Shown here: piece by piece, positions 1-64,000 of the stretch
Numbering within the stretch: position 1 is the stretch's first letter
Layout: each line of letters opens with the position of its first letter
Source of the DNA: Pelagicoccus sp. SDUM812003
Lineage (GTDB): Bacteria > Verrucomicrobiota > Verrucomicrobiia > Opitutales > Opitutaceae
Direction: 5' to 3'
Length of the DNA stretch: 64,000 nt
Assembly (NCBI RefSeq): GCF_031127815.1
Contig: NZ_JARXHY010000002.1
Coordinates: 310,001 to 374,000 of the forward strand
Made by a program: the position numbers and the translations under genes
Notes under the pieces: model-generated
The model's input: the letters and a program-made list of their open reading frames with translations, nothing else
Told to the model about the DNA's origin: nothing
The model's database searches: none

Positions 1-777
1 TACTACGCCTTTCTCTACGGTCCCATCGTCCTAGCCGCCAACGAAGGGACGGACGACACTCCGGGCATCTTCGCCGGAGAAGGACGCATGGAACACATCG
101 CTCCCGGTCCCTACTATCCGCTAGACCGAGCCCCCACCTTCGTAGGCTCTCCCGAAGAAGCTGTGGCCAGCATCGCCCGCAGCTCCAGCGACGAGCTGCG
201 TTTCGAATTCGAAGGCGACATTCGAAACGCCGATTCGGAAACCATCGAGCTCGAGCCCTTTTATGGCATCCACGAAGCACGCTACACCATGTACTGGCGC
301 GTCCTCGACTCAAAGGACTACGAAGCCGCGCTCAAGGAAATCGCGAAAAAGGAGCGCCTTCAGCAGCAACGCGCCGCTCGCGTCGTCGATGAAATCGCCC
401 CCGGCGAGCAGCAGCCAGAAGTCGAGCACGGTTTCGCCGCTGAAGGCAGTCAATCCGGCATCATGCTGGGCCGACGCTACCGCGAAGCGTCCGAATGGTT
501 TGCATACACCATAAAAACGCAGGATGAGACCGATCTCGAACTAGAGGTCACCTTCTGGGGCAGCCAATGGGGACGGGCCTGCAAGATTCTGGTCGACGGT
601 CACGAAGTCGGCCGCATCGATGCCAATGGCTCGCAGCCAGAGAAGTTTATCGAGGCGAGCTTCGAGATTCCAAGCGAGGTTGTAGAGAACGCCGAAAACG
701 GCCAGCTGCGCGTGCGCGTCGAAGCCATCGACCAGCGAAGCACGCCCTCGATCTTCGGAGTCGCCTTGCTCAAATAG
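1..777 (+). CDS. GH127 (DUF1680) beta-L-arabinofuranosidase-type protein, C-terminal part
   Basis: The frame is open from the first base, so this is the 3' part (258 codons plus stop) of a longer gene. The opening residues include FLYGPIVLAA, the conserved end of the DUF1680/GH127 catalytic fold. A region with MYWRVLD follows, then a C-terminal beta-sandwich (roughly from codon 135) containing GIMLGRRYREA and WGRACKILVDG, as in the domain often attached to GH127 enzymes. The family removes L-arabinofuranose from plant or algal glycans, usually in the periplasm or outside the cell. The catalytic centre and signal peptide lie outside the window, so substrate cannot be judged. Confidence 0.8.
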   Translation, partial: YYAFLYGPIVLAANEGTDDTPGIFAGEGRMEHIAPGPYYPLDRAPTFVGSPEEAVASIARSSSDELRFEFEGDIRNADSETIELEPFYGIHEARYTMYWRVLDSKDYEAALKEIAKKERLQQQRAARVVDEIAPGEQQPEVEHGFAAEGSQSGIMLGRRYREASEWFAYTIKTQDETDLELEVTFWGSQWGRACKILVDGHEVGRIDANGSQPEKFIEASFEIPSEVVENAENGQLRVRVEAIDQRSTPSIFGVALLK

Positions 778-823
778 CGACCACCTCTAAGGCCTTCAGG
801 GGCTTAGCGTCACAAGCCGGCCG

Positions 824-1981
824 CTAAGCCTCTTCGCAGGCCACCAGCTGAACCACGAGCGCTCTGATCAATTCGAGCTCAACCGGGTTCAATGCGCTGA
901 TGGTGATCCAGTCCGGACCAGCCCGCAGCGTGCCGACGCGAATCGGCTCGTCCTCCACCGCGTAGTCCGGATTCTCCTCTTCGTCCAAAAACGAACTCTG
1001 GTCGCCGGGTAGCGGCGGCGAGACGGTGATGTCGAAAGCGGTTTCGCCGAAGGGGTCGACACCATATTCCGAAGCGCCCACTTCCTCGAAAAAGGGATGG
1101 TGCCGCAAGGTCAGCACCAACTCCGATTTGCTGACCAAGGGCGTAAGCGTCACTCTGTAGAGTTCGTCCGCCAAGGGAGCGTCCGCCGACGCCTCGTCTC
1201 CGAACTCTCCCACGCCATCGCGCTCATCCTGGATTCCGGCGCAGATGTTCCAGACCTCAGGCAAGCTGTCCTGCATGGCGTCGGTGACTTCGCTTTCCTG
1301 CACGCCTAAAAAGTCCACCAGCTCCTCCATGATCTGCCCCTTGATGTCCGGCGAACCCACGAAGACGCCAGGAATCACGTAGAGACAATTCTCGTGACTG
1401 AGGAAACGCCCGAACATCAGGGCCCCTTTTTCCAGAGGTTCCTGGTCTCCAAAATCCACATACAGAAATTCTTCCTGCGGATCGAAAGCGTTCCACACTC
1501 GGTAGTAGGGAAGCGTCTGATTCGCCTCGATGACCTCCACCAGCATGGCTCTGCTGCGGGAAAGCTTCTGCAGGAGGATGCGGATCTCGTTGCGCAGGCC
1601 GCTGCCTTCGGGCTTTTCCAACGCGCTCTGCACCGCGGGGTAGGCCTCGCCCCCCAAGGCGCGGTCCAGCAGCGACCACTGCGTTTCGTAGGATATCAGC
1701 GGTAGATCGCGCTCGGGGAGAAAGCGCCGGTCCATGGCGTCGAAACGACGGGCCCACTCTCCCTGCCCCACCGTCTTCTCCAGCCAGCGCGCCGCCCCGG
1801 TCAGCCCACGGCTGACGATCGCGTCGAAAGCCTTGGGCGAACGAGGATTGAACGGATTGTAAGGGCAATCCATCGGACAGCTCAGCTCGGTGATGCGCGA
1901 AGACGCGCAATCCTGCGGGGAAATCGATTTTTCCAATACAGGACAAAAGCGGCTGGTCGAAGGTGATATCGGTGAAACCAT
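824..1981 (-). CDS. Hypothetical protein with N-terminal Cys cluster
   Basis: A 385-residue acidic protein with no signal peptide or membrane segment, starting at ATG 1981. I do not recognise a named family. The first 40 residues hold four cysteines (C13, C25, C35, C39), the last two in the string CPMDCPYNPFNP, which looks like a small metal-binding module. The rest is a mixed alpha/beta protein (YVDFGDQEPLEKG, HENCLYVIPGVFVG) ending in ELIRALVVQLVACEEA. It is convergent with the GH127 gene and has no functional partner nearby. Confidence 0.6.
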   Translation of the reverse strand: MVSPISPSTSRFCPVLEKSISPQDCASSRITELSCPMDCPYNPFNPRSPKAFDAIVSRGLTGAARWLEKTVGQGEWARRFDAMDRRFLPERDLPLISYETQWSLLDRALGGEAYPAVQSALEKPEGSGLRNEIRILLQKLSRSRAMLVEVIEANQTLPYYRVWNAFDPQEEFLYVDFGDQEPLEKGALMFGRFLSHENCLYVIPGVFVGSPDIKGQIMEELVDFLGVQESEVTDAMQDSLPEVWNICAGIQDERDGVGEFGDEASADAPLADELYRVTLTPLVSKSELVLTLRHHPFFEEVGASEYGVDPFGETAFDITVSPPLPGDQSSFLDEEENPDYAVEDEPIRVGTLRAGPDWITISALNPVELELIRALVVQLVACEEA

Positions 1982-2445
1982 AACGTTTAAGCCCGCCTAG
2001 GTTAGGCCTCCGTTTGCCAATTTCGAGTCACAAAACACGAGCCAAGCAGGGAAATGCGAGCGTGCCTTTCGACTGCCGAAGGGCTGCGGTACGGGCCGCC
2101 CTAAAAGGTCTGCTAACACCCTGCTATTCAATTGCTTCAAACGCAGCCAGAGGGGCCCGAAATCCGTTCGGCGCGTTTGACGCCACGCTGCCCTTGGCGT
2201 AGTTTGCTTATGCATCGCACCCCACAACATGAGCTGGACTAATCGCTAGGCTCATTTCGCGACCTGCCGTACCGATGCGCTGGACAGGCCCTCGCCGTTT
2301 TTCAAAACGGGCAAGCGAAGCGCTCCGCCAACAGAAACGACCTCAACCGCAAGCTTCGAAACGACGAAGGGCCCTATCCGGGGGCTTGGAGTTCGATCGC
2401 CCTCGCGCTCCGTCCACGAAGCTTCGCTCGACCTTTCAGACGTCC
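1982..2445. other. 464-bp gap with no convincing gene
   Basis: This gap lies between the divergent hypothetical gene and the hydrogenase-protease-like gene. Short open frames exist on both strands, but they have basic, low-complexity translations typical of high-GC noise. No tRNA or strong terminator is visible. The only regulatory candidate is the -35/-10 pair listed at 2177-2205. Confidence 0.5.
2177..2205 (+). promoter_or_regulatory. Candidate sigma-70 promoter
   Basis: TTGACG at 2177-2182 is followed, after exactly 17 bases, by TAGTTT at 2200-2205. If real, it would drive the protease gene at 2446 with a leader of about 235 nt. This is motif matching only. Confidence 0.3.
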
Positions 2446-2934
2446 ATGAGCGAACATCAACCTCTACTACTGGTGCTAGGCGTCGGGAACCCCGATTGGG
2501 GAGATGACCGTGTGGGACCCGCCGTGGCGGAGCGGATTCAAAATGCCAACAACGACAGCGTCGAGGCAAGATCGGTGTTCGGCGAACTGTTCGACCTGAT
2601 GGTGGCCATGAAAGGCCATCGGCAAGCGGTCATCGTCACTGCCATCAGATCGCATGGCGCCGAGGGAGCCCTGCACGTGTTCGACGCCAGCAAGTCTCCC
2701 TTGCCCACGGAGCTGTTCGGAAACTTCGCCACCCACGATTTTGGACTGCCGGAAGCCCTGGAGCTCATCCGGACCTTGGGCGAGCTGCCCCCAAAGCTCA
2801 TCGTGCTGGGGATCGAAGGCAGGGATTCCACCCCCCTCGCCTCGATGAGCCCTCGCGTTCGGGAAGCCATCGAAGAGGCCAGCCGCTGGATCGTCGAGCG
2901 GGCCGAGGCCTACGCCCTCAAGCCGATCGCCTGA
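2446..2934 (+). CDS. Hydrogenase maturation protease family protein (HyaD/HoxW-like)
   Basis: A 162-residue protein containing the family signature near its N-terminus, LGVGNPDWGDDRVGP, where the Asp binds the nickel of the hydrogenase large subunit during C-terminal cleavage. ATG 2446 is chosen because it puts the motif about ten residues in, as usual; the frame stays open upstream but encodes only basic filler. Later segments (VIVTAIRS, FATHDFGLPEALELI, IVLGIEGRD) match the alpha/beta fold, including the loop with a conserved His. No hydrogenase structural or Hyp gene occurs in the window, so the partner enzyme must be elsewhere or the protein has another role. Confidence 0.75.
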   Translation: MSEHQPLLLVLGVGNPDWGDDRVGPAVAERIQNANNDSVEARSVFGELFDLMVAMKGHRQAVIVTAIRSHGAEGALHVFDASKSPLPTELFGNFATHDFGLPEALELIRTLGELPPKLIVLGIEGRDSTPLASMSPRVREAIEEASRWIVERAEAYALKPIA

Positions 2935-2996
2935 GAATCTCGGTCGGTCAGCTGGTCCCCGTTTCTCCCAAAATGTAAGAGTAAATCGGTCGCGGT

Positions 2997-3024
2997 TTGA
3001 CCTGCTCCTCCCGATTCCTATGCA
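2997..3024 (+). promoter_or_regulatory. Candidate promoter of the ThuA gene
   Basis: TTGACC at 2997-3002 and TATGCA at 3019-3024 are separated by 16 bases, about 57 bases before the ATG at 3081. Plausible spacing and position; no other evidence. Confidence 0.35.
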
Positions 3025-3080
3025 TAGGCTTTTCATAAAACTCGCCCCTTATTAAAACCGTTTTCCCGAAAGCAAAATCT

Positions 3081-3848
3081 ATGAGAAAGCTCGTAACGTC
3101 CCTCCTGCTCGCGGCCTGCGCCGCCAGCCCGCTCTTCGCCCAGCAGTTCAAAGCCCTGCTCTATACCAAAACCGATGGCTGGCACCACGATTCCATCAAC
3201 GCCGGCGTGACCGCCATCCAGGAACTGTCCAAGCTGCATCACTTCGAGGTCTACTGGACCGAAAACACCGGCATGGTCTTCACTGACCAGAAGCTCAAGG
3301 AATACGACGTGGTGATCTTCCTGCTAACCACCGGCGACGTTCTCGACGACCAGCAGCAAGCGGCCTTCGAGCGCTACATCCAGGCGGGCGGCGGCTATGT
3401 GGGCATCCACAGCGCCTCCGATACCGAGTACGGTTGGGACTGGTACACCAAGATGGTAGGACACATGTTTCATATCCACCCCGCCATCCAAACCGGCGTG
3501 ATGAAAGTGGAGGATCCAGACTTTCCAGGCATGGATCGCTTCGCCGACAAGTTTCTCTTCACCGAGGAGTGGTACGAGTTCGACGCTCCGCGCACCGACG
3601 ACCTGAACTACCTGCTTAGCGTAGACGAAAAAACCTACCGCCCCGCGGCCAACTGGGGGGCTAAGAAGGGAGAAGGCATGGGCGACTTCCACCCGATCAG
3701 CTGGTACAAGGAATACGACGGCGGCCGAGCCTTCTACACGGCGCTGGGCCACCTGCCCGCGACCTACAGCGACGCCGACTTCATGCACCACGTCTACGGC
3801 GGCATCTATTGGGCGGCGACTGGAAACGGCTTCAAGTCCGCCGATTGA
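3081..3848 (+). CDS. Secreted ThuA domain protein
   Basis: A 255-residue protein with a clear signal peptide (a hydrophobic stretch ending at ASPLFA-Q). The mature protein is one ThuA/glutamine-amidotransferase-like domain: FKALLYTKTDGWHHDS, YDVVIFLLTTGDVL, GGGYVGIHSASDTEY, GHMFHIHPAIQTG and a C-terminal GRAFYTALGHLPATY. ThuA proteins accompany trehalose and other sugar utilisation genes. Many secreted homologues in Verrucomicrobiota and Planctomycetota are thought to act on glycans, but the reaction is not established. The gene stands alone, convergent with the tolC-like gene. Confidence 0.85.
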   Translation: MRKLVTSLLLAACAASPLFAQQFKALLYTKTDGWHHDSINAGVTAIQELSKLHHFEVYWTENTGMVFTDQKLKEYDVVIFLLTTGDVLDDQQQAAFERYIQAGGGYVGIHSASDTEYGWDWYTKMVGHMFHIHPAIQTGVMKVEDPDFPGMDRFADKFLFTEEWYEFDAPRTDDLNYLLSVDEKTYRPAANWGAKKGEGMGDFHPISWYKEYDGGRAFYTALGHLPATYSDADFMHHVYGGIYWAATGNGFKSAD

Positions 3849-3980
3849 TCGTGAGCATCGGCCCCTGCCGCGCCTGGTTCGCCCAAGTCGGCGGGAGCCG
3901 GACATCACCTGAAGACGAGGCGCCGATGCCCTGCACGAGCGCCTTGTCTTCCGTTTCGACGACCTGCAAAGCGCCCTTGG

Positions 3981-5333
3981 CTATCGCTCCACGTACGGAT
4001 CCGCGATTCCGATGGCTCGACGCACCTGAGCTTCTCCCACGTTGTATCGGTAGAAAGCTTGCGCCTGGTTGAGGCGGGCTTCGGTCAGCGACACCCGGGC
4101 CTGCAGCACGTCAAGTTGCGAGGCTTCTCCCGCCTCGTAGCGAGCATCCGCAAGACGCAAGGCCTCCTCCGCCTGCTCCACCACCTTGATCGACGCCTGA
4201 GCCAGCTCCGTGGCTGCCTGCAGCTCGGAAAGGGCGCGCCGCACCTCCACTTCGATGGCGAGCGACAATTGACGCGTTTCCAGCTCGGCTTGGGCGAGCT
4301 GGGATTTCGCTTGGATGATCTGGCCGCGGGCTCGTCGCCCGTCGAAGATGGGCACGTTGACCTGCACGCCTGCGGTCCACCCGTGGCGGGCTCGGTCGAA
4401 ACTGGACGAATAGGTGGGCTTGTTGGCCTCGTAGGAGCCGACGAGCGAGACTTCGGGCCGAAGTCCGGATTTGGCGATCACCACGCCTTCCTCGCGGGCC
4501 TCCTCCACTTTCTGCAATCGTTTTAGCTCCGGTCGGATCTGCAGCGCTTGCTCGATCGCGCCACTGAGATCGTAGGTGATCGGCGAATACGGCAAATCGC
4601 CCACGAGCTCCGGCACCTTGTGGAGGGCGACGCCGTCTGCGGCCACAAAGCCAAGGATCTGGCGCAGCTCCTCGATCGCGATGCGGTAGTCGTTTCGCGC
4701 TTGGATCAGAGCGGGACGAGCGTTGGCGAGCTCGACCTCCGCTCGCAGGACCTCGAAACGCGTGCCCGATCCGACATCGAAACGGTCCTGGGCGTTTTTA
4801 AGAAGCTCTTCCAACAAGGTCACGTTGTCCTCCTGCACCTCGATTTCCTGGCGGGCAAGCAGGGCTCCGTAAAAGCCTTGGCGCGTCAGTAGCAAGACAT
4901 CGTCAATCACGCTCTGCAGCTCCAGCAGGGCCGCGTCTTCGATAAGCGACTGCACATTGAGGGCCGCTCGCACGCCGCCGCCGGAATAGAGCGTCTGCCG
5001 CACGTCTAGCGACACGCCCCATTGCGACGATGGAGGCGGCGCGAACTCGCTCAATCCCTCATCGAGCTCTATGTATTGACCATTCACCGACAGGTCCGGC
5101 AGCGCCTGAGCCCGGACTTCGATGATCAAGCCGTTTTGCTCCTCGATCCTCTGCTTAGCCTTGAGGATTTCGAAGTTGTGCTCCGCCGCGAATTGCAGAG
5201 CGGTCTGCAAATCGAGCCGATCCGGGATTTCGTATACCGAATAGGAATCGTCCTGCGCCTTGGCAGCGACGGCGAGCAGCGACGCGCCGAGGAGAGATAA
5301 GATGCGTAAGCGAAAGGGTCGCGATAAATCCAT
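3981..5333 (-). CDS. TolC-family outer membrane efflux protein
   Basis: A 450-residue protein with a signal peptide (LSLLGASLLAVAAKA) and two homologous OEP repeats of long amphipathic helices, which build the TolC trimer barrel and periplasmic tunnel. Recognisable pieces are LDLQTALQFAAEHNFEI near the start, ARPALIQARNDYRIAIEELRQILG at the end of the first half and VLQARVSLTEARLNQA near the end. No membrane-fusion or RND/ABC pump partner is adjacent, so it may serve a pump encoded elsewhere. It lies downstream of the GH2 gene on the same strand, about 200 bp away. Confidence 0.9.
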   Translation of the reverse strand: MDLSRPFRLRILSLLGASLLAVAAKAQDDSYSVYEIPDRLDLQTALQFAAEHNFEILKAKQRIEEQNGLIIEVRAQALPDLSVNGQYIELDEGLSEFAPPPSSQWGVSLDVRQTLYSGGGVRAALNVQSLIEDAALLELQSVIDDVLLLTRQGFYGALLARQEIEVQEDNVTLLEELLKNAQDRFDVGSGTRFEVLRAEVELANARPALIQARNDYRIAIEELRQILGFVAADGVALHKVPELVGDLPYSPITYDLSGAIEQALQIRPELKRLQKVEEAREEGVVIAKSGLRPEVSLVGSYEANKPTYSSSFDRARHGWTAGVQVNVPIFDGRRARGQIIQAKSQLAQAELETRQLSLAIEVEVRRALSELQAATELAQASIKVVEQAEEALRLADARYEAGEASQLDVLQARVSLTEARLNQAQAFYRYNVGEAQVRRAIGIADPYVER

Positions 5334-5538
5334 GGTTAAGCAGAGTTGAGAGCGGGAACCTAGGTCTTCCCGGATGGTTTCAGCAATATCAATATGCTAA
5401 ATCCTCAGAAAGTCCCTCGGCATACCCCAGCGATTACGCAGATTCCGGTCTCCGGTTACACCCAAAGTCCACTGAAGCGCCGGCTGCTGGCCTCCGGGCT
5501 GAGCGAAATCTCGCCGATTCCCGGTGGACGAGGTCCTG

Positions 5539-7425
5539 CTAGGGAGCCGCTTGCAACTCGGATTGAGCGTTGGAGGTTTCGGCCGCCTTTTTTTCGTAGT
5601 AGTCCTGCAGTACAAAAAACGCCTGCTTGCGCACGCCGTTGTCGCCGATCAGACCCTTGCGATTCCATCCGTCCTGCACCACGGGCAAGGGACGACGGGG
5701 CGATCGGAAATCGACCAGAATCCAGGGCGTGGTCCCGCTGTAGCCGGGGATGCGTTCCAGCATCTTCACCGTGCGGGCGTAGAGGTCGGCCTGAAACTCC
5801 TCGCTGAAACGGGTCACTGCATCCCCTCGCTTGCCCTGCAAGGCGCCGGCCCCGAACTCGCTGATCACTACCGGCTTCTCGTATCCAATTTCCCAAGTCA
5901 CGCGATCGATCTTTTCAGGCAGCCCATCGTACCAGCCGATGTACTGGTTGAAGCTGAGAATGTCGGTGTAGGCTCCGAAGGGATCGTTCACGATCTTGTG
6001 GTCCCCCTTGCCGGGTTCCGAATGCACTTCCATCGCGGCGGAAATCAGTCGCGTCGGATCGAGCTGACGCGTGTCGTCCACCAAGCGTTTGAGAAAGGCC
6101 GTCCGGGCTTCGCTGACCGGGGTCTCGTTGGCCATGGACCAGATGATCACGCTCGCGCGATTCTTGTCTCGGTCGACCAACGCCTTGAGCTGAGCGCGGG
6201 CGTTGGCCAAGGTTTGCTCGTTTTCCCAGGAGATGGTCCAGTAGACGGGGATTTCCTCCCAGAGCAGGATACCCATCTCGTCCGCCACCCGAGCCATGTA
6301 CTCGCTGTGCGGGTAGTGCGCGAGGCGAGCGAAGTTGCACCCGAGCTCCTTGGCCCAGCCAAGCAGGAGCCGGGCATCCTCCACCCCGAACGCTCTCCCG
6401 CCGCGGAAGGGGTTTTCCTCGTGGATGCTGATCCCGCGCAGAAAAATGGGCTCGCCGTTGAGCAATATATCCCGGCCTTCCACCTCGATGGTGCGAAATC
6501 CGATTCGATCTTCCACCCGATCGGTATCGGAAGCGACCACCACCTCGTAAAGCTTGGGCGACTGCGGCGACCAGCGTTTCAGCTCGGAGGGCACGGGCAA
6601 GCGCAGCTCGGCGTACCCCTGATCGTCGGCTTGGATCGACTGAACGATTTCCAGTTCGGGGATCTCCACCGAAATGCGCTGCGAAAGCTGCGGGCCTTCC
6701 AGCTGGGCTGCGATCTCGATGAAAGCTCCGGTCGGATCGAGGGCTACGCTGTAGTCGGTCACAAAGGTCTCCGGCGTCTCCAGCAACAGCACGTCGCGGG
6801 TGATGCCGCCATAGTTCCACCAATCCGTATTCAGCGTCGGCACGGCGTCCTTCTCCCGCTTGTTGTCCACCATGAGCACCAGCGAGTTTCGGCCGTGCTC
6901 CAATCGATCCGTCACTTCGAACTGAAACGGAGTGAACCCTCCGACATGGACGCCGAGCTTGCGTCCGTTGAGATAGACATGAGCTTCGTAGTTCACCGCT
7001 CCGAAATGCAGAAACTGGCGGCCTTTCGCCTGAGAGGCGTCGAAGTCGAAGGTTCGCCGATACCAGACCGATCCCTCGTAGTAGAACAGCTTGTCGTCCT
7101 GAGAATTCCAGTCGCCGGGCACGGTCAGGGTGTCTGCAGTATCGAAGTCGTACTCCTGCAGGACAGTTCTGTCCGTCACCGGTCGATCGAGAAAATAACC
7201 GCCGTAGGCTGGTTCGCTGGCATCGAACGGCTGGTAGCGGTAGTTGTAGAAGCCGTTCTCGTAGGGATCGACGATCACGCGCCACTTTCCATTGAGCACC
7301 TGATCGACTCGAGGATAGACGTTCGCAATGTTGTTTTCGCGGCCAGCAGCAGACGAGCCGACGAAAAGAAAGACGAGCAAAGGGGTTAGGGTTTTTAAGA
7401 CAAGGGCAAGAAGGGGTGTTTTCAT
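5539..7425 (-). CDS. Secreted glycoside hydrolase family 2 (beta-glucuronidase/galactosidase type)
   Basis: A 628-residue protein with an N-terminal signal peptide. The order is the GH2 sugar-binding jelly roll (LTVPGDWN, GSVWYRRTFDF, HVYLNGRKLG), an immunoglobulin-like domain and the TIM barrel. The acid/base Glu is E434 in WSMANETP and the nucleophile is E523 in VVISEFGAG. WWNYGGITRDV and ARLAHYPHSEYMARVADEMG are strongly conserved GH2 motifs. The size and motifs are closest to beta-glucuronidase-like enzymes. With the ThuA and GH127 genes nearby it points to polysaccharide use, although these genes do not form one operon. Substrate is not determinable here. Confidence 0.9.
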   Translation of the reverse strand: MKTPLLALVLKTLTPLLVFLFVGSSAAGRENNIANVYPRVDQVLNGKWRVIVDPYENGFYNYRYQPFDASEPAYGGYFLDRPVTDRTVLQEYDFDTADTLTVPGDWNSQDDKLFYYEGSVWYRRTFDFDASQAKGRQFLHFGAVNYEAHVYLNGRKLGVHVGGFTPFQFEVTDRLEHGRNSLVLMVDNKREKDAVPTLNTDWWNYGGITRDVLLLETPETFVTDYSVALDPTGAFIEIAAQLEGPQLSQRISVEIPELEIVQSIQADDQGYAELRLPVPSELKRWSPQSPKLYEVVVASDTDRVEDRIGFRTIEVEGRDILLNGEPIFLRGISIHEENPFRGGRAFGVEDARLLLGWAKELGCNFARLAHYPHSEYMARVADEMGILLWEEIPVYWTISWENEQTLANARAQLKALVDRDKNRASVIIWSMANETPVSEARTAFLKRLVDDTRQLDPTRLISAAMEVHSEPGKGDHKIVNDPFGAYTDILSFNQYIGWYDGLPEKIDRVTWEIGYEKPVVISEFGAGALQGKRGDAVTRFSEEFQADLYARTVKMLERIPGYSGTTPWILVDFRSPRRPLPVVQDGWNRKGLIGDNGVRKQAFFVLQDYYEKKAAETSNAQSELQAAP

Positions 7426-7975
7426 AGTCGGGGAATCATGGGCTAAGCCAACCCGTCAGGCTACCGAAAAATCGGGGCGAAAGCGTCTGACTGTCACGCC
7501 CTATCGCTCATCCATATGAGACCCCCGGCTGCAGATTGCAGACGCGGCAGACGGAACGTATCCGAAAATCAACTCCCGCCCGCTTCCTTTCGAGCAGACG
7601 CGGCGGCTTCCGCAGCGCGATTCGCAGCGCTGTATGGAAGCGCCCACTACAGAACGAGGTCCGTCCAGCGGGCTGAAATAGGGTTCGCCTAATACATGCG
7701 TCCAGAAACGACAGCCTTGGCCCGAAACCTGCCTACCGCCCACCAGGGCGCTTGCCGAAGAGAAAGACGGCTCGCCCCATCTCGCCTCGAAACGCGGCCG
7801 CGCCGTTCCCAACGGAAAATGAACGCGCTGGCCCGGGAGCGGTCGCATCGATCGAAGCCTAATCCGCACGGTATGATTATAATTAACTCGTATCCCTCTC
7901 CGAAAACGTAAAATTGCTGCCTTTTTGACACTTCCCTACTTGGCAAGCCGCGACTGCCATCTACCCTAGCCCGTT
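7426..7975. other. 550-bp gap with no convincing gene
   Basis: This divergent gap separates the GH2 gene (-) and the phosphatase gene (+). Reading frames here give Arg/Ser-rich translations without a start-site context, so I treat them as noise. A TATAAT at 7878-7883 in a short AT-rich island is the best -10 candidate for the downstream gene, but no good -35 accompanies it. TTGACA at 7925-7930 has no matching -10. No tRNA or CRISPR repeat is seen. Confidence 0.45.
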
Positions 7976-9784
7976 ATGCCCTCTCCCCCGGAAACCCCTG
8001 AGCGCCTGACCGAGATCGCCCGAACGACTCTCGGCCTGGACCCGTCGGCGCCCAAGGATCGCAAGGTTGCGGTTTCCGGAGCGGCTCTCTCCGCGGCCCT
8101 GGAGCAGGCCTATCGGGCTGGCAACTACTCCCACTTCGACTCCTCGGTGAAGGTCGACATGGAGCTTTTCTTCTGGCAGCTGATGGATTCGCTGCCCGAC
8201 AACGTCTATTTTAAGGACAAGGACAGCCGCTTCATTTGCGTCAACCGAGCTCAGGCTCGCTTTCTGGGTGTCGACGATCCCAACGACGCCATCGGCAAGT
8301 CCGACTTCGATTTCTTCGAGCGGGACAAGGCTCTGGAGCGCTACAAGGACGAGCAGGAGATCGTGCGCACCGGCGTGGGCTGGAATCTGCACGAGGAGCG
8401 GGACTTGGAGACGGACGACGCGGAAAAGGTCTGCATCATCAGCAGCAAGCTTCCGCTGCGCGACGCCAGCGGAGCGGTCATCGGGACCTTCGGCATCTCC
8501 CGCGACATCAGCGAACGCTACCTGGCAGAGCGCGAGGTGGAACGGCAGAAGAACCTGCTGGAAACCATCATCCAGATCCTCCCCTGCCGCGTGTTCGTAC
8601 GAAACTACGAAAACCGATTCATCATGATCAACGAGGCCTACCGCAAGGCCATCGGGGTGAAGGACCGCAAGGACGTGATCGGGCACCGACTCTCGGAATT
8701 CACCCGGCACGAGCTTCGCGACCAGATTCGGGAAGAGGACCGACAGGTGCGCGAGGATGGAAAGTCGATCCTAAACCAGGTCCAATTCGATAAGAGCGTC
8801 TTCGAAAAGCAGCGCTGGGTGGTCACTTCGAAGGTGCCCCTGCGCGGCCCAGACCTGACCATCGAAGGCATCGTGGGCATGACCTACGACATCACCGAGC
8901 AGAAGGAGGCGGAAGAGCAGGCTCGAGCCCTGAGCGAGCGACTCAGCGCCAAAAACGAGGAGTTCGAAGCGGAGCTCCTAGTCGCTCGCCAGCTGCAGGA
9001 AACCCTCATGTCGATGGGTTTCGACGCCAACCGGCAGTTCACCCGATCGGGCGAGCGCTGGAAGATCGACGCCAGCTACTACTACAAGCCGAGCCACCAC
9101 CTGGCTGGCGACTTCTTCGATCTCATCCCCATTTCCCGTAACAAGCTAGGCGTCCTGGTGTGCGACGTCATGGGCCACGGCGTGAAGGCGTCCTTGGTCA
9201 CCATGCTGCTCCGCGGTCTGGTCATGGAATTGCCGAAGCTGCTCGATCGTCCAGGAAAAGTGCTCTCTCGGCTCAACAACCGACTCTGCGCCTTGGCGGA
9301 GGGACCTGAGTTTCCTCGCTTCACCACCGCGGTCTACATGACGCTCGATCTCGACTCCGGGTTGGCTCGCATCGCCAACGCAGGGCACCCGAATCCGATC
9401 TGGAAAACCAGGGACGAGTCGGGTAAGTCCGCATTTCTGAGTTCGCCTTGCGGCGAAATCGGCCCCGCTCTGGGATTGATTCCCAACGAGGTCTTCACCG
9501 CTCGGGAGTTCTCGTTCGAGCAACTCACGGAAATCCTCTTCTACACCGACGGCATCACCGAGCAGAAGGATGCCATGGGGCGGGACTTCGGCACGGAGAA
9601 GCTGGAGGACATCTTGCTGCGAAACGAAAACCTGTCCTTGCCCAAGCAACTGGAGACCGTGCGATCGGCGCTGCGACTCACCGCCGGCAGCAAGGAGTTC
9701 GACGACGATATCTGTCTCGTCGCCCTGCGCCTCAGTCAGATCGGCGGCGCCACGCGTCCTGTGAACGGGGCCCAGGTCGACTAA
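7976..9784 (+). CDS. PAS-PAS-SpoIIE (RsbU-type) serine phosphatase
   Basis: A 602-residue cytoplasmic signalling protein. Two PAS domains (about 55-190 with LPDNVYFKDKDSRFICVN, and 195-305 with FVRNYENRFIMINEA) are followed by a short coiled coil (about 310-340). A PP2C/SpoIIE phosphatase domain then contains HHLAGDFFDLIPI, VCDVMGHGVKASLVT, NAGHPNP, LFYTDGITEQ and DDDICLVALR; the Asp residues in these motifs bind Mn or Mg. RsbU-type enzymes dephosphorylate an anti-anti-sigma factor and so switch on a sigma factor or another partner. No STAS or RsbW gene is adjacent, so its target is encoded elsewhere. Confidence 0.9.
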   Translation: MPSPPETPERLTEIARTTLGLDPSAPKDRKVAVSGAALSAALEQAYRAGNYSHFDSSVKVDMELFFWQLMDSLPDNVYFKDKDSRFICVNRAQARFLGVDDPNDAIGKSDFDFFERDKALERYKDEQEIVRTGVGWNLHEERDLETDDAEKVCIISSKLPLRDASGAVIGTFGISRDISERYLAEREVERQKNLLETIIQILPCRVFVRNYENRFIMINEAYRKAIGVKDRKDVIGHRLSEFTRHELRDQIREEDRQVREDGKSILNQVQFDKSVFEKQRWVVTSKVPLRGPDLTIEGIVGMTYDITEQKEAEEQARALSERLSAKNEEFEAELLVARQLQETLMSMGFDANRQFTRSGERWKIDASYYYKPSHHLAGDFFDLIPISRNKLGVLVCDVMGHGVKASLVTMLLRGLVMELPKLLDRPGKVLSRLNNRLCALAEGPEFPRFTTAVYMTLDLDSGLARIANAGHPNPIWKTRDESGKSAFLSSPCGEIGPALGLIPNEVFTAREFSFEQLTEILFYTDGITEQKDAMGRDFGTEKLEDILLRNENLSLPKQLETVRSALRLTAGSKEFDDDICLVALRLSQIGGATRPVNGAQVD

Positions 9785-9821
9785 CCGGACGCCCGAGGAA
9801 AAGCCCTGTCGCTCTCTCTTT

Positions 9822-10271
9822 CTAGCCGAGCGTCTTCTTCACTTCGGCCGAAGCCAGCTTCATGTCCAGAGCGGCTCCATGATCGGACTTGAGCTTGCTC
9901 ATCACTTTGCCCATGTCCCGCATCGAGGTCGCGCCTGTCGCGTCGATAGCGTCCGCCACCAGCTTGGGGTAGGCCTCCGCCTCCAGCTTTTCAGGCAGCA
10001 AGGCCATAAGCAATTCGGCGCACTGACGCAGCTCGGCAACCTTGTCGTCGCGACCGGCTTTGGCGAACGCATCGGCGGATTCGGCGAACTTGCCGGATTC
10101 CTTCTCCACCACCGCGATCACCTTGGCCTCGGAGAAATCCTCGTTGGCCCGAACTTCGCCTTCCTGGATCGCAGCGAGCGCCGCTCCGTAGGCCTCCGTC
10201 GCGATGGGATCGCGAGCCAAACGAGCTTTCTGATGAAGTTGCTTGAGCTTGTCTTTCATTTCGTCGGCCAT
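9822..10271 (-). CDS. GatB/YqeY domain protein
   Basis: A 149-residue all-helical protein matching the stand-alone YqeY family: LKQLHQKARLARDPIATEAYGA at the N-terminus, AVVEKESGKFAESADAFAKAGR in the middle and the conserved GATSMRDMGKVMSKLKS near the end. The domain resembles the tRNA-binding tail of the GatB amidotransferase subunit. The free protein's role is unproven, often linked to tRNA or translation. Start is ATG 10271. It is convergent with the phosphatase gene and has no visible operon partner. Confidence 0.9.
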   Translation of the reverse strand: MADEMKDKLKQLHQKARLARDPIATEAYGAALAAIQEGEVRANEDFSEAKVIAVVEKESGKFAESADAFAKAGRDDKVAELRQCAELLMALLPEKLEAEAYPKLVADAIDATGATSMRDMGKVMSKLKSDHGAALDMKLASAEVKKTLG

Positions 10272-10376
10272 TGTCAGAGCTTATTCTCTCTTGGCAATTG
10301 AATATCTAGCCCGCCTAATGACTCTCAGCTACGAGCGCCTTTCATTCATCTCCCCCTTCCTAACGTCCTTCCCACC

Positions 10377-10823
10377 ATGACAGATACGAAAAAGAAGCCC
10401 TGGATCAAGTACCTCGTCCTCGCCGCTCTCGTCCTCGCCGCCTACTTCATCAACGTGGAAGTCCAGACCCGCCTAGGCCAGAAGGCAGTCGCCGAAACCG
10501 GACTGCCCCGGCACAGCTTCCAGGAGGCCCTCGCCAAGGCGGAAGCTGAGAACAAACCCGTGCTGGCGAACCTGTCCGCGATCTGGTGCCCAACCTGCCG
10601 ATCCCTAGACAAGACCATATTCGTGGATGAAACCGTGCGACAGCGCATCGCGGACTCCTATGTCTACACCCGCATCGACTTCGAGTCCGAAGAAGGCCAA
10701 GCCTTCAAGGAGCGCTATGGAGTGAATTCCTTTCCCACGCTCCTGGTGCTCAATCCCCAGGGCGACGCGCTCAAGCAGCTCCCGATCACCACCGACCCAA
10801 GCCTCTTCGCCGCCCAGCTCTAA
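10377..10823 (+). CDS. Membrane-anchored thioredoxin-like protein
   Basis: A 148-residue protein with a basic N-terminus, one membrane helix (about residues 11-26) and a thioredoxin domain resembling the C-terminal domain of DsbD: NKPVLANLSAIWCPTCRSLDKTIF carries the CPTC redox pair, with the cis-Pro loop GVNSFPTLLVLNP. The membrane helix followed by the fold suggests that the active site faces the periplasm. It may reduce periplasmic disulfides or apocytochromes; the target is unknown. ATG 10377 is preceded by a C-rich, SD-less leader. Confidence 0.85.
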   Translation: MTDTKKKPWIKYLVLAALVLAAYFINVEVQTRLGQKAVAETGLPRHSFQEALAKAEAENKPVLANLSAIWCPTCRSLDKTIFVDETVRQRIADSYVYTRIDFESEEGQAFKERYGVNSFPTLLVLNPQGDALKQLPITTDPSLFAAQL

Positions 10824-10888
10824 AAAAGCAGCTGGCCGCTCTCCAGCATCGCAGCGCCTGCACGGCATTCGCGTCTTGACTTCCTGTA

Positions 10889-10908
10889 TTTTCAATATTT
10901 TCTGAAAA
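10889..10908 (+). promoter_or_regulatory. Small palindrome upstream of the GbsR gene
   Basis: TTTTCA (10889-10894) and TGAAAA (10903-10908) form inverted arms with an 8-bp AT-rich centre. They lie just downstream of a TTGACT hexamer at 10876-10881 and 44 bp before the gbsR-like start. It could be an autoregulatory operator; the arms are short. Confidence 0.3.
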
Positions 10909-10951
10909 CTCAGATTTCTGCGGAAATCGTCTCCGACCACATGAAACGCGC

Positions 10952-11461
10952 ATGAGCGAACTCGACCAACTCAAAGACGACTTCGTCACCCAATGGGGCG
11001 CCTTGGGCAGCCAGTGGGGCATCAATCGCACCATGGCTATGATACACGCCTTGCTGCTGGTATCCCCCGCTCCGGTCAACACCGACCAGATCATGGAGGC
11101 CCTGCATATCAGTCGTGGAAACGCCAATACGAACCTGCGCGAACTGATCAGCTGGGGGCTCATCCGGCAGGTCATCGTGCGCGGCGAACGCAAGGACCAC
11201 TTCGAAGCGGAGAAGGAGGTCTGGAAGATCTTTTGCACCCTCGCCCGCGAGCGCAAGCGACGCGAGACCGAACCGGCCAGCATGGTCCTGCAGGACTGCA
11301 TCAATCGCTCCAAGGGCATCAAAACTGCTGAGGGCGAGGAATTTCACAAACAGCTCACCGCCCTCAACGAATTCGTCACTCTCGCAAATACCATGATGGA
11401 GAAGATCGCCACCAAGGAACAAAGCGCATTGCTGCCCAAACTGGTGAAGCTGCTCTCCTGA
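10952..11461 (+). CDS. GbsR-type (MarR superfamily) transcriptional regulator
   Basis: A 169-residue protein with the GbsR arrangement: an N-terminal helix (FVTQWGALGSQWGINRTMA), then a winged helix-turn-helix (STDQ-like PVNTDQIMEALHISRGNAN, NLRELISWGLIRQV, wing GERKDHFEAEK), and a helical dimerisation tail with MVLQDCINRSKG. Family members control osmolyte (glycine betaine) or mycofactocin-type genes; the target here is not evident. The TIGR01777 epimerase gene begins 82 bp downstream on the same strand and may be co-transcribed. Confidence 0.85.
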   Translation: MSELDQLKDDFVTQWGALGSQWGINRTMAMIHALLLVSPAPVNTDQIMEALHISRGNANTNLRELISWGLIRQVIVRGERKDHFEAEKEVWKIFCTLARERKRRETEPASMVLQDCINRSKGIKTAEGEEFHKQLTALNEFVTLANTMMEKIATKEQSALLPKLVKLLS

Positions 11462-11543
11462 GCCGCGCCCCTGCCGACGCGACGCTCGCCACACCTATCG
11501 ATACGCCGATGAAAGCCTACGCAACCTTCAACCCGACCCAGCG

Positions 11544-12512
11544 ATGAAACGCATCGTCATCGCAGGCGGAAACGGATTTCTGGGTCAGACCCTCACCCGC
11601 TACTTCAATAGCAAATCCTGGGAAGTCAGCATCCTGACTCGACAGCCGCTCTCGCTCCCCTTTCCCGCCAAACAGGTGAAATGGGACGGCGAGTCCATGG
11701 ACGATTGGGCCAAGGAACTCGAAGGCGCCGACGCCTTGATCAATCTATGCGGCAAGTCCGTGAACTGCCGATACACCGAAGCCAATCGAGAGGCCATACT
11801 GCAAAGCCGCCTCAAGTCGACTTCCGTATTGAAAAAAGCCCTACAGGCAGCGAACGACCCGCCTCCCGTCTGGCTCAACGCCAGCAGCGGCACGATCTAC
11901 CAGCACAGTCTGCACACCCCCATGGACGAGAGCACCGGGACCTTCGGCGAAGGATTCTCCGAAAACGTGTGCAAGGCCTGGGAGAACGAATGCTTCAGCG
12001 ACGACCTACCCCGCACCCGACGCATCGCCATGCGCACCAGCATGGTTCTCGGCGATGGCGACAACAGCGTCTACCCAGTGCTGGCTCGCCTCGCCCGCTG
12101 GGGACTGGGGGGTAGAATCGGGGCCGGAAAGCAGCTCGTCAGCTGGATCCACGAGCTCGACTTCGCCCGCGCCGTCACCTTTCTCATCGAAGACCACCAA
12201 ATCGAAGGCCCGGTCAATATCACCGCTCCCGCTCCCGCTCCCAACAGCGTATTCATGAGCACCCTACGCAACAGCCTTGGCTCCCATTTCGGACTCGTTC
12301 ACTACCGGCCCATCCTGGAGGCCGGGGCGTTCCTACTGCGAACCGAAAGCGAGCTGGTGCTGAAAAGCCGGTACGTGCTGCCGGAGATCCTGCTCAAGCG
12401 ACGCTTCGTCTTCGCCTTCCCCTTTCTCGACGAAGCCCTGTCCGACCTGAGAGATTCTCCAAGCTTCAGCCTCCAGCCTTGCCCCGCCAAGGACCCGATC
12501 GCCAACGCCTAA
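11544..12512 (+). CDS. TIGR01777-family NAD(P)-dependent epimerase-like protein
   Basis: A 322-residue short-chain-dehydrogenase-like protein. It has a Rossmann motif at the N-terminus (IVIAGGNGFLGQTLTRYF), ADALINLCGKSVNCRYTEANR and NASSGTIYQHS typical of the TIGR01777 family. The C-terminal DUF1731 segment ends in PFLDEALSDL. Related proteins are called YfcH or sugar-nucleotide epimerase-like; the substrate is unknown. The usual Tyr-x3-Lys catalytic pair is not obvious, as is common in this family. Start ATG 11544. Confidence 0.9.
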   Translation: MKRIVIAGGNGFLGQTLTRYFNSKSWEVSILTRQPLSLPFPAKQVKWDGESMDDWAKELEGADALINLCGKSVNCRYTEANREAILQSRLKSTSVLKKALQAANDPPPVWLNASSGTIYQHSLHTPMDESTGTFGEGFSENVCKAWENECFSDDLPRTRRIAMRTSMVLGDGDNSVYPVLARLARWGLGGRIGAGKQLVSWIHELDFARAVTFLIEDHQIEGPVNITAPAPAPNSVFMSTLRNSLGSHFGLVHYRPILEAGAFLLRTESELVLKSRYVLPEILLKRRFVFAFPFLDEALSDLRDSPSFSLQPCPAKDPIANA

Positions 12513-12591
12513 ACGCCCAATCGATCGAAACGGAGCCGAACCAAGCGAAAAAACCGAGCCGAAGATCGCTGAAAAACGAGCAGTTTCCACT

Positions 12592-12641
12592 CGTCTAGCG
12601 AACTAGAACGCTCCTTTTCGCCCAAAATGGGCCTTTTGGGC
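12592..12641 (+). terminator. Two consecutive stem-loops between the epimerase gene and the guanidine locus
   Basis: First stem: TCTAG (12594-12598) with CTAGA (12603-12607) closing a CGAA tetraloop, followed by CTCCTTTT. Second stem: GCCCAAAA (12620-12627) with TTTTGGGC (12634-12641), a perfect 8-bp inverted repeat. Together they could end transcription from the epimerase gene before the sigma-54 promoter. A canonical T-run is missing, so the role is inferred. Confidence 0.4.
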
Positions 12642-12655
12642 TGGCCCAAGAGGCG

Positions 12656-12671
12656 TGGCACGCTGGCTGCT
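12656..12671 (+). promoter_or_regulatory. Sigma-54 (RpoN) promoter of the guanidine transporter operon
   Basis: TGGCACG at 12656-12662, four bases, then CTGCT at 12667-12671. GG (12657-12658) and GC (12669-12670) are exactly 10 bases apart, as sigma-54 requires; only the first T of the TTGCW element differs from consensus. Expected transcription start is about 12682, giving a leader of about 60 nt to the ATG at 12746. Sigma-54 control fits a nitrogen-source operon. No NtrC-type upstream site was recognised. Confidence 0.7.
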
Positions 12672-12692
12672 TACGAATCACGTGAATCGTAA
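12671..12692. promoter_or_regulatory. 22-bp palindrome centred on CACGTG
   Basis: TTACGAATCAC (12671-12681) faces GTGAATCGTAA (12682-12692); the arms differ at one position only. It begins at the last base of the -12 element and overlaps the next operator by four bases (12689-12692). It would cover the predicted transcription start, so a bound protein would probably repress. The binding protein is unknown. Confidence 0.45.
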
Positions 12693-12716
12693 TACGTTTC
12701 TCTCTAAACGTATTAC
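12689..12716. promoter_or_regulatory. 28-bp operator with NikR geometry, transporter promoter
   Basis: Perfect inverted arms GTAATACGTTT (12689-12699) and AAACGTATTAC (12706-12716) around CTCTCT. Read as NikR-type half-sites it is GTAATA, 16 bp, TATTAC, the same 28-bp layout as the E. coli NikR site (GTATGA, 16 bp, TCATAC). The same architecture recurs at 18411-18438 before the NikR-like gene. Its position downstream of the sigma-54 start predicts repression. Confidence 0.7.
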
Positions 12717-12745
12717 TCATCTCGAAACCTGATCGACCACGTGTT

Positions 12746-13741
12746 ATGAAGTTCTCTCGTCTCGCAGCCCGCGCCGCAGCCCTTGTCGCTGCACCTCTCG
12801 CCCTCCTCTCAACTTCCTTAGCCGAACCCTTGAAAATCGGCTATTCCGACTGGCCAGGCTGGGTGGCCTGGGAAATCGGCATCCAGAAGGGCTGGTTCGA
12901 GGAAGAAGGCGTGGACGTCGACTTCCAGTGGATGGACTACGTCGCCTCCATGGACGCTTACGCAGCCGGACTGCTGGACGCGGTCACCATGACCAACGGC
13001 GACGCCTTGGTCACCGGCGGCACTGGAAAGCCATCCGTTGGCATCATCATCAACGACTTCTCCAACGGCAACGACATGATCGTCGCCGCTCCTGGCATCG
13101 ATTCGCTGGCCGACCTAAAGGGCAAGAAGATCGGCCTAGAAGAGGGCTTCGTCATCCACCTGCTCCTCATGAAGGGCGCTGAAGCGGCCGGCATCGATCC
13201 GGACGAATTCACCATCGTGAATACGCCGACCAATGAAACGCCTCAGGTGCTGGCATCGGGCGCCGTGGACGCCATCGGAGCTTGGCAGCCGAATTCCGGT
13301 CAAGCCCTCAAAACGGTCGCCAACTCCAAGCCGGTTCTCACGTCCGCGGACGTTCCTGGCGTCATTTACGACCTTCTCTTCGTCGATCCGGAAAGCTTGG
13401 AAAAGCGTCGCGACGACTGGATGAAGGTGGTCAAGGTCTGGTACCGCATCGTCGACTTCATCAAGGATGAGGAAAACATCGACGAAGCCCTGGAAATTCT
13501 CGCCGGCCGCGTAGCCATTTCTCCCGAGGAGTACGAACCGTTTTTCGGAGGCACCTATATCCTGAGCCTCGAGGAAGCGCTCCCCATCTGGGAACAGGCA
13601 GAGGGACTCAAGTCGGTCTACGGATCGACCGTGATTTCGGACGAGTTCAATGTATCCATGGGAGTATACGAGGAGCCTCTCAATACCATCCAGTACCTCG
13701 ATCCGAGCCTCACCAAAGAGTACGCCGAGTCCGTAAAGTAG
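12746..13741 (+). CDS. ABC transporter substrate-binding protein, urea/guanidine carboxylase-associated
   Basis: A 331-residue periplasmic binding protein with a signal peptide ending near LSTSLA-EP. It belongs to the NMT1/TauA-like fold: [32 protein letters not shown] at the start, [22 protein letters not shown] in the first lobe and [21 protein letters not shown] at the hinge. A subfamily of these proteins (TIGR03427, recalled from memory) is found beside 'urea carboxylase' genes, and the same genes lie downstream here. The likely ligand is guanidine or a related N-rich compound. It is first in the operon, behind the sigma-54 promoter and operator, with no good Shine-Dalgarno sequence. Confidence 0.88.
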
Positions 13742-13784
13742 GCGCTCAGCAATTTTGTCACTCCCTCTTCCCCTCTTTCGAAGG

Positions 13785-13804
13785 CGGGCCAAAGCCCCGG
13801 CCCG
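13785..13804 (+). terminator. Intra-operon stem-loop
   Basis: CGGGCC (13785-13790) and GGCCCG (13799-13804) form a 6-bp GC stem, followed by TCTTCTTTATG. It lies between the binding-protein and permease genes. Such stems often protect or partly terminate transcripts so that the binding protein is made in excess; that role is inferred. Confidence 0.45.
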
Positions 13805-13863
13805 TCTTCTTTATGTCCACACCCAGCCTTATCCTCCTCTGAGTTCGATACTCTCGCGTCCAC

Positions 13864-15255
13864 ATGACCGAACGAAAAAACCGCGCCAAGGGATCTAGCC
13901 CTTGGTTCGCCATACGAAAGGACCTCGACGCCAAGCAGCGCCTCGCGCTGAGCGTCCTCTCCTTCGTCCTCCCATTGGCCGCCTGGGCCTTTGTTAGCTA
14001 TACGCCTTTCATCTGGCATCCCGACATCAAACTTCAGATCTCCGCGGACCGCAGCGACGTCACCACGGTCTATACCGCGGGAGACCATCTCTCCAAAACC
14101 TACTACCCGGAATTCGTCGCCGCCATCCGTTCGGACAATGAGAAGATCCTCGCCGAACGAGCTTCCGGCCATGCCGAAGGAAACGGTTTCGCCACTCGGA
14201 GAGCGAATGTGAAGATTATGCGGCATATTTCCGACGCCGCTATCGCCAACAAATGGCTGACCCGCGAAGAAGCAAAGGAGGACGAAAACCTGTACGAAAT
14301 TTGGCGCGGCGTGGCCGAGGGCAAGCTGCGGGGAACGAAGGTCAAGTTCAGCGACGAGAACCGCGCTATCATCGAGCGAAACTGGGCTCTCATGTCAGCT
14401 AGCTCCCCCACCTTCAACTCCCGCGACCTGCCGGAGACGCCGCTTGAGAAACTCGTGCCGCAGGGCATCTCCGCCAACCCGGTCTACCTTCCCGCTCCGC
14501 ATGAGGTCGTGATCAAGGGCATTCAGGATTTCACCTTCGAGTCCGAAGACGACAAGCCCTCCATGTTCGAGCGCTACAAGCACTCGCTTCGCATCGTCTT
14601 CTCCGGCTTCCTGCTGGCGGCGGCGATCGGCGTTCCTCTCGGCGTTCTCTGCGGCACTTTCGACTTTTTCTCCAAGCTCTTCGAGCCCTTCATCGACTTC
14701 TTCCGCTACATGCCAGCCCCCGCCTTCAGCACCTTGCTGGTGGCCGTCTTCCTGGCCCACGACGCCCCGAAGATCGCCCTGGTGTTTGTCGGCACCTTCT
14801 TCCAGTTGGTCCTGGTGGTCGCCAATACCACTCGCCAGCTTGACCGCTCCTTGCTCGAAGCGGCCCAGACTCTCGGAGCGAAAAACCTGACTCTGATCCG
14901 CCGCGTCATACTGCCTGGCATCACGCCCAACCTCTACAACGACATGCGAATCCTGCTGGGCTGGGCGTGGACATGGCTGGTCATCGCCGAGCTCATCGGA
15001 GTCAAAAGCGGTCTGACCGAGTTTCTGGAAACCCAGGGTCGCTGGCGAAACTTCGATAGCGTTTTCCCCATCATCATCCTGATCGGCATGTCCGGATTCG
15101 TCACCGACCAATTCCTTTCCTCGCTGCGCAAGTACCTCTTCCCATGGACGCCTGAAGCGTCGGAGAAGAAACACGGAGTCATTGGCCGCTTTATCCTCTG
15201 GCTGGTAGACCGCAAAGCCTACAGCACACCCTTGAACGGAGGAGCGAAGTCATGA
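13864..15255 (+). CDS. ABC transporter permease with large extra N-terminal domain
   Basis: A 463-residue permease, much longer than the roughly 260 residues of TauC/SsuC relatives. After a first membrane helix (about 21-41, [16 protein letters not shown]) comes a soluble insert of about 180 residues. The BPD_transp_1 membrane domain follows (about 235-430), with the coupling segment [26 protein letters not shown] carrying the EAA motif. The insert, with one helix before it, is most likely periplasmic and may help capture substrate. The stop overlaps the ATPase start (ATGA), so the two are translationally coupled. Confidence 0.85.
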
Positions 15256-16154
15256 GCGATTCACTGAACCTGCCGAGCTACAAGGAGCAGAGCGAGGCCG
15301 TCAAAGCGCGCTTCGCCGACATCTACAAGCGCCCCATCAAGCTGGAAGTCGAAGGCCTCAGCAAAAGCTTCACCACCGCCAAGGGCACCGTCGACGTGCT
15401 CAGTCCGATCAGCTTCAACGTGCATCGACGCGAGTTCATATCCGTCATCGGCCCATCAGGCTGCGGCAAGTCGACCTTGATCCGCATGCTGGCGGGATTG
15501 GAAACCCTCTCTGGCGGCACCTTCCTGCTCGATGGCAACGAGCCGAGCGGACCGGGGGCCGACCGCGGCATGGTTTTCCAGGGCTACACCTTGTTTCCCT
15601 GGCTGAGCGTGAAAAAGAACGTCATGTTCGGCCTGGAAGTTAACGGCCGATCGGGCGCCTCGGTGGAGCAAGAGGCCATGCAGTGGATCGATCTGGTCGG
15701 TCTTTCCCACGCCGCAGAGAAGTATCCAAGCCAGCTTTCGGGCGGGATGAAGCAACGCGTCGCCATCGCCCGCTCGCTGGCCAACCAGCCGCAGATCCTC
15801 TTCATGGACGAGCCGTTCGGGGCCTTGGATCCGCACACCCGCAGCCACATGCAGGCTCACTTGCTGCAGATCTGGCAAAACGTCGACGTCACCATCATGT
15901 TCGTCACGCACGATCTCGACGAAGCCATCTACCTCTCCGATCGCATCCTCGTCCTCAAAGCGAATCCCGGCGAGATCCAGGAGTTCGTAGAGGTGCCTGT
16001 CCCTCGACCGAGAAAACCGGAGCAACTGCTCAGCCCGGAATTTCTCGCGACCAAGCTGCGCCTCGAAGAACTGATCCATCCCAAGAAAACCGAAGACGAA
16101 GCAGAGGACCTGCCGATCGTTCGCATGACCGGCGTCGACGACGAAGTCGAATAA
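15252..16154 (+). CDS. ABC transporter ATP-binding protein (TauB/SsuB-like)
   Basis: A 300-residue ATPase. Walker A is GPSGCGKST, the Q-loop is in [10 protein letters not shown], the signature is [15 protein letters not shown], Walker B is [12 protein letters not shown] and the switch His is in [11 protein letters not shown]. It is slightly longer than its relatives, with an acidic tail. ATG 15252 overlaps the permease stop and has the strong ribosome site GGAGGAG about 7 bases upstream. It energises uptake by the permease and binding protein encoded just before. Confidence 0.92.
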
Positions 16155-16162
16155 TCCATAAA

Positions 16163-16948
16163 GTGAATACGACGGCGTCAGCGCATTGGGAAGAGCTCAC
16201 CTGGGAGGAGATCAGCGACCTGATCTCCTCCGGCACGGATGCCGCGATTCTCCCTATTGGAGCGACCGAACAACACGGCCCGCAACTCACGGTGGGCATG
16301 GACTCCTTGCTGGGACGTCACCTCTGCGCCAGCGTGGCCCAAAAAACCGGTGTACCCACCCTACCGCTTCTTCCCTACGGCTGCTCGCTCGGGCACTCCC
16401 ACCGGTGGCCTGGTACCCTGGCCCTCAGTCCCCAGACGCTCATCTCCGTCGTTACCGACATCGCCGACTGGCTCTACCCAGCCGGAATCCGCAAGCTCTT
16501 CCTCGTCAACTCCCACGTCACCAACGAAGCCCCGCTGCGCTGCGCCCTGGAAATTCTCAGAGCTCGCTACGACGACCTTTGTATCGCTCTCTTCAACACA
16601 GGAAAGCTCACTCCCGAGATCGCGGCGACCTTTTCCGAGGACGCCGACGATTGGCACGCCAACGCCGCGGAAACCAGCCTCGTGCTCCATCTCGCACCCT
16701 CCTCCGTCCGCGCCGATAAGCTTGCCAGTTCCGACGATCCCGATCGCACCGGCGGCTGCGTTTTCTCCCATCCGGTGAATCGCACCAGCCTCAACGGCGT
16801 AACTGGATCCCCTAGCCAAGCGACCGCCGAAGCCGGCAAGACCCTCTACCAGCGTCTCGAAAAAGAGCTCGTTTCACTGATCAAAACAGGGCTCAGCGAG
16901 ACACCGCCCCTGGAAAATTCCTACTTCCGAAATCCCGAAACCGCATGA
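16163..16948 (+). CDS. Divergent creatininase-family amidohydrolase
   Basis: A 261-residue protein. GTG 16163, eight bases after the ATPase stop, is chosen because it gives the usual N-terminus, [13 protein letters not shown]; the frame remains open upstream but only as a shadow of the ATPase gene. Family motifs are [19 protein letters not shown] (Glu, His and Asp metal ligands), [13 protein letters not shown] and [13 protein letters not shown]. The usual NGHGGN loop reads NSHVTN, so activity may be altered or the substrate unusual. The family opens cyclic amides or amidines (creatinine and others). Within a guanidine locus, hydrolysis of a substituted or cyclic guanidine is a reasonable guess. 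The stop overlaps the next start (ATGA). Confidence 0.78.
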
Positions 16949-18375
16949 CCGCTCTCTCCAGCATCTACCAATCTCATAACAAAGCTCGCGGCTTTATTTA
17001 CGAAGAGTCGTATCCATGGACCAACGACCAGCTAAACGCCATCCAGAGCAAGCTAGCGGAGGCTGGGGTTAAGTATTGCGTCGGCTCTTACGTCGACCTT
17101 CATGGCACGCCAAAAGGCAAGTTCGTCCCACTCTCCCATTTCGAGCACTTCGCCCACGGCTCCGAGCTCTACACCGGCTACGCCCTAGACGGCCTGGGAC
17201 AAGCGCCCAACGACGACGAAATCGCTTCCGTGCCCGATCTCGGCATGATTATTCCACTTCCATGGAATCCAGAGGTAGCTTGGATTCCTGCCGACAACAC
17301 CTTGCACGACAAGCCCTATGAGGTGAACGCTCGCGTCATCCTGCAAAAGGTGCTCAAGGAGGCCAAGGAGCTGGGCTTCGGCATGAATCTCGGCATCGAG
17401 TGCGAGCTCTTCGTCGTGAAACAGAACGAGGACGGCACGATCCAAATTCCGAATACGGACGACAACCTGACCAAGAGCTGCTACGACATCAAGCGCTTCA
17501 TGGATCGCTACGACTGGCTGGACAAGATGGCCACCTCCATCGACGACCTTGGCTGGGGGCTCTATTCCTTCGACCACGAAGATGCCAACTCGCAATTCGA
17601 GTTCGACTTCAACTACGCCGACGCCCTCACCATGTGCGACCGCTTCACCTTCTTCCGCATGATGGCCAAACACTACGCCAGCGAAGAAGGCTTGCTCGCC
17701 ACCTTTATGCCCAAGCCGTTCGCCGACAAAACCGGCAGCGGGGCCCATTTCAACATGTCGCTCTACGATCTAGAGACCGGTGAAAACCTCTTCAAACGCC
17801 CGCATTCCGAAGACCCGCGCGGACTCGGGGTCACCGAGCTGGCCTATCAGTTCATCGCTGGCATCCTCAAGCACGGCCCCGCCCTCTGCGCCACCTTCGC
17901 ACCGACCGTCAACAGCTACAAACGCCTGGTGCGCCGCGGTCTCATGGCCTACTACTCCTGGGCACCTGTATTCAATTCCTACGGACGCAACAACCGCACC
18001 AATTCCCTGCGCGTCCCCATGTCGGGCGGTCGCGTGGAATCCCGCAACGCCGACGCCGCCTGCAACCCGTATCTCGCCGCGGCCCTCGCCCTCGCCGCCG
18101 GACTGGAAGGCATCAAAGAAAAGCTCGATCCGGGAAATCCGCAGGAGGTCAACCTTTACGAGCTTTCGCCCTCGGAAATGCAGGAACGCGGCATCAGCGA
18201 ACTGCCCACGACACTCAAAGAGGCAGTCAACGCCTTCGCTTCCGATCCCTTCACCCGCCAGACCCTCGGCGACACCCTTTACAACGAGTTTGTCACCTAC
18301 AAATCCGAGGAGTGGCGTCAATATCACCAAAGCATCGCCCAATGGGAGATCGATAGATACGCCCGCCTCTACTAA
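16945..18375 (+). CDS. Glutamine synthetase-like ligase (GlnT/GMAS type)
   Basis: A 476-residue member of the glutamine synthetase superfamily. The beta-grasp N-terminus ([21 protein letters not shown]) is followed by the catalytic barrel with metal and ATP motifs [52 protein letters not shown] and the Glu-bearing [20 protein letters not shown]. All main catalytic elements seem present. The sequence resembles the short rhizobial GlnT group and gamma-glutamylmethylamide synthetase more than GlnA. It could recapture the ammonia released by guanidine breakdown, or join glutamate to an amine. The start overlaps the creatininase stop, so it belongs to the same operon. Confidence 0.82.
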
Positions 18376-18410
18376 CCCCAAGAAAATCCTTGCCGAAACC
18401 CACCAGAAAG

Positions 18411-18438
18411 GTATTACGTTTTTTGTATTTCGTAATAC
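18411..18438. promoter_or_regulatory. 28-bp operator with NikR geometry, autoregulatory position
   Basis: Inverted arms GTATTACG (18411-18418) and CGTAATAC (18431-18438) enclose a T-rich centre. As half-sites it is GTATTA, 16 bp, TAATAC: the same 28-bp span as the site at 12689-12716. It ends two bases before ATG 18441, so a bound repressor would cover the start region of its own gene. Confidence 0.7.
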
Positions 18439-18440
18439 TT

Positions 18441-18893
18441 ATGGACCTAGAAGAAATGAACGACCCAGCGGAACGCGTCAGTATCACTATACCACGCTCT
18501 GTGCTCGCTAAGTTTGACAGCATGCTCGCTCAGCGCGGCTTCGCCAATCGTTCCCAGGCCATCACGGAAATCCTCAACCGGGAAATCATCGAGGCCAGCA
18601 GCGATCAGGAAGACCAGGTCATGGCTGGCACCATCACCCTGTTCTACAATACGCGTCGCAACAATCTATTGGGCACCCTGAGCAAGATTCAACGCAAGCA
18701 CCTCGCCGAAGTCATCAGTTCGCTCCACGTCCAGCTAGAGAATGACCACATCATGGAAGTCCTAGTGGTTCAAGGCCCCTCGCAAACGCTCCGATCGATC
18801 GCCAACGAGCTCATCACTTGCAAAGGCGTGAAAACCGGCAAGCTCAACCTGTCCTCCACCATCATGCCGCCTCTTCACCAGAAGCAGTCCTAA
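18441..18893 (+). CDS. NikR-like ribbon-helix-helix regulator lacking nickel ligands
   Basis: A 150-residue protein with the NikR layout: an N-terminal ribbon-helix-helix ([22 protein letters not shown], then [14 protein letters not shown]) and a C-terminal ACT-like tetramerisation domain ([37 protein letters not shown]). Aligning with E. coli and H. pylori NikR by eye, the four nickel ligands His-His-His-Cys become R85, H96, Q98 and I104. High-affinity square-planar nickel binding is therefore unlikely. ATG 18441 (or 18456) is preferred because an upstream ATG would place the 28-bp operator inside the gene. Its location between the transporter block and the carboxylase block suggests it is the local repressor, with a nitrogen compound as effector. 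Confidence 0.85.
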
Positions 18894-18919
18894 TCAACCA
18901 TTTTCCCTCATCACGTAAA

Positions 18920-19636
18920 ATGTCACACATTCACGAAGAAACCCTCTCCCACTCCGGCATGTGGTCCAAGGTCATCAAGCGCGGCCGTTCGCTCAGAATC
19001 ACCGACATCGAAGGCGGAGCCAACGTCGGCATGCTGCTCTACAACGCCTACGAGAAGCAGGAACGCTACAACATGCCCGACACCCTCAAGGGCCAGCACA
19101 TCTTCTACCTCAAAGCCCCCTTCTGCATCCACTCCGACATGGGCCGGCTGTTCGCGGCGATCACTGAGGATACCTGCGGATGGCATGACACCGTTTGCGG
19201 AACTTCAGACGCCAAGTCGATTGAGGCTCAATACGGAACGGGCGACTATCAAAGCCTTCGCAACGACTTCTATCGAAATGGACGCGATTGCTTCCTGATC
19301 GAACTCGCTAAATGGGGCCTCGGAAAACGCGACCTCGTGCCGAACATCAACTGGTTCTCCAAAATCGTCTCCGATGAGGAGGGCAACTTGAGCTACGTCG
19401 AAGGGAACTCCAAAGCCGGCGACTACCTAGAGCTTCGCTTCGAACTGGATACCTTAGTCGTTCTCAACACTTGCCCGCATCCGTTGAATCCAAGTTCCGA
19501 ATACAGACAGAAACAAGTCAAGCTCACCATTTCCGAGGCGACGTCCGTTTCCGCTGAAGATGCGTCATTGCAGATTCGCCCTGAAAACCTGAGAGCCTAC
19601 CAGAACACCGCCACCTACAACGCTCTCCGCTTCTAA
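18920..19636 (+). CDS. DUF1989 protein, carboxyguanidine deiminase subunit (urea carboxylase-associated protein 2 type)
   Basis: A 238-residue DUF1989 protein. Motifs: [23 protein letters not shown] near the start, the metal-site segment [11 protein letters not shown], a middle [11 protein letters not shown], and the C-terminal [15 protein letters not shown]. Two such proteins form the heteromeric carboxyguanidine deiminase (CgdAB), which converts carboxyguanidine to allophanate and ammonia. The length fits the family formerly called urea carboxylase-associated protein 2. ATG 18920 lies 26 bp after the regulator stop. Which subunit is A or B I cannot fix from sequence alone. Confidence 0.85.
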
Positions 19637-19643
19637 AAGTCCT

Positions 19644-19699
19644 CCCAGGAATATCACCAATCTCCACGAATCACTACATCAAATCCCATTCGCGCAATT
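19644..19699. repeat. Degenerate copy of the intergenic repeat (copy A)
   Basis: CCCAGGAAT...TCACCAAT...CCACGAATCAC...CCCATTCGCGCAATT follows the same pattern as the copies at 20391 and 24134 but with substitutions, and the outer inverted ends are no longer perfect. It fills most of the 116-bp gap between the two deiminase genes. Confidence 0.5.
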
Positions 19700-19752
19700 G
19701 CTTCGCCATCTCCGGCAAGCCTCCGTCGTGGGCAGAAGAAACTTCAACATCC

Positions 19753-20388
19753 ATGCTTAAAGAATCTCCACTCAATCCCGCGGACGCCGTCTACCGCCAA
19801 GTGATCAAAGCGGGCGACCACTGGACCCGCCTCATCAAAAAGGGCCAAACCTTCCGTATTCTCGACCTCGAAGGTAACCAAGCCGCGGATACGCTTTTCT
19901 ACAACGCCCACGACCCGGTCGATCGCTACAGCGCCAGCGATACCATTCGCTTGCAGCGTAACCTCTACCTCACCACCGGAACCAAGCTCATCTCCACCGC
20001 AGGAAACGAGCTGCTCGAAATCACCGCCGACACTTGCGGACGTCACGACACACTGGGCGGAGCCTGCTCCCGCGAGTCCAACACCATGCGCTACGCCCTG
20101 GAAAAGGAACACATGCACGCCTGCCGCGACAGCTTCATTTGCGGACTACACGAACACAACGACGACCTCGGCAAGCGCGACATCACCTGCAACATCAATT
20201 TTTTCATGAACGTCCCCGTAACTCCCGAAGGCAAACTCACCTTCGCAGACGGCATCAGCGCCCCCGGCCGCTATGTGGAGATGGTTGCCCTCATGGACGT
20301 CATCGCTCTTATCTCGAACTGCCCGCAGCTCAACAATCCCTGCAACGCCTACAACCCGACCCCCGTCGAAGCCATCATCTGGGATTAG
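19753..20388 (+). CDS. DUF1989 protein, carboxyguanidine deiminase subunit (urea carboxylase-associated protein 1 type)
   Basis: A 211-residue paralogue of the preceding protein. It shares [25 protein letters not shown], the metal-site motif [40 protein letters not shown] and the end [19 protein letters not shown]. The partly matching Cys and His positions in both proteins fit a complex in which one or both chains bind zinc. It acts between guanidine carboxylase and allophanate hydrolase, whose genes follow directly. Start ATG 19753. Confidence 0.87.
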
Positions 20389-20390
20389 CT

Positions 20391-20469
20391 CCCACGAATC
20401 TCACCAATTTTCAAGAATTGGCTCATATCATTTCAAAATAAATTCGTGCCCATTCGTGGAATTCGTGGG
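20391..20469. repeat. Intergenic palindromic repeat (copy B)
   Basis: The outer arms CCCACGAAT (20391-20399) and ATTCGTGGG (20461-20469) are perfect inverted repeats. Inside are CACCAATT, a further inverted pair CAATT/AATTG, and AAATTCGTGCCCATTCGTG. The same elements in the same order are found at 24134-24191. It sits between deiminase and carboxylase genes in one operon, so it would be transcribed and could fold into a long hairpin. Confidence 0.7.
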
Positions 20470-20493
20470 CGAAAAAACCTCTCCAACACTCCC

Positions 20494-23400
20494 GTGTTTA
20501 CCAAAGTCCTCATAGCCAATCGCGGCGAAATCGCCTGTCGCATCATCAAAACCCTTCGCAAAATGGGTGTGACCTCGGTGGCGATCTATTCCGACGCCGA
20601 CAAGTTCGCCCGTCACGTGGAGCTAGCCGATGAAGCGATCCACATCGGTCCCGCTCCGGTTAAACAAAGCTACCTCAATACGACGGCCATTCTCCAAGCA
20701 GCCAAGTCCAGCGGAGCGCAAGCCATCCATCCTGGCTATGGACTGCTTTCGGAAAACGCCGACTTCGCCACGGCGGTCGAGAAAGCGGGTCTCGTTTTCA
20801 TTGGTCCCACTCCGGAGCAAATGATCAAATTCGGCCTCAAGCACACCGCTCGCGAGCTGGCCATCGCGAACAACGCTCCGCTCCTCCCAGGTAGCGATCT
20901 CTTGGATACACTGGACGATGCGAAATCCGAAGCCGACCGAATCGGCTACCCGGTCATGCTAAAGTCGACCGCCGGCGGTGGCGGTATCGGTATGACCCTC
21001 TGCTGGAGCAAAACGGAACTGATCAAAGCCTATGATTCCGTGAAGCGCCTTGGAGAAAACAACTTCGCCAACGCCGGCATCTTCCTGGAAAAGTTCGTGC
21101 AGCGAGCCCGCCACATCGAAGCCCAGGTTTTTGGCGATGGAAAAGGCAAAGTCATCGCTCTGGGCGAACGAGACTGCTCCGTTCAACGTCGAAACCAGAA
21201 AGTCATCGAAGAAACGCCTGCTCCAGCCATCTCGCAGGAGCAGCGTACCGAGCTTCTCAATACCGCCGTGCGCCTAGCGAAAGCGGTCAACTACCGTTCA
21301 GCTGGCACGGTCGAGTTCGTCTACGACGTCGACGCTTCCCAATTCTACTTTCTGGAGGTCAATACGCGACTACAGGTCGAGCATTGCGTCACCGAAGAAG
21401 TCACCGGGGTCGATCTCGTGCAGTGGATGATCGAGCTAGCTGCGCAGGAGATGCCAGACCTCGATACTTTGAAAATAATACCATCCGGGTCCGCAATCCA
21501 AGCCCGCGTCTATGCAGAGGACCCAAACAAAACCTTTCAGCCCTCTTCCGGTCTGCTCACCGAAGTTCGCTTCCCCGATTCGGTCCGCGTCGACACCTGG
21601 ATCGAAACGTCCACTGAGGTTTCCCCGTATTACGATCCTCTGTTGGCCAAGATCATCGTCAAGGCGGACAACCGGTCCAGCGCTATCGACGCGCTCGCCT
21701 CGGCCTTGGCCGACTCACGCGTCGAGGGCATCGAAACCAATCTTGAATACCTGGAAAACATCGTCGCGTCCGATGTATTCAACCAGGCGCTACACACGAC
21801 GAAATTCTGTGATTCGCTCAAATACGAGCCTCATTCGATCGATGTGATCGAAGCGGGCACCCAAACCACGGTTCAAGATTATCCCGGTCGCGTAGGCTAT
21901 TGGGACATCGGCGTTCCTCCGTCTGGTCCCTTCGATTCCTACGCATTCCGCATGGGCAACAAGTTGTTGGGCAATCCCGACCAAGCCGCCGGCCTGGAAA
22001 TCACCGTCACCGGCCCCACGCTTGTCTTCAACCATGCCACCACCATTGCCCTAACAGGAGCCCCCACCAACGCGACACTCAATGGCGAAAGCGTGCCGTT
22101 CTGGACGCCTATTCAAATCAAGGCTGGCGACGAACTCGCAACTGGAAAAATAACCGAAAACGGCTGCCGTGCCTACCTGGCGGTCCAGGGCGGACTGGAT
22201 GTTCCCGACTACCTCGGAAGCAAATCAACCTTCACTTTAGGCCAGTTTGGCGGCCATTGCGGCCGAACCCTCATGCCAGGCGACGTGTTGCACTTCAACC
22301 ACCCGGCGCTGGGCAGCGATGAAGAAACGCGTTCCGAGTCCAACCTACAGGCTTTGGAGGAAACCCTTCCGTCCCAGATTCCAAACTACGGTCATCATTG
22401 GGAAATCCGAGTGCTCTATGGTCCTCATGGAGCGCCCGACTTCTTCACCGACGAGGATATTGAAACCTTTTTCGATACTCGATGGGAGGTACACTACAAC
22501 TCCGCTCGCACCGGGGTTCGTCTCATCGGTCCGAAACCCAAATGGGCTCGCGCCGACGGTGGCGAAGCGGGCCTCCATCCCTCCAACATCCACGACAACG
22601 CCTACGCCATCGGCGCCATCGACTTCACTGGAGACATGCCGGTAATCCTCGGACCTGACGGCCCCTCTCTCGGCGGTTTCGTCTGCCCGGCTACCATCAT
22701 AAAAGCCGACCTGTGGATGATGGGACAACTCAAGCCAGGCGACACCATTCGCTTCACCAAAGTCGACCAAACGACCGCCACGAGGCTAGAAGCGGCGCAG
22801 GAGCAGGTATTCCAAGGTAGGGCTGGATCGCCGAGCCAGCCGCAGTTCCCATCTTCCCGCTACGGCACCGAAGACGCCATCCTCGAAACCATCCCCGAGC
22901 AGCCAGTCCTCGATCGCCCTTCCGTCTGCTATCGTCGCTCTGGCGATAAGTATCTCCTCGTTGAATACGGCGAAATGAAGCTCGACCTGAACCTACGGTT
23001 CCGAGCCCACGCCTTAATGGAAGCCGTCAAATCTGCCGATATTCCAGGGATTCTAGAGCTCACGCCAGGCATTCGGTCATTGCAAATTCACTACGAAAGC
23101 TTGCAGATTCCGCTCGATGAGCTTGTCGACAAGCTCAAGATCATCGAAGACGTGCTTCCTCCCATCACGGAGATGACAGTGCCGACTCGCACCGTTTGGC
23201 TGCCGCTTTCCTGGGATGACGAAGCGACCCAGCTAGCGATCAAGAAATACGAATCGGTTCGCAAAAACGCTCCTTGGTGTCCGAGCAATATCGAGTTTAT
23301 TCGCCGTATCAACGGATTGGATTCAATCCAAGATGTAAAAGACATCCTCTTCAACGCCAGCTACCTGGTGATGGGCTTGGGTGACGTCTACCTTGGCGCG

Positions 23401-24129
23401 CCCGTCGCCACTCCAGTTGACCCGCGTCACCGCCTCGTCACTACGAAGTACAACCCCGCACGCACCTGGACTCCGGAAAACGCAGTCGGCATTGGCGGAG
23501 CCTACCTCTGCGTGTATGGAATGGAAGGACCTGGCGGCTACCAGTTTGTAGGACGCACCGTGCAAATGTGGAATCGCTACAAACAGACCAAGGATTTCAA
23601 AGAAGGAAAGCCCTGGCTGCTCCGTTTCTTCGACCAAATCCGCTTCTACGAAGTCTCCGCTAAGGAGCTCTTGAAGATGCGAGAGGATTTCATCCACGGA
23701 CGCTTCGAGCTGAAAGTCGAAGAGAGCGAGTTCAATCTTGCCGACTACAATCGATTCCTAGCGGACAACGACAATTCCATCAAAACCTTCAAAGCCAAGC
23801 AACAGGCAGCCTTCGACGCCGAACGCCAGCGTTGGATCGAAACCGGCCAAGCCACCTTCGTGGCCGATGAATCTGCAGGAGCACTCGCCGTAGAAGATGA
23901 CATTCCCGAGGGCTGCTCTCCCGTTCAGAGCCATGTCCCTGGCAGCGTATGGAAAATCTGCGTACAGGAAGGCGACAAAGTGAAAAAAGGAGACACTCTC
24001 CTCGTGGTGGAATCCATGAAAATGGAAATCAACCTCACCGCTCCCACCGACGCCACCGTGGAAAAACTGCTAGCCGAAGAAGGCTCACCCACCAAAAAAG
24101 GGCAAACCCTCGCAATTTTGAGAACCTAA
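20494..24129 (+). CDS. Guanidine carboxylase (urea carboxylase family)
   Basis: A 1211-residue biotin-dependent carboxylase from GTG 20494, the usual start ([16 protein letters not shown]); an in-frame GTG at 20446 lies inside a repeat and is less likely. The order is biotin carboxylase (about 1-450; [37 protein letters not shown]), two carboxyltransferase halves (about 460-1075) and a biotinyl domain with K1176 in [10 protein letters not shown]710 in GAIDFTGD appears to match the Asn of yeast urea carboxylase that is reported as Asp in guanidine carboxylases. Together with the paired DUF1989 genes, this supports ATP-dependent carboxylation of guanidine rather than urea. Confidence 0.88.
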
Positions 24130-24133
24130 ACCT

Positions 24134-24191
24134 CCCACGAATCACACCAATCTTCTCGAATAAATTCGCGCCCATTCGGGTCATTCGTGGG
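24134..24191. repeat. Intergenic palindromic repeat (copy C)
   Basis: The outer arms CCCACGAAT (24134-24142) and ATTCGTGGG (24183-24191) enclose CACACCAAT, TTCTCGAATAAATTCG and CGCCCATTCG. It is a shorter version of copy B lacking about 20 central bases. It occupies almost the whole gap between carboxylase and allophanate hydrolase genes. Confidence 0.7.
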
Positions 24192-24201
24192 CAATCCTCT
24201 C

Positions 24202-26001
24202 ATGAACATTTCTTTCGACATCACCACCCTCCGCGAAGGCTATCTCGCTGGCGACTACACTCCTACAGATATCATTCGCGAAGTCCTCTCCCGCATCGAC
24301 GCGGGCGACTCCAAAATTTGGATATCCGTCGATTCCGCCAACCGTCTCCTTGAGCAGGCTGCCAAACTCGAAACGAAAGATCCAGCCTCCCTACCTCTCT
24401 ACGGTATTCCCTTCGCAGTGAAGGACAATATCGATGTAGCGAATCTCCCCACCACTGCGGCCTGTCCAGACTACCGCTATTTCGCCTCCAAGGATGCCTA
24501 CGTCGTCGCCCTGCTTCGGACCGCCGGCGCTATTCCAATCGGCAAAACCAATCTCGATCAGTTCGCCACGGGATTGGTCGGCGTCCGTTCGCCCTACGGC
24601 GTGCCAAGCAACGCCTTCAACCCTGATTACATCCCTGGCGGATCCAGCTCCGGTTCCGCCGTATCCGTCGCTCTGGGACAGGTATCCTTCTCTCTCGGCA
24701 CCGATACCGCTGGCTCAGGGCGAATTCCAGCCTGCTTCAACAACCTGATCGGCCTCAAGCCCTCCCGCGGGCTCTTCTCCAACCGCGGAGTGGTCCCCGC
24801 TTGCAAGTCGCTAGATTGCGTATCCGTTTTCGCATACAATGCAGCGGATGCCCAAAACGTTTTCCGCATCGCTGCTTCCTTCGACCAACAAGACGCCTAC
24901 AGCCGAGCGAACCCCACTGAACTCGCCGACACCCAAAAGGTTCACCGAAATGATCTACGGATGGGCGTTCCACTGCCGCATCAGCTGCAGTTTTTCGGCG
25001 ACGAGGATTACCAAAACCAATACCTCGCGGCCGTGAAGCGGCTCGAAGGGCTCGGCTACCAAAGCAAGCTGATCGATATCGAACCGCTGCTCTCCGCCGC
25101 CCGACTGCTTTACGAAGGCCCATGGGTTGCGGAGCGCTACTGGGCCATTCGAGAACTCATCGAAACCGTCCCAGATTGTCTGCATCCGACCACTCGTGCC
25201 ATCATCGAAAAGGGTATCGAAGGCACCGCCGTTGACGCCTTCGACGCGGCCTACAAATTGCAGGCCTTCAAACAGACCTCAGAGACGATCTGGCACGAGG
25301 TCGACTTTCTGGCCACTCCCACCGCGGGCACCCACTACACTATCGCCGAAGTCGAGGCGAATCCCATCCAATTGAATTCAAATCTCGGATACTATACCAA
25401 CTTCATGAATCTGTTGGACATGTGTTCCGTCGCCACCCCTACCGGATTCACGCCGAAAAAGCTTCCCTTCGGCATCACCCTCATCGCTCCCGCTTTTCAC
25501 GACGAAAAACTTCTGGTTATCGCGGACCGACTTCAGCAAGCGAGCGAGCTTCCACTTGGAGCCACCGAAAACAAACGCTACGGGTCCCTCAAAGCGCCTT
25601 CCTACGACAGCTTGCCCATTCTGGTCTGTGGCGCCCACATGAGCGGGCTTCCACTCAATCACCAGCTCACCGAGTTGGGCGCTGTATTCAATCGCTCCAC
25701 ACGGACCGCGTCCGCCTATCGCCTCTACGCCCTACCCGGAACGACGCCGCCCAAGCCTGGCATGATCCGCGATGCGGAAAACGGATCCGCTATCGACGTG
25801 GAGATCTGGGACCTGCCCAAAGGCCAATGGGCCGCCTTCATCGCCCAGATTCCCGCCCCGCTCGGCATCGCAAACATCGAGCTCGCTGATGGCTCTTTCG
25901 TAAAAGGCTTCTCCTGCGAAGCCTGGGCAGTTGAAGACGCGAAAGAGGTCACCCAGCATGCAAGCTGGAGGACATACCTCGAGACGGTTCAGGAAGTTTA
26001 G
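24202..26001 (+). CDS. atzF: Allophanate hydrolase
   Basis: A 599-residue amidase-signature enzyme. The Ser-cisSer-Lys triad is visible: K74 in FAVKDNIDV, the cis-Ser in PGGSSSGSAVSVA (about 149) and the nucleophile S172 in GTDTAGSGRIPA. The C-terminal domain (about 475-590, starting LPILVCGAHMSGLPLN and holding GFSCEAW) is the allophanate-hydrolase-specific domain that decarboxylates N-carboxycarbamate. It produces ammonia and CO2 from allophanate, the last step of the pathway. ATG 24202 is preferred over the in-frame GTG at 24187, which lies in the repeat. Confidence 0.93.
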   Translation: MNISFDITTLREGYLAGDYTPTDIIREVLSRIDAGDSKIWISVDSANRLLEQAAKLETKDPASLPLYGIPFAVKDNIDVANLPTTAACPDYRYFASKDAYVVALLRTAGAIPIGKTNLDQFATGLVGVRSPYGVPSNAFNPDYIPGGSSSGSAVSVALGQVSFSLGTDTAGSGRIPACFNNLIGLKPSRGLFSNRGVVPACKSLDCVSVFAYNAADAQNVFRIAASFDQQDAYSRANPTELADTQKVHRNDLRMGVPLPHQLQFFGDEDYQNQYLAAVKRLEGLGYQSKLIDIEPLLSAARLLYEGPWVAERYWAIRELIETVPDCLHPTTRAIIEKGIEGTAVDAFDAAYKLQAFKQTSETIWHEVDFLATPTAGTHYTIAEVEANPIQLNSNLGYYTNFMNLLDMCSVATPTGFTPKKLPFGITLIAPAFHDEKLLVIADRLQQASELPLGATENKRYGSLKAPSYDSLPILVCGAHMSGLPLNHQLTELGAVFNRSTRTASAYRLYALPGTTPPKPGMIRDAENGSAIDVEIWDLPKGQWAAFIAQIPAPLGIANIELADGSFVKGFSCEAWAVEDAKEVTQHASWRTYLETVQEV

Positions 26002-26009
26002 ACACAGAA

Positions 26010-26032
26010 AGGCCGTCCTTCGAGGACGGCCT
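26010..26032. terminator. Bidirectional terminator between convergent operons
   Basis: A 10-bp perfect stem, AGGCCGTCCT (26010-26019) with AGGACGGCCT (26023-26032), and a TCG loop, flanked by A-rich sequence on the left and CTATTT on the right. It lies 8 bp after the allophanate hydrolase stop and 15 bp from the stop of the opposing gene. Confidence 0.8.
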
Positions 26033-26046
26033 CTATTTGAGAAATC

Positions 26047-27246
26047 TTACGGCTGCCAGCGAGCGGTATTGCTGTCGCCATCCTTGATCACTGCGACCAG
26101 CTCGATTTCGATCAGGAGCTCGTGTCGGCACACATCCGCTTCCACGCAAACCAGAGGCATTTCAGGGATGCCGAGCAGTCGCAGGGCGCGCTTGTAGTCT
26201 TGATACACCTCCTGCGTTTTGCAGTACACCACGCCCATGTGAATGTCCTTTAGGCTACCACCTTGATCTTCCAGAAGCGCCGCAATATTCATAAGCGTAT
26301 CCAAAGCTTGGATCTCAGCATTGCCAATGTATGTGCTCTCGCCCGCAGTGTTGATGCTGGCGGTACCGGAAACGTAAACCGTGCGATACCCTTCATGGGT
26401 CAGCACCATTCCGCGTGAGAATGCGGAACCGTAGCCAAAGGCTTGATGCTGGCGCGAAGTGGTGACGATCGGAGTCATTTCGATCCCTTTTTCACTGACA
26501 TTCTTCACCGCCAATAGATCCAAGAAGCACTCTTCATTGCCGAAACGTCCTTGAATGCCAGTGCTCGCAGGATAAACGGGAGGCTTGCCAGTGGAAAAGA
26601 TGCCCGCCTTCTTAAAATGCTCAGTGCGCACACGATTCAACTCACCATACCAATCCAGGAGTCGACGACAGTATATCCAGGTTCTGGCGACACGTTTGAA
26701 ATCCATGCCGAAGTTGTCCAGCACCGACGAGCAGCGTTCGAACATGGTTTGGCACTGATCGGTCACGTTCGGCTTGTTCTCCTTGTCCTTTTCGTCGTAG
26801 CCATGGATCTGTGGCGAGTACAATAGCTCGAAATCCTTCGTCTTCCAGAGGAAGGACGGCGTTTCGGATTCGAAGTGCTTTTCCACCTTTATCGAATCGC
26901 TCTTCGCTACGATGCCCCAGATCTGCAGGCTCACAATGTCCTGTCCATCGAGGGGACGGCCTTCGACGTAAGTGAAGGGAAGGCTCTTGTCCAAACCCGC
27001 CTTTTCGAAGAGTTTTTCGCGAGCTTTGCAAAACGCGTCGAGCGCATCGGCGCTACCGTGAATCTTTTCCTGCAGGACCTGAATCTCCTTCTCAACAACC
27101 AGTTCGATAGCCTCCGCGTAGATGGCCGCGACTTGTTCTTCGACCGCCCCCACGTTGGGAGACTCTACCGTAATGTAGTAGTCTGAATAGGTTTCTCGCT
27201 CGACGAGCTTTGCAGTGAGCTTGGGTTTGATGTAAGTCTGTATCAT
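26047..27246 (-). CDS. Chorismatase/RidA-fold protein, last gene of cytochrome operon
   Basis: A 399-residue cytoplasmic protein without a signal peptide. The C-terminal half resembles FkbO/Hyg5-type chorismatases and RidA (YjgF) proteins: FGYGSAFSRGMVL, VYVSGTASINTAGESTYIGNAE, QALDTLMNIAALLEDQGGSL, and ADVCRHELLIEIELVAV. The RidA-type Arg just before the last strand appears to be absent (MPLVCVEAD instead of PARxxVEV), so imine hydrolysis is doubtful. It starts 16 bp after the upstream SUMF1-like gene with a C-rich leader. Its role with secreted cytochromes is unexplained. Confidence 0.65.
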   Translation of the reverse strand: MIQTYIKPKLTAKLVERETYSDYYITVESPNVGAVEEQVAAIYAEAIELVVEKEIQVLQEKIHGSADALDAFCKAREKLFEKAGLDKSLPFTYVEGRPLDGQDIVSLQIWGIVAKSDSIKVEKHFESETPSFLWKTKDFELLYSPQIHGYDEKDKENKPNVTDQCQTMFERCSSVLDNFGMDFKRVARTWIYCRRLLDWYGELNRVRTEHFKKAGIFSTGKPPVYPASTGIQGRFGNEECFLDLLAVKNVSEKGIEMTPIVTTSRQHQAFGYGSAFSRGMVLTHEGYRTVYVSGTASINTAGESTYIGNAEIQALDTLMNIAALLEDQGGSLKDIHMGVVYCKTQEVYQDYKRALRLLGIPEMPLVCVEADVCRHELLIEIELVAVIKDGDSNTARWQP

Positions 27247-27262
27247 AGTAGTAGGGGGGGAA

Positions 27263-28264
27263 TTAGTTGTCTTTCACACAGCGGAAACCGATATCCGCAT
27301 GCCAGTAGTTCGGGTTGCACCAAAGGCGCCGTGAGCACCTGAAATTGAAGCGAGCTTGCGATTCGTTTCCGCCAAATCCGCCTCCGCGGATGACCTTTCG
27401 CGTATCGTCCTCTCGTCCTTGATCGCCGGAACGCAGCAAGGCAACGGGACTGTAGGGCCCAGGAAGCTCGCCGTTCGCCAGCCCTTCCGGACCAGTGGGA
27501 TCTTGAAAGTTAGTTTCTTGGCTGTAGTAGGATTCTCCATACCAGTCCTCTACCCACTCCCACACGTTGCCTGCCATGCCCACACAGCCGCTGGGGCTTG
27601 GGCTGAGTGTCTCGTGGTCGACCGGCTTCACCGAGGAAAACGCAAGCGGCCGCCACTCGTCTCCCCAGGGATAGCGCAAGGCCTTTAAACCTCTCGCCGC
27701 GCGCTCCCACTCCGCTTCAGTCGGAAGACGCTTTCCTTGGGCCAGAGCGTAGCCACGAGCATCTCGCCAGCTCATGCCACGGGCAGGCAGATTCGCTTGC
27801 TCGACCAAAGATTCGGAGATTCCGGGGAGGCTAGCGAGCTGGTCGGCTGACTTTCCTTCGACCTCAGCAAGCGGCAGCTCGAGCATCTCCGCCAAAGCGA
27901 AGCGGGCCGAAAGCGCCTTGCGCTTGCATCGCTCTCCCATGGTTTCTGGGGCTTTGGCTTCGAAATAGCGAATCATATCCAGAGAGCCCTCTACGCTGTG
28001 TCGATGCCAAGCCCCTTCGAGCTGCTCGTAGAGCTCTCTCTCCCGCACGTAGGCGGCAAACTGGCGATTGTTCACCTCGTATTTGTCGATCCAATACGCG
28101 GAGAGACTCACACGGTGGGCCGGAGCCTCGTCGTAATAGCCGTCATCAGCGCCCATTTGAAACTCGCCAGCGGGGATGAAGATCATTTCGGAATCGGAAG
28201 CGAAGCAGAGCGAGGCTCCACAAGTAGCTAAAATCGAAATGGCTAGTGTCTGTAGTCGCTTCAT
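27263..28264 (-). CDS. Secreted SUMF1/FGE-fold protein, second copy
   Basis: A 333-residue protein with a signal peptide (LAISILATCGASLCFA). It has the formylglycine-generating-enzyme sulfatase fold: FIPAGEFQMGADDGYYDEAPAHRV, YWIDKYEVNNRQFAAYV, GKRLPTEAEWERAARG, GMAGNVWEWVEDWYGESYY and the end DIGFRCVKDN. The loop that carries the catalytic cysteines in true FGE reads RGGGFGGNESQARFNFRC, so FGE activity is unlikely. A helical insert (about 90-150) is unusual. ATG 28264 is one base after the stop of the preceding gene. A frame continuing upstream is a shadow of that gene. Confidence 0.8.
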   Translation of the reverse strand: MKRLQTLAISILATCGASLCFASDSEMIFIPAGEFQMGADDGYYDEAPAHRVSLSAYWIDKYEVNNRQFAAYVRERELYEQLEGAWHRHSVEGSLDMIRYFEAKAPETMGERCKRKALSARFALAEMLELPLAEVEGKSADQLASLPGISESLVEQANLPARGMSWRDARGYALAQGKRLPTEAEWERAARGLKALRYPWGDEWRPLAFSSVKPVDHETLSPSPSGCVGMAGNVWEWVEDWYGESYYSQETNFQDPTGPEGLANGELPGPYSPVALLRSGDQGREDDTRKVIRGGGFGGNESQARFNFRCSRRLWCNPNYWHADIGFRCVKDN

Positions 28265-28265
28265 A

Positions 28266-29294
28266 TTACAAATCCTTGACGCAACGGAAGCCGAGCGTGA
28301 ATTTTCTGAAATCGGGTTCACTGCAACTGCGATCGGCGCAGCGGGTCTCGCTGGGGATGCTCTGCGAGCTTCCGCCTCTGACCACCCTGCTCTTCCCTGA
28401 CTGAGGGCCGCTGGGGGAGCGAGCGGCGCTCTGCGGGTAGTAGTCCGCGCCATACCAGTCGGCACACCATTCCGCCACGTTGCCTGCCATGTCCGAACAG
28501 CCGAAAGGACTGTCGCTTCCCGAGAAACTGCCAACTGGAGCCGGGTAGATGTATCCATCGCGATCCACTCCCTGCACCCGGTAGTCGGTCCCTTTCATGT
28601 CGCCACCGATATTGCACAGGCCCCACTTCCATTCGTTGCCCCAGGGCCAGAGTCGCTGGTCCGTGCCGCGAGCCGCGAATTCCCACTCCGCTTCAGTCGG
28701 CAAGCGTTTGCCGGCCCACTTGGCATATGCGTAGGCATCGTACCAATCCACACCGACCACCGGCATATCATCGGCAAGAAAGGTCTGGTTGGAAAACGGA
28801 ACCAAGGCTGCGGTGGCCGCGTCTCCTAGCAGCGGATTGTAGTCTTTCCAATACCGCGGAGTATGGTCCTTTCCAGCAGGCTGTTCAGGATGACGCACTG
28901 TATCGTCGCCGTATTCCGTCACCCAGTCCAAGAATTTTCGATACTGAGCGTTGGTCACCTCGTATTTATCGATGGCATAAGCCTTCAGCTCCACCTGATG
29001 GATCGGCTTCTCGTCGTCTAGGCGCCAGGCGCTCTGAGCCCGTGCGAGCAGGACGTGATAGGGGCGCAGGGGCTTGCCTTCGATCATCTTGTCCAGATCC
29101 GGATGTGTCGTCTCGTTTCCCATGAGAAACTGGCTCGCCGGGACAACGACCATTTCGGACCCATCCTTCTCATGCACGATAACGGCGCCCGCTTGGTGTG
29201 AGCTCGAGCTCGTCCCCTCTCCGCAGCCGTGAAACGCCAAAAGAGAAACGAGGCTAAGCGCTATACTGGAAATTTTGGATACGCTAGGCATCAT
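28266..29294 (-). CDS. SUMF1/FGE-fold lipoprotein-like protein, first copy
   Basis: A 342-residue exported protein; LLAFHGC near residue 25 looks like a lipobox. The FGE fold is clear: VVPASQFLMGNETTHPDLD, KAYAIDKYEVTNAQYRKFLDWV, GKRLPTEAEWEFAARGTDQRLWPWGN, CSDMAGNVAEWCADWYGADYY, GFRCVKDL. The position of the FGE active-site cysteines reads RGGSSQSIPSETRCADRSC, without the SFLCxxSYC pattern. It more likely binds a ligand or partner than modifies sulfatases. The start overlaps the stop of the upstream cytochrome gene (ATGA). Confidence 0.8.
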   Translation of the reverse strand: MMPSVSKISSIALSLVSLLAFHGCGEGTSSSSHQAGAVIVHEKDGSEMVVVPASQFLMGNETTHPDLDKMIEGKPLRPYHVLLARAQSAWRLDDEKPIHQVELKAYAIDKYEVTNAQYRKFLDWVTEYGDDTVRHPEQPAGKDHTPRYWKDYNPLLGDAATAALVPFSNQTFLADDMPVVGVDWYDAYAYAKWAGKRLPTEAEWEFAARGTDQRLWPWGNEWKWGLCNIGGDMKGTDYRVQGVDRDGYIYPAPVGSFSGSDSPFGCSDMAGNVAEWCADWYGADYYPQSAARSPSGPQSGKSRVVRGGSSQSIPSETRCADRSCSEPDFRKFTLGFRCVKDL

Positions 29295-32200
29295 TCGATA
29301 GAATTCATAAAGTTAACCAGGTCATCGATCTCCTGACGCGTGAGGTGGGAGGTGCCGCCATGAGTATCGAATCCGAGACGACTCTCCGAGATGAGGTGCA
29401 TCTTCACGCGATCCTCCGCCGTAGCGAAGAGGAATGTCATATTGAAGCCTACCTCCTTTTTGTCGGGACGTTCTGGATACCCGCCGAAAAGAGGTTCGTA
29501 CTTGAAGGTGCCGAGAGCGGGATGTCCTGGCGTTAGGGAAACCTCTCGCAGGTTGCGAGCGAGGCCGTTGTGCAGGAAGGAGGCTGGACGATCCCAGATG
29601 CCACGCAACGGGAAGGTGGTCAGGTGGCCTTGCTTGGCCTCCATGCGCCCTTGGTCCCATGGCTCCAGATCGCGGCGCTTCCCATTGTTGTAGTCCTCTC
29701 GATTCTTGCTGAGCAGAGTGAAGGATCCGTCTCGCACCGTGAACATGGTTACGGGTGGAATCGCTTGTTGCGGATTGTTTGGAAAGTCCTTTTTGGCGAA
29801 ACTGGGGGCGGGATGACAAGAGACGCAGCCCACCTGCGGGTCCTCGAATACGAGCTGGCCGCGTTTGATCGATGGATGCTGATGATCGTAGGGATTGGGC
29901 AGTAGACGTGGCTCGTGCATTTGCCACTCGCCGATAAATCGCTGGAAGTCGCGCAGGTTGAACGACTTGCCAAACTGCTGTCGCGACAGCGTGCGAAACA
30001 TCTCGTCGCGACGCTCTTCCAGGTCCACTTCATAGGCGGTGGTCGTATCCATCTTGGACTGGATATCGTCCTGACCGCTCATCGTGTAGTGGGCAGCGAC
30101 TTTAGTGAAATCTCCTTGTGGCGAGAGAGCTCGGAAATCATCCGAGGGACAGTGCTCCAACATCATGGAGCGCGGTTCGTATCCAGAAATCACTCCTTCG
30201 AAGAAGAAGGGCTGAATGGCGAAAAGGCCTCGCATCTGCGGCACGTTCATAGCCCCGCCGATCATAATCGGACCGCTTTGAGCTTCCGCGTCCAAAAACT
30301 CCTGACCGAGAACCTGGCTCACGCCCCAGCTTCGACCATCGCTCATGTCCCGAGTATGACAGTGCAGGCAGGAAGTATCGCCATCTGAGGAATAGAAGGA
30401 GGTATGGGCCATGATCTCGCCTCGCTCAGCATTGGTGGCGGGCACCGGCAAGCGCAGGAGCGAGGGATCCACCGGAATCTCGTAGGAGCTTCCGCTCTCG
30501 CGATCGATCAGACTGAGCGAGCCTCCGAGGAAGTTCGCGGTGAGTAGTTTGTTTTCCGATACGGTTCCCGCTTTGCCTTCCTTGATGCCCTTGGGCATGA
30601 AACCAGTTGGATAGACAGCTTCCGGCACCAGGTAGTCGATAGGGTCGCTAGCGGTGGGATTGATGCGCCATTGCTGCACTTGGTTGCTGCCTTGCATGCT
30701 CACGAAGAGCCGATCGCCATCGATAGCGAGACGATCGGGAAACGCTCCGACCACGCGCATCAGAGCGGGAGGAATATCGCCTTTGATGTCGCCATAGGTC
30801 GACTCCGCGGAGTCCGATGTGTAGCGAACCCAAGCGCGATGGGCTTCGTACTTGTTGACCTTCAGGATATGTCGAAGACCTTCCTGGCTGTCGGCTTCGG
30901 GAATGTCCAAAGCGGAGATGTCGATGAACACGATATCGTTTTGGATATCGCGGAACTTGATCTCCAAGGTGCCATCGACCGCGTCAAACGGCCCTAGGAT
31001 CTCCTGCTGTTCGCGCGGCAACGGCAAGCCGGTGCTGGGGTCGCGCCATACTGTGTATTGAGCCGCTGGATTCTCGGGATCCCAAGACTCGCCGCCAAAT
31101 GGGTCGCGCTCCTTGGTCACTCCAAATCCGATGCCCATGGTAGAGACGATCAAGTAGTCGCGCCCTGTCTCGTCGCTGTGATAAACCGCCAGGTCGTTCA
31201 CCGCGTTCTGCAGGTAGATGGCGCCGACTTCCTGTTGGCTCGCTGTATCCACGATGGAAATATCCTGCGTACCCGTGTTGCCCACGAAGAGGTAGCGCTC
31301 GTCGTCGCTCAAGGCGGTAGCGACCGGCTTGCTACGTTGGTTGCCCACAGGTATGCCAGGACCGGTGCCTCCTGCATCGATCCATTCGGTAAGCTGCTTC
31401 AATCGCTCATCCGTTTCCGGTTCCGGAAAAACGACCGTGCCCAAAGCGTGGCTTTGATACTTGGGCGTCATGTCAGCGTAGCCCCCTACTCGGCCAGGCA
31501 AGGCTGCGGTGAGCAATCGACTTTGCTTGGCATCCCCCGGCACGATATGCTCAAGAGCAGAGAGAAAGCTCTTCATCTGATCCGGGCCGGCGTAGAAACC
31601 GCCGCGCATGGCGTCGTGACAGCCGGTGGTGGCGCAGCTCTGATTGAGGATGCCATGGATGGAGGGTCCCATTTCAGATTCGGAGAAGAATGCCTTATCA
31701 TCGAGCCCACCCAGCACTCGCATCCTGGCTTCGATGTCGGAGGCGCTGGCTTTGGCATCCACTAGGAAGACCTGATCCAAGTATCGATTCGCTAGATACA
31801 AAGTCTCACCGTCTTTGGAGAAGGAACCATCTTGGCAATAGTAGTCCAAGGCGATCTCGTCCACGAAGCGATCGCTCTGCGTATCCAACACCGCGGCGAA
31901 ATTCGAAAAGCGGTTTACAACCAGCAGGTAACGCTCGTCCGGATGCTCGATCAGACGGATCGGCGAAGAAGCGGCATCCTGGGTCGAAGGGCCTTGAATC
32001 GGGATGCGTTTGATCACTCGGCGCTGGGCGATGTCGACCACAGCGATTTCGCTGCCGGGCTCGTATTCAGATCCTTGCAAGGTCAGATAAGCCTTGCTGC
32101 CATCCTGACTGAGGGCCACGTCGGAAGGATGGTCTCTGCGTGGCTGCGGCTCGGGGTTCGGATTGGGATTTCCCACCGGTTGCAGATTGCGCCGCGCAAA

Positions 32201-32410
32201 CTCTCGCCCATAGGACCAGACCTCGCTGGTGAGCAATCCGAAGAGCGAGGGATTCGAGCTCTCGCCGACGTCCGCGTCTTCCATCTGCGGGATTCGAGCG
32301 GGGGCATTGCTTGCAGGGAACGTCCCCACTTCCAGTCCCAAAGTATAGGCGCCGAGAGCGAGTGGGATCCCGAGTTTGAGTAGATAAGTGCCTTTGTTCC
32401 GGAGCGTCAT
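29291..32410 (-). CDS. Beta-propeller multiheme cytochrome c, 1039 residues
   Basis: Begins with a membrane anchor or signal (LLKLGIPLALGAYTLGLEVG). YVTN-type propeller repeats fill much of residues 90-650 (KAYLTLQGSEYEPGSEIAVVDI, RYLFVGNTGTQDISIVDT). Heme sites: CLHCH (about 690) and CVSCH (about 895), plus an early CATTGCH (about 260) with four residues between cysteines, a pattern found in some c-type hemes. The C-terminal part resembles diheme cytochrome c peroxidase/MauG-like domains (FPLRGIWDRPASFLHNG, near the end LTRQEIDDLVNFMNSI). Probable extracytoplasmic oxidoreductase; substrate unknown. ATG 32410 shares a base with the upstream stop (TAATG). Confidence 0.82.
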   Translation of the reverse strand: MTLRNKGTYLLKLGIPLALGAYTLGLEVGTFPASNAPARIPQMEDADVGESSNPSLFGLLTSEVWSYGREFARRNLQPVGNPNPNPEPQPRRDHPSDVALSQDGSKAYLTLQGSEYEPGSEIAVVDIAQRRVIKRIPIQGPSTQDAASSPIRLIEHPDERYLLVVNRFSNFAAVLDTQSDRFVDEIALDYYCQDGSFSKDGETLYLANRYLDQVFLVDAKASASDIEARMRVLGGLDDKAFFSESEMGPSIHGILNQSCATTGCHDAMRGGFYAGPDQMKSFLSALEHIVPGDAKQSRLLTAALPGRVGGYADMTPKYQSHALGTVVFPEPETDERLKQLTEWIDAGGTGPGIPVGNQRSKPVATALSDDERYLFVGNTGTQDISIVDTASQQEVGAIYLQNAVNDLAVYHSDETGRDYLIVSTMGIGFGVTKERDPFGGESWDPENPAAQYTVWRDPSTGLPLPREQQEILGPFDAVDGTLEIKFRDIQNDIVFIDISALDIPEADSQEGLRHILKVNKYEAHRAWVRYTSDSAESTYGDIKGDIPPALMRVVGAFPDRLAIDGDRLFVSMQGSNQVQQWRINPTASDPIDYLVPEAVYPTGFMPKGIKEGKAGTVSENKLLTANFLGGSLSLIDRESGSSYEIPVDPSLLRLPVPATNAERGEIMAHTSFYSSDGDTSCLHCHTRDMSDGRSWGVSQVLGQEFLDAEAQSGPIMIGGAMNVPQMRGLFAIQPFFFEGVISGYEPRSMMLEHCPSDDFRALSPQGDFTKVAAHYTMSGQDDIQSKMDTTTAYEVDLEERRDEMFRTLSRQQFGKSFNLRDFQRFIGEWQMHEPRLLPNPYDHQHPSIKRGQLVFEDPQVGCVSCHPAPSFAKKDFPNNPQQAIPPVTMFTVRDGSFTLLSKNREDYNNGKRRDLEPWDQGRMEAKQGHLTTFPLRGIWDRPASFLHNGLARNLREVSLTPGHPALGTFKYEPLFGGYPERPDKKEVGFNMTFLFATAEDRVKMHLISESRLGFDTHGGTSHLTRQEIDDLVNFMNSIE

Positions 32411-34218
32411 TACAAGGATTTGAGGTAAATGATCAGGTCTTGGAGTTCGGCGTCCGACAGTCCACTGGTCAGGCCATGCTTGTCGTCAGGGTTGTACTTG
32501 CGAAAGATCTCTTCGTAAGTCTCGGCGAATCCATGATGCAAATACGGGCCAGTGCGATAGGACTCGCGCAGCGAGGGAGTGTAGAAACGGGACCGCAGCT
32601 CGAAGGAGGCTTTCAGACCGAGGTCATGCTTGCGCATATCGGAAAAGGTAGGCGGCACATGGCAGACATGGCAGCGAGAACGATAGAAGATTTCCTTTCC
32701 CCTTTCCAACGCGGCGACGTCCTCGTTGAGGTAGGGATTCGGAGCGCGGCGTGGGTGACCGATGTACTCCATAAGGGCTTCGTGATTCTCTTCCGTAGGG
32801 ATGAATCCCAGGAACCGTTGCCCCGCAGCTACTCCCGCATACATGTTGGCACGCACGCCTGACCACATGACCGGCGGCGTATCCATGGCGTCATGCAGCG
32901 ACTTGGCGTTCTTGGGATTGCCCCGACCATCGTTGATCAAGTCCCAGTTCAAACCATCCGTTGTGGCGTCCTCCTGATGGCAGCTAGCGCAGCTGTAGTA
33001 GTTTTGCTGGCAAATGCGGGCGTCGTTGAAGAGCAGCTCTCCACGGCGCCAAAGCGTCATCTTCTTCTCCTCGCCTAGAGCGATCACCGCTTGCAGTTCG
33101 CCATCTTCAGCGTTCATCGCTGATATGTCGTTGGTAAAGTAGTTAGCTACGTAGAGGGTACCGCGCCGGGCGTCGAGAGCCATGCCACGCGGACCGTTCC
33201 CACCGGTTTGGACTCGTTTTCCCAGAGCCAAGCGATCGAAGACCTCCACGTCCTGCGAGAGACGAACCACCGCGTCGGCCTTGGTGGAAGCGACCAGATT
33301 CAATAGCTTGGGAAGATCGACGAAGGCGACCTCATGCACGCCGGAGAGCGTAACGTACAGGCGCTTCTGATCTGGAGAGATGAGCACGTCCCAAGGATTC
33401 GCCGCTCCATTGATCAAGCTATCCAGCGGCACCACCACGCAATGGCCCGGCTGATCCACCTTCATGACGTAGACGCCATTGGAGTTGATCCATCCTCGCT
33501 CGATTTGCATGGTGATCATCTCGTCGTGGGCGATGATTCCGGCGGCGATCAAATACTCCTCCGTATCAGTTTTCTCGATACCCTTTGTCAGCGATGAGCG
33601 CAGCATATGGCGTGACTCGCGCAGCTGCCCTGTATGGGCGTCGATCAAGCTGAGCTCGCGAGCCATGCCGTTGGTGACGGCGATCAGCCCCTTGCTCGGC
33701 AGCTCCGTGATAAAGCGAGGAGCTCGAGCCACGCTGGTTTCGAAAAGCTTGCTCAGATCCCGAGTGGCCAGACCTGTCACCGTGTTGGAAATCATGTTCG
33801 CGACATAGAGTCGCTCGCCATCCTGAGAGAGCGTCAGACCATAGGGCTCGTATCCGACCTTGACAGAGTCGACCACCGTCAAACTGTCCAGATCCACGAC
33901 TTGGATACAGTAGTCGTACAGGCAGCTGACATAGAGCTTCGACTCGTCCTTTGACAGAACCGCGTCCGCAGGGAAACTTCCCAGCGCTAATTCACGAGTC
34001 ACGCTCTGGGTCTCTAGGTCGATGACAGAGAGGCTGCTACTGGTATTGTTTATCACATACAGCTCGCCTCTCTTCTGCGAGAGCGACAGAGCGAGCGGCG
34101 AGTGGTAGCTCTCCTCCAGCCAAGGAGCGGTTTCGTCGCTGGAGAAAGCGTCTATCGCACCGCCCAGCGAGAGCAAAAAGCCAACGAAGAGAAACAGAAT
34201 TTTGTATTCGCGACACAT
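32410..34218 (-). CDS. Beta-propeller diheme cytochrome c, 602 residues
   Basis: ATG 34218 is chosen because AGGAG lies seven bases upstream and the next residues form a signal peptide (ILFLFVGFLLSLGGAIDAFS). A YVTN/NHL-type propeller (about 40-375; GELYVINNTSSSLSVIDLE, GTLYVANYFTNDISAMN) is followed by two heme domains with CASCH (about 410) and CHVCH (about 515). SLRESYRTGPYLHHG near the C-terminus is the conserved end of MauG/cytochrome c peroxidase-type proteins. It parallels the next gene product and presumably hands electrons to the small diheme cytochrome encoded upstream. A possible TTG start at 34236 is less likely. Confidence 0.83.
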   Translation of the reverse strand: MCREYKILFLFVGFLLSLGGAIDAFSSDETAPWLEESYHSPLALSLSQKRGELYVINNTSSSLSVIDLETQSVTRELALGSFPADAVLSKDESKLYVSCLYDYCIQVVDLDSLTVVDSVKVGYEPYGLTLSQDGERLYVANMISNTVTGLATRDLSKLFETSVARAPRFITELPSKGLIAVTNGMARELSLIDAHTGQLRESRHMLRSSLTKGIEKTDTEEYLIAAGIIAHDEMITMQIERGWINSNGVYVMKVDQPGHCVVVPLDSLINGAANPWDVLISPDQKRLYVTLSGVHEVAFVDLPKLLNLVASTKADAVVRLSQDVEVFDRLALGKRVQTGGNGPRGMALDARRGTLYVANYFTNDISAMNAEDGELQAVIALGEEKKMTLWRRGELLFNDARICQQNYYSCASCHQEDATTDGLNWDLINDGRGNPKNAKSLHDAMDTPPVMWSGVRANMYAGVAAGQRFLGFIPTEENHEALMEYIGHPRRAPNPYLNEDVAALERGKEIFYRSRCHVCHVPPTFSDMRKHDLGLKASFELRSRFYTPSLRESYRTGPYLHHGFAETYEEIFRKYNPDDKHGLTSGLSDAELQDLIIYLKSL

Positions 34219-34228
34219 ATACAAGCTC

Positions 34229-35071
34229 CTATGCAATGGGGTTCTCCGCTTCCTTGTCCTTGGCCTCGTGTCCGCGTAGCCACTTGATGTAGATGATTAG
34301 CTTTTCCAGCTCCTCGTCTGTCATCTGCTTGCGGTAGCCAGGCATCTGGATGACTTGGCGTTCGAGAAAATAGCGACCAACCGGGTGCTCCATCAGACGG
34401 GAGCTAGTACCCTTGAGAATCCACTCGCGCAGCTCGTCATCGTCTTTCACCAGTTCCTTGAAGTCCTCTCCATCCCAAGCTGGGATGATGCCGGTGAAAC
34501 TCTTAGGGTTTGGCATGCCGCCCATGCCAGAAGGGCCATGGCAGCCGAAGCAGCCGAACTCGCGAGCCACGACGCTGCCTTCGTAAGCCTCGTCCGGCAT
34601 GTTGGGAAAAAACTCCGCTACCGCCACGAAATAGGCCACCAGATCGTCAAGCTCCCGCTCCGAAACCAGGCCCTCGTAGGCCGGCATCGGCTCGATGTTC
34701 TCCGCTCGCAGGCCCTCGATCGGTGGGTGCTGCTCGTCATGAGGTTTTCCATACAGGATCCATTCGCGGATCTCCTGCTCGTTATCTACGTACATGACCG
34801 CGGTGCCTTTTTCCCAGCCCGGCATGCGACCGGCAGGGGAGATCGGATCGGGAATGCCGTTCACTCCATCGGGGCCGTGACACGCGAAGCAGCCCATCTC
34901 ATGAGCCAGCTGCTTGCCGCGAATGGCTGGCGTGACCTCAGGCCGCCGAATCGCGTAGAGCGTGCCTACCGCGACAGCAAGCACGCCAGGGATGAGGAGC
35001 AGAAGCAGGCGACTTTTGAGGAGCTTGCCACCGCAACAACGTAAAAGGGAGGTTTGGGGATACGCGGGCAT
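34229..35071 (-). CDS. Membrane-anchored diheme cytochrome c
   Basis: A 280-residue protein with one N-terminal membrane helix (LLLLLIPGVLAVAVGTLYAI) and two tandem cytochrome c domains, each with CxxCH: GCFACHGPDGVNG and GCFGCHGPSGMGG, with axial Met candidates in MPAYEGLVSE and MPGYRKQMTDEEL. The internal duplication is plain. It is the first gene of a six-gene minus-strand operon (35071 to 26047) with the two propeller cytochromes, and is the natural membrane-side electron carrier for them. Confidence 0.88.
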   Translation of the reverse strand: MPAYPQTSLLRCCGGKLLKSRLLLLLIPGVLAVAVGTLYAIRRPEVTPAIRGKQLAHEMGCFACHGPDGVNGIPDPISPAGRMPGWEKGTAVMYVDNEQEIREWILYGKPHDEQHPPIEGLRAENIEPMPAYEGLVSERELDDLVAYFVAVAEFFPNMPDEAYEGSVVAREFGCFGCHGPSGMGGMPNPKSFTGIIPAWDGEDFKELVKDDDELREWILKGTSSRLMEHPVGRYFLERQVIQMPGYRKQMTDEELEKLIIYIKWLRGHEAKDKEAENPIA

Positions 35072-35146
35072 ACGCAGGGCCCAAAAGCGTATAAGGAACC
35101 CTTTTCGTCAATTTCCGTGGGGTAAGCTGCCGTTATACCGGGGTGG

Positions 35147-35160
35147 ATCGCAATTGCGAT
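35147..35160. promoter_or_regulatory. Perfect 14-bp palindrome upstream of the cytochrome operon
   Basis: ATCGCAATTGCGAT is fully self-complementary and lies 76 bp before the operon's first ATG, in a gap that also holds the TTGACG and TATACG hexamers on the minus strand (spacing too short for a good promoter). Candidate operator; the binding protein is unknown. Confidence 0.4.
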
Positions 35161-35294
35161 AAAACCGCCTAATCCACTGGAAAACAGCTACTTATTACGC
35201 CCATCGTTCCGGCTGAATCCTAGTCCAATCGGCCCGCTTGGGAATGGTGGCGAACGCGTTGTTTCCGATGGACTGCTTAGAGATGGGCGAGCCC

Positions 35295-36443
35295 CTACTC
35301 CACTCCGCTATCGATTTCCTGGATCTGGGTCGTCACCGAATACTGCTTTCCTTGCCGGTAGAAAACGATCTCCACCTGCTCGCCCGCCTTTTTCAGGTCG
35401 AAGGCGTGATAGAGATCGTCCACGTTGCGAATCGGGGCGCCATTGACGCCCTGTAGTACATCTCCCAATACAATTCTTCCCATACGGTCGCGCGTCGTTC
35501 CCTGAAGCCCCGCCTTTTCAGCGGGGGATCCCGGCAGGACCTCGCGCAGGAGCACTCCCTCGATGCCCAACCTGCTAGCGAGCCCGGCGAAGCTCTGGTC
35601 GCTAAAGACGGTCACCCCAATTCCAGAACGGATCGGTCGTCCGAATTCTATGATCTGCCCCACGATGCGCTTGATGGTGTTGGACGGGACGGCGAAGCCG
35701 ATACCGGTGGAGTCGCGCAGGATCAGCGTATTCATTCCGATGAGACGACCTTTGCTATCGAGCAGCGGACCGCCGGAATTACCGGGATTGATCGCCGCGT
35801 CGGTCTGGATCATATCGCGAATGGTCACGTTTTTCACGATCGAGGTCATGCTTCGCCCTAGAGCGGAAATCGTGCCCACGGTCAGCGTATGGTCGAGGCC
35901 GAACGGATTGCCGATGGCGATGCTCTTCTGTCCAACCAATATCTTGGAGGAATCCGCCACCAGCTCGCCCAGCGGAGTGACGTTGGTTTCCACCAGATCG
36001 ATTTTCAACACAGCCAAATCCTTGCTGGGCTCCACCCCGACCTTGACCGCCTCGTAGGTGTTGCCGTCGATCAGCGTAACCGCGATGCGATCCGCCTGCT
36101 GCACCACGTGGTAGTTGGTCACGATGTGTCCGCGAGCATCCCAGAGAAAACCGGAACCGGTATTTTGGGGAATCTCCGACACGGTCCAGGTGCGGATGTC
36201 GAACTGATTCTGTATGTTATGGACGAATACAACGGCTGGGGACGCTTTCTGAAAAACCTCGATGGTATTGCGTTCGCCCGGCAAGAACGTCTGATCCGTG
36301 GGTCCGCCGCTTCGAGCGCCATCGCGCGTCCCCTGATGAGTCTCTTCGAAGAGGTAGTTGGCCACGTAGGTGACGAGAAAGACGCAGATCGCGAAAAGCA
36401 GGAAGGGAAAGACGAAGCGGTAGGGTTTGCTGGAATTCGACAT
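35295..36443 (-). CDS. HtrA/DegQ-type periplasmic serine protease with one PDZ domain
   Basis: A 382-residue protein anchored by an N-terminal helix (FVFPFLLFAICVFLVTYVA). The trypsin-like domain shows all three catalytic residues: His in GHIVTNYHVV, Asp in SKDLAVLKID, Ser in INPGNSGGPLL. A single PDZ domain follows (about 280-375; LLREVLPGSPAEKAGLQG, DVLQGVNGAPI). Single-PDZ, anchored members are DegS-like in layout and take part in envelope stress response or quality control. ATG 36443 is chosen because an open extension upstream would run into the divergent fur-like gene. Confidence 0.88.
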   Translation of the reverse strand: MSNSSKPYRFVFPFLLFAICVFLVTYVANYLFEETHQGTRDGARSGGPTDQTFLPGERNTIEVFQKASPAVVFVHNIQNQFDIRTWTVSEIPQNTGSGFLWDARGHIVTNYHVVQQADRIAVTLIDGNTYEAVKVGVEPSKDLAVLKIDLVETNVTPLGELVADSSKILVGQKSIAIGNPFGLDHTLTVGTISALGRSMTSIVKNVTIRDMIQTDAAINPGNSGGPLLDSKGRLIGMNTLILRDSTGIGFAVPSNTIKRIVGQIIEFGRPIRSGIGVTVFSDQSFAGLASRLGIEGVLLREVLPGSPAEKAGLQGTTRDRMGRIVLGDVLQGVNGAPIRNVDDLYHAFDLKKAGEQVEIVFYRQGKQYSVTTQIQEIDSGVE

Positions 36444-36549
36444 GGTTGGGAGTGACTGTCTTCTGTCTAGAGCAGATCTTCGCGGGAGCAAGGAAAGCCC
36501 GAACACGGAAATCAAAAAGAGATTGTCGCAGCCCTGCGGCGACCTAGAC

Positions 36550-36580
36550 TGTTCGTTTTCATGAGCTGCGAAAACGAACA
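36550..36580 (+). promoter_or_regulatory. Perfect inverted repeat around the fur-like start codon
   Basis: TGTTCGTTTTC (36550-36560) and GAAAACGAACA (36570-36580) are perfectly complementary 11-base arms. The nine-base loop begins with the ATG of the fur-like gene. In RNA it would form a hairpin presenting the start codon in the loop; in DNA it would be a 31-bp palindrome suited to a dimeric regulator. Confidence 0.55.
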
Positions 36581-36986
36581 CTTCGACGCCGCGATCTCCT
36601 CGCTGAAGCGCGAGCGCTACCGCATCACCGAGCCACGAAAGGCCCTCCTGCGCCTGCTCGTCGATAGCGAGCGGCCCCTGAGCGCCGAGGAGGCGCACGA
36701 TCGATTGGGCTCCAGCGACTACGATCTGGTCACCGTTTATCGCAATCTCGAAACCTTCGAAACGGCAGGAATCGCCACTCGCATCCTAACCGAGTCCGGA
36801 AAGTCGCTTTTCGAGCTCAATCGCTCCGAACACCACCATCACCACATCATCTGTCGCAAGTGCCACCGAGCCGAGCGGCTCGACCACTGCGAGATCGAAA
36901 AGCTGGAAACCTTGGCCACCAAGCTCGGCTTCACCGAAGTCACCCACGTGCTCGAGCTCTACGGCGTCTGCGACGATTGCCGCTAG
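36561..36986 (+). CDS. Fur-family metal-dependent regulator (Fur/Zur/PerR)
   Basis: A 141-residue protein with a winged helix (about 10-80; RITEPRKALLRLLVDSERPLSAEEAHDRL, YDLVTVYRNLETFETAGIA) and a dimerisation domain with the His-rich EHHHHHIICRKC and a second pair CDDC at the C-terminus, which form the structural zinc site. It could sense iron, zinc or peroxide; the nearby MerC gene makes zinc or another soft metal possible. The start codon lies in the loop of the inverted repeat described separately, which suggests post-transcriptional or auto-control. Confidence 0.88.
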   Translation: MSCENEHFDAAISSLKRERYRITEPRKALLRLLVDSERPLSAEEAHDRLGSSDYDLVTVYRNLETFETAGIATRILTESGKSLFELNRSEHHHHHIICRKCHRAERLDHCEIEKLETLATKLGFTEVTHVLELYGVCDDCR

Positions 36987-37008
36987 GCGAGTGAAACGGG
37001 CCCGCTCC

Positions 37009-37419
37009 CTAGCCGTGCGAGCAGCAAGACCGACGACAGCTCGGCCGATGCCAATGCCAGTTCTTCCAATGACCCATCACGAAAACCAGCCCACCCGCTA
37101 GCGTCGCTACCGGGTGAAACTCCTCGCTCAGGAACGGACGCACGCAGGCGAAAATGGCCACGCCTAGAAGCAGGAACCAAAAGATCTGCTTGCGGCGATG
37201 GCGAAGGTAGCCGCGCCAGTAGCCCCAGGTGGCGACCAGAAAGATGATGCCCATCATCACCCATTCGAATTCGTGATCAGCCACGAAATCCAATCCGATC
37301 AAAGGCAGGATTCCAATCAGAAGCGGCACCGAGAGGCAGTGAATGGCGCACAGCACCGACAGCGAGATCCCCAGCAGGTCCCACGTCTTGTTGTCTCCGA
37401 TCTCCTCGCTCTCACGCAT
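37009..37419 (-). CDS. MerC-domain membrane protein
   Basis: A 136-residue protein with four membrane helices. The first contains LSVLCAIHCLSVPLLIG, whose CxxxC pair is the MerC hallmark for metal binding, and the C-terminus is rich in Cys and His (HWHRPSCRRSCCSHG). MerC proteins move mercuric or other soft metal ions inward; chromosomal relatives are also found in zinc regulons. ATG 37419 is used; a TTG at 37455 falls inside the palindrome. It converges on the fur-like gene with only about 20 bp between stops. Confidence 0.82.
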   Translation of the reverse strand: MRESEEIGDNKTWDLLGISLSVLCAIHCLSVPLLIGILPLIGLDFVADHEFEWVMMGIIFLVATWGYWRGYLRHRRKQIFWFLLLGVAIFACVRPFLSEEFHPVATLAGGLVFVMGHWKNWHWHRPSCRRSCCSHG

Positions 37420-37449
37420 TTTCCCATGCAAGAATGAAACCGCGGGGTA

Positions 37450-37466
37450 ATGCAAGGCATTTGCAT
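37450..37466. promoter_or_regulatory. Palindrome in the merC promoter region
   Basis: ATGCAA (37450-37455) and TTGCAT (37461-37466) are inverted with a five-base centre, about 31 bp before the MerC start. Fur-family operators in several phyla are palindromes with TGCAA-like arms, so the adjacent Fur-type regulator is the natural candidate. Inferred. Confidence 0.4.
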
Positions 37467-37528
37467 GTAATATCGCTATAAATTTGCGTTTAGAGCAAGA
37501 CTCCCTGCTGCGAAGCGGGTTCGAGGTT

Positions 37529-39493
37529 CTAGGCTCCTTGGCGGGCGAGCAGCTGCACTCGCTGGTCCTTGCGGCAGAGTTCGATGCTGTTGATCGATTC
37601 GAGCGTCGGCTCCAGGCTGGAGAGTCGAATGGGTTTTGGGATGTATCCTTGCGCTCCCAGCCGTCGAGCGGAGGAACGGTCCCGCGGATCGGTGGAGGTC
37701 GAGCAGATGATCACCGGAATTCCGGCGAAACGCTCATCCTGCTTCATCAACTGGAGAAACTCGAACCCATCCATCACCGGCATGTTGATGTCCAGAAGGA
37801 TGAGGTCGATGGCGCTGCGGTTCTCGTCCTCGAGCAATGCGAGGGCCTCCGCTCCATTGTTGACCGCCTGGATGTTCATTTCCAACTGATCAAGCTTCTG
37901 CAACATCATACGGGTCAACATGATATCGTTTGGATTATCCTCCACGTGCAGCACGTTTGCGATGCGCTCGACGTGTTGGCCTTGAGGCTTCGAGCGATAC
38001 GAACGCTTGGCTTCGAGCTCCACACGCGGATTGGAGGCCGCTGGCAGGGAGAACCATACGCAAGCCCCTTCGGCCCTGCCTCCCTCGAAACCGATTTCGC
38101 CTCCGTTCTTCGAAACGATCTTCCGGCAGATGCTCAAGCCCAACCCGGAGCCCTTTCGATGTCCGTCGGAAAGGCGCTTGAAAGGCTGGAACACCCTTTC
38201 CTGGAAGCGTTCAGGGATGCCGGGGCCATTGTCTTGCACGCGAAAAACCACAGACTCGCCCTCGCGCCTTCCCGATATGGAGACCCTCGCCAGCTCCCGG
38301 TCGCTGTAGTTCAGGGCGTTGCTGATCAGGTTTTGAAACAGCGTGACCGCTTGCGGCTGGTTGGCTTCGACCCAGGGCAGGTCCTCGATCACGATCTCGT
38401 TGGGAATCTCCTCAAGCAGATTCGACAGGTTGTTCAGGGCCTGATCCACCAGGTCATTTCCATCGTAGGATCTCCTATTCTCGCTGAGGCCGTCCTCCTC
38501 GATGCAAGTGTAGTCATGCACCATATCCACCAAGCGAGACATGTGCTCCGCCGTGCTGGCGGTTCGCTCCAGCAGCTCTCGGTTCTCGCCGCCGATCTCC
38601 GAACTGCCCATGATGATCTCCATGTAGGAACGGATCGAACGCACCGGTTCCTTCAGGTCGTGAGCCAAGGCCCGCGTGAACACTTCCAAGGTGTCCCGCT
38701 GCTCGTTCACCTTCTGAATCAAGGCCTGGCGATGGCAGGCGTTTAGAATCACTTGATGCAGGATCTCTTCGTTGACCGAAGATTTGCTGATGTAGTCCTG
38801 CGCCCCCATGCGCAGCGCCTTCACCGCTACGTCCTGACTGCCCAAGCCCGTCAGGAAGATCACTGGGATATTGGGATAGCGCATCCGAACCTCGGTCAGC
38901 ACCTCCAGCCCATTGCGCCCCGGCAGCGAGTAGTCCAGCAGCAAGCAGTCAGGCTTCGAATGCTCCAACTCCTTTAGGGCCGATTCGCCATCGACCGCCT
39001 CCTCGACTTCGTATTCAAAATCCCTTACCTTTTTGAGCGCCCTGACAAAGGCGTCCCGATCGTCTTCGTTGTCATCCACCAGCAGCACCTTCTTCGACGG
39101 AGCAGCCGCTTCGCCCGGGGAAAGCTCTTGATCGAAGTCGATGGTCCGGCCGCTCCCGCGTGGAGATTGTCCAGCCTCGCTCTCAATCGCCGCCTTCAGC
39201 AGTTTCTCCAACTCCTGGCCCTGCTGCTTCGGTATGACCAGCGCCGGCAAGCTCGGCCTGGCCCGCTGGATCTGCAGGATGGTTGATCGAATCTCGTCCG
39301 TGGACAGCGAGAAATCGAGCAAAACCAGGTCCGGGGGATCCGATTCGATGCCGTGACCGTCCCACTGCTCGAAGGCTTCGAATTCGAAACGAAAAGCCGC
39401 TTTGGAGCGCCACTGCGTCGCGATCTCCTTGATTTGGTCGGGAGAAAGCTCTTTGAGCAGCACGAGGATCTTGTATTCGCTTTTCGAGGTCAT
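37529..39493 (-). CDS. Multi-receiver hybrid histidine kinase
   Basis: A 654-residue soluble protein. A degenerate receiver-like segment comes first (about 1-115; DLVLLDFSLS), then a full receiver (about 143-265; KKVLLVDDNEDDRDAF, phospho-Asp in CLLLDYSLPG), a HisKA helix pair with HDLKEPVRSIRSYME, a HATPase (NLISNALNYSD, DNGPGIPERF, GSGLGLSICRKI) and a C-terminal receiver (NVLHVEDNPNDI, LILLDINMPVMDG). The receivers are of the Rcp1 type. ATG 39493 lies two bases after the stop of the response-regulator gene; the open frame upstream is a shadow of that gene. Confidence 0.88.
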   Translation of the reverse strand: MTSKSEYKILVLLKELSPDQIKEIATQWRSKAAFRFEFEAFEQWDGHGIESDPPDLVLLDFSLSTDEIRSTILQIQRARPSLPALVIPKQQGQELEKLLKAAIESEAGQSPRGSGRTIDFDQELSPGEAAAPSKKVLLVDDNEDDRDAFVRALKKVRDFEYEVEEAVDGESALKELEHSKPDCLLLDYSLPGRNGLEVLTEVRMRYPNIPVIFLTGLGSQDVAVKALRMGAQDYISKSSVNEEILHQVILNACHRQALIQKVNEQRDTLEVFTRALAHDLKEPVRSIRSYMEIIMGSSEIGGENRELLERTASTAEHMSRLVDMVHDYTCIEEDGLSENRRSYDGNDLVDQALNNLSNLLEEIPNEIVIEDLPWVEANQPQAVTLFQNLISNALNYSDRELARVSISGRREGESVVFRVQDNGPGIPERFQERVFQPFKRLSDGHRKGSGLGLSICRKIVSKNGGEIGFEGGRAEGACVWFSLPAASNPRVELEAKRSYRSKPQGQHVERIANVLHVEDNPNDIMLTRMMLQKLDQLEMNIQAVNNGAEALALLEDENRSAIDLILLDINMPVMDGFEFLQLMKQDERFAGIPVIICSTSTDPRDRSSARRLGAQGYIPKPIRLSSLEPTLESINSIELCRKDQRVQLLARQGA

Positions 39494-39495
39494 TT

Positions 39496-39933
39496 TCAAT
39501 TTGGGAGAAGCGCCACGCCAAACCAGTAGTCCCGCAAGCGAACCGCCGCCTTGACCAGATTGTCGAATTCCACCGGTTTCTGGATATAGGTGCTGGCCCC
39601 CTCGTGATAGCAGAAGTCCACGTCCAGCTCGCTCGATGAAGTGGTCAGCACGATCACCGGAATGCTGCAGACTTTCGGATCCTTCTTGATCTCCTTCAGG
39701 GCGCTTCGCCCGTCCATGCCTGGCATGTTCAGATCGAGCAGGATCATGCAGGGCAGCTCCTCCGGTGGCCCGTCCTTGCGCTGCTGCAGGAAATCCAGGC
39801 CTTCTCGAGCGTTCTTGCACCAATGGATGGGGTTCATGAGCTTGGCCTGTCGAAAGCTGCGCTCGGTGGCTTCGTAGTCGTCGTAGTTGTCTTCGATCAA
39901 CAAGATCGGTCTGAGACTTCGCTGCTTATTCAC
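39496..39933 (-). CDS. Rcp1-like single-domain response regulator
   Basis: A 145-residue receiver protein without an output domain: PILLIEDNYDDYEATERSF, phospho-Asp in MILLDLNMPGMDGRSAL, switch Thr in VIVLTTSSSE and Lys in YIQKPVEF. Extended loops after the first helix are typical of receivers that serve phytochrome-like kinases. GTG 39933 overlaps the TGA of the upstream kinase (GTGA), which fixes the start and implies coupled translation. It probably carries phosphate between the two kinases. Confidence 0.85.
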   Translation of the reverse strand: MNKQRSLRPILLIEDNYDDYEATERSFRQAKLMNPIHWCKNAREGLDFLQQRKDGPPEELPCMILLDLNMPGMDGRSALKEIKKDPKVCSIPVIVLTTSSSELDVDFCYHEGASTYIQKPVEFDNLVKAAVRLRDYWFGVALLPN

Positions 39934-41471
39934 TTCTCGCTCCTCTCTCGACTCGATCGAGCCTGGGCGCTTTCGCACAGGGTGAAGTAGAAGCAGCTGC
40001 CCTGCCCCAACGCTGACTCCAACCAGATCTCGCCCTTGTGGCGCTGCACGATCTTCTTGACGAAGGTCAGCCCCGCCCCCGTGCCCTTGGACTCGTCCTC
40101 CTCATTGTTCAGTCGCTTGAACATGCGAAAGATGTCCTCGTGAAAGCTCGGATCGATTCCGTATCCATTATCCCTGACGTAAAACACGTTTCGCTTCCCA
40201 TCGATCTCATCCAGAAACCCGATCTCCACCTTCTTGCGCGGAGCGTCGTTGTACTTGATGGCGTTGGTGATCAGATTTCGAAACACCTCCTTCACCCGCA
40301 CGCCATCGCATACCACTTGCGGCAAGCGCTCCGCTACCACCACTTCCGCATGCTGTTCCTCCAGCGTCGTCTCCATCATCATGCAAATCTCAGAAACCAT
40401 GTGATTCAGGTCCGTCTTCTGGATGGCCAGATCCTGGCGACCGAGCCGGGAGAAATAGAGAAGGTCGTTGATGAGCGCCTCCATGCGTCCGCAGAGGTAG
40501 CGCATCCTCCTGAGCCGCTTCGATCCGTCCGCTTCGATCTTTTGGCCGTAGTCTTCCTCCAGGAACCGCGCGTTGTTGGTCAGACCGCGCAGCGGCTCCT
40601 TCAGGTCGTGCGAGGCAATGTACGCGAAGTCGTCGAGCTCGCGGTTGCTGACGCGCAGCGACTCGATCATGCGCACACGCTCCTGCTCCGCTTCCTTGCG
40701 ATCCGTGATGTCTCGAATGATGCCCACGAACATCTGCTTGCCGGATACCTCCATCTCGCTCACCGCCAGATCCATGGGAAAGACCGAGCCATCCTTGCGA
40801 CGAGCCGCCACCTCGCGACCGATGCCGATGATCTTTCGCTCCCCTCCATGGCGATAGTTGGAGAGGTAGCCGTCGTGTTCGGAGTGATACGGCTCGGGCA
40901 TGAGCACCTTCACGTTTTTCCCGCAGACCTCATCCGAACGGTATCCGAATATCCGCTCCGCCGCGGGATTGAACGATTGGATGCAGCCGCGATTGTCAAT
41001 CGTCACCAACCCATCGATGACAGCGTGCATCACCCCCGTCAGCTCCTCGGTCAAGCGCTCCGCCTTCTTGCGCTCCGTGATGTCCCGCACGATTCCCACA
41101 TAGAGCTCGTCCTCCGCGATCTTCATGGAACTGATCCCCAGCTCGATCGGAAAGACCGACCCATCCTTTCGCTTGGCCTGCAGCTCCCGCCCGGGCACCC
41201 CCATCACCTTGGCATTGCCGGTGGCGTGGTAGTTCTTCAGATACTGGTCATGCTCCGAGTGATACGGCTCGGGCATCAGAACGCTCACGTTTCGCCCCAC
41301 CAGCTCCTTAGCCTGGTAGCCAAACACCTTTTCCGCCGCCCGGTTCACGGACATGATGCGCCCCTTGCGATCGATGGCGATGATGCCGTCGACCACGGTG
41401 TCCAAAATCGCTTGCAGAAAGTCCTTGGGCGGTGACGCCGCAGGACTTTGCTTGTCGTCGGGATCGAGCAT
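39930..41471 (-). CDS. PAS-PAS histidine kinase (FixL-like PAS domains)
   Basis: A 513-residue soluble kinase. Two near-duplicate PAS domains (about 20-135 and 145-260) share PEPYHSEHD and RKDGSVFP, typical of FixL-like S-box domains. Whether heme is bound is uncertain. The kinase core has HisKA with ASHDLKEPLRGLTNNARFLEED and HATPase motifs NLITNAIKYND, DNGYGIDPSF and GTGAGLTFVKKI. It is the first gene of the three-gene phosphorelay. ATG 41471 matches a normal N-terminus; the extra 22 residues upstream look non-coding. Confidence 0.87.
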   Translation of the reverse strand: MLDPDDKQSPAASPPKDFLQAILDTVVDGIIAIDRKGRIMSVNRAAEKVFGYQAKELVGRNVSVLMPEPYHSEHDQYLKNYHATGNAKVMGVPGRELQAKRKDGSVFPIELGISSMKIAEDELYVGIVRDITERKKAERLTEELTGVMHAVIDGLVTIDNRGCIQSFNPAAERIFGYRSDEVCGKNVKVLMPEPYHSEHDGYLSNYRHGGERKIIGIGREVAARRKDGSVFPMDLAVSEMEVSGKQMFVGIIRDITDRKEAEQERVRMIESLRVSNRELDDFAYIASHDLKEPLRGLTNNARFLEEDYGQKIEADGSKRLRRMRYLCGRMEALINDLLYFSRLGRQDLAIQKTDLNHMVSEICMMMETTLEEQHAEVVVAERLPQVVCDGVRVKEVFRNLITNAIKYNDAPRKKVEIGFLDEIDGKRNVFYVRDNGYGIDPSFHEDIFRMFKRLNNEEDESKGTGAGLTFVKKIVQRHKGEIWLESALGQGSCFYFTLCESAQARSSRERSEK

Positions 41472-41693
41472 TGATGAAAAAGGCGTTGGATTCGGGAAAC
41501 TGGGCCGCGGGGCCGGGCCCAGCAGCTCGAGGACCACTGATGCGGTTTACGAATCGGGCAGCCTACTGCCCATCCCGCCCAGCGTCAAGGAGCGGAAGCA
41601 GACTTTCACGCAAGCGGAATCACGTATCGTGTTTCGCCCTATCTATCGCCTTGACGCCATTCGAGACGCTGGCAGGAGCGGCGCGCCCCCCGT

Positions 41694-42536
41694 TCAAGCC
41701 CCGGAAGCGACCAGCAGCTCCGCCTTGCGCTGCATGACCCATTTCTCGATCCGGTCCAGGGCCTGCGGGTACTTGGGATCGTCTTTTTTCATGCGATCCA
41801 AAATACCGATCGCGGCCACCGCGTAGTCGTTGGGGATGGCCGTCGGCAGCGTGTCGAGCTCCCTGGGGTCCATCTCGCCGTTTCGGATCATCTGGCGAGC
41901 TTCCACCTCCAGCTCGTTGCGGGTTCCGCCCGCGGTATCGGTGATGTTCGCGTTCTTCTTAGATGGCGCCCCGCCACCGCCGCCGGACGGCTCGCCCGAG
42001 CTGCCGTCGTTCTTCTCGCGCTCCTCGCCCCCGTGACGCGGCGAGCGCTCGACGCTGCTCGGGTAGCTCTTCCCGTCCTTTCCGATCACCAAATCCGGAT
42101 TGTCCAGCCCCATGGACTTGCGCACGCGGCGGACCAATTCGATGGAAACCTTGCAGATGTCCGCCAAGTAGGCGTTGGAGCGATCCGACCATTCCTCCAG
42201 CGCGATCTCCGCCGCGTGCCGCTTGTCGGCATTGGTGCGATAAAGCCCGTTGGTGGCGTTGGCTCCGAGGGCCGCGATCAGAGCGTCCGTGCGCGAACCT
42301 TCGTGCACCTCGGCGAGTATGTCCTTCTCCTCGAGACGCTTGGCCGCGAGGAAGCGATGGAAACCGTCGGCCAGAAAATACTTGGAGCCATCATAGTAGA
42401 GCGAAATGGGAGGGAACTCCGCCCCTTGCTTCATGTTTTCAGCATAGCCAGCGATCGCTTCGTCGTTGGTTTCCACCCGGGTCTGGGTGCCTGCGTAGAT
42501 GTCGATTTCGTCTAGATTGATTCGTTGGAGGCTCAT
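41694..42536 (-). CDS. ParB-like nuclease domain protein
   Basis: A 280-residue protein. The N-terminal ParB/Srx fold (about 1-95) has ADGFHRFLAAKRL, the ParB nucleotide-binding motif. A helical DNA-binding-like region follows (RHAAEIALEEWSDRSNAYLADICKVSIELVRRVRKSMG), then a Gly/Ser-rich linker (about 170-195) and a helical tail. No ParA, parS or plasmid gene accompanies it, so it is not the chromosomal segregation ParB. More likely it is a regulator or accessory protein, as in phage- or plasmid-derived ParB-domain proteins. Confidence 0.75.
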   Translation of the reverse strand: MSLQRINLDEIDIYAGTQTRVETNDEAIAGYAENMKQGAEFPPISLYYDGSKYFLADGFHRFLAAKRLEEKDILAEVHEGSRTDALIAALGANATNGLYRTNADKRHAAEIALEEWSDRSNAYLADICKVSIELVRRVRKSMGLDNPDLVIGKDGKSYPSSVERSPRHGGEEREKNDGSSGEPSGGGGGAPSKKNANITDTAGGTRNELEVEARQMIRNGEMDPRELDTLPTAIPNDYAVAAIGILDRMKKDDPKYPQALDRIEKWVMQRKAELLVASGA

Positions 42537-42692
42537 GTAGTGAGAAAATAAATACTGTTTTTCCTAAAAATGGAGTTTTGGGAGGGCCACAGGTTCAGGC
42601 TTGCGTGGAATCTGGCAATGAAAATCCCGAGCAAATCGTTCCTCCTGTTGGCGACCATCGAATCCTCCCAACTCGCATGCCCATCTAAAACA

Positions 42693-43295
42693 ATGACTAG
42701 CAAACTCTTCACCTTTGGGATAGCTCTTCTGCTCTCCCTCCAAACCGCCATGACTGCAGAAACGGAAGCTCGCGAATCGCAAGAACTCGAAACCATCACC
42801 CTCGGCGCCGGATGCTTCTGGTGCGTCGAAGCGGTGTATCAGCGCATCGATGGCGTGAAAAGCGCCGTCAGCGGCTACATGGGCGGACACGTGGAAAACC
42901 CCAGCTACAAAGCGGTCTGCACCGGAGAAACCGGACATGCCGAAGTGGTGCAGGTGGCGTTCGACCCGAAGGAGGTCTCGCTCGAACGGATTCTGGAGGT
43001 TTTCTGGGCGTCTCACGATCCCACCACCCTCAACCGCCAAGGTGCGGACGTGGGCACGCAGTACCGCTCAGCGATCTACTACAACGACGAACGCCAAAAG
43101 CGCATCGCGGAAGCCTCCAAGAAAGCGGCCGACGCATCGGGCGACTTCCCCGATCCTATCGTGACGGAGATCACCGCCGCGGCCACTTTCTACCGAGCCG
43201 AGGACTATCACCAGGAATTCTACGAGTTGAACAAGACCTACCCCTACTGCCGAGCGGTCATCACTCCAAAGCTCAAAAAGCTCGGTTTGGAATAG
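42693..43295 (+). CDS. msrA: Periplasmic peptide methionine sulfoxide reductase A
   Basis: A 200-residue protein with a signal peptide (FGIALLLSLQTAMTA). The MsrA core follows: LGAGCFWCVEAVYQRIDGV with the catalytic Cys in GCFWC, GYMGGHVENPSY, EVVQVAFDPKEVS, FWASHDPTTLNRQGADVGTQYRSAIYY and the C-terminal YPYCRAVI, whose Cys could be the resolving one. It reduces S-methionine sulfoxide in exported proteins. ATG 42693 is chosen since it begins the signal peptide; in-frame codons upstream look non-coding. Confidence 0.9.
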   Translation: MTSKLFTFGIALLLSLQTAMTAETEARESQELETITLGAGCFWCVEAVYQRIDGVKSAVSGYMGGHVENPSYKAVCTGETGHAEVVQVAFDPKEVSLERILEVFWASHDPTTLNRQGADVGTQYRSAIYYNDERQKRIAEASKKAADASGDFPDPIVTEITAAATFYRAEDYHQEFYELNKTYPYCRAVITPKLKKLGLE

Positions 43296-43573
43296 CCAAG
43301 CCAATCGAGGAGGCCAGGCCGGCCCCATCGGCTCCACACGCCAACGGCCCCATCGGCAAATGGCAGCGTTACCGGATCGTTTGTCCCGCAGGGCGGAGCG
43401 AAGGCTAGCGCAGGTGACTATTGAGGGCGATCTGAGCAAACCGATGCTTGATCGGTCGCGGTTTCGCGTTGATTGTAAGTACTCGCCTGCCATCCCCTTG
43501 ACAGCCTTCGACAGGTTCGAAACGCGAGTCTACCTGCACCGGACCTCACGGCTCAGCCAACTCTACCTCCTGA

Positions 43574-46500
43574 ATGCCTCCAACGCCGCATAGCCACCTC
43601 CTACGGACGCTGCTCGCAATCTGCCTTCTGACTGCCCATTGGGCGCTACCCGAAGCCAGGGGCGAACCTGCCTCTGCCCCACCTGGGAAAGACTCGCCAC
43701 GCAGCGAGCGATCGGAGCTGGGATTTCCTGACTTTCGCATCCATCCCAGCTACGAGATCGGCGCCCCGCGCGGCAGCCGCTTCGTGACCATCGACGCGTA
43801 CGGACGCGTGCTCTTTTCCAGCGAAGGCGAGCTTTCGGCCTTCGACGGCACCCAGTGGAAAACCGCCAGCGCCCCTGGCCGGCGCAGCCAGGAGGACTTC
43901 GCCACAGTGAAAAAGGCCCCGGACGGCACGCTGTACGTGGGCGGGATCGCCTACTGGGGCAAGCTGGAGCTCGACTACAAGGGCCGCTACGTGGCCACCT
44001 CGTTGGTCGAGGACGACCAGACGAGCGAGCTCTCGGTCGAGCATTTCGACCAGATCGCCTTCGCCGGCGGCGCCGTCTTTTTCGCCGGTTTCAATCACCT
44101 CGCTCGCTGGGACGAAAAAAACGGCTCCGAGCTTTGGAGCATTCCCAATATCGAAACGATCTTCGAAAACCAAGGAAACGCCTACGTCATCCAACGCGGG
44201 ACAGGACTGCTCGACGTTTCGGGCGAAAGCCCGCTCCTAGTCGACGGGCTGGAGGACTACTACCAGAACAGCGGCTGGTTCCAGTGCGCCTCCCCCTGGT
44301 TCGACGGCAAGACCGCGCTCTTCCATAGCCACCGCGGCATCGTGCTGTTCGACGGCGAGCGCCTGATCGATATCCGAGACGCATTGGAAACCCGTGAAAC
44401 CAACCGCCGGGCCCGCGACATGGAGTTGGTCAGCGAGGACATGGCGGCCATCTCGCTGCAAAACGAAGGCCTGATCTTCGTGAATCGGGCAGGCGAAATC
44501 CTTCTTCGAATGGACCAAAGCCTCGACCATCGACTCCTCGACGTGGGCGAAATCGCCATCACGCCGAACCAGTGCGTGTGGGCCACGGTGGCGGACGGGC
44601 TAGCCCAAATCATATTCCCCAATCCGATCACCTACTTCGACCAGCGCCAAGGCCTCCCGCTGGACTACTTCAACATCCTGCGCCACCAGGGAGACCTCTA
44701 CATCCGAAGCTCCGGCAGGCTTTTCCGGGCCGCCTACGACGAGAGAGGACGGCTGGTCGCATTCTCCACCGTGACCGACTTCGAGGACGAATACGTTCTC
44801 TACGCGGTCGCGACCGAAGGCGGAGTTCTGGTTTCAACCGTCAACAAGCTCCACTTCTGGACGCCGGAGTCCGGCGCCCGAACGCTTCAGGACGAGCTCG
44901 CCGCCTTTCGCATCTATCCGCTGCCCAGCTCGCCCGGTCGCTTCGTGCTGACTAACCACGATCACGCCATCGTGGTCGACTTTTCCGGCGCCGAGATGAC
45001 CATAGAGCAAAGCATCCCAATCGCCGGAGGGGTGAACAAATTGCTCGAAGCCCCAAACGGCGACATCTGGATGGAACGTGGCATATCGACGATCGGACGA
45101 CTTCAAAAGACGTCCGAGACGTATCGGTACATCGAATACGGAGTCGACGACGGACTCACCTCCGACCAATGGATCGCGATCTGGCCCTTCGACAAGCAAG
45201 TCTGCTTCACCAGCCGAAAAGGCGTGCTGATGTTCGATACAGGAACCAACCGTTTCCGGATCAACGAGCCGGTCAATCGGCTCATACCCGATCACGTTCG
45301 CAAGCTCACTCGACTCGCTCAAGCCCCCAACGGGGACCTCTGGATCGCAGCCTTGGACGGAAACACCTTTCTGCGAAAGCAGGGCGACGGCAGCTACCTC
45401 GAAGACCCTTCCGCCCTCCTGCAGCTGGTGGACTTTCGCCCCAACGAAGCGTATTTCGATCCCGACGGCACGGTGTGGCTCACTTCCAAGCAAACGCTGG
45501 CCCGGATCGAAGCGAACAACCAGCGCTTCAGCACCACGCTGGCCGCTCCGAGCATCCACTCGGTCACCGATATCCGAAAGGACAAGACCTTCTCAGGGGA
45601 CGAATTCGCAGCCATCGCAGCGGCGGGCCCGCTTTCCTATTTTCGAAACAGCCTGCGCTTCGAGCTCAACACTCCGTTCTTCCGCAGCCTGTCCGGCATT
45701 CGCTATCGTTATAAGCTCGAAGGGCACGACGACAGCTGGAGCAATCCGGCGCAGACCAGCGAGATCACCCTTTCCCGCATCCCCCACGGATCCTACGAGC
45801 TTCACATCAACGCCACCACCCGGAACGGCCTGAGAAGTCCGGACACCGTCATCGCCTTTTCAATACAGCCTCCACCCTATCTCACCTGGCCCGCCTACTT
45901 CGGATACGCGTTCATTGGGTTTCTCCTCGTGATGGCCGTATTCAAACGCCGCGAGCGAAAGCACGTGCAACGTCAGAAGGTCCTGGAGGAAAAGGTGCGT
46001 TTTCAAACGCGTTCCTTGCGCGAAAAGAACCTCAAGCTTCACCAGGCCTACCTCAACGAACGAGAGATCAAGAAGAAGGCCGAGCTGGCGAATCAGGCGA
46101 AGAGCGACTTCCTCTCCATGGTCAGCCACGAGATCCGCACCCCGATGAATTGCATCATCGGCATGGTGGACAACCTGCTCGACTCCCCACTGGAGCGAGA
46201 GCAGTACGCCATGCTCAAAACCATCTACGCAAGCGGTCAGTCGCTCATCACCATCATCTCCGACATACTCGACTATTCGAAAATCGAATCCGGCAAGATC
46301 GAGATCGACCGCATCCCGCTCTCTCCCGAGCGCTGCCTACGGGACTGCTGCAAGCTCTTCCACCAATCCTGTGGAGAAAAGGGTATCGAGCTCGCCGTGG
46401 AGATCGAAGACGATCTGCCCGAACTCGTAGTTGGCGATCCGATACGAATCAATCAAATCCTGATCAACCTGATCGGAAACGCCCTGAAGTTCACCGACCG

Positions 46501-47323
46501 TGGCGCCATCACGGTCTCTCTCCGCTATTCGAAAAGGGAGAACGGCGCAGTCGACCTGTACCTTTCGGTCAAAGACACCGGCATCGGCATCGACCCTCAG
46601 AAGATGGATCGCCTATTCAAGTCCTTCAGCCAGATCGATTCCTCCAACAAGCGGCGATTCGGCGGTACCGGACTCGGTCTCGTCATCAGCAAGAAACTGA
46701 TCTCCCTGATGGGTGGAGATATCAGCGTATCCAGCGCATTGGGACAGGGGTCCACCTTTTCGCTTCACATACCCACGCGCGTGCCGACTGCAGAAGAGGT
46801 CGAGAACTACGAGGGAAAAGCCCCTTCGACCAGCGTTCCTTTCTTCGCCAAGATCCCGAGCTTCGGATCCGATTCCGATCACGAGCCGGACGCTTCGCCC
46901 CGAGACATCCTCCTGGTGGAGGACAACCCCATCAATCAGCAGGTCACCGCCATGATGCTGCGCCGCATCGGCTACTCCTGCGACATTGTGGACAGCGGGC
47001 GAAAGGCCGCCTCCATCGCAGCGCGAAAGCCCTACAAACTCATCCTCATGGACATTCAGATGCCCGAGATGGATGGCGTGGAGAGCGCCCGTCTGATCTT
47101 TCAGACTCTCGGCGACAGGTCGCCGCCCATCGTGGCCGTGACCGGCAACTCCACCGATGGCGATCGCGAGGTGGCGATCGAGGCGGGAATGTCGGACTAC
47201 CTAACCAAGCCGCTTGAACGAGCCACCCTCAGAAAAGCCATCGAATCCGTGCTGGCGAAGCGCCCATCCCTCCCAGACGAAGCGCCCTTTTCTACCAAAA
47301 AAGAAGGAGTCGCCGGCTCATAA
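43574..47323 (+). CDS. One-protein two-component sensor (propeller sensor, kinase, receiver)
   Basis: A 1249-residue membrane protein. After a signal peptide, a periplasmic sensor with two-component-type propeller repeats (about 50-680) and a Y_Y_Y domain (about 690-760; [25 protein letters not shown]) leads to one membrane helix (about 765-785). Then come HisKA ([20 protein letters not shown]), HATPase ([36 protein letters not shown]) and a C-terminal receiver ([26 protein letters not shown]). It lacks the AraC-type output domain of Bacteroides glycan sensors, so a separate effector must exist. No output gene is adjacent. Confidence 0.88.
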
Positions 47324-47372
47324 CTTCCAGCGACCCCCATATGAGTAGAAAAACGCTTCGCTTCGAATGGAC

Positions 47373-47585
47373 TTAAGCTGTCACATTGAGATGACTTCCA
47401 ACTCGATACGATCCACTCGAACCCTCCGAATCGGGGCCGAGTCCATCAGAAGAACCTGAGTTTTCGCCGCTCGCCACCGGTTGAGGGGCTTGGGCGGACG
47501 TATCTGAGCCGCTGTTGACGTCCCGATGGTTCAATTGCCCATCGAATGTCGCGTTCAAGAGGTTTGTCACTGGGGGAAAATCCAT
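47373..47585 (-). CDS. Small hypothetical protein, 70 residues
   Basis: ATG 47585 is preceded by GAAAGG about eight bases upstream, a better ribosome site than most genes here have. The protein is hydrophilic, rich in Ser, Gly and Asn, with a hydrophobic N-terminus (MDFPPVTNLLNATFDG) and the end GSHLNVTA. That end is vaguely like YjfB-type 'motility' peptides, but the similarity is too slight to name it. It may be a real small gene or chance. Confidence 0.4.
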   Translation of the reverse strand: MDFPPVTNLLNATFDGQLNHRDVNSGSDTSAQAPQPVASGENSGSSDGLGPDSEGSSGSYRVGSHLNVTA

Positions 47586-47917
47586 AGTGTACCTTTCTGT
47601 TTTCCTCGAAGCTGCACCCAGAGTGGACCCAGCTTCATCCGCCATTCTATCAGAGATCGGCTGCCGGAGTAAATAGAGGCGGGTCCCCTTTTTCAGCAAG
47701 TACGCAACTCATCTCCGTTCCATACCCTAGAGGCTAGCCTTCACTTGAAGCCAAGCACCAAGCATGCTTCCTTAATTGCCATTCATCGATCGGACTCCCG
47801 TCGAAGCGGGCGATCCTTTCTCACAATGCGCTTGATCAGCCCTCACGATTCGCTGACAAACGTGCCTTTCAGTAGCGAAAACTGAGAGTGTTAACCACAA
47901 ACCACTTCTCTCGACTC
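47586..47917. other. 332-bp gap with no convincing gene
   Basis: This divergent gap separates the small gene and the carboxyspermidine dehydrogenase gene. It holds one short stem, CCCG-TCGAAG-CGGG around 47804-47817, and no recognisable tRNA, riboswitch or long ORF. No clear promoter hexamers were found. Confidence 0.4.
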
Positions 47918-49123
<1,206 letters not shown>

Positions 49124-49142
49124 ATCTAGAAGTCAGAACGCG

Positions 49143-49173
49143 GAATTAGGAAGTTAAGAGCGCTTCCTAATTC
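49143..49173. repeat. Inverted repeat between the dehydrogenase and decarboxylase genes
   Basis: GAATTAGGAAG (49143-49153) and CTTCCTAATTC (49163-49173) are perfect 11-base arms with a nine-base loop, followed by a pyrimidine-rich tract ending in TTTTTTCC (49193-49200). It could act as a weak terminator or mRNA-stability hairpin within the operon. Confidence 0.5.
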
Positions 49174-49208
49174 TTCCTTCTTCGTTCTTACCTTTTTTCC
49201 TTTAGTAC

Positions 49209-50372
49209 ATGGATCACATCGTCCACTACGATCCCGGGCTGCCGCCCGAAACCCCTTCCCCAGCCTACGTCGTCGATCTGCAACGATTGCGTTCCAATCT
49301 GGAAATCATAAAGTCCGTGCAGGATCAGACCGGAGTCAAAATCCTGGCCGCTCTCAAAGGCTTCGCCATGCACAGCGTGTTCCCCATCATGCGCGACTAC
49401 GTAGCAGGGGTTTGCGCCAGCGGGCCTTGGGAAGCGGAGCTCGGCGCCGAGAAGTTCGGCAAGGAAGTGCACTGCTTCGCGCCAGCCTTCACCGATGTGG
49501 ATATGCAGGAGGTGCTGGCATGCGCCCATCACATTTCCTTCAATTCGCTCGCTCAGTTCCGAAAGCACAAGCCAACGGTAGACGCCCATGAGCGCAGCGT
49601 CTCCTGCGGTTTGCGCGTGAATCCTGAATACAGCGAGGTAGAGACCGACATCTACAATCCTTGTGTCGCTGGCTCCCGCCTCGGCATCCGGCGCTCGGCC
49701 CTCGAAGGCCAGGATCTAGCGGGCGTCGAAGGGCTTCACTTTCATACAATGTGTGAGCAGAATTCGGATACGCTCGAGCGCACTCTCCCGCACTTCGAGA
49801 AAAAGTTCGGCGACCTCCTCCCTCGGATGAAGTGGGTCAATTTCGGCGGCGGCCACCACATTTCGAGTCCCACCTACGATGTCCCTCGTTTGGTCCGCCT
49901 ACTCAAGGACTTCAAAAACCGCTACCCGCATCTCGAGATCTACCTCGAACCGGGCGAAGCCATGGCCATCAATACCGGAGTACTTGTCGCCACGGTGCTC
50001 GACATCATCGATGAGGAAACACCCATCGCCATCCTCGACCTGTCCGCAACCTGCCATATGCCGGATGTATTGGAAATGCCCTACAGACCGGAAATCGTGG
50101 GCGCCGCCGAGCCAAACGAAAAAGCCCACACCTACAGTCTCGGGGGGCTTTCCTGTCTGGCAGGCGATACGATCGGACACTACTCCTTCGACCAGCCGCT
50201 GCGCCCCGGAAGCCGCCTCTTCTTCCTCGATATGGCCCACTACACCATGGTCAAGACCAGCACCTTCAACGGCATCAAGCATCCGGCCATAGCCACTTGG
50301 GAGCCCTCAACCAAGTCTCTGACCATCGTCAGAGAATTCAACTACAGCGACTACCGCGACCGTCTCTCCTAA
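49209..50372 (+). CDS. nspC: Carboxynorspermidine/carboxyspermidine decarboxylase
   Basis: A 387-residue fold-III PLP decarboxylase. K50 in ILAALKGFAM binds PLP. EGLHFHTMCEQNSDTLERTL, VNFGGGHHIS, LEPGEAMAINTGVLVATVLDI and DLSATCHMPDVLEMPYRPEI are diagnostic of NspC. It makes spermidine (or norspermidine) from the carboxy-polyamine supplied by the preceding enzyme. It is followed after one base by the agmatinase gene, so the two are co-translated. Confidence 0.94.
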   Translation: MDHIVHYDPGLPPETPSPAYVVDLQRLRSNLEIIKSVQDQTGVKILAALKGFAMHSVFPIMRDYVAGVCASGPWEAELGAEKFGKEVHCFAPAFTDVDMQEVLACAHHISFNSLAQFRKHKPTVDAHERSVSCGLRVNPEYSEVETDIYNPCVAGSRLGIRRSALEGQDLAGVEGLHFHTMCEQNSDTLERTLPHFEKKFGDLLPRMKWVNFGGGHHISSPTYDVPRLVRLLKDFKNRYPHLEIYLEPGEAMAINTGVLVATVLDIIDEETPIAILDLSATCHMPDVLEMPYRPEIVGAAEPNEKAHTYSLGGLSCLAGDTIGHYSFDQPLRPGSRLFFLDMAHYTMVKTSTFNGIKHPAIATWEPSTKSLTIVREFNYSDYRDRLS

Positions 50373-50373
50373 C

Positions 50374-51264
50374 ATGCCCTCCTCCGATCCCTACGCCAAT
50401 CCCCCCGAATTCCACTCGGACGACATCCAGCCCTCAAATCCGCACGACGCCACCTTCCACATCATCCCCGTACCGTGGGAGAGCAGCGTGTCCTACGAGG
50501 GCGGCACCGTGAACGGTCCAAACGCCATCTTGCATGCCTCCACACAACTGGAAAGCTATCTGGAAGGGAGCTTCCCTGGCGATGCCGGCATCTACACCGC
50601 CCCGAAGGTCAATTGCAATGCTCCGCCTGCGGTGGTCATCGAAAACATCAAAGTCGCCACGCGAGCGGCGCTCAACATCGGTAAATGCCCCATTCTTCTT
50701 GGCGGCGAACACGCCCTGACGCTCGGTCCCGTTCAAGCCTGCGTCGAGCTCGACATCCCCTTCGGCATCGTTCAGTTCGACGCGCATGCCGACCTTCGCT
50801 ATGCGTATCAAGGAAACCTATACAGCCATGCCAGCGTCATGGAACGCTGCACGGACCTAGGCATCCCGCTGCACCAGATCGGCGTGCGCGCCCTCTGCAA
50901 GGAGGAAGCGGACCGCCGCATAGAGCGAGGCGTCACCTATCTCGACGCTGCCGAACTCTATTGGAAGGGGTACCCGGAGCAGCTGCTGCCGGACGGGTTT
51001 CCGGAGCACGTTTTTATCACTTTCGACGTGGACGGCCTGGATCCATCCATCATGCCCACCACCGGCACTCCCGTTCCAGGCGGCCTCAACTGGTACCAAG
51101 CCATCGACGGCATCGAAAGGGCGCTCAAAGGGCGAAAGCTGCTTGGAGCCGACTTCGTGGAACTCGCTCCCCAGCCCGGTCAGCACGCGCCTGATTTTCT
51201 CGTCGCGAACCTGATCTTCAAATTCATGGAAATCGCCCAGCGCTTGAACTGTCTGAGTCGGTAG
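50374..51264 (+). CDS. speB: Agmatinase (ureohydrolase family)
   Basis: A 296-residue ureohydrolase with the manganese motifs LLGGEHALTLG, FDAHADLRYAYQGNLYSHASVM and FDVDGLDPSIMPTTGTPVPGG, all metal-binding His and Asp intact. Its place beside the carboxyspermidine genes indicates agmatine to putrescine plus urea rather than arginase. Arginine decarboxylase is not in the window. Urea made here could also matter to nitrogen recycling, but no urease is present in the window. Confidence 0.9.
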   Translation: MPSSDPYANPPEFHSDDIQPSNPHDATFHIIPVPWESSVSYEGGTVNGPNAILHASTQLESYLEGSFPGDAGIYTAPKVNCNAPPAVVIENIKVATRAALNIGKCPILLGGEHALTLGPVQACVELDIPFGIVQFDAHADLRYAYQGNLYSHASVMERCTDLGIPLHQIGVRALCKEEADRRIERGVTYLDAAELYWKGYPEQLLPDGFPEHVFITFDVDGLDPSIMPTTGTPVPGGLNWYQAIDGIERALKGRKLLGADFVELAPQPGQHAPDFLVANLIFKFMEIAQRLNCLSR

Positions 51265-51360
51265 ACGGGACCGTCGCAGGAGCGCCTTTGGATTTTTTCC
51301 TTACTCCACGGGAATAAAATCGGCTGCCTGCGTCTCCCTGTTCAAAACGTTGCTTTCCAC

Positions 51361-51975
51361 ATGAACAGATTCATCGCACTTTTCGCCCTTCTCCTTGCAG
51401 TCGCGCCTCTTCAGGCCCGTAAAGCGACCGAGGTGGCGCCTCTACTCATCGGCATGAAGACGCCCAAGGTCAATGTGGTCGACGAGTCCGGAGCCACGCA
51501 GTACCTGCCTAGCTTGCTCAAGGAAAAGCGTACCGCTCTGATCTTCTATCGCGGCGGTTGGTGCCCGTATTGCAGCAAGCACCTGCAGGAACTGGCGCAA
51601 ATCGAGCAGGAGCTGATCGATCTGGGCTACCAGATCGTCGCCATCAGCCCGGATTCTCCCGAAATGTTGAACACGGTCGAGAAAGACGCAGACTTGCCGT
51701 ATCAGCTTTTCTCAGACAGCTCGTTCGAAGCAGCGGAAGCCTTTGGCATAGACTTCACCTTGGACAAGGCGACCTTGCTCAAATACAAGGCCTACGGAAT
51801 CGATCTTGAAAAGAACTCCGGCGGAAAGAACAAGAACAGGCTCCCAGTGCCGGCCGTCTTTCTGATCGGCCCCAAAAACACCGTGGAGTTTTCGTATGTG
51901 AATCCTGACTACTCCGAGCGAATCTCGGGCGACCTAATTCTCGCAGTCGCTAAAACGCTAGCGAACAAGGAATGA
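51361..51975 (+). CDS. Exported peroxiredoxin-like (AhpC/TSA) protein
   Basis: A 204-residue protein with a signal peptide (FIALFALLLAVAPLQA-R) and a thioredoxin fold with RTALIFYRGGWCPYCSKHLQEL. The WCPYC motif occupies the place of the peroxidatic PxxxTxxC, as in the 'peroxiredoxin-like' family, so a thiol-disulfide or peroxidase role in the periplasm is likely. Later segments (VAISPDSPEML, YQLFSDSSFEAAEAFGIDF, PAVFLIGPKNTVEFSYVNPDYSER) support the AhpC/TSA call. Single gene. Confidence 0.85.
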   Translation: MNRFIALFALLLAVAPLQARKATEVAPLLIGMKTPKVNVVDESGATQYLPSLLKEKRTALIFYRGGWCPYCSKHLQELAQIEQELIDLGYQIVAISPDSPEMLNTVEKDADLPYQLFSDSSFEAAEAFGIDFTLDKATLLKYKAYGIDLEKNSGGKNKNRLPVPAVFLIGPKNTVEFSYVNPDYSERISGDLILAVAKTLANKE

Positions 51976-51985
51976 TTCGAACCCA

Positions 51986-52396
51986 CTAGGGATCGATTGG
52001 AACGATCGGGTTTACACCTCGAAGCTTCGGGATCTCGTCAGGGGCGAGCACGAAATGGAGCTGTTTCATGCGCGGACCATAGTTGATCTTCACGTCCACG
52101 AAAATCTGCCACTTATGCCCATACTCCTCGTGCCCAACCTGCATCACGCTGATGCCTGTGGCCTCCTCGGAAAAGAACAAGTCGCGACAGTGGGCGAGAT
52201 CCCTTAGGATGTAATCCGGTTTTGAATACAGAAACTGTTTCGCCTTGTCGAAATCCTCTGCTTCCAAAGCGCGTAAAAAGGCGTTCACCACCGCGGCAGC
52301 GTTTTCCTCTCCTTCCAGGCTTTCAGGCTCCGGTCCAACACCGCATGCCACGAGAAAAAGCAACGAGAACAGAAACGCTAAAGGGGCAGATTTCAT
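51986..52396 (-). CDS. Hypothetical lipoprotein, 136 residues
   Basis: Begins MKSAPLAFLFSLLFLVACG, a lipoprotein signal with Cys at about 18. The mature part has a region resembling NTF2-like or DUF4878-type folds (AAAVVNAFLRALEAEDFDKAKQFLYSKP), followed by strands ending HFVLAPDEIPKLRGVNPIVPIDP. No family name can be given with confidence. ATG 52396 is used in preference to a GTG three codons upstream. Confidence 0.7.
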   Translation of the reverse strand: MKSAPLAFLFSLLFLVACGVGPEPESLEGEENAAAVVNAFLRALEAEDFDKAKQFLYSKPDYILRDLAHCRDLFFSEEATGISVMQVGHEEYGHKWQIFVDVKINYGPRMKQLHFVLAPDEIPKLRGVNPIVPIDP

Positions 52397-52471
52397 GCGG
52401 ACCACGCTAGCTGAAGGCGCATCGCTGGCAAGCCTTTCGGGTCCTCCTAGCTTGCGAGGGAGGCGCGACGG

Positions 52472-54187
52472 CTAGAACAAGTCGACCGGTACCGTAGCCA
52501 GAGCTTCCTCCAAGGTCGTGATTCCGTCCTTGACCTTGAGCAAGCTGTCCTGGTGGAGCGTTTTCATGCCATCGCGCACCGCGGTGCGCTTGATGTCCGC
52601 CGTTTCCCGCTCCTTGTTGATGTCTTCGATCAGCTGCTCGCTGACTGTCATGAGCTCGTGAATACCCACACGGCCCTTGTAGCCGGTGTTCGAGCAACGC
52701 GGACAGCCCTTGGGATTGTGCCTGAAAATGGGGCCGCTCCAGCCGATCCCTTTTTCCAGCACCATCTTCTCGCGTCCTTCCGGCTCCACCTGGATTCGGC
52801 AGGTCTTGCAAACGCGACGCATCAGACGCTGGGCGCAGACGCACAGCAGCGAGGACGAAATCATGAAGGGCTCGATGCCCATGTCCGTCAGACGAGCGAT
52901 GGTACCGGGGGCGTCATTGGTGTGCAAGGTGCTGATCAGCAAGTGGCCGGTCAGGGCCGCTTCCACTGCGATGTTCGCCGTTTCCTGGTCACGAATCTCC
53001 CCCACTAGGATGATGTCCGGATCCTGACGAAGAAAGGCCCGCAGAGCGCTGGCGAAGGTGAGCCCGATCTGGCGGTTCATCTGCATCTGATTGATGCCGT
53101 TCAGCGTGTATTCGATCGGATCCTCCGCCGTACGGATCACCAGCCCTGGATTGTTGATCTCGTTGAGGGCGGAATACAGGGTCATTGACTTGCCGGATCC
53201 GGTAGGACCGCAGTGCAAGATCATGCCGTAGGGCTGCTGAATCACGTCGCGGTACTTTTCGAGATTCGCCTGCGAAAACCCCAAGGCCGACATGGGCAAG
53301 GTCGACTTCTGCTTGTCGAGGATACGCATCACCACGCCTTCGCCGTAGTTGAGCGGAGCGGTGGAAACGCGGAGGTCGATATCGATGCTTTTCTTGGTGA
53401 ACTGCTTGAAGACGATACGCCCGTCCTGCGGAAGACGGCGTTCGGCAATGTCCAAGTTGGACATGATCTTCATACGAGCCACCAAGGATCCGGATACTTT
53501 AGGAGGCAGTTTCAGCTTTTCCTGACACACCCCATCGATGCGGTAGCGAACGACGAGCTCCTTTTCCCGCGGTTCGATGTGGATGTCGGAAGCTCCGGCG
53601 AAATAGGCGTCTTCGATGATGCGATTGCCGAGCTGAATGATAGGAGCGGACTCCTCGCTCTCCAGGCCTTCCTCGCCTTCTTCGATTTCGCCTTCGTCGT
53701 ACTCCATCCCGACCGCTTCCACCACGTCCTCGAACTGGGTGTCCTCGCGCTTGGGATCTTGCTTGAGCACTTCTGCCAGGTCCGCCTGCGGAGCGAGCAG
53801 CGCCACGACCTGCTTTTTGCTGATCTCGGAAATTCGGGTGGTGAGCGTGAGCTCGAAGGGATTGGCCAGAGCGACCACGATGTATTTGCCCACGCAACTG
53901 ACAGGCAGAACCTGGTGCGTGGCGCAAAAGTCCTGGTCGAGCAGCTCCCAGGTCCCGACGTCTATGTTGACGCGTTTGACGTTGATGGGCGAGACCCCGT
54001 AGGTCTTGGCCTTAGCGATGTTGAGCTGGTGGGAGGAAATGCGGTAGTCGACCAGAAGCAAGTCGTCGAAGGCGCTGCCGTTTAGCTCCTCCTCCTTCGC
54101 CTTGATCTCCGCCGCCTGATCCTCGCCCAAATAGTTGAGCTCCCTGAGGTGATCGACGATTCCGCACTGCAATCGACCCAACGCCAT
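52472..54187 (-). CDS. Type II secretion / type IV pilus assembly ATPase (GspE/PilB)
   Basis: A 571-residue AAA-type secretion ATPase. The N-terminal MshEN-like domain (about 1-150) is followed by a Glu-rich linker ([18 protein letters not shown]), the N2 domain with [20 protein letters not shown], Walker [16 protein letters not shown], Asp box [15 protein letters not shown], Walker [25 protein letters not shown], and a zinc site made by CKTC and CPRC. It powers assembly of a pilus or pseudopilus. No other gsp or pil gene is present except the small MshEN-like neighbour. Confidence 0.93.
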
Positions 54188-54193
54188 CTAGGA

Positions 54194-54703
54194 CTAGTTG
54201 ACTGACATCTCAGCCTTGGCCTCCTCTGCCTCTAAAGCTTCCAGGTATTCGGTGATCGAATGCAAAGGAGCAGCGTACCAGATGATCTTTCCGGTAATCT
54301 TGTCCTCCCAGAACGAACGAACAGCTGGGCTCAGATAATAGGCAGTAGCGAGGTACCGAGTGTCCTCCACCGAGTCGAATGGCACGGTCCAAGTGGCCCA
54401 GCATTCGGAGCGCTCTACAGCGCTTTCCAGCTCTTCGGGCACTTCCATGTTTCGCACGTCAATCACGCCTAGCCCTTCCTCCTCGATGAGAAACTCGATC
54501 AGCCGGTTCTCGGTGAGGGTCTGCTTCTCGTTCATGAGGATGGAGAGCAAGCTGAGGCGCAATTCGCCGGTCGCGTTGGACAATAGCTCTAGAAACCGTT
54601 CATTGGCGCTGTCCAAATCCTCTATAGATACGAGTCCACGCTCCACCAAGCTCGCTCCGAGCAGGCGGTTCGATCGCATAATTAGAGGCTTAAGGCTGGC
54701 CAT
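54194..54703 (-). CDS. MshEN-like protein next to GspE/PilB
   Basis: A 169-residue protein that resembles the N-terminal part of secretion ATPases: a helical segment (RLLGASLVERGLVSIEDLDSANERFLELL) and a domain with VIDVRNMEVPEELESAVERSECWATWTVPFDS and LATAYYLSPAVRSFWEDKITGKIIWYAAP. There is no ATPase domain. Six bases separate it from the ATPase gene, so both form one operon. It may be a regulatory partner, possibly sensing cyclic di-GMP as some MshEN domains do. Confidence 0.75.
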   Translation of the reverse strand: MASLKPLIMRSNRLLGASLVERGLVSIEDLDSANERFLELLSNATGELRLSLLSILMNEKQTLTENRLIEFLIEEEGLGVIDVRNMEVPEELESAVERSECWATWTVPFDSVEDTRYLATAYYLSPAVRSFWEDKITGKIIWYAAPLHSITEYLEALEAEEAKAEMSVN

Positions 54704-54728
54704 AGGTTAAAGTGTGGAAGCTATGTCG

Positions 54729-55787
54729 CTAGTGTGAATCCGAGTCGTCGTTCGCAGAATTGCTATCTCGTATCTCGGCTTCTTTCATTCTAGCTTTAGC
54801 ATCCGACACCTTTTCCCAGAGAACTTCCTTAAATTCCGCGATCCCTTCCTCGCTCAGGCAGGAAATCGGCTGGATCAGGATGTCGTGGCGCTGCCTGAAC
54901 TGCTTCAAGTTCTCCGCTGCCACCTCCTCGTCCATCTTGTTGGCCAGCACGATACGGGGCTTGTCCAGCAACGACTTATCATAGGCGCCCAACTCCGCGA
55001 CGAGCTGTTCGTAGTCATCCCAGGGATCCCGTCCATCGATGCCTGACATGTCGATGATGAACGTGAGCACGAAACAGCGTTCGATGTGACGTAGAAACCG
55101 GTGACCAAGGCCGCGGTTCTCGCTGGCGCCCTCGATGATGCCCGGAATGTCCGCCATCAGAAGCCGTTGATACTTATCGGGATACTCGATCACTCCCACT
55201 CCGGGATGCAACGTGGTAAACGGATAGGCAGCCATCTTCGGGCGGGCGTTGGTGATCATGTTGGTGAGGGTGGACTTGCCCGCGTTTGGATAGCCTACCA
55301 AGCCCACGTCGGCGATGGTTTTCAACACCAGCTGAAACTCGCCCGTTTCGCCGGGCTCGCCCGGATTGGCCCGCCGCGGAGCCCGGTTGACCGAGCTCTT
55401 GAACTTGGCGTTCCCCCAGCCGCCGCTGCCTCCTTTGAGCAGACGGACTCGCTGCCCGATTTCCAAAATCTCCGCCACCACCTGGCCGGTTTCGCGATTG
55501 GAAACAATCGTGCCCAAGGGCACCAGTAGCACCTCGTCCTTTCCGCTGCGGCCGATTCGATCCGAGCCCATGCCATGCTGGCCGCGCTCCGCCTTCCACT
55601 GCGGCTGGTACTTGTACTTGATCAGGTGGTTCTCGTTGTTCGTACCTTCGAGAATCACGTCTCCCCCCTTGCCTCCATCGCCACCATTTGGACCGCCGAA
55701 GGCTTCGTATTTCTCGCGACGAAAGCTTATGCAGCCGTCTCCGCCGTCGCCCGCCTGGGCGATGATTCTCACTTCATCTACAAACAT
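54729..55787 (-). CDS. obg: Obg GTPase
   Basis: A 352-residue protein with the glycine-rich Obg fold (FVDEVRIIAQAGDGGDGCISFRREKY, GGPNGGDGGKGGDVIL) followed by the G domain: G1 GYPNAGKSTL, G2 PFTTLHPGVG, G3 DIPGIIEGASENRGLGHRFL, G4 LANKMDEE. It lacks a long OCT tail; the C-terminus is short and charged. It acts in ribosome maturation and stringent control. ATG 55787 is used, as MFVDEV is the standard start. Confidence 0.95.
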   Translation of the reverse strand: MFVDEVRIIAQAGDGGDGCISFRREKYEAFGGPNGGDGGKGGDVILEGTNNENHLIKYKYQPQWKAERGQHGMGSDRIGRSGKDEVLLVPLGTIVSNRETGQVVAEILEIGQRVRLLKGGSGGWGNAKFKSSVNRAPRRANPGEPGETGEFQLVLKTIADVGLVGYPNAGKSTLTNMITNARPKMAAYPFTTLHPGVGVIEYPDKYQRLLMADIPGIIEGASENRGLGHRFLRHIERCFVLTFIIDMSGIDGRDPWDDYEQLVAELGAYDKSLLDKPRIVLANKMDEEVAAENLKQFRQRHDILIQPISCLSEEGIAEFKEVLWEKVSDAKARMKEAEIRDSNSANDDSDSH

Positions 55788-55832
55788 AGAGCGAAACCAA
55801 TAGGAGCGCCCACTAGGAATGCAACTCATCTG

Positions 55833-55853
55833 CGCCCGCCTTTGCGGCGGGCG
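55833..55853 (-). terminator. Strong GC stem-loop before obg
   Basis: CGCCCGCC (55833-55840) pairs perfectly with GGCGGGCG (55846-55853) around TTTGC. It lies after the stop of the subtilisin-like gene and before obg, both on the minus strand. There is no T-run in that direction, so termination would be inefficient or factor-assisted. Confidence 0.45.
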
Positions 55854-55892
55854 AAACCATCGTCCGATCCGGCCAACACCCGCTCGACAGGT

Positions 55893-58800
55893 CTACTCGA
55901 AGTCGAGAAACGGCAGCTTGTAGATCTCCACCAGACTCGGGCCGACCGCTCCCGACGAAGCCCGGAGCCCCACAAGATACTGGCCGGGCTCGAGCCAGAC
56001 GCGCAGAGCGGATTCCCTGGAGCCTTCTTCAAAGGCCTCCAAGCCCAACGCTTCGGATGCCTGCTCGACCATGGAGCTGCGATCTCCCGAAATCCCGTTG
56101 ATCAAGCCATCCTGCCAGTCGTCGTTTTCAGTCAGCAAGGAACACCGGCCGGTTTCGCTGATCGCGTAAACCTCCAGACCCGGATCCTCCGCGAACCATG
56201 CCAAACTGTCGAAACCAGCCGCTCTCACCAGGATCTCCCTGGGCTCACTTCCGGCGATGCGAATCCCCAAGACGCCGCTGGTCTCGGAAAACGCGGGTAA
56301 ACGACCTGCGACGCCTCGCGCCGACGCGGCTCCCAGCAGGTTTCCATCGGACTGCCAGGCGCCGAGAAACGCCTCCTGCAATTCCATCTCCTCGGACTGC
56401 CAAACCCCAGCGCCCCCCGCCGACGCCTTCAGGCCGACGAAAAAGTAGCCAGAGTGATCGAGGGATTCGGAAAACCGCCCGCCCCAGCGAGCGCTGGCCA
56501 GCAAAGGATCGACCGATTCCCCTTCTCGAAGCAACTGAGCGAGAAACGCTTGCTGGCTCTGTTGCGCTCGAGCTCCCAACAAGCCGCCTTGCAACTCGCT
56601 ATCCAAAGAGCTGCCGACGCGCTTGGCGAAAAACGCCTCCTCTCCAATGCTTCCTCGAATGGCGTCGCCTTCGAAGCTGAACGCCCCTTTCACCGCGTCT
56701 CCCGTGGCCGTCGTCATGGAAAGCTCGTTCTCCGAAAGCGGCATGTGAGGCCCTGAAACTCGGCCCACCGCCACGTCGCGCTTGACGCCCTCCCTTACCA
56801 AATACGCCTGCTGGTCGTCCTCGACCACCAGTTCGATGCGGCTGTTTCCTTGGCCTAGCACGCCACCGACGTATCGCCCCTCTCGCTCCGAAAACCCTGA
56901 GGAGACGTCCGGCAAACGTCCGTTGAAACCGATTCCCAAGTCCACGATTTCACCCGATATCACGCCTGCGACCCGACCGGCGATGCTCGCTCCCGCTAGG
57001 TCGGTAGCGAAGAAGTCGCCCGTGCCAGGATCTACCGTGACCAAGCGCCGATTGATAAAGTAGCCCGATGCCGGATCGAAGAGAGTGAATCGCCCCGTCG
57101 CCACATCCTCATCGACCTGCAACCAAACCAAGCCGCCGCCAGTGGTCTCTCCGTGGTAGACTCCCGCTACCGGAGCGTCGCTCGCCACTATCACGGGTAC
57201 ACTGAAAACGCGCGAGACCAAGCCATCGGAAACGCTGGCCTGCACCACGTAGTCGCCTGCGCTTGGAAAACGGATACGGGTAGAACCGCCTTCGATCTGG
57301 TCGACGATAGGCGTCTCCTCCCCGTGGGCCGACCATACGGGTGGAGCAACCAGATCCAGCTCATCCTCTGCTTGAAAACTGAACGAGCTGGACTGACCCA
57401 CGACCAAGACCTCCGGAGCCAACACGCCGACGCCGCTCCATTTCTCCTTCTGCGCTGCCACTGCCACCTGGGCGATTTCCGCGTCGCTCAATTCACGATT
57501 GTAGACACGGACGCTTGCCATCTGTCCGTGAAAGCGACGTGTGTCGGCGTCATTGTTTCCCAAATACGAGGTATTCTGCGTGGAGAGCTGATTTCCGAGA
57601 GGGACCGATTGCGTACGCACTGGCTGCGACACACCGTTGATGTACAGCTTCGGCGTATTCGAAACGTCACGACTGTCATAGCTCGCCGCTACAAAAACCC
57701 ACCTATCATTCAGGATGCTGCTCGGCGGAGCGTTCCACACCCCTATTCCTTGCTGCCGGTCCGCAAAAAACTTCAGCGTCTCGCGATTGCCGTCGGGCAC
57801 CGAAGCGCCCTGCCCCGAAGAGAAGTACAAATAGTAGAACGGCATGTTCACGATTCTGGGGTGCGGACTGGCCTGCAGGTCCTCCGGCCGCACCAGAGCG
57901 GTCATGGTCACCCTATTCGAAAATTGGCCATTGAAACTCATCTTGCTCGTGGACTCGCCAAATCGGGCGCTGCCTCCGTATTCGGTACTCTGACGCGTCA
58001 CACCGGACAAAGCCCCGTTTCCTGCGCCAGCAAGATCGGACTCGGTGGTTCCGCTGCCTTCGAATTCATACCGATGCGAAAGCCCGGTAAGCACGTCATC
58101 GACCTCTCCGACGACCAAGGTTTTCACAAGCTTCCGAACGACACCGCCAAGCGTAGCGGAAAAGGTGATACGAGCGACCTCTGACGCTCCAGGCGAGTAC
58201 CTGTAGACGTGCAGCCCCGGCAGCTCGCTCTCCAATTCAAGTTTCCCCGCGCCTTCGCTCAAGACTGCGGAAATCGCTGCCTCGTCCTTCGCCTTGATAG
58301 CGAAGGTGGCGATAGCCCTCTCCGAATCGAGAACCACCAAATCGCGCGGATAGTTGAGCTCGGCGATCGCATGGCCCTCCAGCTCCGGTTTCAACGCCCG
58401 GGCGACATTGAGACGGCCCCCTGTGACCGTTTTCCCTATCTGAGAGGGCACCACATCCACCGTGGCTAGCAACCGCGCCTTTATCTCATCCCAGCTTAGC
58501 GTCGGTTCAGCGCTCGCCAGCAAAGCGACCGCTCCCGCCACCATCGGGCTCGCCATCGAGGTACCTGTCTGATTTTCGTATCCTCCATTCGTATACGTCG
58601 AATATATTTCCACACCGGGCGCCGACAGATCCACTCCCACCAATCCGTAGCTGGATCCCGAATACAAATCGTCCTCCTGGTTGGAATTTGCGACAGAGAT
58701 TATGTTGTCCCACTCATAGCCTGCGGGATAGGAGCCTCCCTCGTTGTCGATATCGATACCGTCGTTGCCTGCGGCGGCGACAAAGAGAATGCCGGCGTTT

Positions 58801-59951
58801 TGATGCCTTTCGATCTCATCTCTCGAGCTGTTGTTTCCTGTGCCGGATCCATAGGAATTGTTCGTGGCTACAATATTCAAGCCGCCCGAGCGGTTGGGAT
58901 CGTCGTAGCGTTCCTTCATCTTGCGAGCATAGCCTAGGGCGTCGTTGATCGCCAGCGTGGTCAGTCCTGACTCGTCACCGGCTTTCAACGGCAGGACTTT
59001 GCACCCCCAGCTGACGCCGATCGTTCCAATTCCATTGCCTGCCGCCGCGGCCACGATGCCAGCCACATGCGTTCCATGGCCATCGGTTTCCTCGGGAATC
59101 GAATCCGCATCCACGAAATCCCAACTGTCGCCGCTGGTGTTCTTTAGCAGATTATCGAAAAGGTCGGGGTGGTCGATGTTCACTCCGGTATCAATCACAG
59201 CTACGACTACCTCGCTGTCCCCCGTTTCAAAGTTCCAAGCGTCGACGGCGCCGATCTTCTCCTGTCCCCAAGCGTAGGCCAGATCGAGATCGCTCGGCAC
59301 CGAGGACGGAAAGCTGATCACGTCAAGCTCCGCGTTGGCTGTGGGAAAACGGGAACGGAACGCGCCCAAGACCGACTCAAGCTTGTCCAAGTCGGGGGCG
59401 CCAATGCTTAGCCACGCGTATCCAGAGTGCAACGAACGACGCTTGATCGTCAGATCGTTTTCAGCCAGAAAGCGATCCAAGTCTTCGACATCCAGCGACT
59501 CTGGAGAAATATCCGCGTAAATCACATCGCCCACATACGCAGTGGAACGAGCCACCACCCACTGCCCGACTTCGTTTTCTGCGAGAGAATCCTCCCAGAC
59601 GACGTAGGGAAGCGTCTCGAAGCCCGAACGGAGCAGGGTTTGCCTTGTCGCCACCGCCTTTCCCTCGAGCATGCGCGATTGCAGGATATCCGCCCCGGGA
59701 TACCGGAGCTGCCAGGGAGCTCGCTCACGGGGCGACGCATCAGTATCCCGATCGCCTTCCTCCCCAGTCGGATTCGAATCGACCAGCTCGGCCGCCTGCG
59801 ACGCTTCGCTGATCCCTGAATCGGACCGTGCGGGAGCGTCGGTTTCCGCCAAGGGAACGCGAGACTGCTGCGTAGCAAAAAGCAGGGCCAGCGCGGCTAG
59901 GGCAGCGACAACGGCTCCCCATATCGAGAGTTCTATTCTATTCTTGCTCAC
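55893..59951 (-). CDS. Large subtilisin-like (S8) serine protease with LamG-type domain
   Basis: A 1352-residue exported protein with GTG start and an N-terminal membrane helix (WGAVVAALAALALLF). After a propeptide-like region the S8 domain (about 245-540) shows the triad: D254 in VVVAVIDTGVNIDHPDL, His in DGHGTHVAGIVAAAAG and Ser in GTSMASPMVAGAVALL. A LamG/concanavalin domain (about 660-830; LSHRYEFEGSG, FHGQMASVRVYNRELSDAEIAQ) and long beta-rich repeats follow. Such proteins digest extracellular protein or process surface proteins. No inhibitor or sorting-signal gene is adjacent. Confidence 0.9.
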   Translation of the reverse strand: MSKNRIELSIWGAVVAALAALALLFATQQSRVPLAETDAPARSDSGISEASQAAELVDSNPTGEEGDRDTDASPRERAPWQLRYPGADILQSRMLEGKAVATRQTLLRSGFETLPYVVWEDSLAENEVGQWVVARSTAYVGDVIYADISPESLDVEDLDRFLAENDLTIKRRSLHSGYAWLSIGAPDLDKLESVLGAFRSRFPTANAELDVISFPSSVPSDLDLAYAWGQEKIGAVDAWNFETGDSEVVVAVIDTGVNIDHPDLFDNLLKNTSGDSWDFVDADSIPEETDGHGTHVAGIVAAAAGNGIGTIGVSWGCKVLPLKAGDESGLTTLAINDALGYARKMKERYDDPNRSGGLNIVATNNSYGSGTGNNSSRDEIERHQNAGILFVAAAGNDGIDIDNEGGSYPAGYEWDNIISVANSNQEDDLYSGSSYGLVGVDLSAPGVEIYSTYTNGGYENQTGTSMASPMVAGAVALLASAEPTLSWDEIKARLLATVDVVPSQIGKTVTGGRLNVARALKPELEGHAIAELNYPRDLVVLDSERAIATFAIKAKDEAAISAVLSEGAGKLELESELPGLHVYRYSPGASEVARITFSATLGGVVRKLVKTLVVGEVDDVLTGLSHRYEFEGSGTTESDLAGAGNGALSGVTRQSTEYGGSARFGESTSKMSFNGQFSNRVTMTALVRPEDLQASPHPRIVNMPFYYLYFSSGQGASVPDGNRETLKFFADRQQGIGVWNAPPSSILNDRWVFVAASYDSRDVSNTPKLYINGVSQPVRTQSVPLGNQLSTQNTSYLGNNDADTRRFHGQMASVRVYNRELSDAEIAQVAVAAQKEKWSGVGVLAPEVLVVGQSSSFSFQAEDELDLVAPPVWSAHGEETPIVDQIEGGSTRIRFPSAGDYVVQASVSDGLVSRVFSVPVIVASDAPVAGVYHGETTGGGLVWLQVDEDVATGRFTLFDPASGYFINRRLVTVDPGTGDFFATDLAGASIAGRVAGVISGEIVDLGIGFNGRLPDVSSGFSEREGRYVGGVLGQGNSRIELVVEDDQQAYLVREGVKRDVAVGRVSGPHMPLSENELSMTTATGDAVKGAFSFEGDAIRGSIGEEAFFAKRVGSSLDSELQGGLLGARAQQSQQAFLAQLLREGESVDPLLASARWGGRFSESLDHSGYFFVGLKASAGGAGVWQSEEMELQEAFLGAWQSDGNLLGAASARGVAGRLPAFSETSGVLGIRIAGSEPREILVRAAGFDSLAWFAEDPGLEVYAISETGRCSLLTENDDWQDGLINGISGDRSSMVEQASEALGLEAFEEGSRESALRVWLEPGQYLVGLRASSGAVGPSLVEIYKLPFLDFE

Positions 59952-60036
59952 GGTAGCGGAAGGCAGCTGGCTGCGTTCGGGGTTGCTTCGCTGCGACTCA
60001 CCAAAAGGGTACGGAGACGGGGGCGATGCGTATTCA

Positions 60037-60074
60037 CAAAAAACCGTAGACCCCTAGGGATCCACGGCTTTTTG
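60037..60074 (-). terminator. Rho-independent terminator of the clpC operon
   Basis: On the minus strand CCGTGGATCCC pairs with GGGGTCTACGG (11 bp with two G-T pairs, TA loop; 60044-60067), then TTTTTT. It is 27 bp after the clpC stop. The flanking A/T tracts would let it work in both directions. Confidence 0.85.
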
Positions 60075-60100
60075 GAAAATGTTAACTGCGCTCGGTCGGC

Positions 60101-62605
60101 TTAGGACTCGGAGGAAACCTCTTCGCCCTCTCCCTCCACCTCGGCAGGTTTGGTGAACTTGAGCTGATCGCCGTCGCGAACCACCAACACGTCATCGCCC
60201 TCTTCCACCTCGCCGCTGAGCAAGGCTTCCGCCAAGGGATCTTCGAGGAACCGCTCGATGGAGCGGCGAAGCGGCCGTGCGCCGTACTTCTCGTCGTAGC
60301 CGTTGTCGATGAGCAGCTCCTTGGAGTCCGCATCAAGGGTCAAGGTGATCTTCTTGTCCACCAGACGCTTCTGCAACTTGGCGATTTCCAGGTCCACGAT
60401 GCGGACCAGATCCTTGCGGACCAGGCTGTGGAAAACGATCAGGTCGTTGATGCGGTTGAGGAACTCCGGCTTGAAGACCTTCTTGGCCTCTTCCATCACC
60501 TTGGCTTTGGTGCCTTCGAAATCGTCCGCCATGCTCGTCGCAGCTCCGAAGCCCATAGTGGTCTGCTTCTGGATCACGCTAGCCCCCACGTTGGTGGTCA
60601 TGATGATGATGGTGTTTCGGAAATCGATGATGCGTCCCAAACTGTCGGTGAGGTGTCCTTCTTCGAAGATCTGCAGCATGATCTGCACGACGTCCGGGTG
60701 GGCCTTTTCGATTTCGTCGAAGAGCACGAGAGAGTACGGCTTGCGACGCACCTGCTCGGAGAGCTGGCCGCCCTCCTCATGGCCGACATAACCTGGAGGC
60801 GAACCGATCATGCGAGACACGGAGAACTTCTCCATGTACTCGGACATGTCGACCTGGATGATCGCGTCGCGATCGCCAAACATCTTTTCCGCCAGGGTCC
60901 GAGCTAGGAAGGTCTTTCCCACGCCGGTCGGGCCGAGAAACATGAACGAACCAATGGGGCGCTTCGGATCCTTGAGGTCCGCCCGGCTGCGGCGTAGAGC
61001 CTTGGCGATGGCCACGCAAGCCTCGTCCTGCCCGATAACCGCATCCTGAAGCTCCTTCTCGAGCTGAAGCAGACGCTCGGTTTCCTTCTTCTCCAGTCGC
61101 TGCAGGGGCACGCCTGTCCAATCGGATACCACCTTCAAAATGTCATCCTCGCCAATCGTGATGCGATTCTCCTCACGGCTCTTTTTCCAGTTTTCGAGAA
61201 TGTCCTCCTGCTTCTTGCGCAGCTGCTTCTCCTCGTCGCGGAACTTGGCCGCTTCTTCGAAATGCTGCTTGCTGATGGCCTCTTCCTTGCTGCTGCAAAC
61301 CTCTTCGATGTGCTTGCTCAAGGTCTCGATCTCCGGAGGACGGTTGAGCGAGGCGATGCGGGCCCGCGACCCGGCCTCGTCCATCACGTCGATGGCCTTG
61401 TCCGGCAGGTGGCGAGAAGTGATGTAGCGATCGGAAAGCTTGGCGGAGGCTTCCAGAGACTCGTCGGTGAAGACGGCCTTGTGATGCTCTTCGTACTTCC
61501 CTCGGATGCCCTTCAGGATCAGCACGGTGTCCTCGATGCTGGGCGCTTCGACCTTCACGCTTTGGAAACGACGATCCAAGGCGCTGTCCTTTTCGATGAA
61601 CTTGCGATACTCGTTGAGCGTGGTCGCTCCGATGCACTGCAGCTCGCCCCGCGAGAGGGCTGGCTTGAAAATGTTCGACGCGTCCATAGCGCCTTCCGCG
61701 GCGCCCGCTCCCACGATGGTATGCAGCTCGTCGATGAAAATGATCACGTTTCCAGCCCGCTTGATCTCGTCCATGACCGCCTTGATGCGCTCCTCGAACT
61801 GACCGCGGTACTTGGTGCCCGCCACCATCAACGCCAGGTCGAGAGTGATGACCTTCTTGTCAGCGAGAATCTCCGGGACCACGCCACTGGAAATCTCCAG
61901 AGCGAGCCCTTCCACGATAGCGGTCTTGCCCACGCCGGCCTCACCGATCAGCACCGGGTTGTTCTTGGTGCGGCGACAAAGGATCTGGATCACGCGGCGA
62001 ATCTCGTTCTTGCGACCGATCACCGGATCGAGCTCGCCCTTGCGAGCCAGTTCGGTCAGATCGCGGCCAAAGGCCTTGAGGGCCGGGGTCTTAGCTTCCT
62101 TCTTGTCTTCAGGGGTCTGGCTACGACCAGGCGAAACCGCTTCTTCGGTTTCTCCGGAAAACTGCGGATCGAGCTCCCTCAGGATCTCGTTTCGGGTGCG
62201 TTCGATGTCCACGTCGAGCGACTTCAGCACGCGGGCCGCCACGCCCTCGCCTTCGCGAAGCAAGCCGAGCAGGATATGCTCCGTGCCCACGTAGCTGTGA
62301 TTGAGGGCCTTGGCCTCCTTGCCCGCCAAGGCCAGCACCTTCTTGACTCGCGGCGTATAGGGGATGCTGCCAGCGGTCTTGCCCTCCGGACCGGAACCGA
62401 CCTGCTTCTCCACGGCGCTGCGCACGGTCTCCAAGTCCAGCCCCATTTTCTGGAGCACGCTCACCGCCACTCCCTGACCCAATTTGATCAGGCCGAGCAA
62501 GATGTGCTCCGTGCCGACGTAGTTGTGGTGAAAACGGTCTGCCTCCTTACGCGCCAAGGCAAGGACCTGCTGGGCGCGCGGAGTGAAATTGTTCATTGGT
62601 TCCAT
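60101..62605 (-). CDS. clpC: ClpC-type AAA+ unfoldase
   Basis: An 834-residue protein: duplicated Clp_N repeats (about 1-145; [30 protein letters not shown]), the first ATPase domain with [13 protein letters not shown], a middle coiled-coil domain (about 415-470) with UVR-like [17 protein letters not shown], and the second ATPase domain with [13 protein letters not shown], ending in the D2-small domain ([22 protein letters not shown]). The M-domain distinguishes ClpC from ClpA. With McsA/McsB upstream it forms the protein-arginine-phosphate degradation pathway. ATG 62596 is an alternative start. Confidence 0.95.
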
Positions 62606-62613
62606 ATCTCGAG

Positions 62614-63744
62614 TTAATTGGTTTCCTTCTCAGGATCGGTTTCAGGGGTATCGTCTGGGCTAGTTGTTTGGTGAAGGTTAAAAAGGGGCCGTTCCACGTG
62701 TTCGAATTGGCGTCGCATGTATTGAGCTCGGAAAGCATCACGCGCGCCAGAATCGATATCGTTGCCCGCATGGTACTTAACGTGGCCTGGCTGGCACTCG
62801 ATAAACATGCGGTCGACCACGTTGCGGGTCTTCTCGGGAAACATCTCCAGATCCACGCCGAAGCGCACCAGAGACGCCAGATTCATGCACTCCGAAGAGG
62901 TGAGCAGGTGGCTGTTCTGCAGGATGCCGTAGGCTCGGCCGATCTTGTCGAAAAGCTTGTTCGGGTCCTTCTCCAAAATCTTCTCCCGAGCGTTCATCTC
63001 CTGATCGATGATGGTGCGCAGCACCGCAGACAGACGCTTGATGATCTCTTCCTCTGACTCGCCCAAGGTGGTTTGGTTCGAAATTTGGAAAATGCTGCCG
63101 CTGGCGTCGGACCCCTCGCCAAACAGGCCCCGCACCGCGATGCCCAGCTGGTTGACCGCTCGCACCACCTTCTCCATCTGGCTGGATATGACCAGAGCGG
63201 GCAGGTGCATCATGGCCGAAGCCCGCATGCCTGTGCCCAGATTCGTGGGACAGGCCGTCAGGTAGCCGACCTTCTCGGAGAAAGCGAAATCGAGCTGATC
63301 CTCCAAGGCGGTGTCCAGACCGTCGATCACCCCCCAAGCCTGCTTGAAGCGGTAGCCGGACTTGATGACCTGGATCCTCAAGTGGTCCTCCTCGTTGATC
63401 ATCACCGAAATCGACTGGTCCTTGCTGATGACCACCCCCGCTTCCTCGGCGTGACTGGATAGCTCGCGGCTGATCAAATGCCGTTCCACCAGGATCTCCC
63501 GCTCCAGATCGGAAAGCGAATGGATCTCCGCGCTGATGCCGCGCTTCATCTGCGGCAGCGACGCCACCGCGGGCAAACATGTCTCGAGCACCTCGCGCTT
63601 GCGCGACTCTTTGGCCCACCCCGGAAACGGCACGTCCGCCAGGTTTCTCGCCAGGCGGATGCGGGTCATCAGCACCACCGGGCACTTTTTCGCGCTGGCT
63701 TCGATGACCTCTGACTTGCCGCCAAATATACTCTTAATCAGCAT
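62614..63744 (-). CDS. mcsB: Protein-arginine kinase McsB
   Basis: A 376-residue guanido-kinase-fold enzyme: VVLMTRIRLARNLADVPFPGW, SEEAGVVISKDQSISVMINEEDHLRIQVI (the region around the catalytic Glu and the nucleotide loop), YLTACPTNLGTGMRASAMMHLPALV with the conserved Cys, GLFGEGSDASGSIFQISNQTTLG and an extended C-terminal domain. McsB phosphorylates arginines of damaged proteins, which ClpC then recognises. The gene sits 4 bp after mcsA and 8 bp before clpC. Confidence 0.94.
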   Translation of the reverse strand: MLIKSIFGGKSEVIEASAKKCPVVLMTRIRLARNLADVPFPGWAKESRKREVLETCLPAVASLPQMKRGISAEIHSLSDLEREILVERHLISRELSSHAEEAGVVISKDQSISVMINEEDHLRIQVIKSGYRFKQAWGVIDGLDTALEDQLDFAFSEKVGYLTACPTNLGTGMRASAMMHLPALVISSQMEKVVRAVNQLGIAVRGLFGEGSDASGSIFQISNQTTLGESEEEIIKRLSAVLRTIIDQEMNAREKILEKDPNKLFDKIGRAYGILQNSHLLTSSECMNLASLVRFGVDLEMFPEKTRNVVDRMFIECQPGHVKYHAGNDIDSGARDAFRAQYMRRQFEHVERPLFNLHQTTSPDDTPETDPEKETN

Positions 63745-63748
63745 AAAG

Positions 63749-64000
63749 CTACGCCTCCTTGGCCGACTCGGCCATGGCTTTCTTCAATTCGATGATCTCG
63801 TCACGCACGCGAGCCGCGTCCTCGTAGCGCTCGCTGTGGATCGCGTCGTTGAGATTGGACTCCAACGCGCTGAGCCGCTCGATGAAGCTCTTTCGCTCCA
63901 ACGCTCGCTGAGGCACCTTTCCGCGGTGCCTGTCGCCCCGATGCATGTTCACCAAAGCCGGCGTCACCAAGGCGTCGAAGGTGTCGTAGCAAACCGAGCA
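63749..64000 (-). CDS. mcsA: McsA (protein-arginine kinase activator), C-terminal part
   Basis: The frame is open to the window edge, so the N-terminal zinc finger region is cut off except for its last pair, CSVCYDTF. What follows (LVTPALVNMHRGDRHRGKVP, then a UVR motif SNLNDAIHSERYEDAARVRDEIIELKKAM) matches the McsA C-terminus. McsA activates McsB and may link it to ClpC. First known member of the mcsA-mcsB-clpC operon in this window. Confidence 0.9.
   Translation of the reverse strand, partial: CSVCYDTFDALVTPALVNMHRGDRHRGKVPQRALERKSFIERLSALESNLNDAIHSERYEDAARVRDEIIELKKAMAESAKEA

Follow-up and report, generated by a model that had tools for sequence, protein, structure and literature searches.

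A NikR-family regulator without its nickel site belongs to a group that accompanies guanidine genes in two phyla and may sense guanidine

We propose that the guanidine locus of Pelagicoccus sp. SDUM812003 is governed by a NikR-derived repressor that holds guanidine import and use down until guanidine relieves it, and that this repressor is a member of a guanidine-devoted group of proteins; we put the probability of this reading at about 0.6. The locus lies in a 64,000-nucleotide stretch of contig NZ_JARXHY010000002.1 (positions 310,001 to 374,000), here called the window, and all window coordinates below are counted from its first base. Comparisons of domains, predicted structure and gene neighbourhoods show a regulator that keeps the NikR domains and predicted fold, that has lost the nickel site, and whose group travels together with the guanidine pathway in two phyla. 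A sequence-only reading of this DNA had already suggested a repurposed NikR belonging to a guanidine locus, and both the loss of ligands and the neighbourhood surveys support that idea. The same comparisons go beyond that reading in placing the regulator in a single widespread group, with putative sites before both the importer and the regulator. Our literature search, made in a limited library, found no NikR-type regulator of guanidine genes.

The regulator gene (18441-18893, plus strand) opens with ATG and encodes 150 amino acids with a single terminal stop. Domain, sequence and fold searches all recover a ribbon-helix-helix (RHH) DNA-binding domain joined to the NikR_C regulatory domain, in agreement with the NikR fold first read from the sequence. 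Pfam gave NikR_C at 6.5e-22 and RHH_1 slightly above its cut-off, NCBIfam gave PRK04460 (NikR) above cut-off, the nearest PDB sequences in the search were the nickel-responsive regulators 2bj1 (3.5e-26) and 1q5v (1.3e-13), and NikR entries head the PDB fold search made with the predicted monomer (pLDDT 86). No other NikR_C match in the genome exceeds the cut-off. The nickel ligands of E. coli NikR are H76, H87, H89 and C95 (PMC7055735, in part). HMMER places R85, H96, Q98 and I104 of the window protein at these four columns, and MAFFT concurs, exactly as the first reading had it; alignment with E. coli NikR does not restore the site, and one ligand of the four is kept. Since PRK04460 is a curated model that scores above its cut-off here, the name 'nickel-responsive' that it confers is not to be trusted at face value. 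Judged by domains and by site geometry, the window regulator is a member of the NikR fold family and is not a nickel-responsive NikR.

The ten genes of the locus share the plus strand, and gene calls confirm that the regulator sits between a transporter block and a deiminase/carboxylase block. Upstream are an NMT1-like ABC transporter substrate-binding protein (SBP; 12746-13741), related to TIGR03427 below cut-off, the transporter permease (13864-15255) and ATPase (15252-16154), both recognized by Pfam/NCBIfam, a creatininase-family hydrolase (16154-16948, start provisional; TIGR04448 below cut-off) and a type III glutamate-ammonia ligase-like (GS-like) protein (16945-18375; TIGR03105 above cut-off). 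Downstream, domain matches identify two DUF1989 proteins, UAAP1 (CgdA; 18920-19636) and UAAP2 (CgdB; 19753-20388), as carboxyguanidine deiminase subunits, followed by a guanidine carboxylase of the TIGR02712 family, labelled urea carboxylase in the searches (20446-24129), and, again from domain matches, an allophanate hydrolase (24187-26001), both with provisional starts. No gene for nickel uptake or a nickel enzyme adjoins the regulator, which is flanked by genes of guanidine import and carboxylation. The placement of creatininase-family and GS-like genes between importer and regulator, at 16154-18375 in the window, is seen also in many relatives, in both phyla.

That the substrate is guanidine can be read from the carboxylase. 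Its Asp726 aligns with Asn1330 of urea amidolyase chain 5i8i, which we take to be the K. lactis enzyme, and a second Asp falls at position 1584 (counted along 5i8i alignments, for the window only). Guanidine carboxylases are recognized by two Asp residues, 1330 and 1584 in K. lactis numbering (PMC11410670, in part). With both residues present, the locus should serve guanidine rather than urea, and the window carboxylase is accompanied by the two DUF1989 subunits and the allophanate hydrolase of the guanidine carboxylase pathway. Across relatives, Asp at 1330 was found in 106 of 106 readable carboxylase loci, and in 76 of 76 after dereplication.

The 28-bp sites noticed in the sequence proved to be real. 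One palindrome, GTAATACG-N12-CGTATTAC (12689-12716), lies 29 bases 5' of the SBP ATG and is a putative operator of the importer unit; the other, GTATTACG-N12-CGTAATAC (18411-18438), lies 2 bases 5' of the regulator ATG and is a putative operator of the regulator and catabolic unit. They are the only two perfect matches to GTAWTACG-N12-CGTAWTAC in the 5.75 Mb genome, where the reversed control has none. At up to three mismatches the window has three matches against 0.10 expected, among them a weak 28-bp site with three mismatches (12668-12695) that overlaps the first palindrome and may be chance. Genome-wide, that threshold gives 12 places against 17 for the reversed control, so that only the perfect pair stands out. 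A sigma-70 promoter scan of 12500-18600 returned no sites and was uninformative. Because of where the two palindromes lie, we think it very probable that the window protein is a repressor of its guanidine locus.

The loss of ligands goes with the gene neighbourhood. We surveyed 387 Verrucomicrobiota genomes, 134 of which had a match, yielding 140 places besides the window; flanks were taken for 78 of these, mostly the best-scoring. Guanidine genes stood within about 9 kb of 37 of the 78 places, and all 37 proteins lack the ligand Cys, although in one of them, the truncated copy L088 (genome G254), the reading of the Cys column is unreliable. Of the 41 places with no guanidine genes nearby, 40 read HHHC at the ligand columns; the exception, L072, is an HHHY fragment from a genome (G085) with no CgdA match. 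A second survey took 398 Pseudomonadota genomes around a Methylobacillus genome, chosen regardless of guanidine genes, and found 49 places in 47 of them. Nine of the places belong to guanidine or importer units, and none of these nine has the Cys; 37 of the remaining 40 are HHHC, and three weak matches (L220, L222 and L223) are something other than either type. L220 and L222 form a ligand-less NikR-like Pseudomonadota pair with LSPA or LSPS at the ligand columns and a His-rich tail, and we found no guanidine genes near them; L223 is a diverged NikR-like protein with NLCR at those columns, beside an SBP_bac_5-type ABC transporter.

Third, a scan of named genomes, made with a 13-sequence alignment, gave 413 relatives, the best 80 of which comprise 39 from Verrucomicrobiota and 41 from Pseudomonadota. 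The Cys is absent from 80 of these best 80; the search peptide begins one column past the Cys column and is typical of the guanidine-locus group, so this count does not sample all NikRs. Among the same 80, CgdA, CgdB or the carboxylase lies within 10 kb at 72 loci; six more have two or more genes from the importer/GS/creatininase unit, and two have neither. Homologues without the Cys thus sat by guanidine genes or the importer unit in all three sets, at 37 of 37, 9 of 9 and 78 of the best 80 of 413 places, an outcome that favours the sequence-only reading, which consistent nickel transport or urease neighbours would have refuted. The sets overlap, seven loci of the two phylum surveys sharing identical proteins with the scan; with all sets pooled, the ligand Cys occurs in none of 117 distinct group proteins, and 77 of the 81 other NikRs surveyed keep all four nickel ligands. 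For the ligand-less proteins we reject a setting of nickel or urease genes; what was seen around them was guanidine or importer genes. CbiM or CbiQ genes were found beside three of eight HHHC loci (L062, L070 and L076; 10 neighbouring proteins tested).

Viewed from the pathway, 45 Verrucomicrobiota genomes have CgdA (TIGR03425), and 38 of these, the window's included, have the regulator at the same locus, in some cases several kb from CgdA (for example L045 and L053). The other seven have a locus with no regulator match and no guanidine riboswitch detected there; these loci, of regulator-less guanidine carboxylase genomes, are L229-L234 and L239. A plasmid collection held 41 records with a match, and the two inspected carry the entire locus, with the regulator annotated as CopG family. 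Locus L177 of Methylobacillus arboreus (genome G754), on the same contig as L163, has the importer, creatininase-family, GS and regulator genes and no CgdA match genome-wide, pointing either to another guanidine route or to another substrate.

We then counted the 28-bp sites in a set dereplicated at 90% identity that comprises 95 loci of the group and 66 of the nickel type, with the window added in the strict count. Strict half-sites at a total length of 28 occur upstream of the regulator in 30 of 96 regions and upstream of SBP in 30 of 70; at other lengths from 20 to 37 they occur in at most four regions each, and the coding control has 0 of 95 at 28 and up to two at other lengths. Before nickel-type regulators, 11 of 66 regions have a strict 28-bp site. 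When one mismatch is allowed, the two phyla differ in which genes the site precedes. In Pseudomonadota it is found before SBP in 29 of 30 regions, the regulator in 5 of 39, UAAP1 in 0 of 32 and the carboxylase in 0 of 29; the Verrucomicrobiota counts are 24 of 38, 38 of 56, 7 of 55 and 0 of 51, respectively. Nickel-type regions have 18 of 65, all shuffled controls combined have one, and away from 28 bp the highest counts are 11 of 56, for a length of 29, and 6 of 30, for a length of 34. A recognizable site at this tolerance is absent from 18 of 56 regulator and 14 of 38 SBP regions in Verrucomicrobiota and from 34 of 39 regulator regions in Pseudomonadota. Counted by locus, at least one site precedes the regulator or SBP at 48 of 56 loci in Verrucomicrobiota and at 32 of 39 in Pseudomonadota. 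We regard the predicted DNA-target logic of the regulator as well supported at the sequence level.

Guanidine genes are usually described as riboswitch targets, and the first reading had set a protein here against that picture. We rejected a riboswitch in the window, which has no match in Rfam at gathering scores, hence no guanidine riboswitch, and none with R1, a local guanidine-II model trained on 14 RNAs, to which the 33 Pseudomonadota carboxylase loci discussed below contributed nine. Rfam found no guanidine riboswitch in 21 further Verrucomicrobiota regulator loci either. Genome-wide scans of the 45 CgdA-bearing Verrucomicrobiota genomes, the window's among them, run with stricter filters under which weak matches are lost, found guanidine-I in none and guanidine-II in five, away from the regulator locus. 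Those five (L224-L228) directly precede SMR-like ORFs, recognized by eye, and their genomes also carry the regulator-type guanidine locus.

Pseudomonadota are different. At Rfam scores, guanidine-I or guanidine-II is present in 11 of 22 regulator loci scanned, and R1 found a guanidine-II-like RNA at 30 of 33 carboxylase loci, versus 0 of 33 in Verrucomicrobiota; nine of the 30 are in-sample, and the rest include weak hits, with E as high as 0.0026. We checked the place of 33 R1 hits, and every one is on the same strand as the carboxylase or UAAP1, at the 5' end of that gene. We took as noise the antisense R1 hits in L141 and L148, as well as a weak one in L154 (4176-4222, E 0.024) that lies some 520 bases 5' of SBP. 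In L144, L145 and L154 an importer-regulator unit is opposed to the catabolic unit: the former has the palindrome (one mismatch), and the latter has guanidine-I (Rfam) and guanidine-II (R1) with no palindrome 5' of UAAP1. The importer and deiminase genes of enterobacteria are reported to have a guanidine-I riboswitch (PMC12186494, in part), so the palindrome in these three loci occupies the place that an RNA holds elsewhere. The general pattern is that in Pseudomonadota the importer has the palindrome and the carboxylase or deiminase begins with a guanidine-II-like RNA; in Verrucomicrobiota the palindrome often also stands 5' of the regulator-catabolic unit, and the scanned loci have no guanidine riboswitch. 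The contrast of riboswitch with protein holds for the Verrucomicrobiota loci scanned, but a simple replacement of one by the other is rejected for Pseudomonadota, where both occur.

We suggest the following mechanism. When guanidine is absent, the regulator would occupy both palindromes and repress the importer unit and the regulator-deiminase-carboxylase-hydrolase unit, its own gene included. A pathway compound, most likely guanidine, would bind to the regulatory domain, at the former metal site or close to it, and cause the DNA to be released. In NikR, nickel promotes DNA binding, so this polarity would be the reverse. The regulator would thereby fill, at guanidine genes, the role that riboswitches have elsewhere. 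Riboswitches of types guanidine-I and guanidine-II stand at importer/deiminase and carboxylase/hydrolase genes and so share with the regulator its target genes and the signal expected here, but they are RNA and the regulator is protein. It is because of these shared targets that we infer relief by guanidine as the ligand, and we lean slightly towards direct sensing of guanidine by the regulator itself.

A possible objection is that the regulator controls the guanidine locus in answer to some other signal, such as nitrogen status (glutamine or 2-oxoglutarate), allophanate, carboxyguanidine, or another importer substrate that the creatininase-family and GS-like genes would process. Most Pseudomonadota carboxylase loci already have a guanidine-II-like RNA, so there the protein need not sense guanidine. 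The unit of importer, creatininase-family, GS and regulator genes occurs with no adjacent deiminase or carboxylase at six of the best 80 of 413 loci (some at contig ends), G754 has the importer unit and regulator with CgdA nowhere in the genome, and in the window a GS-like gene adjoins the regulator. However, nine genomes have the regulator with no adjacent CgdA, and CgdA is found elsewhere in eight of them; many loci with no creatininase or GS genes nearby keep regulator, importer and carboxylase; and at the scanned Verrucomicrobiota loci, with no guanidine riboswitch, a guanidine pathway blind to guanidine would be odd. We consider another signal unlikely, while giving it more weight than any other alternative to guanidine-relieved repression.

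To place the group, we built a maximum-likelihood tree of 85 dereplicated rows with the ligand columns removed, omitting L072, L088, L220, L222, L223, rows under 125 residues and rows more than 70% identical to a kept row. The 41 rows from guanidine or importer loci form one side of a branch with support 100/99 that is present in 100% of 200 bootstrap trees, and the guanidine-locus trait changes once on the tree. Because the link between ligands and context is thus one change, the context counts given above are not independent events. With a midpoint root, on which the placement of the group among nickel-type NikRs depends, its sister is a set of nine HHHC proteins (100/98). The first rows to split off within the group are four of HHHY/HSHY type, which look like an intermediate. 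The Pseudomonadota rows fall into two separate branches among Verrucomicrobiota rows, several forks being unresolved, a pattern that suggests transfer between phyla. On balance we favour, by a little, a history in which the metal site was lost once and a metalloregulator became a protein guanidine sensor that shares its job with riboswitches in Pseudomonadota and does it alone in Verrucomicrobiota.

The group has its own near-fixed residues that differ from nickel types, including M61 (88%), E90 (89%), L109 (97%) and Q111 (100%), and in the tail P143 (100%), P144 (90%) and H146 (73%). R32 is at 100% in the group and also at 45% in nickel types. His at position 71 falls from 97% in nickel types to 32% in the group, and His at 72 and 132 (74% and 67% in nickel types) is outside the four commonest residues of the group. 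On the DNA-binding side, the group keeps R12, S/T14 and S/T16 of the strand that presumably contacts DNA, together with R37-S38. E90 and Q111 are no more than candidates for pocket residues. We dropped E100 as a universal acidic pocket residue; it is invariant in the first 13 sequences and replaced by M, T, A or others in many Pseudomonadota.

These same columns bear on whether the regulator could still be a metal sensor with an altered site, taking another metal, or nickel through weaker ligands, and tying the pathway to metal supply. Some members would allow it, since the HHHY branch has three His and a candidate oxygen ligand, and the HHHT and YHHT forms retain two or three His alongside Thr. 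The Cys is nevertheless missing from all 117 distinct members, the window protein has one ligand of four, the further nickel-type His (71, 72 and 132) are reduced, and the nickel-dependent enzyme of guanidine degradation is guanidinase, not the carboxylase of this locus (PMC12186494, in part), all of which makes metal sensing very improbable. Slightly less probable again is that the repressor needs no ligand and does no more than regulate itself, or that the protein is a NikR in decay whose neighbourhood is hitch-hiking: across the group the column of E. coli H76 holds many different residues (R, H, Y, C, F, G, V, S and A) and a few copies are broken (G254/L088 truncated, G085/L072 a fragment), but the group-specific near-invariant residues, the sites held at one length in two phyla, and the persistence of the gene with its pathway through rearrangement (for example L045, L053, L144, L145 and L254) all speak against it.

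The guanidine-relieved repressor that we propose is best understood beside NikR itself. With the NikRs of E. coli, P. horikoshii and H. pylori it shares the ribbon-helix-helix and NikR_C domains and the same predicted fold, and, at the level of sequence, the operator plan of two short inverted half-sites in a total of 28 bp. Unlike NikR, the window protein has three of its four nickel ligands replaced and the group members read without Cys, the group adjoins genes for guanidine import and degradation, its half-sites are usually GTAWTAC, and it has an added PP[LIV]H-type tail. DUF156, a family and fold other than NikR, resembles the present case in that one of its members, among metal sensors, responds to something other than a metal. 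It comprises the metal sensors RcnR, InrS and CsoR along with the formaldehyde sensor FrmR (PMC5016687, in part), and the E. coli NikR operator set against ours above is GTATGA-N16-TCATAC (PMC7055735, in part).

The part of a 2025 review available to us (PMC12186494) names riboswitches as the only known guanidine receptors besides transporters and enzymes. The group described here offers a concrete and widespread candidate for a guanidine-sensing protein, with its predicted sites mapped, in a role hitherto credited to RNA switches. If the proposal is true, it would be a clean case of a metal sensor keeping its DNA-target geometry while exchanging its signal, and protein and RNA control would be interchangeable on identical genes.
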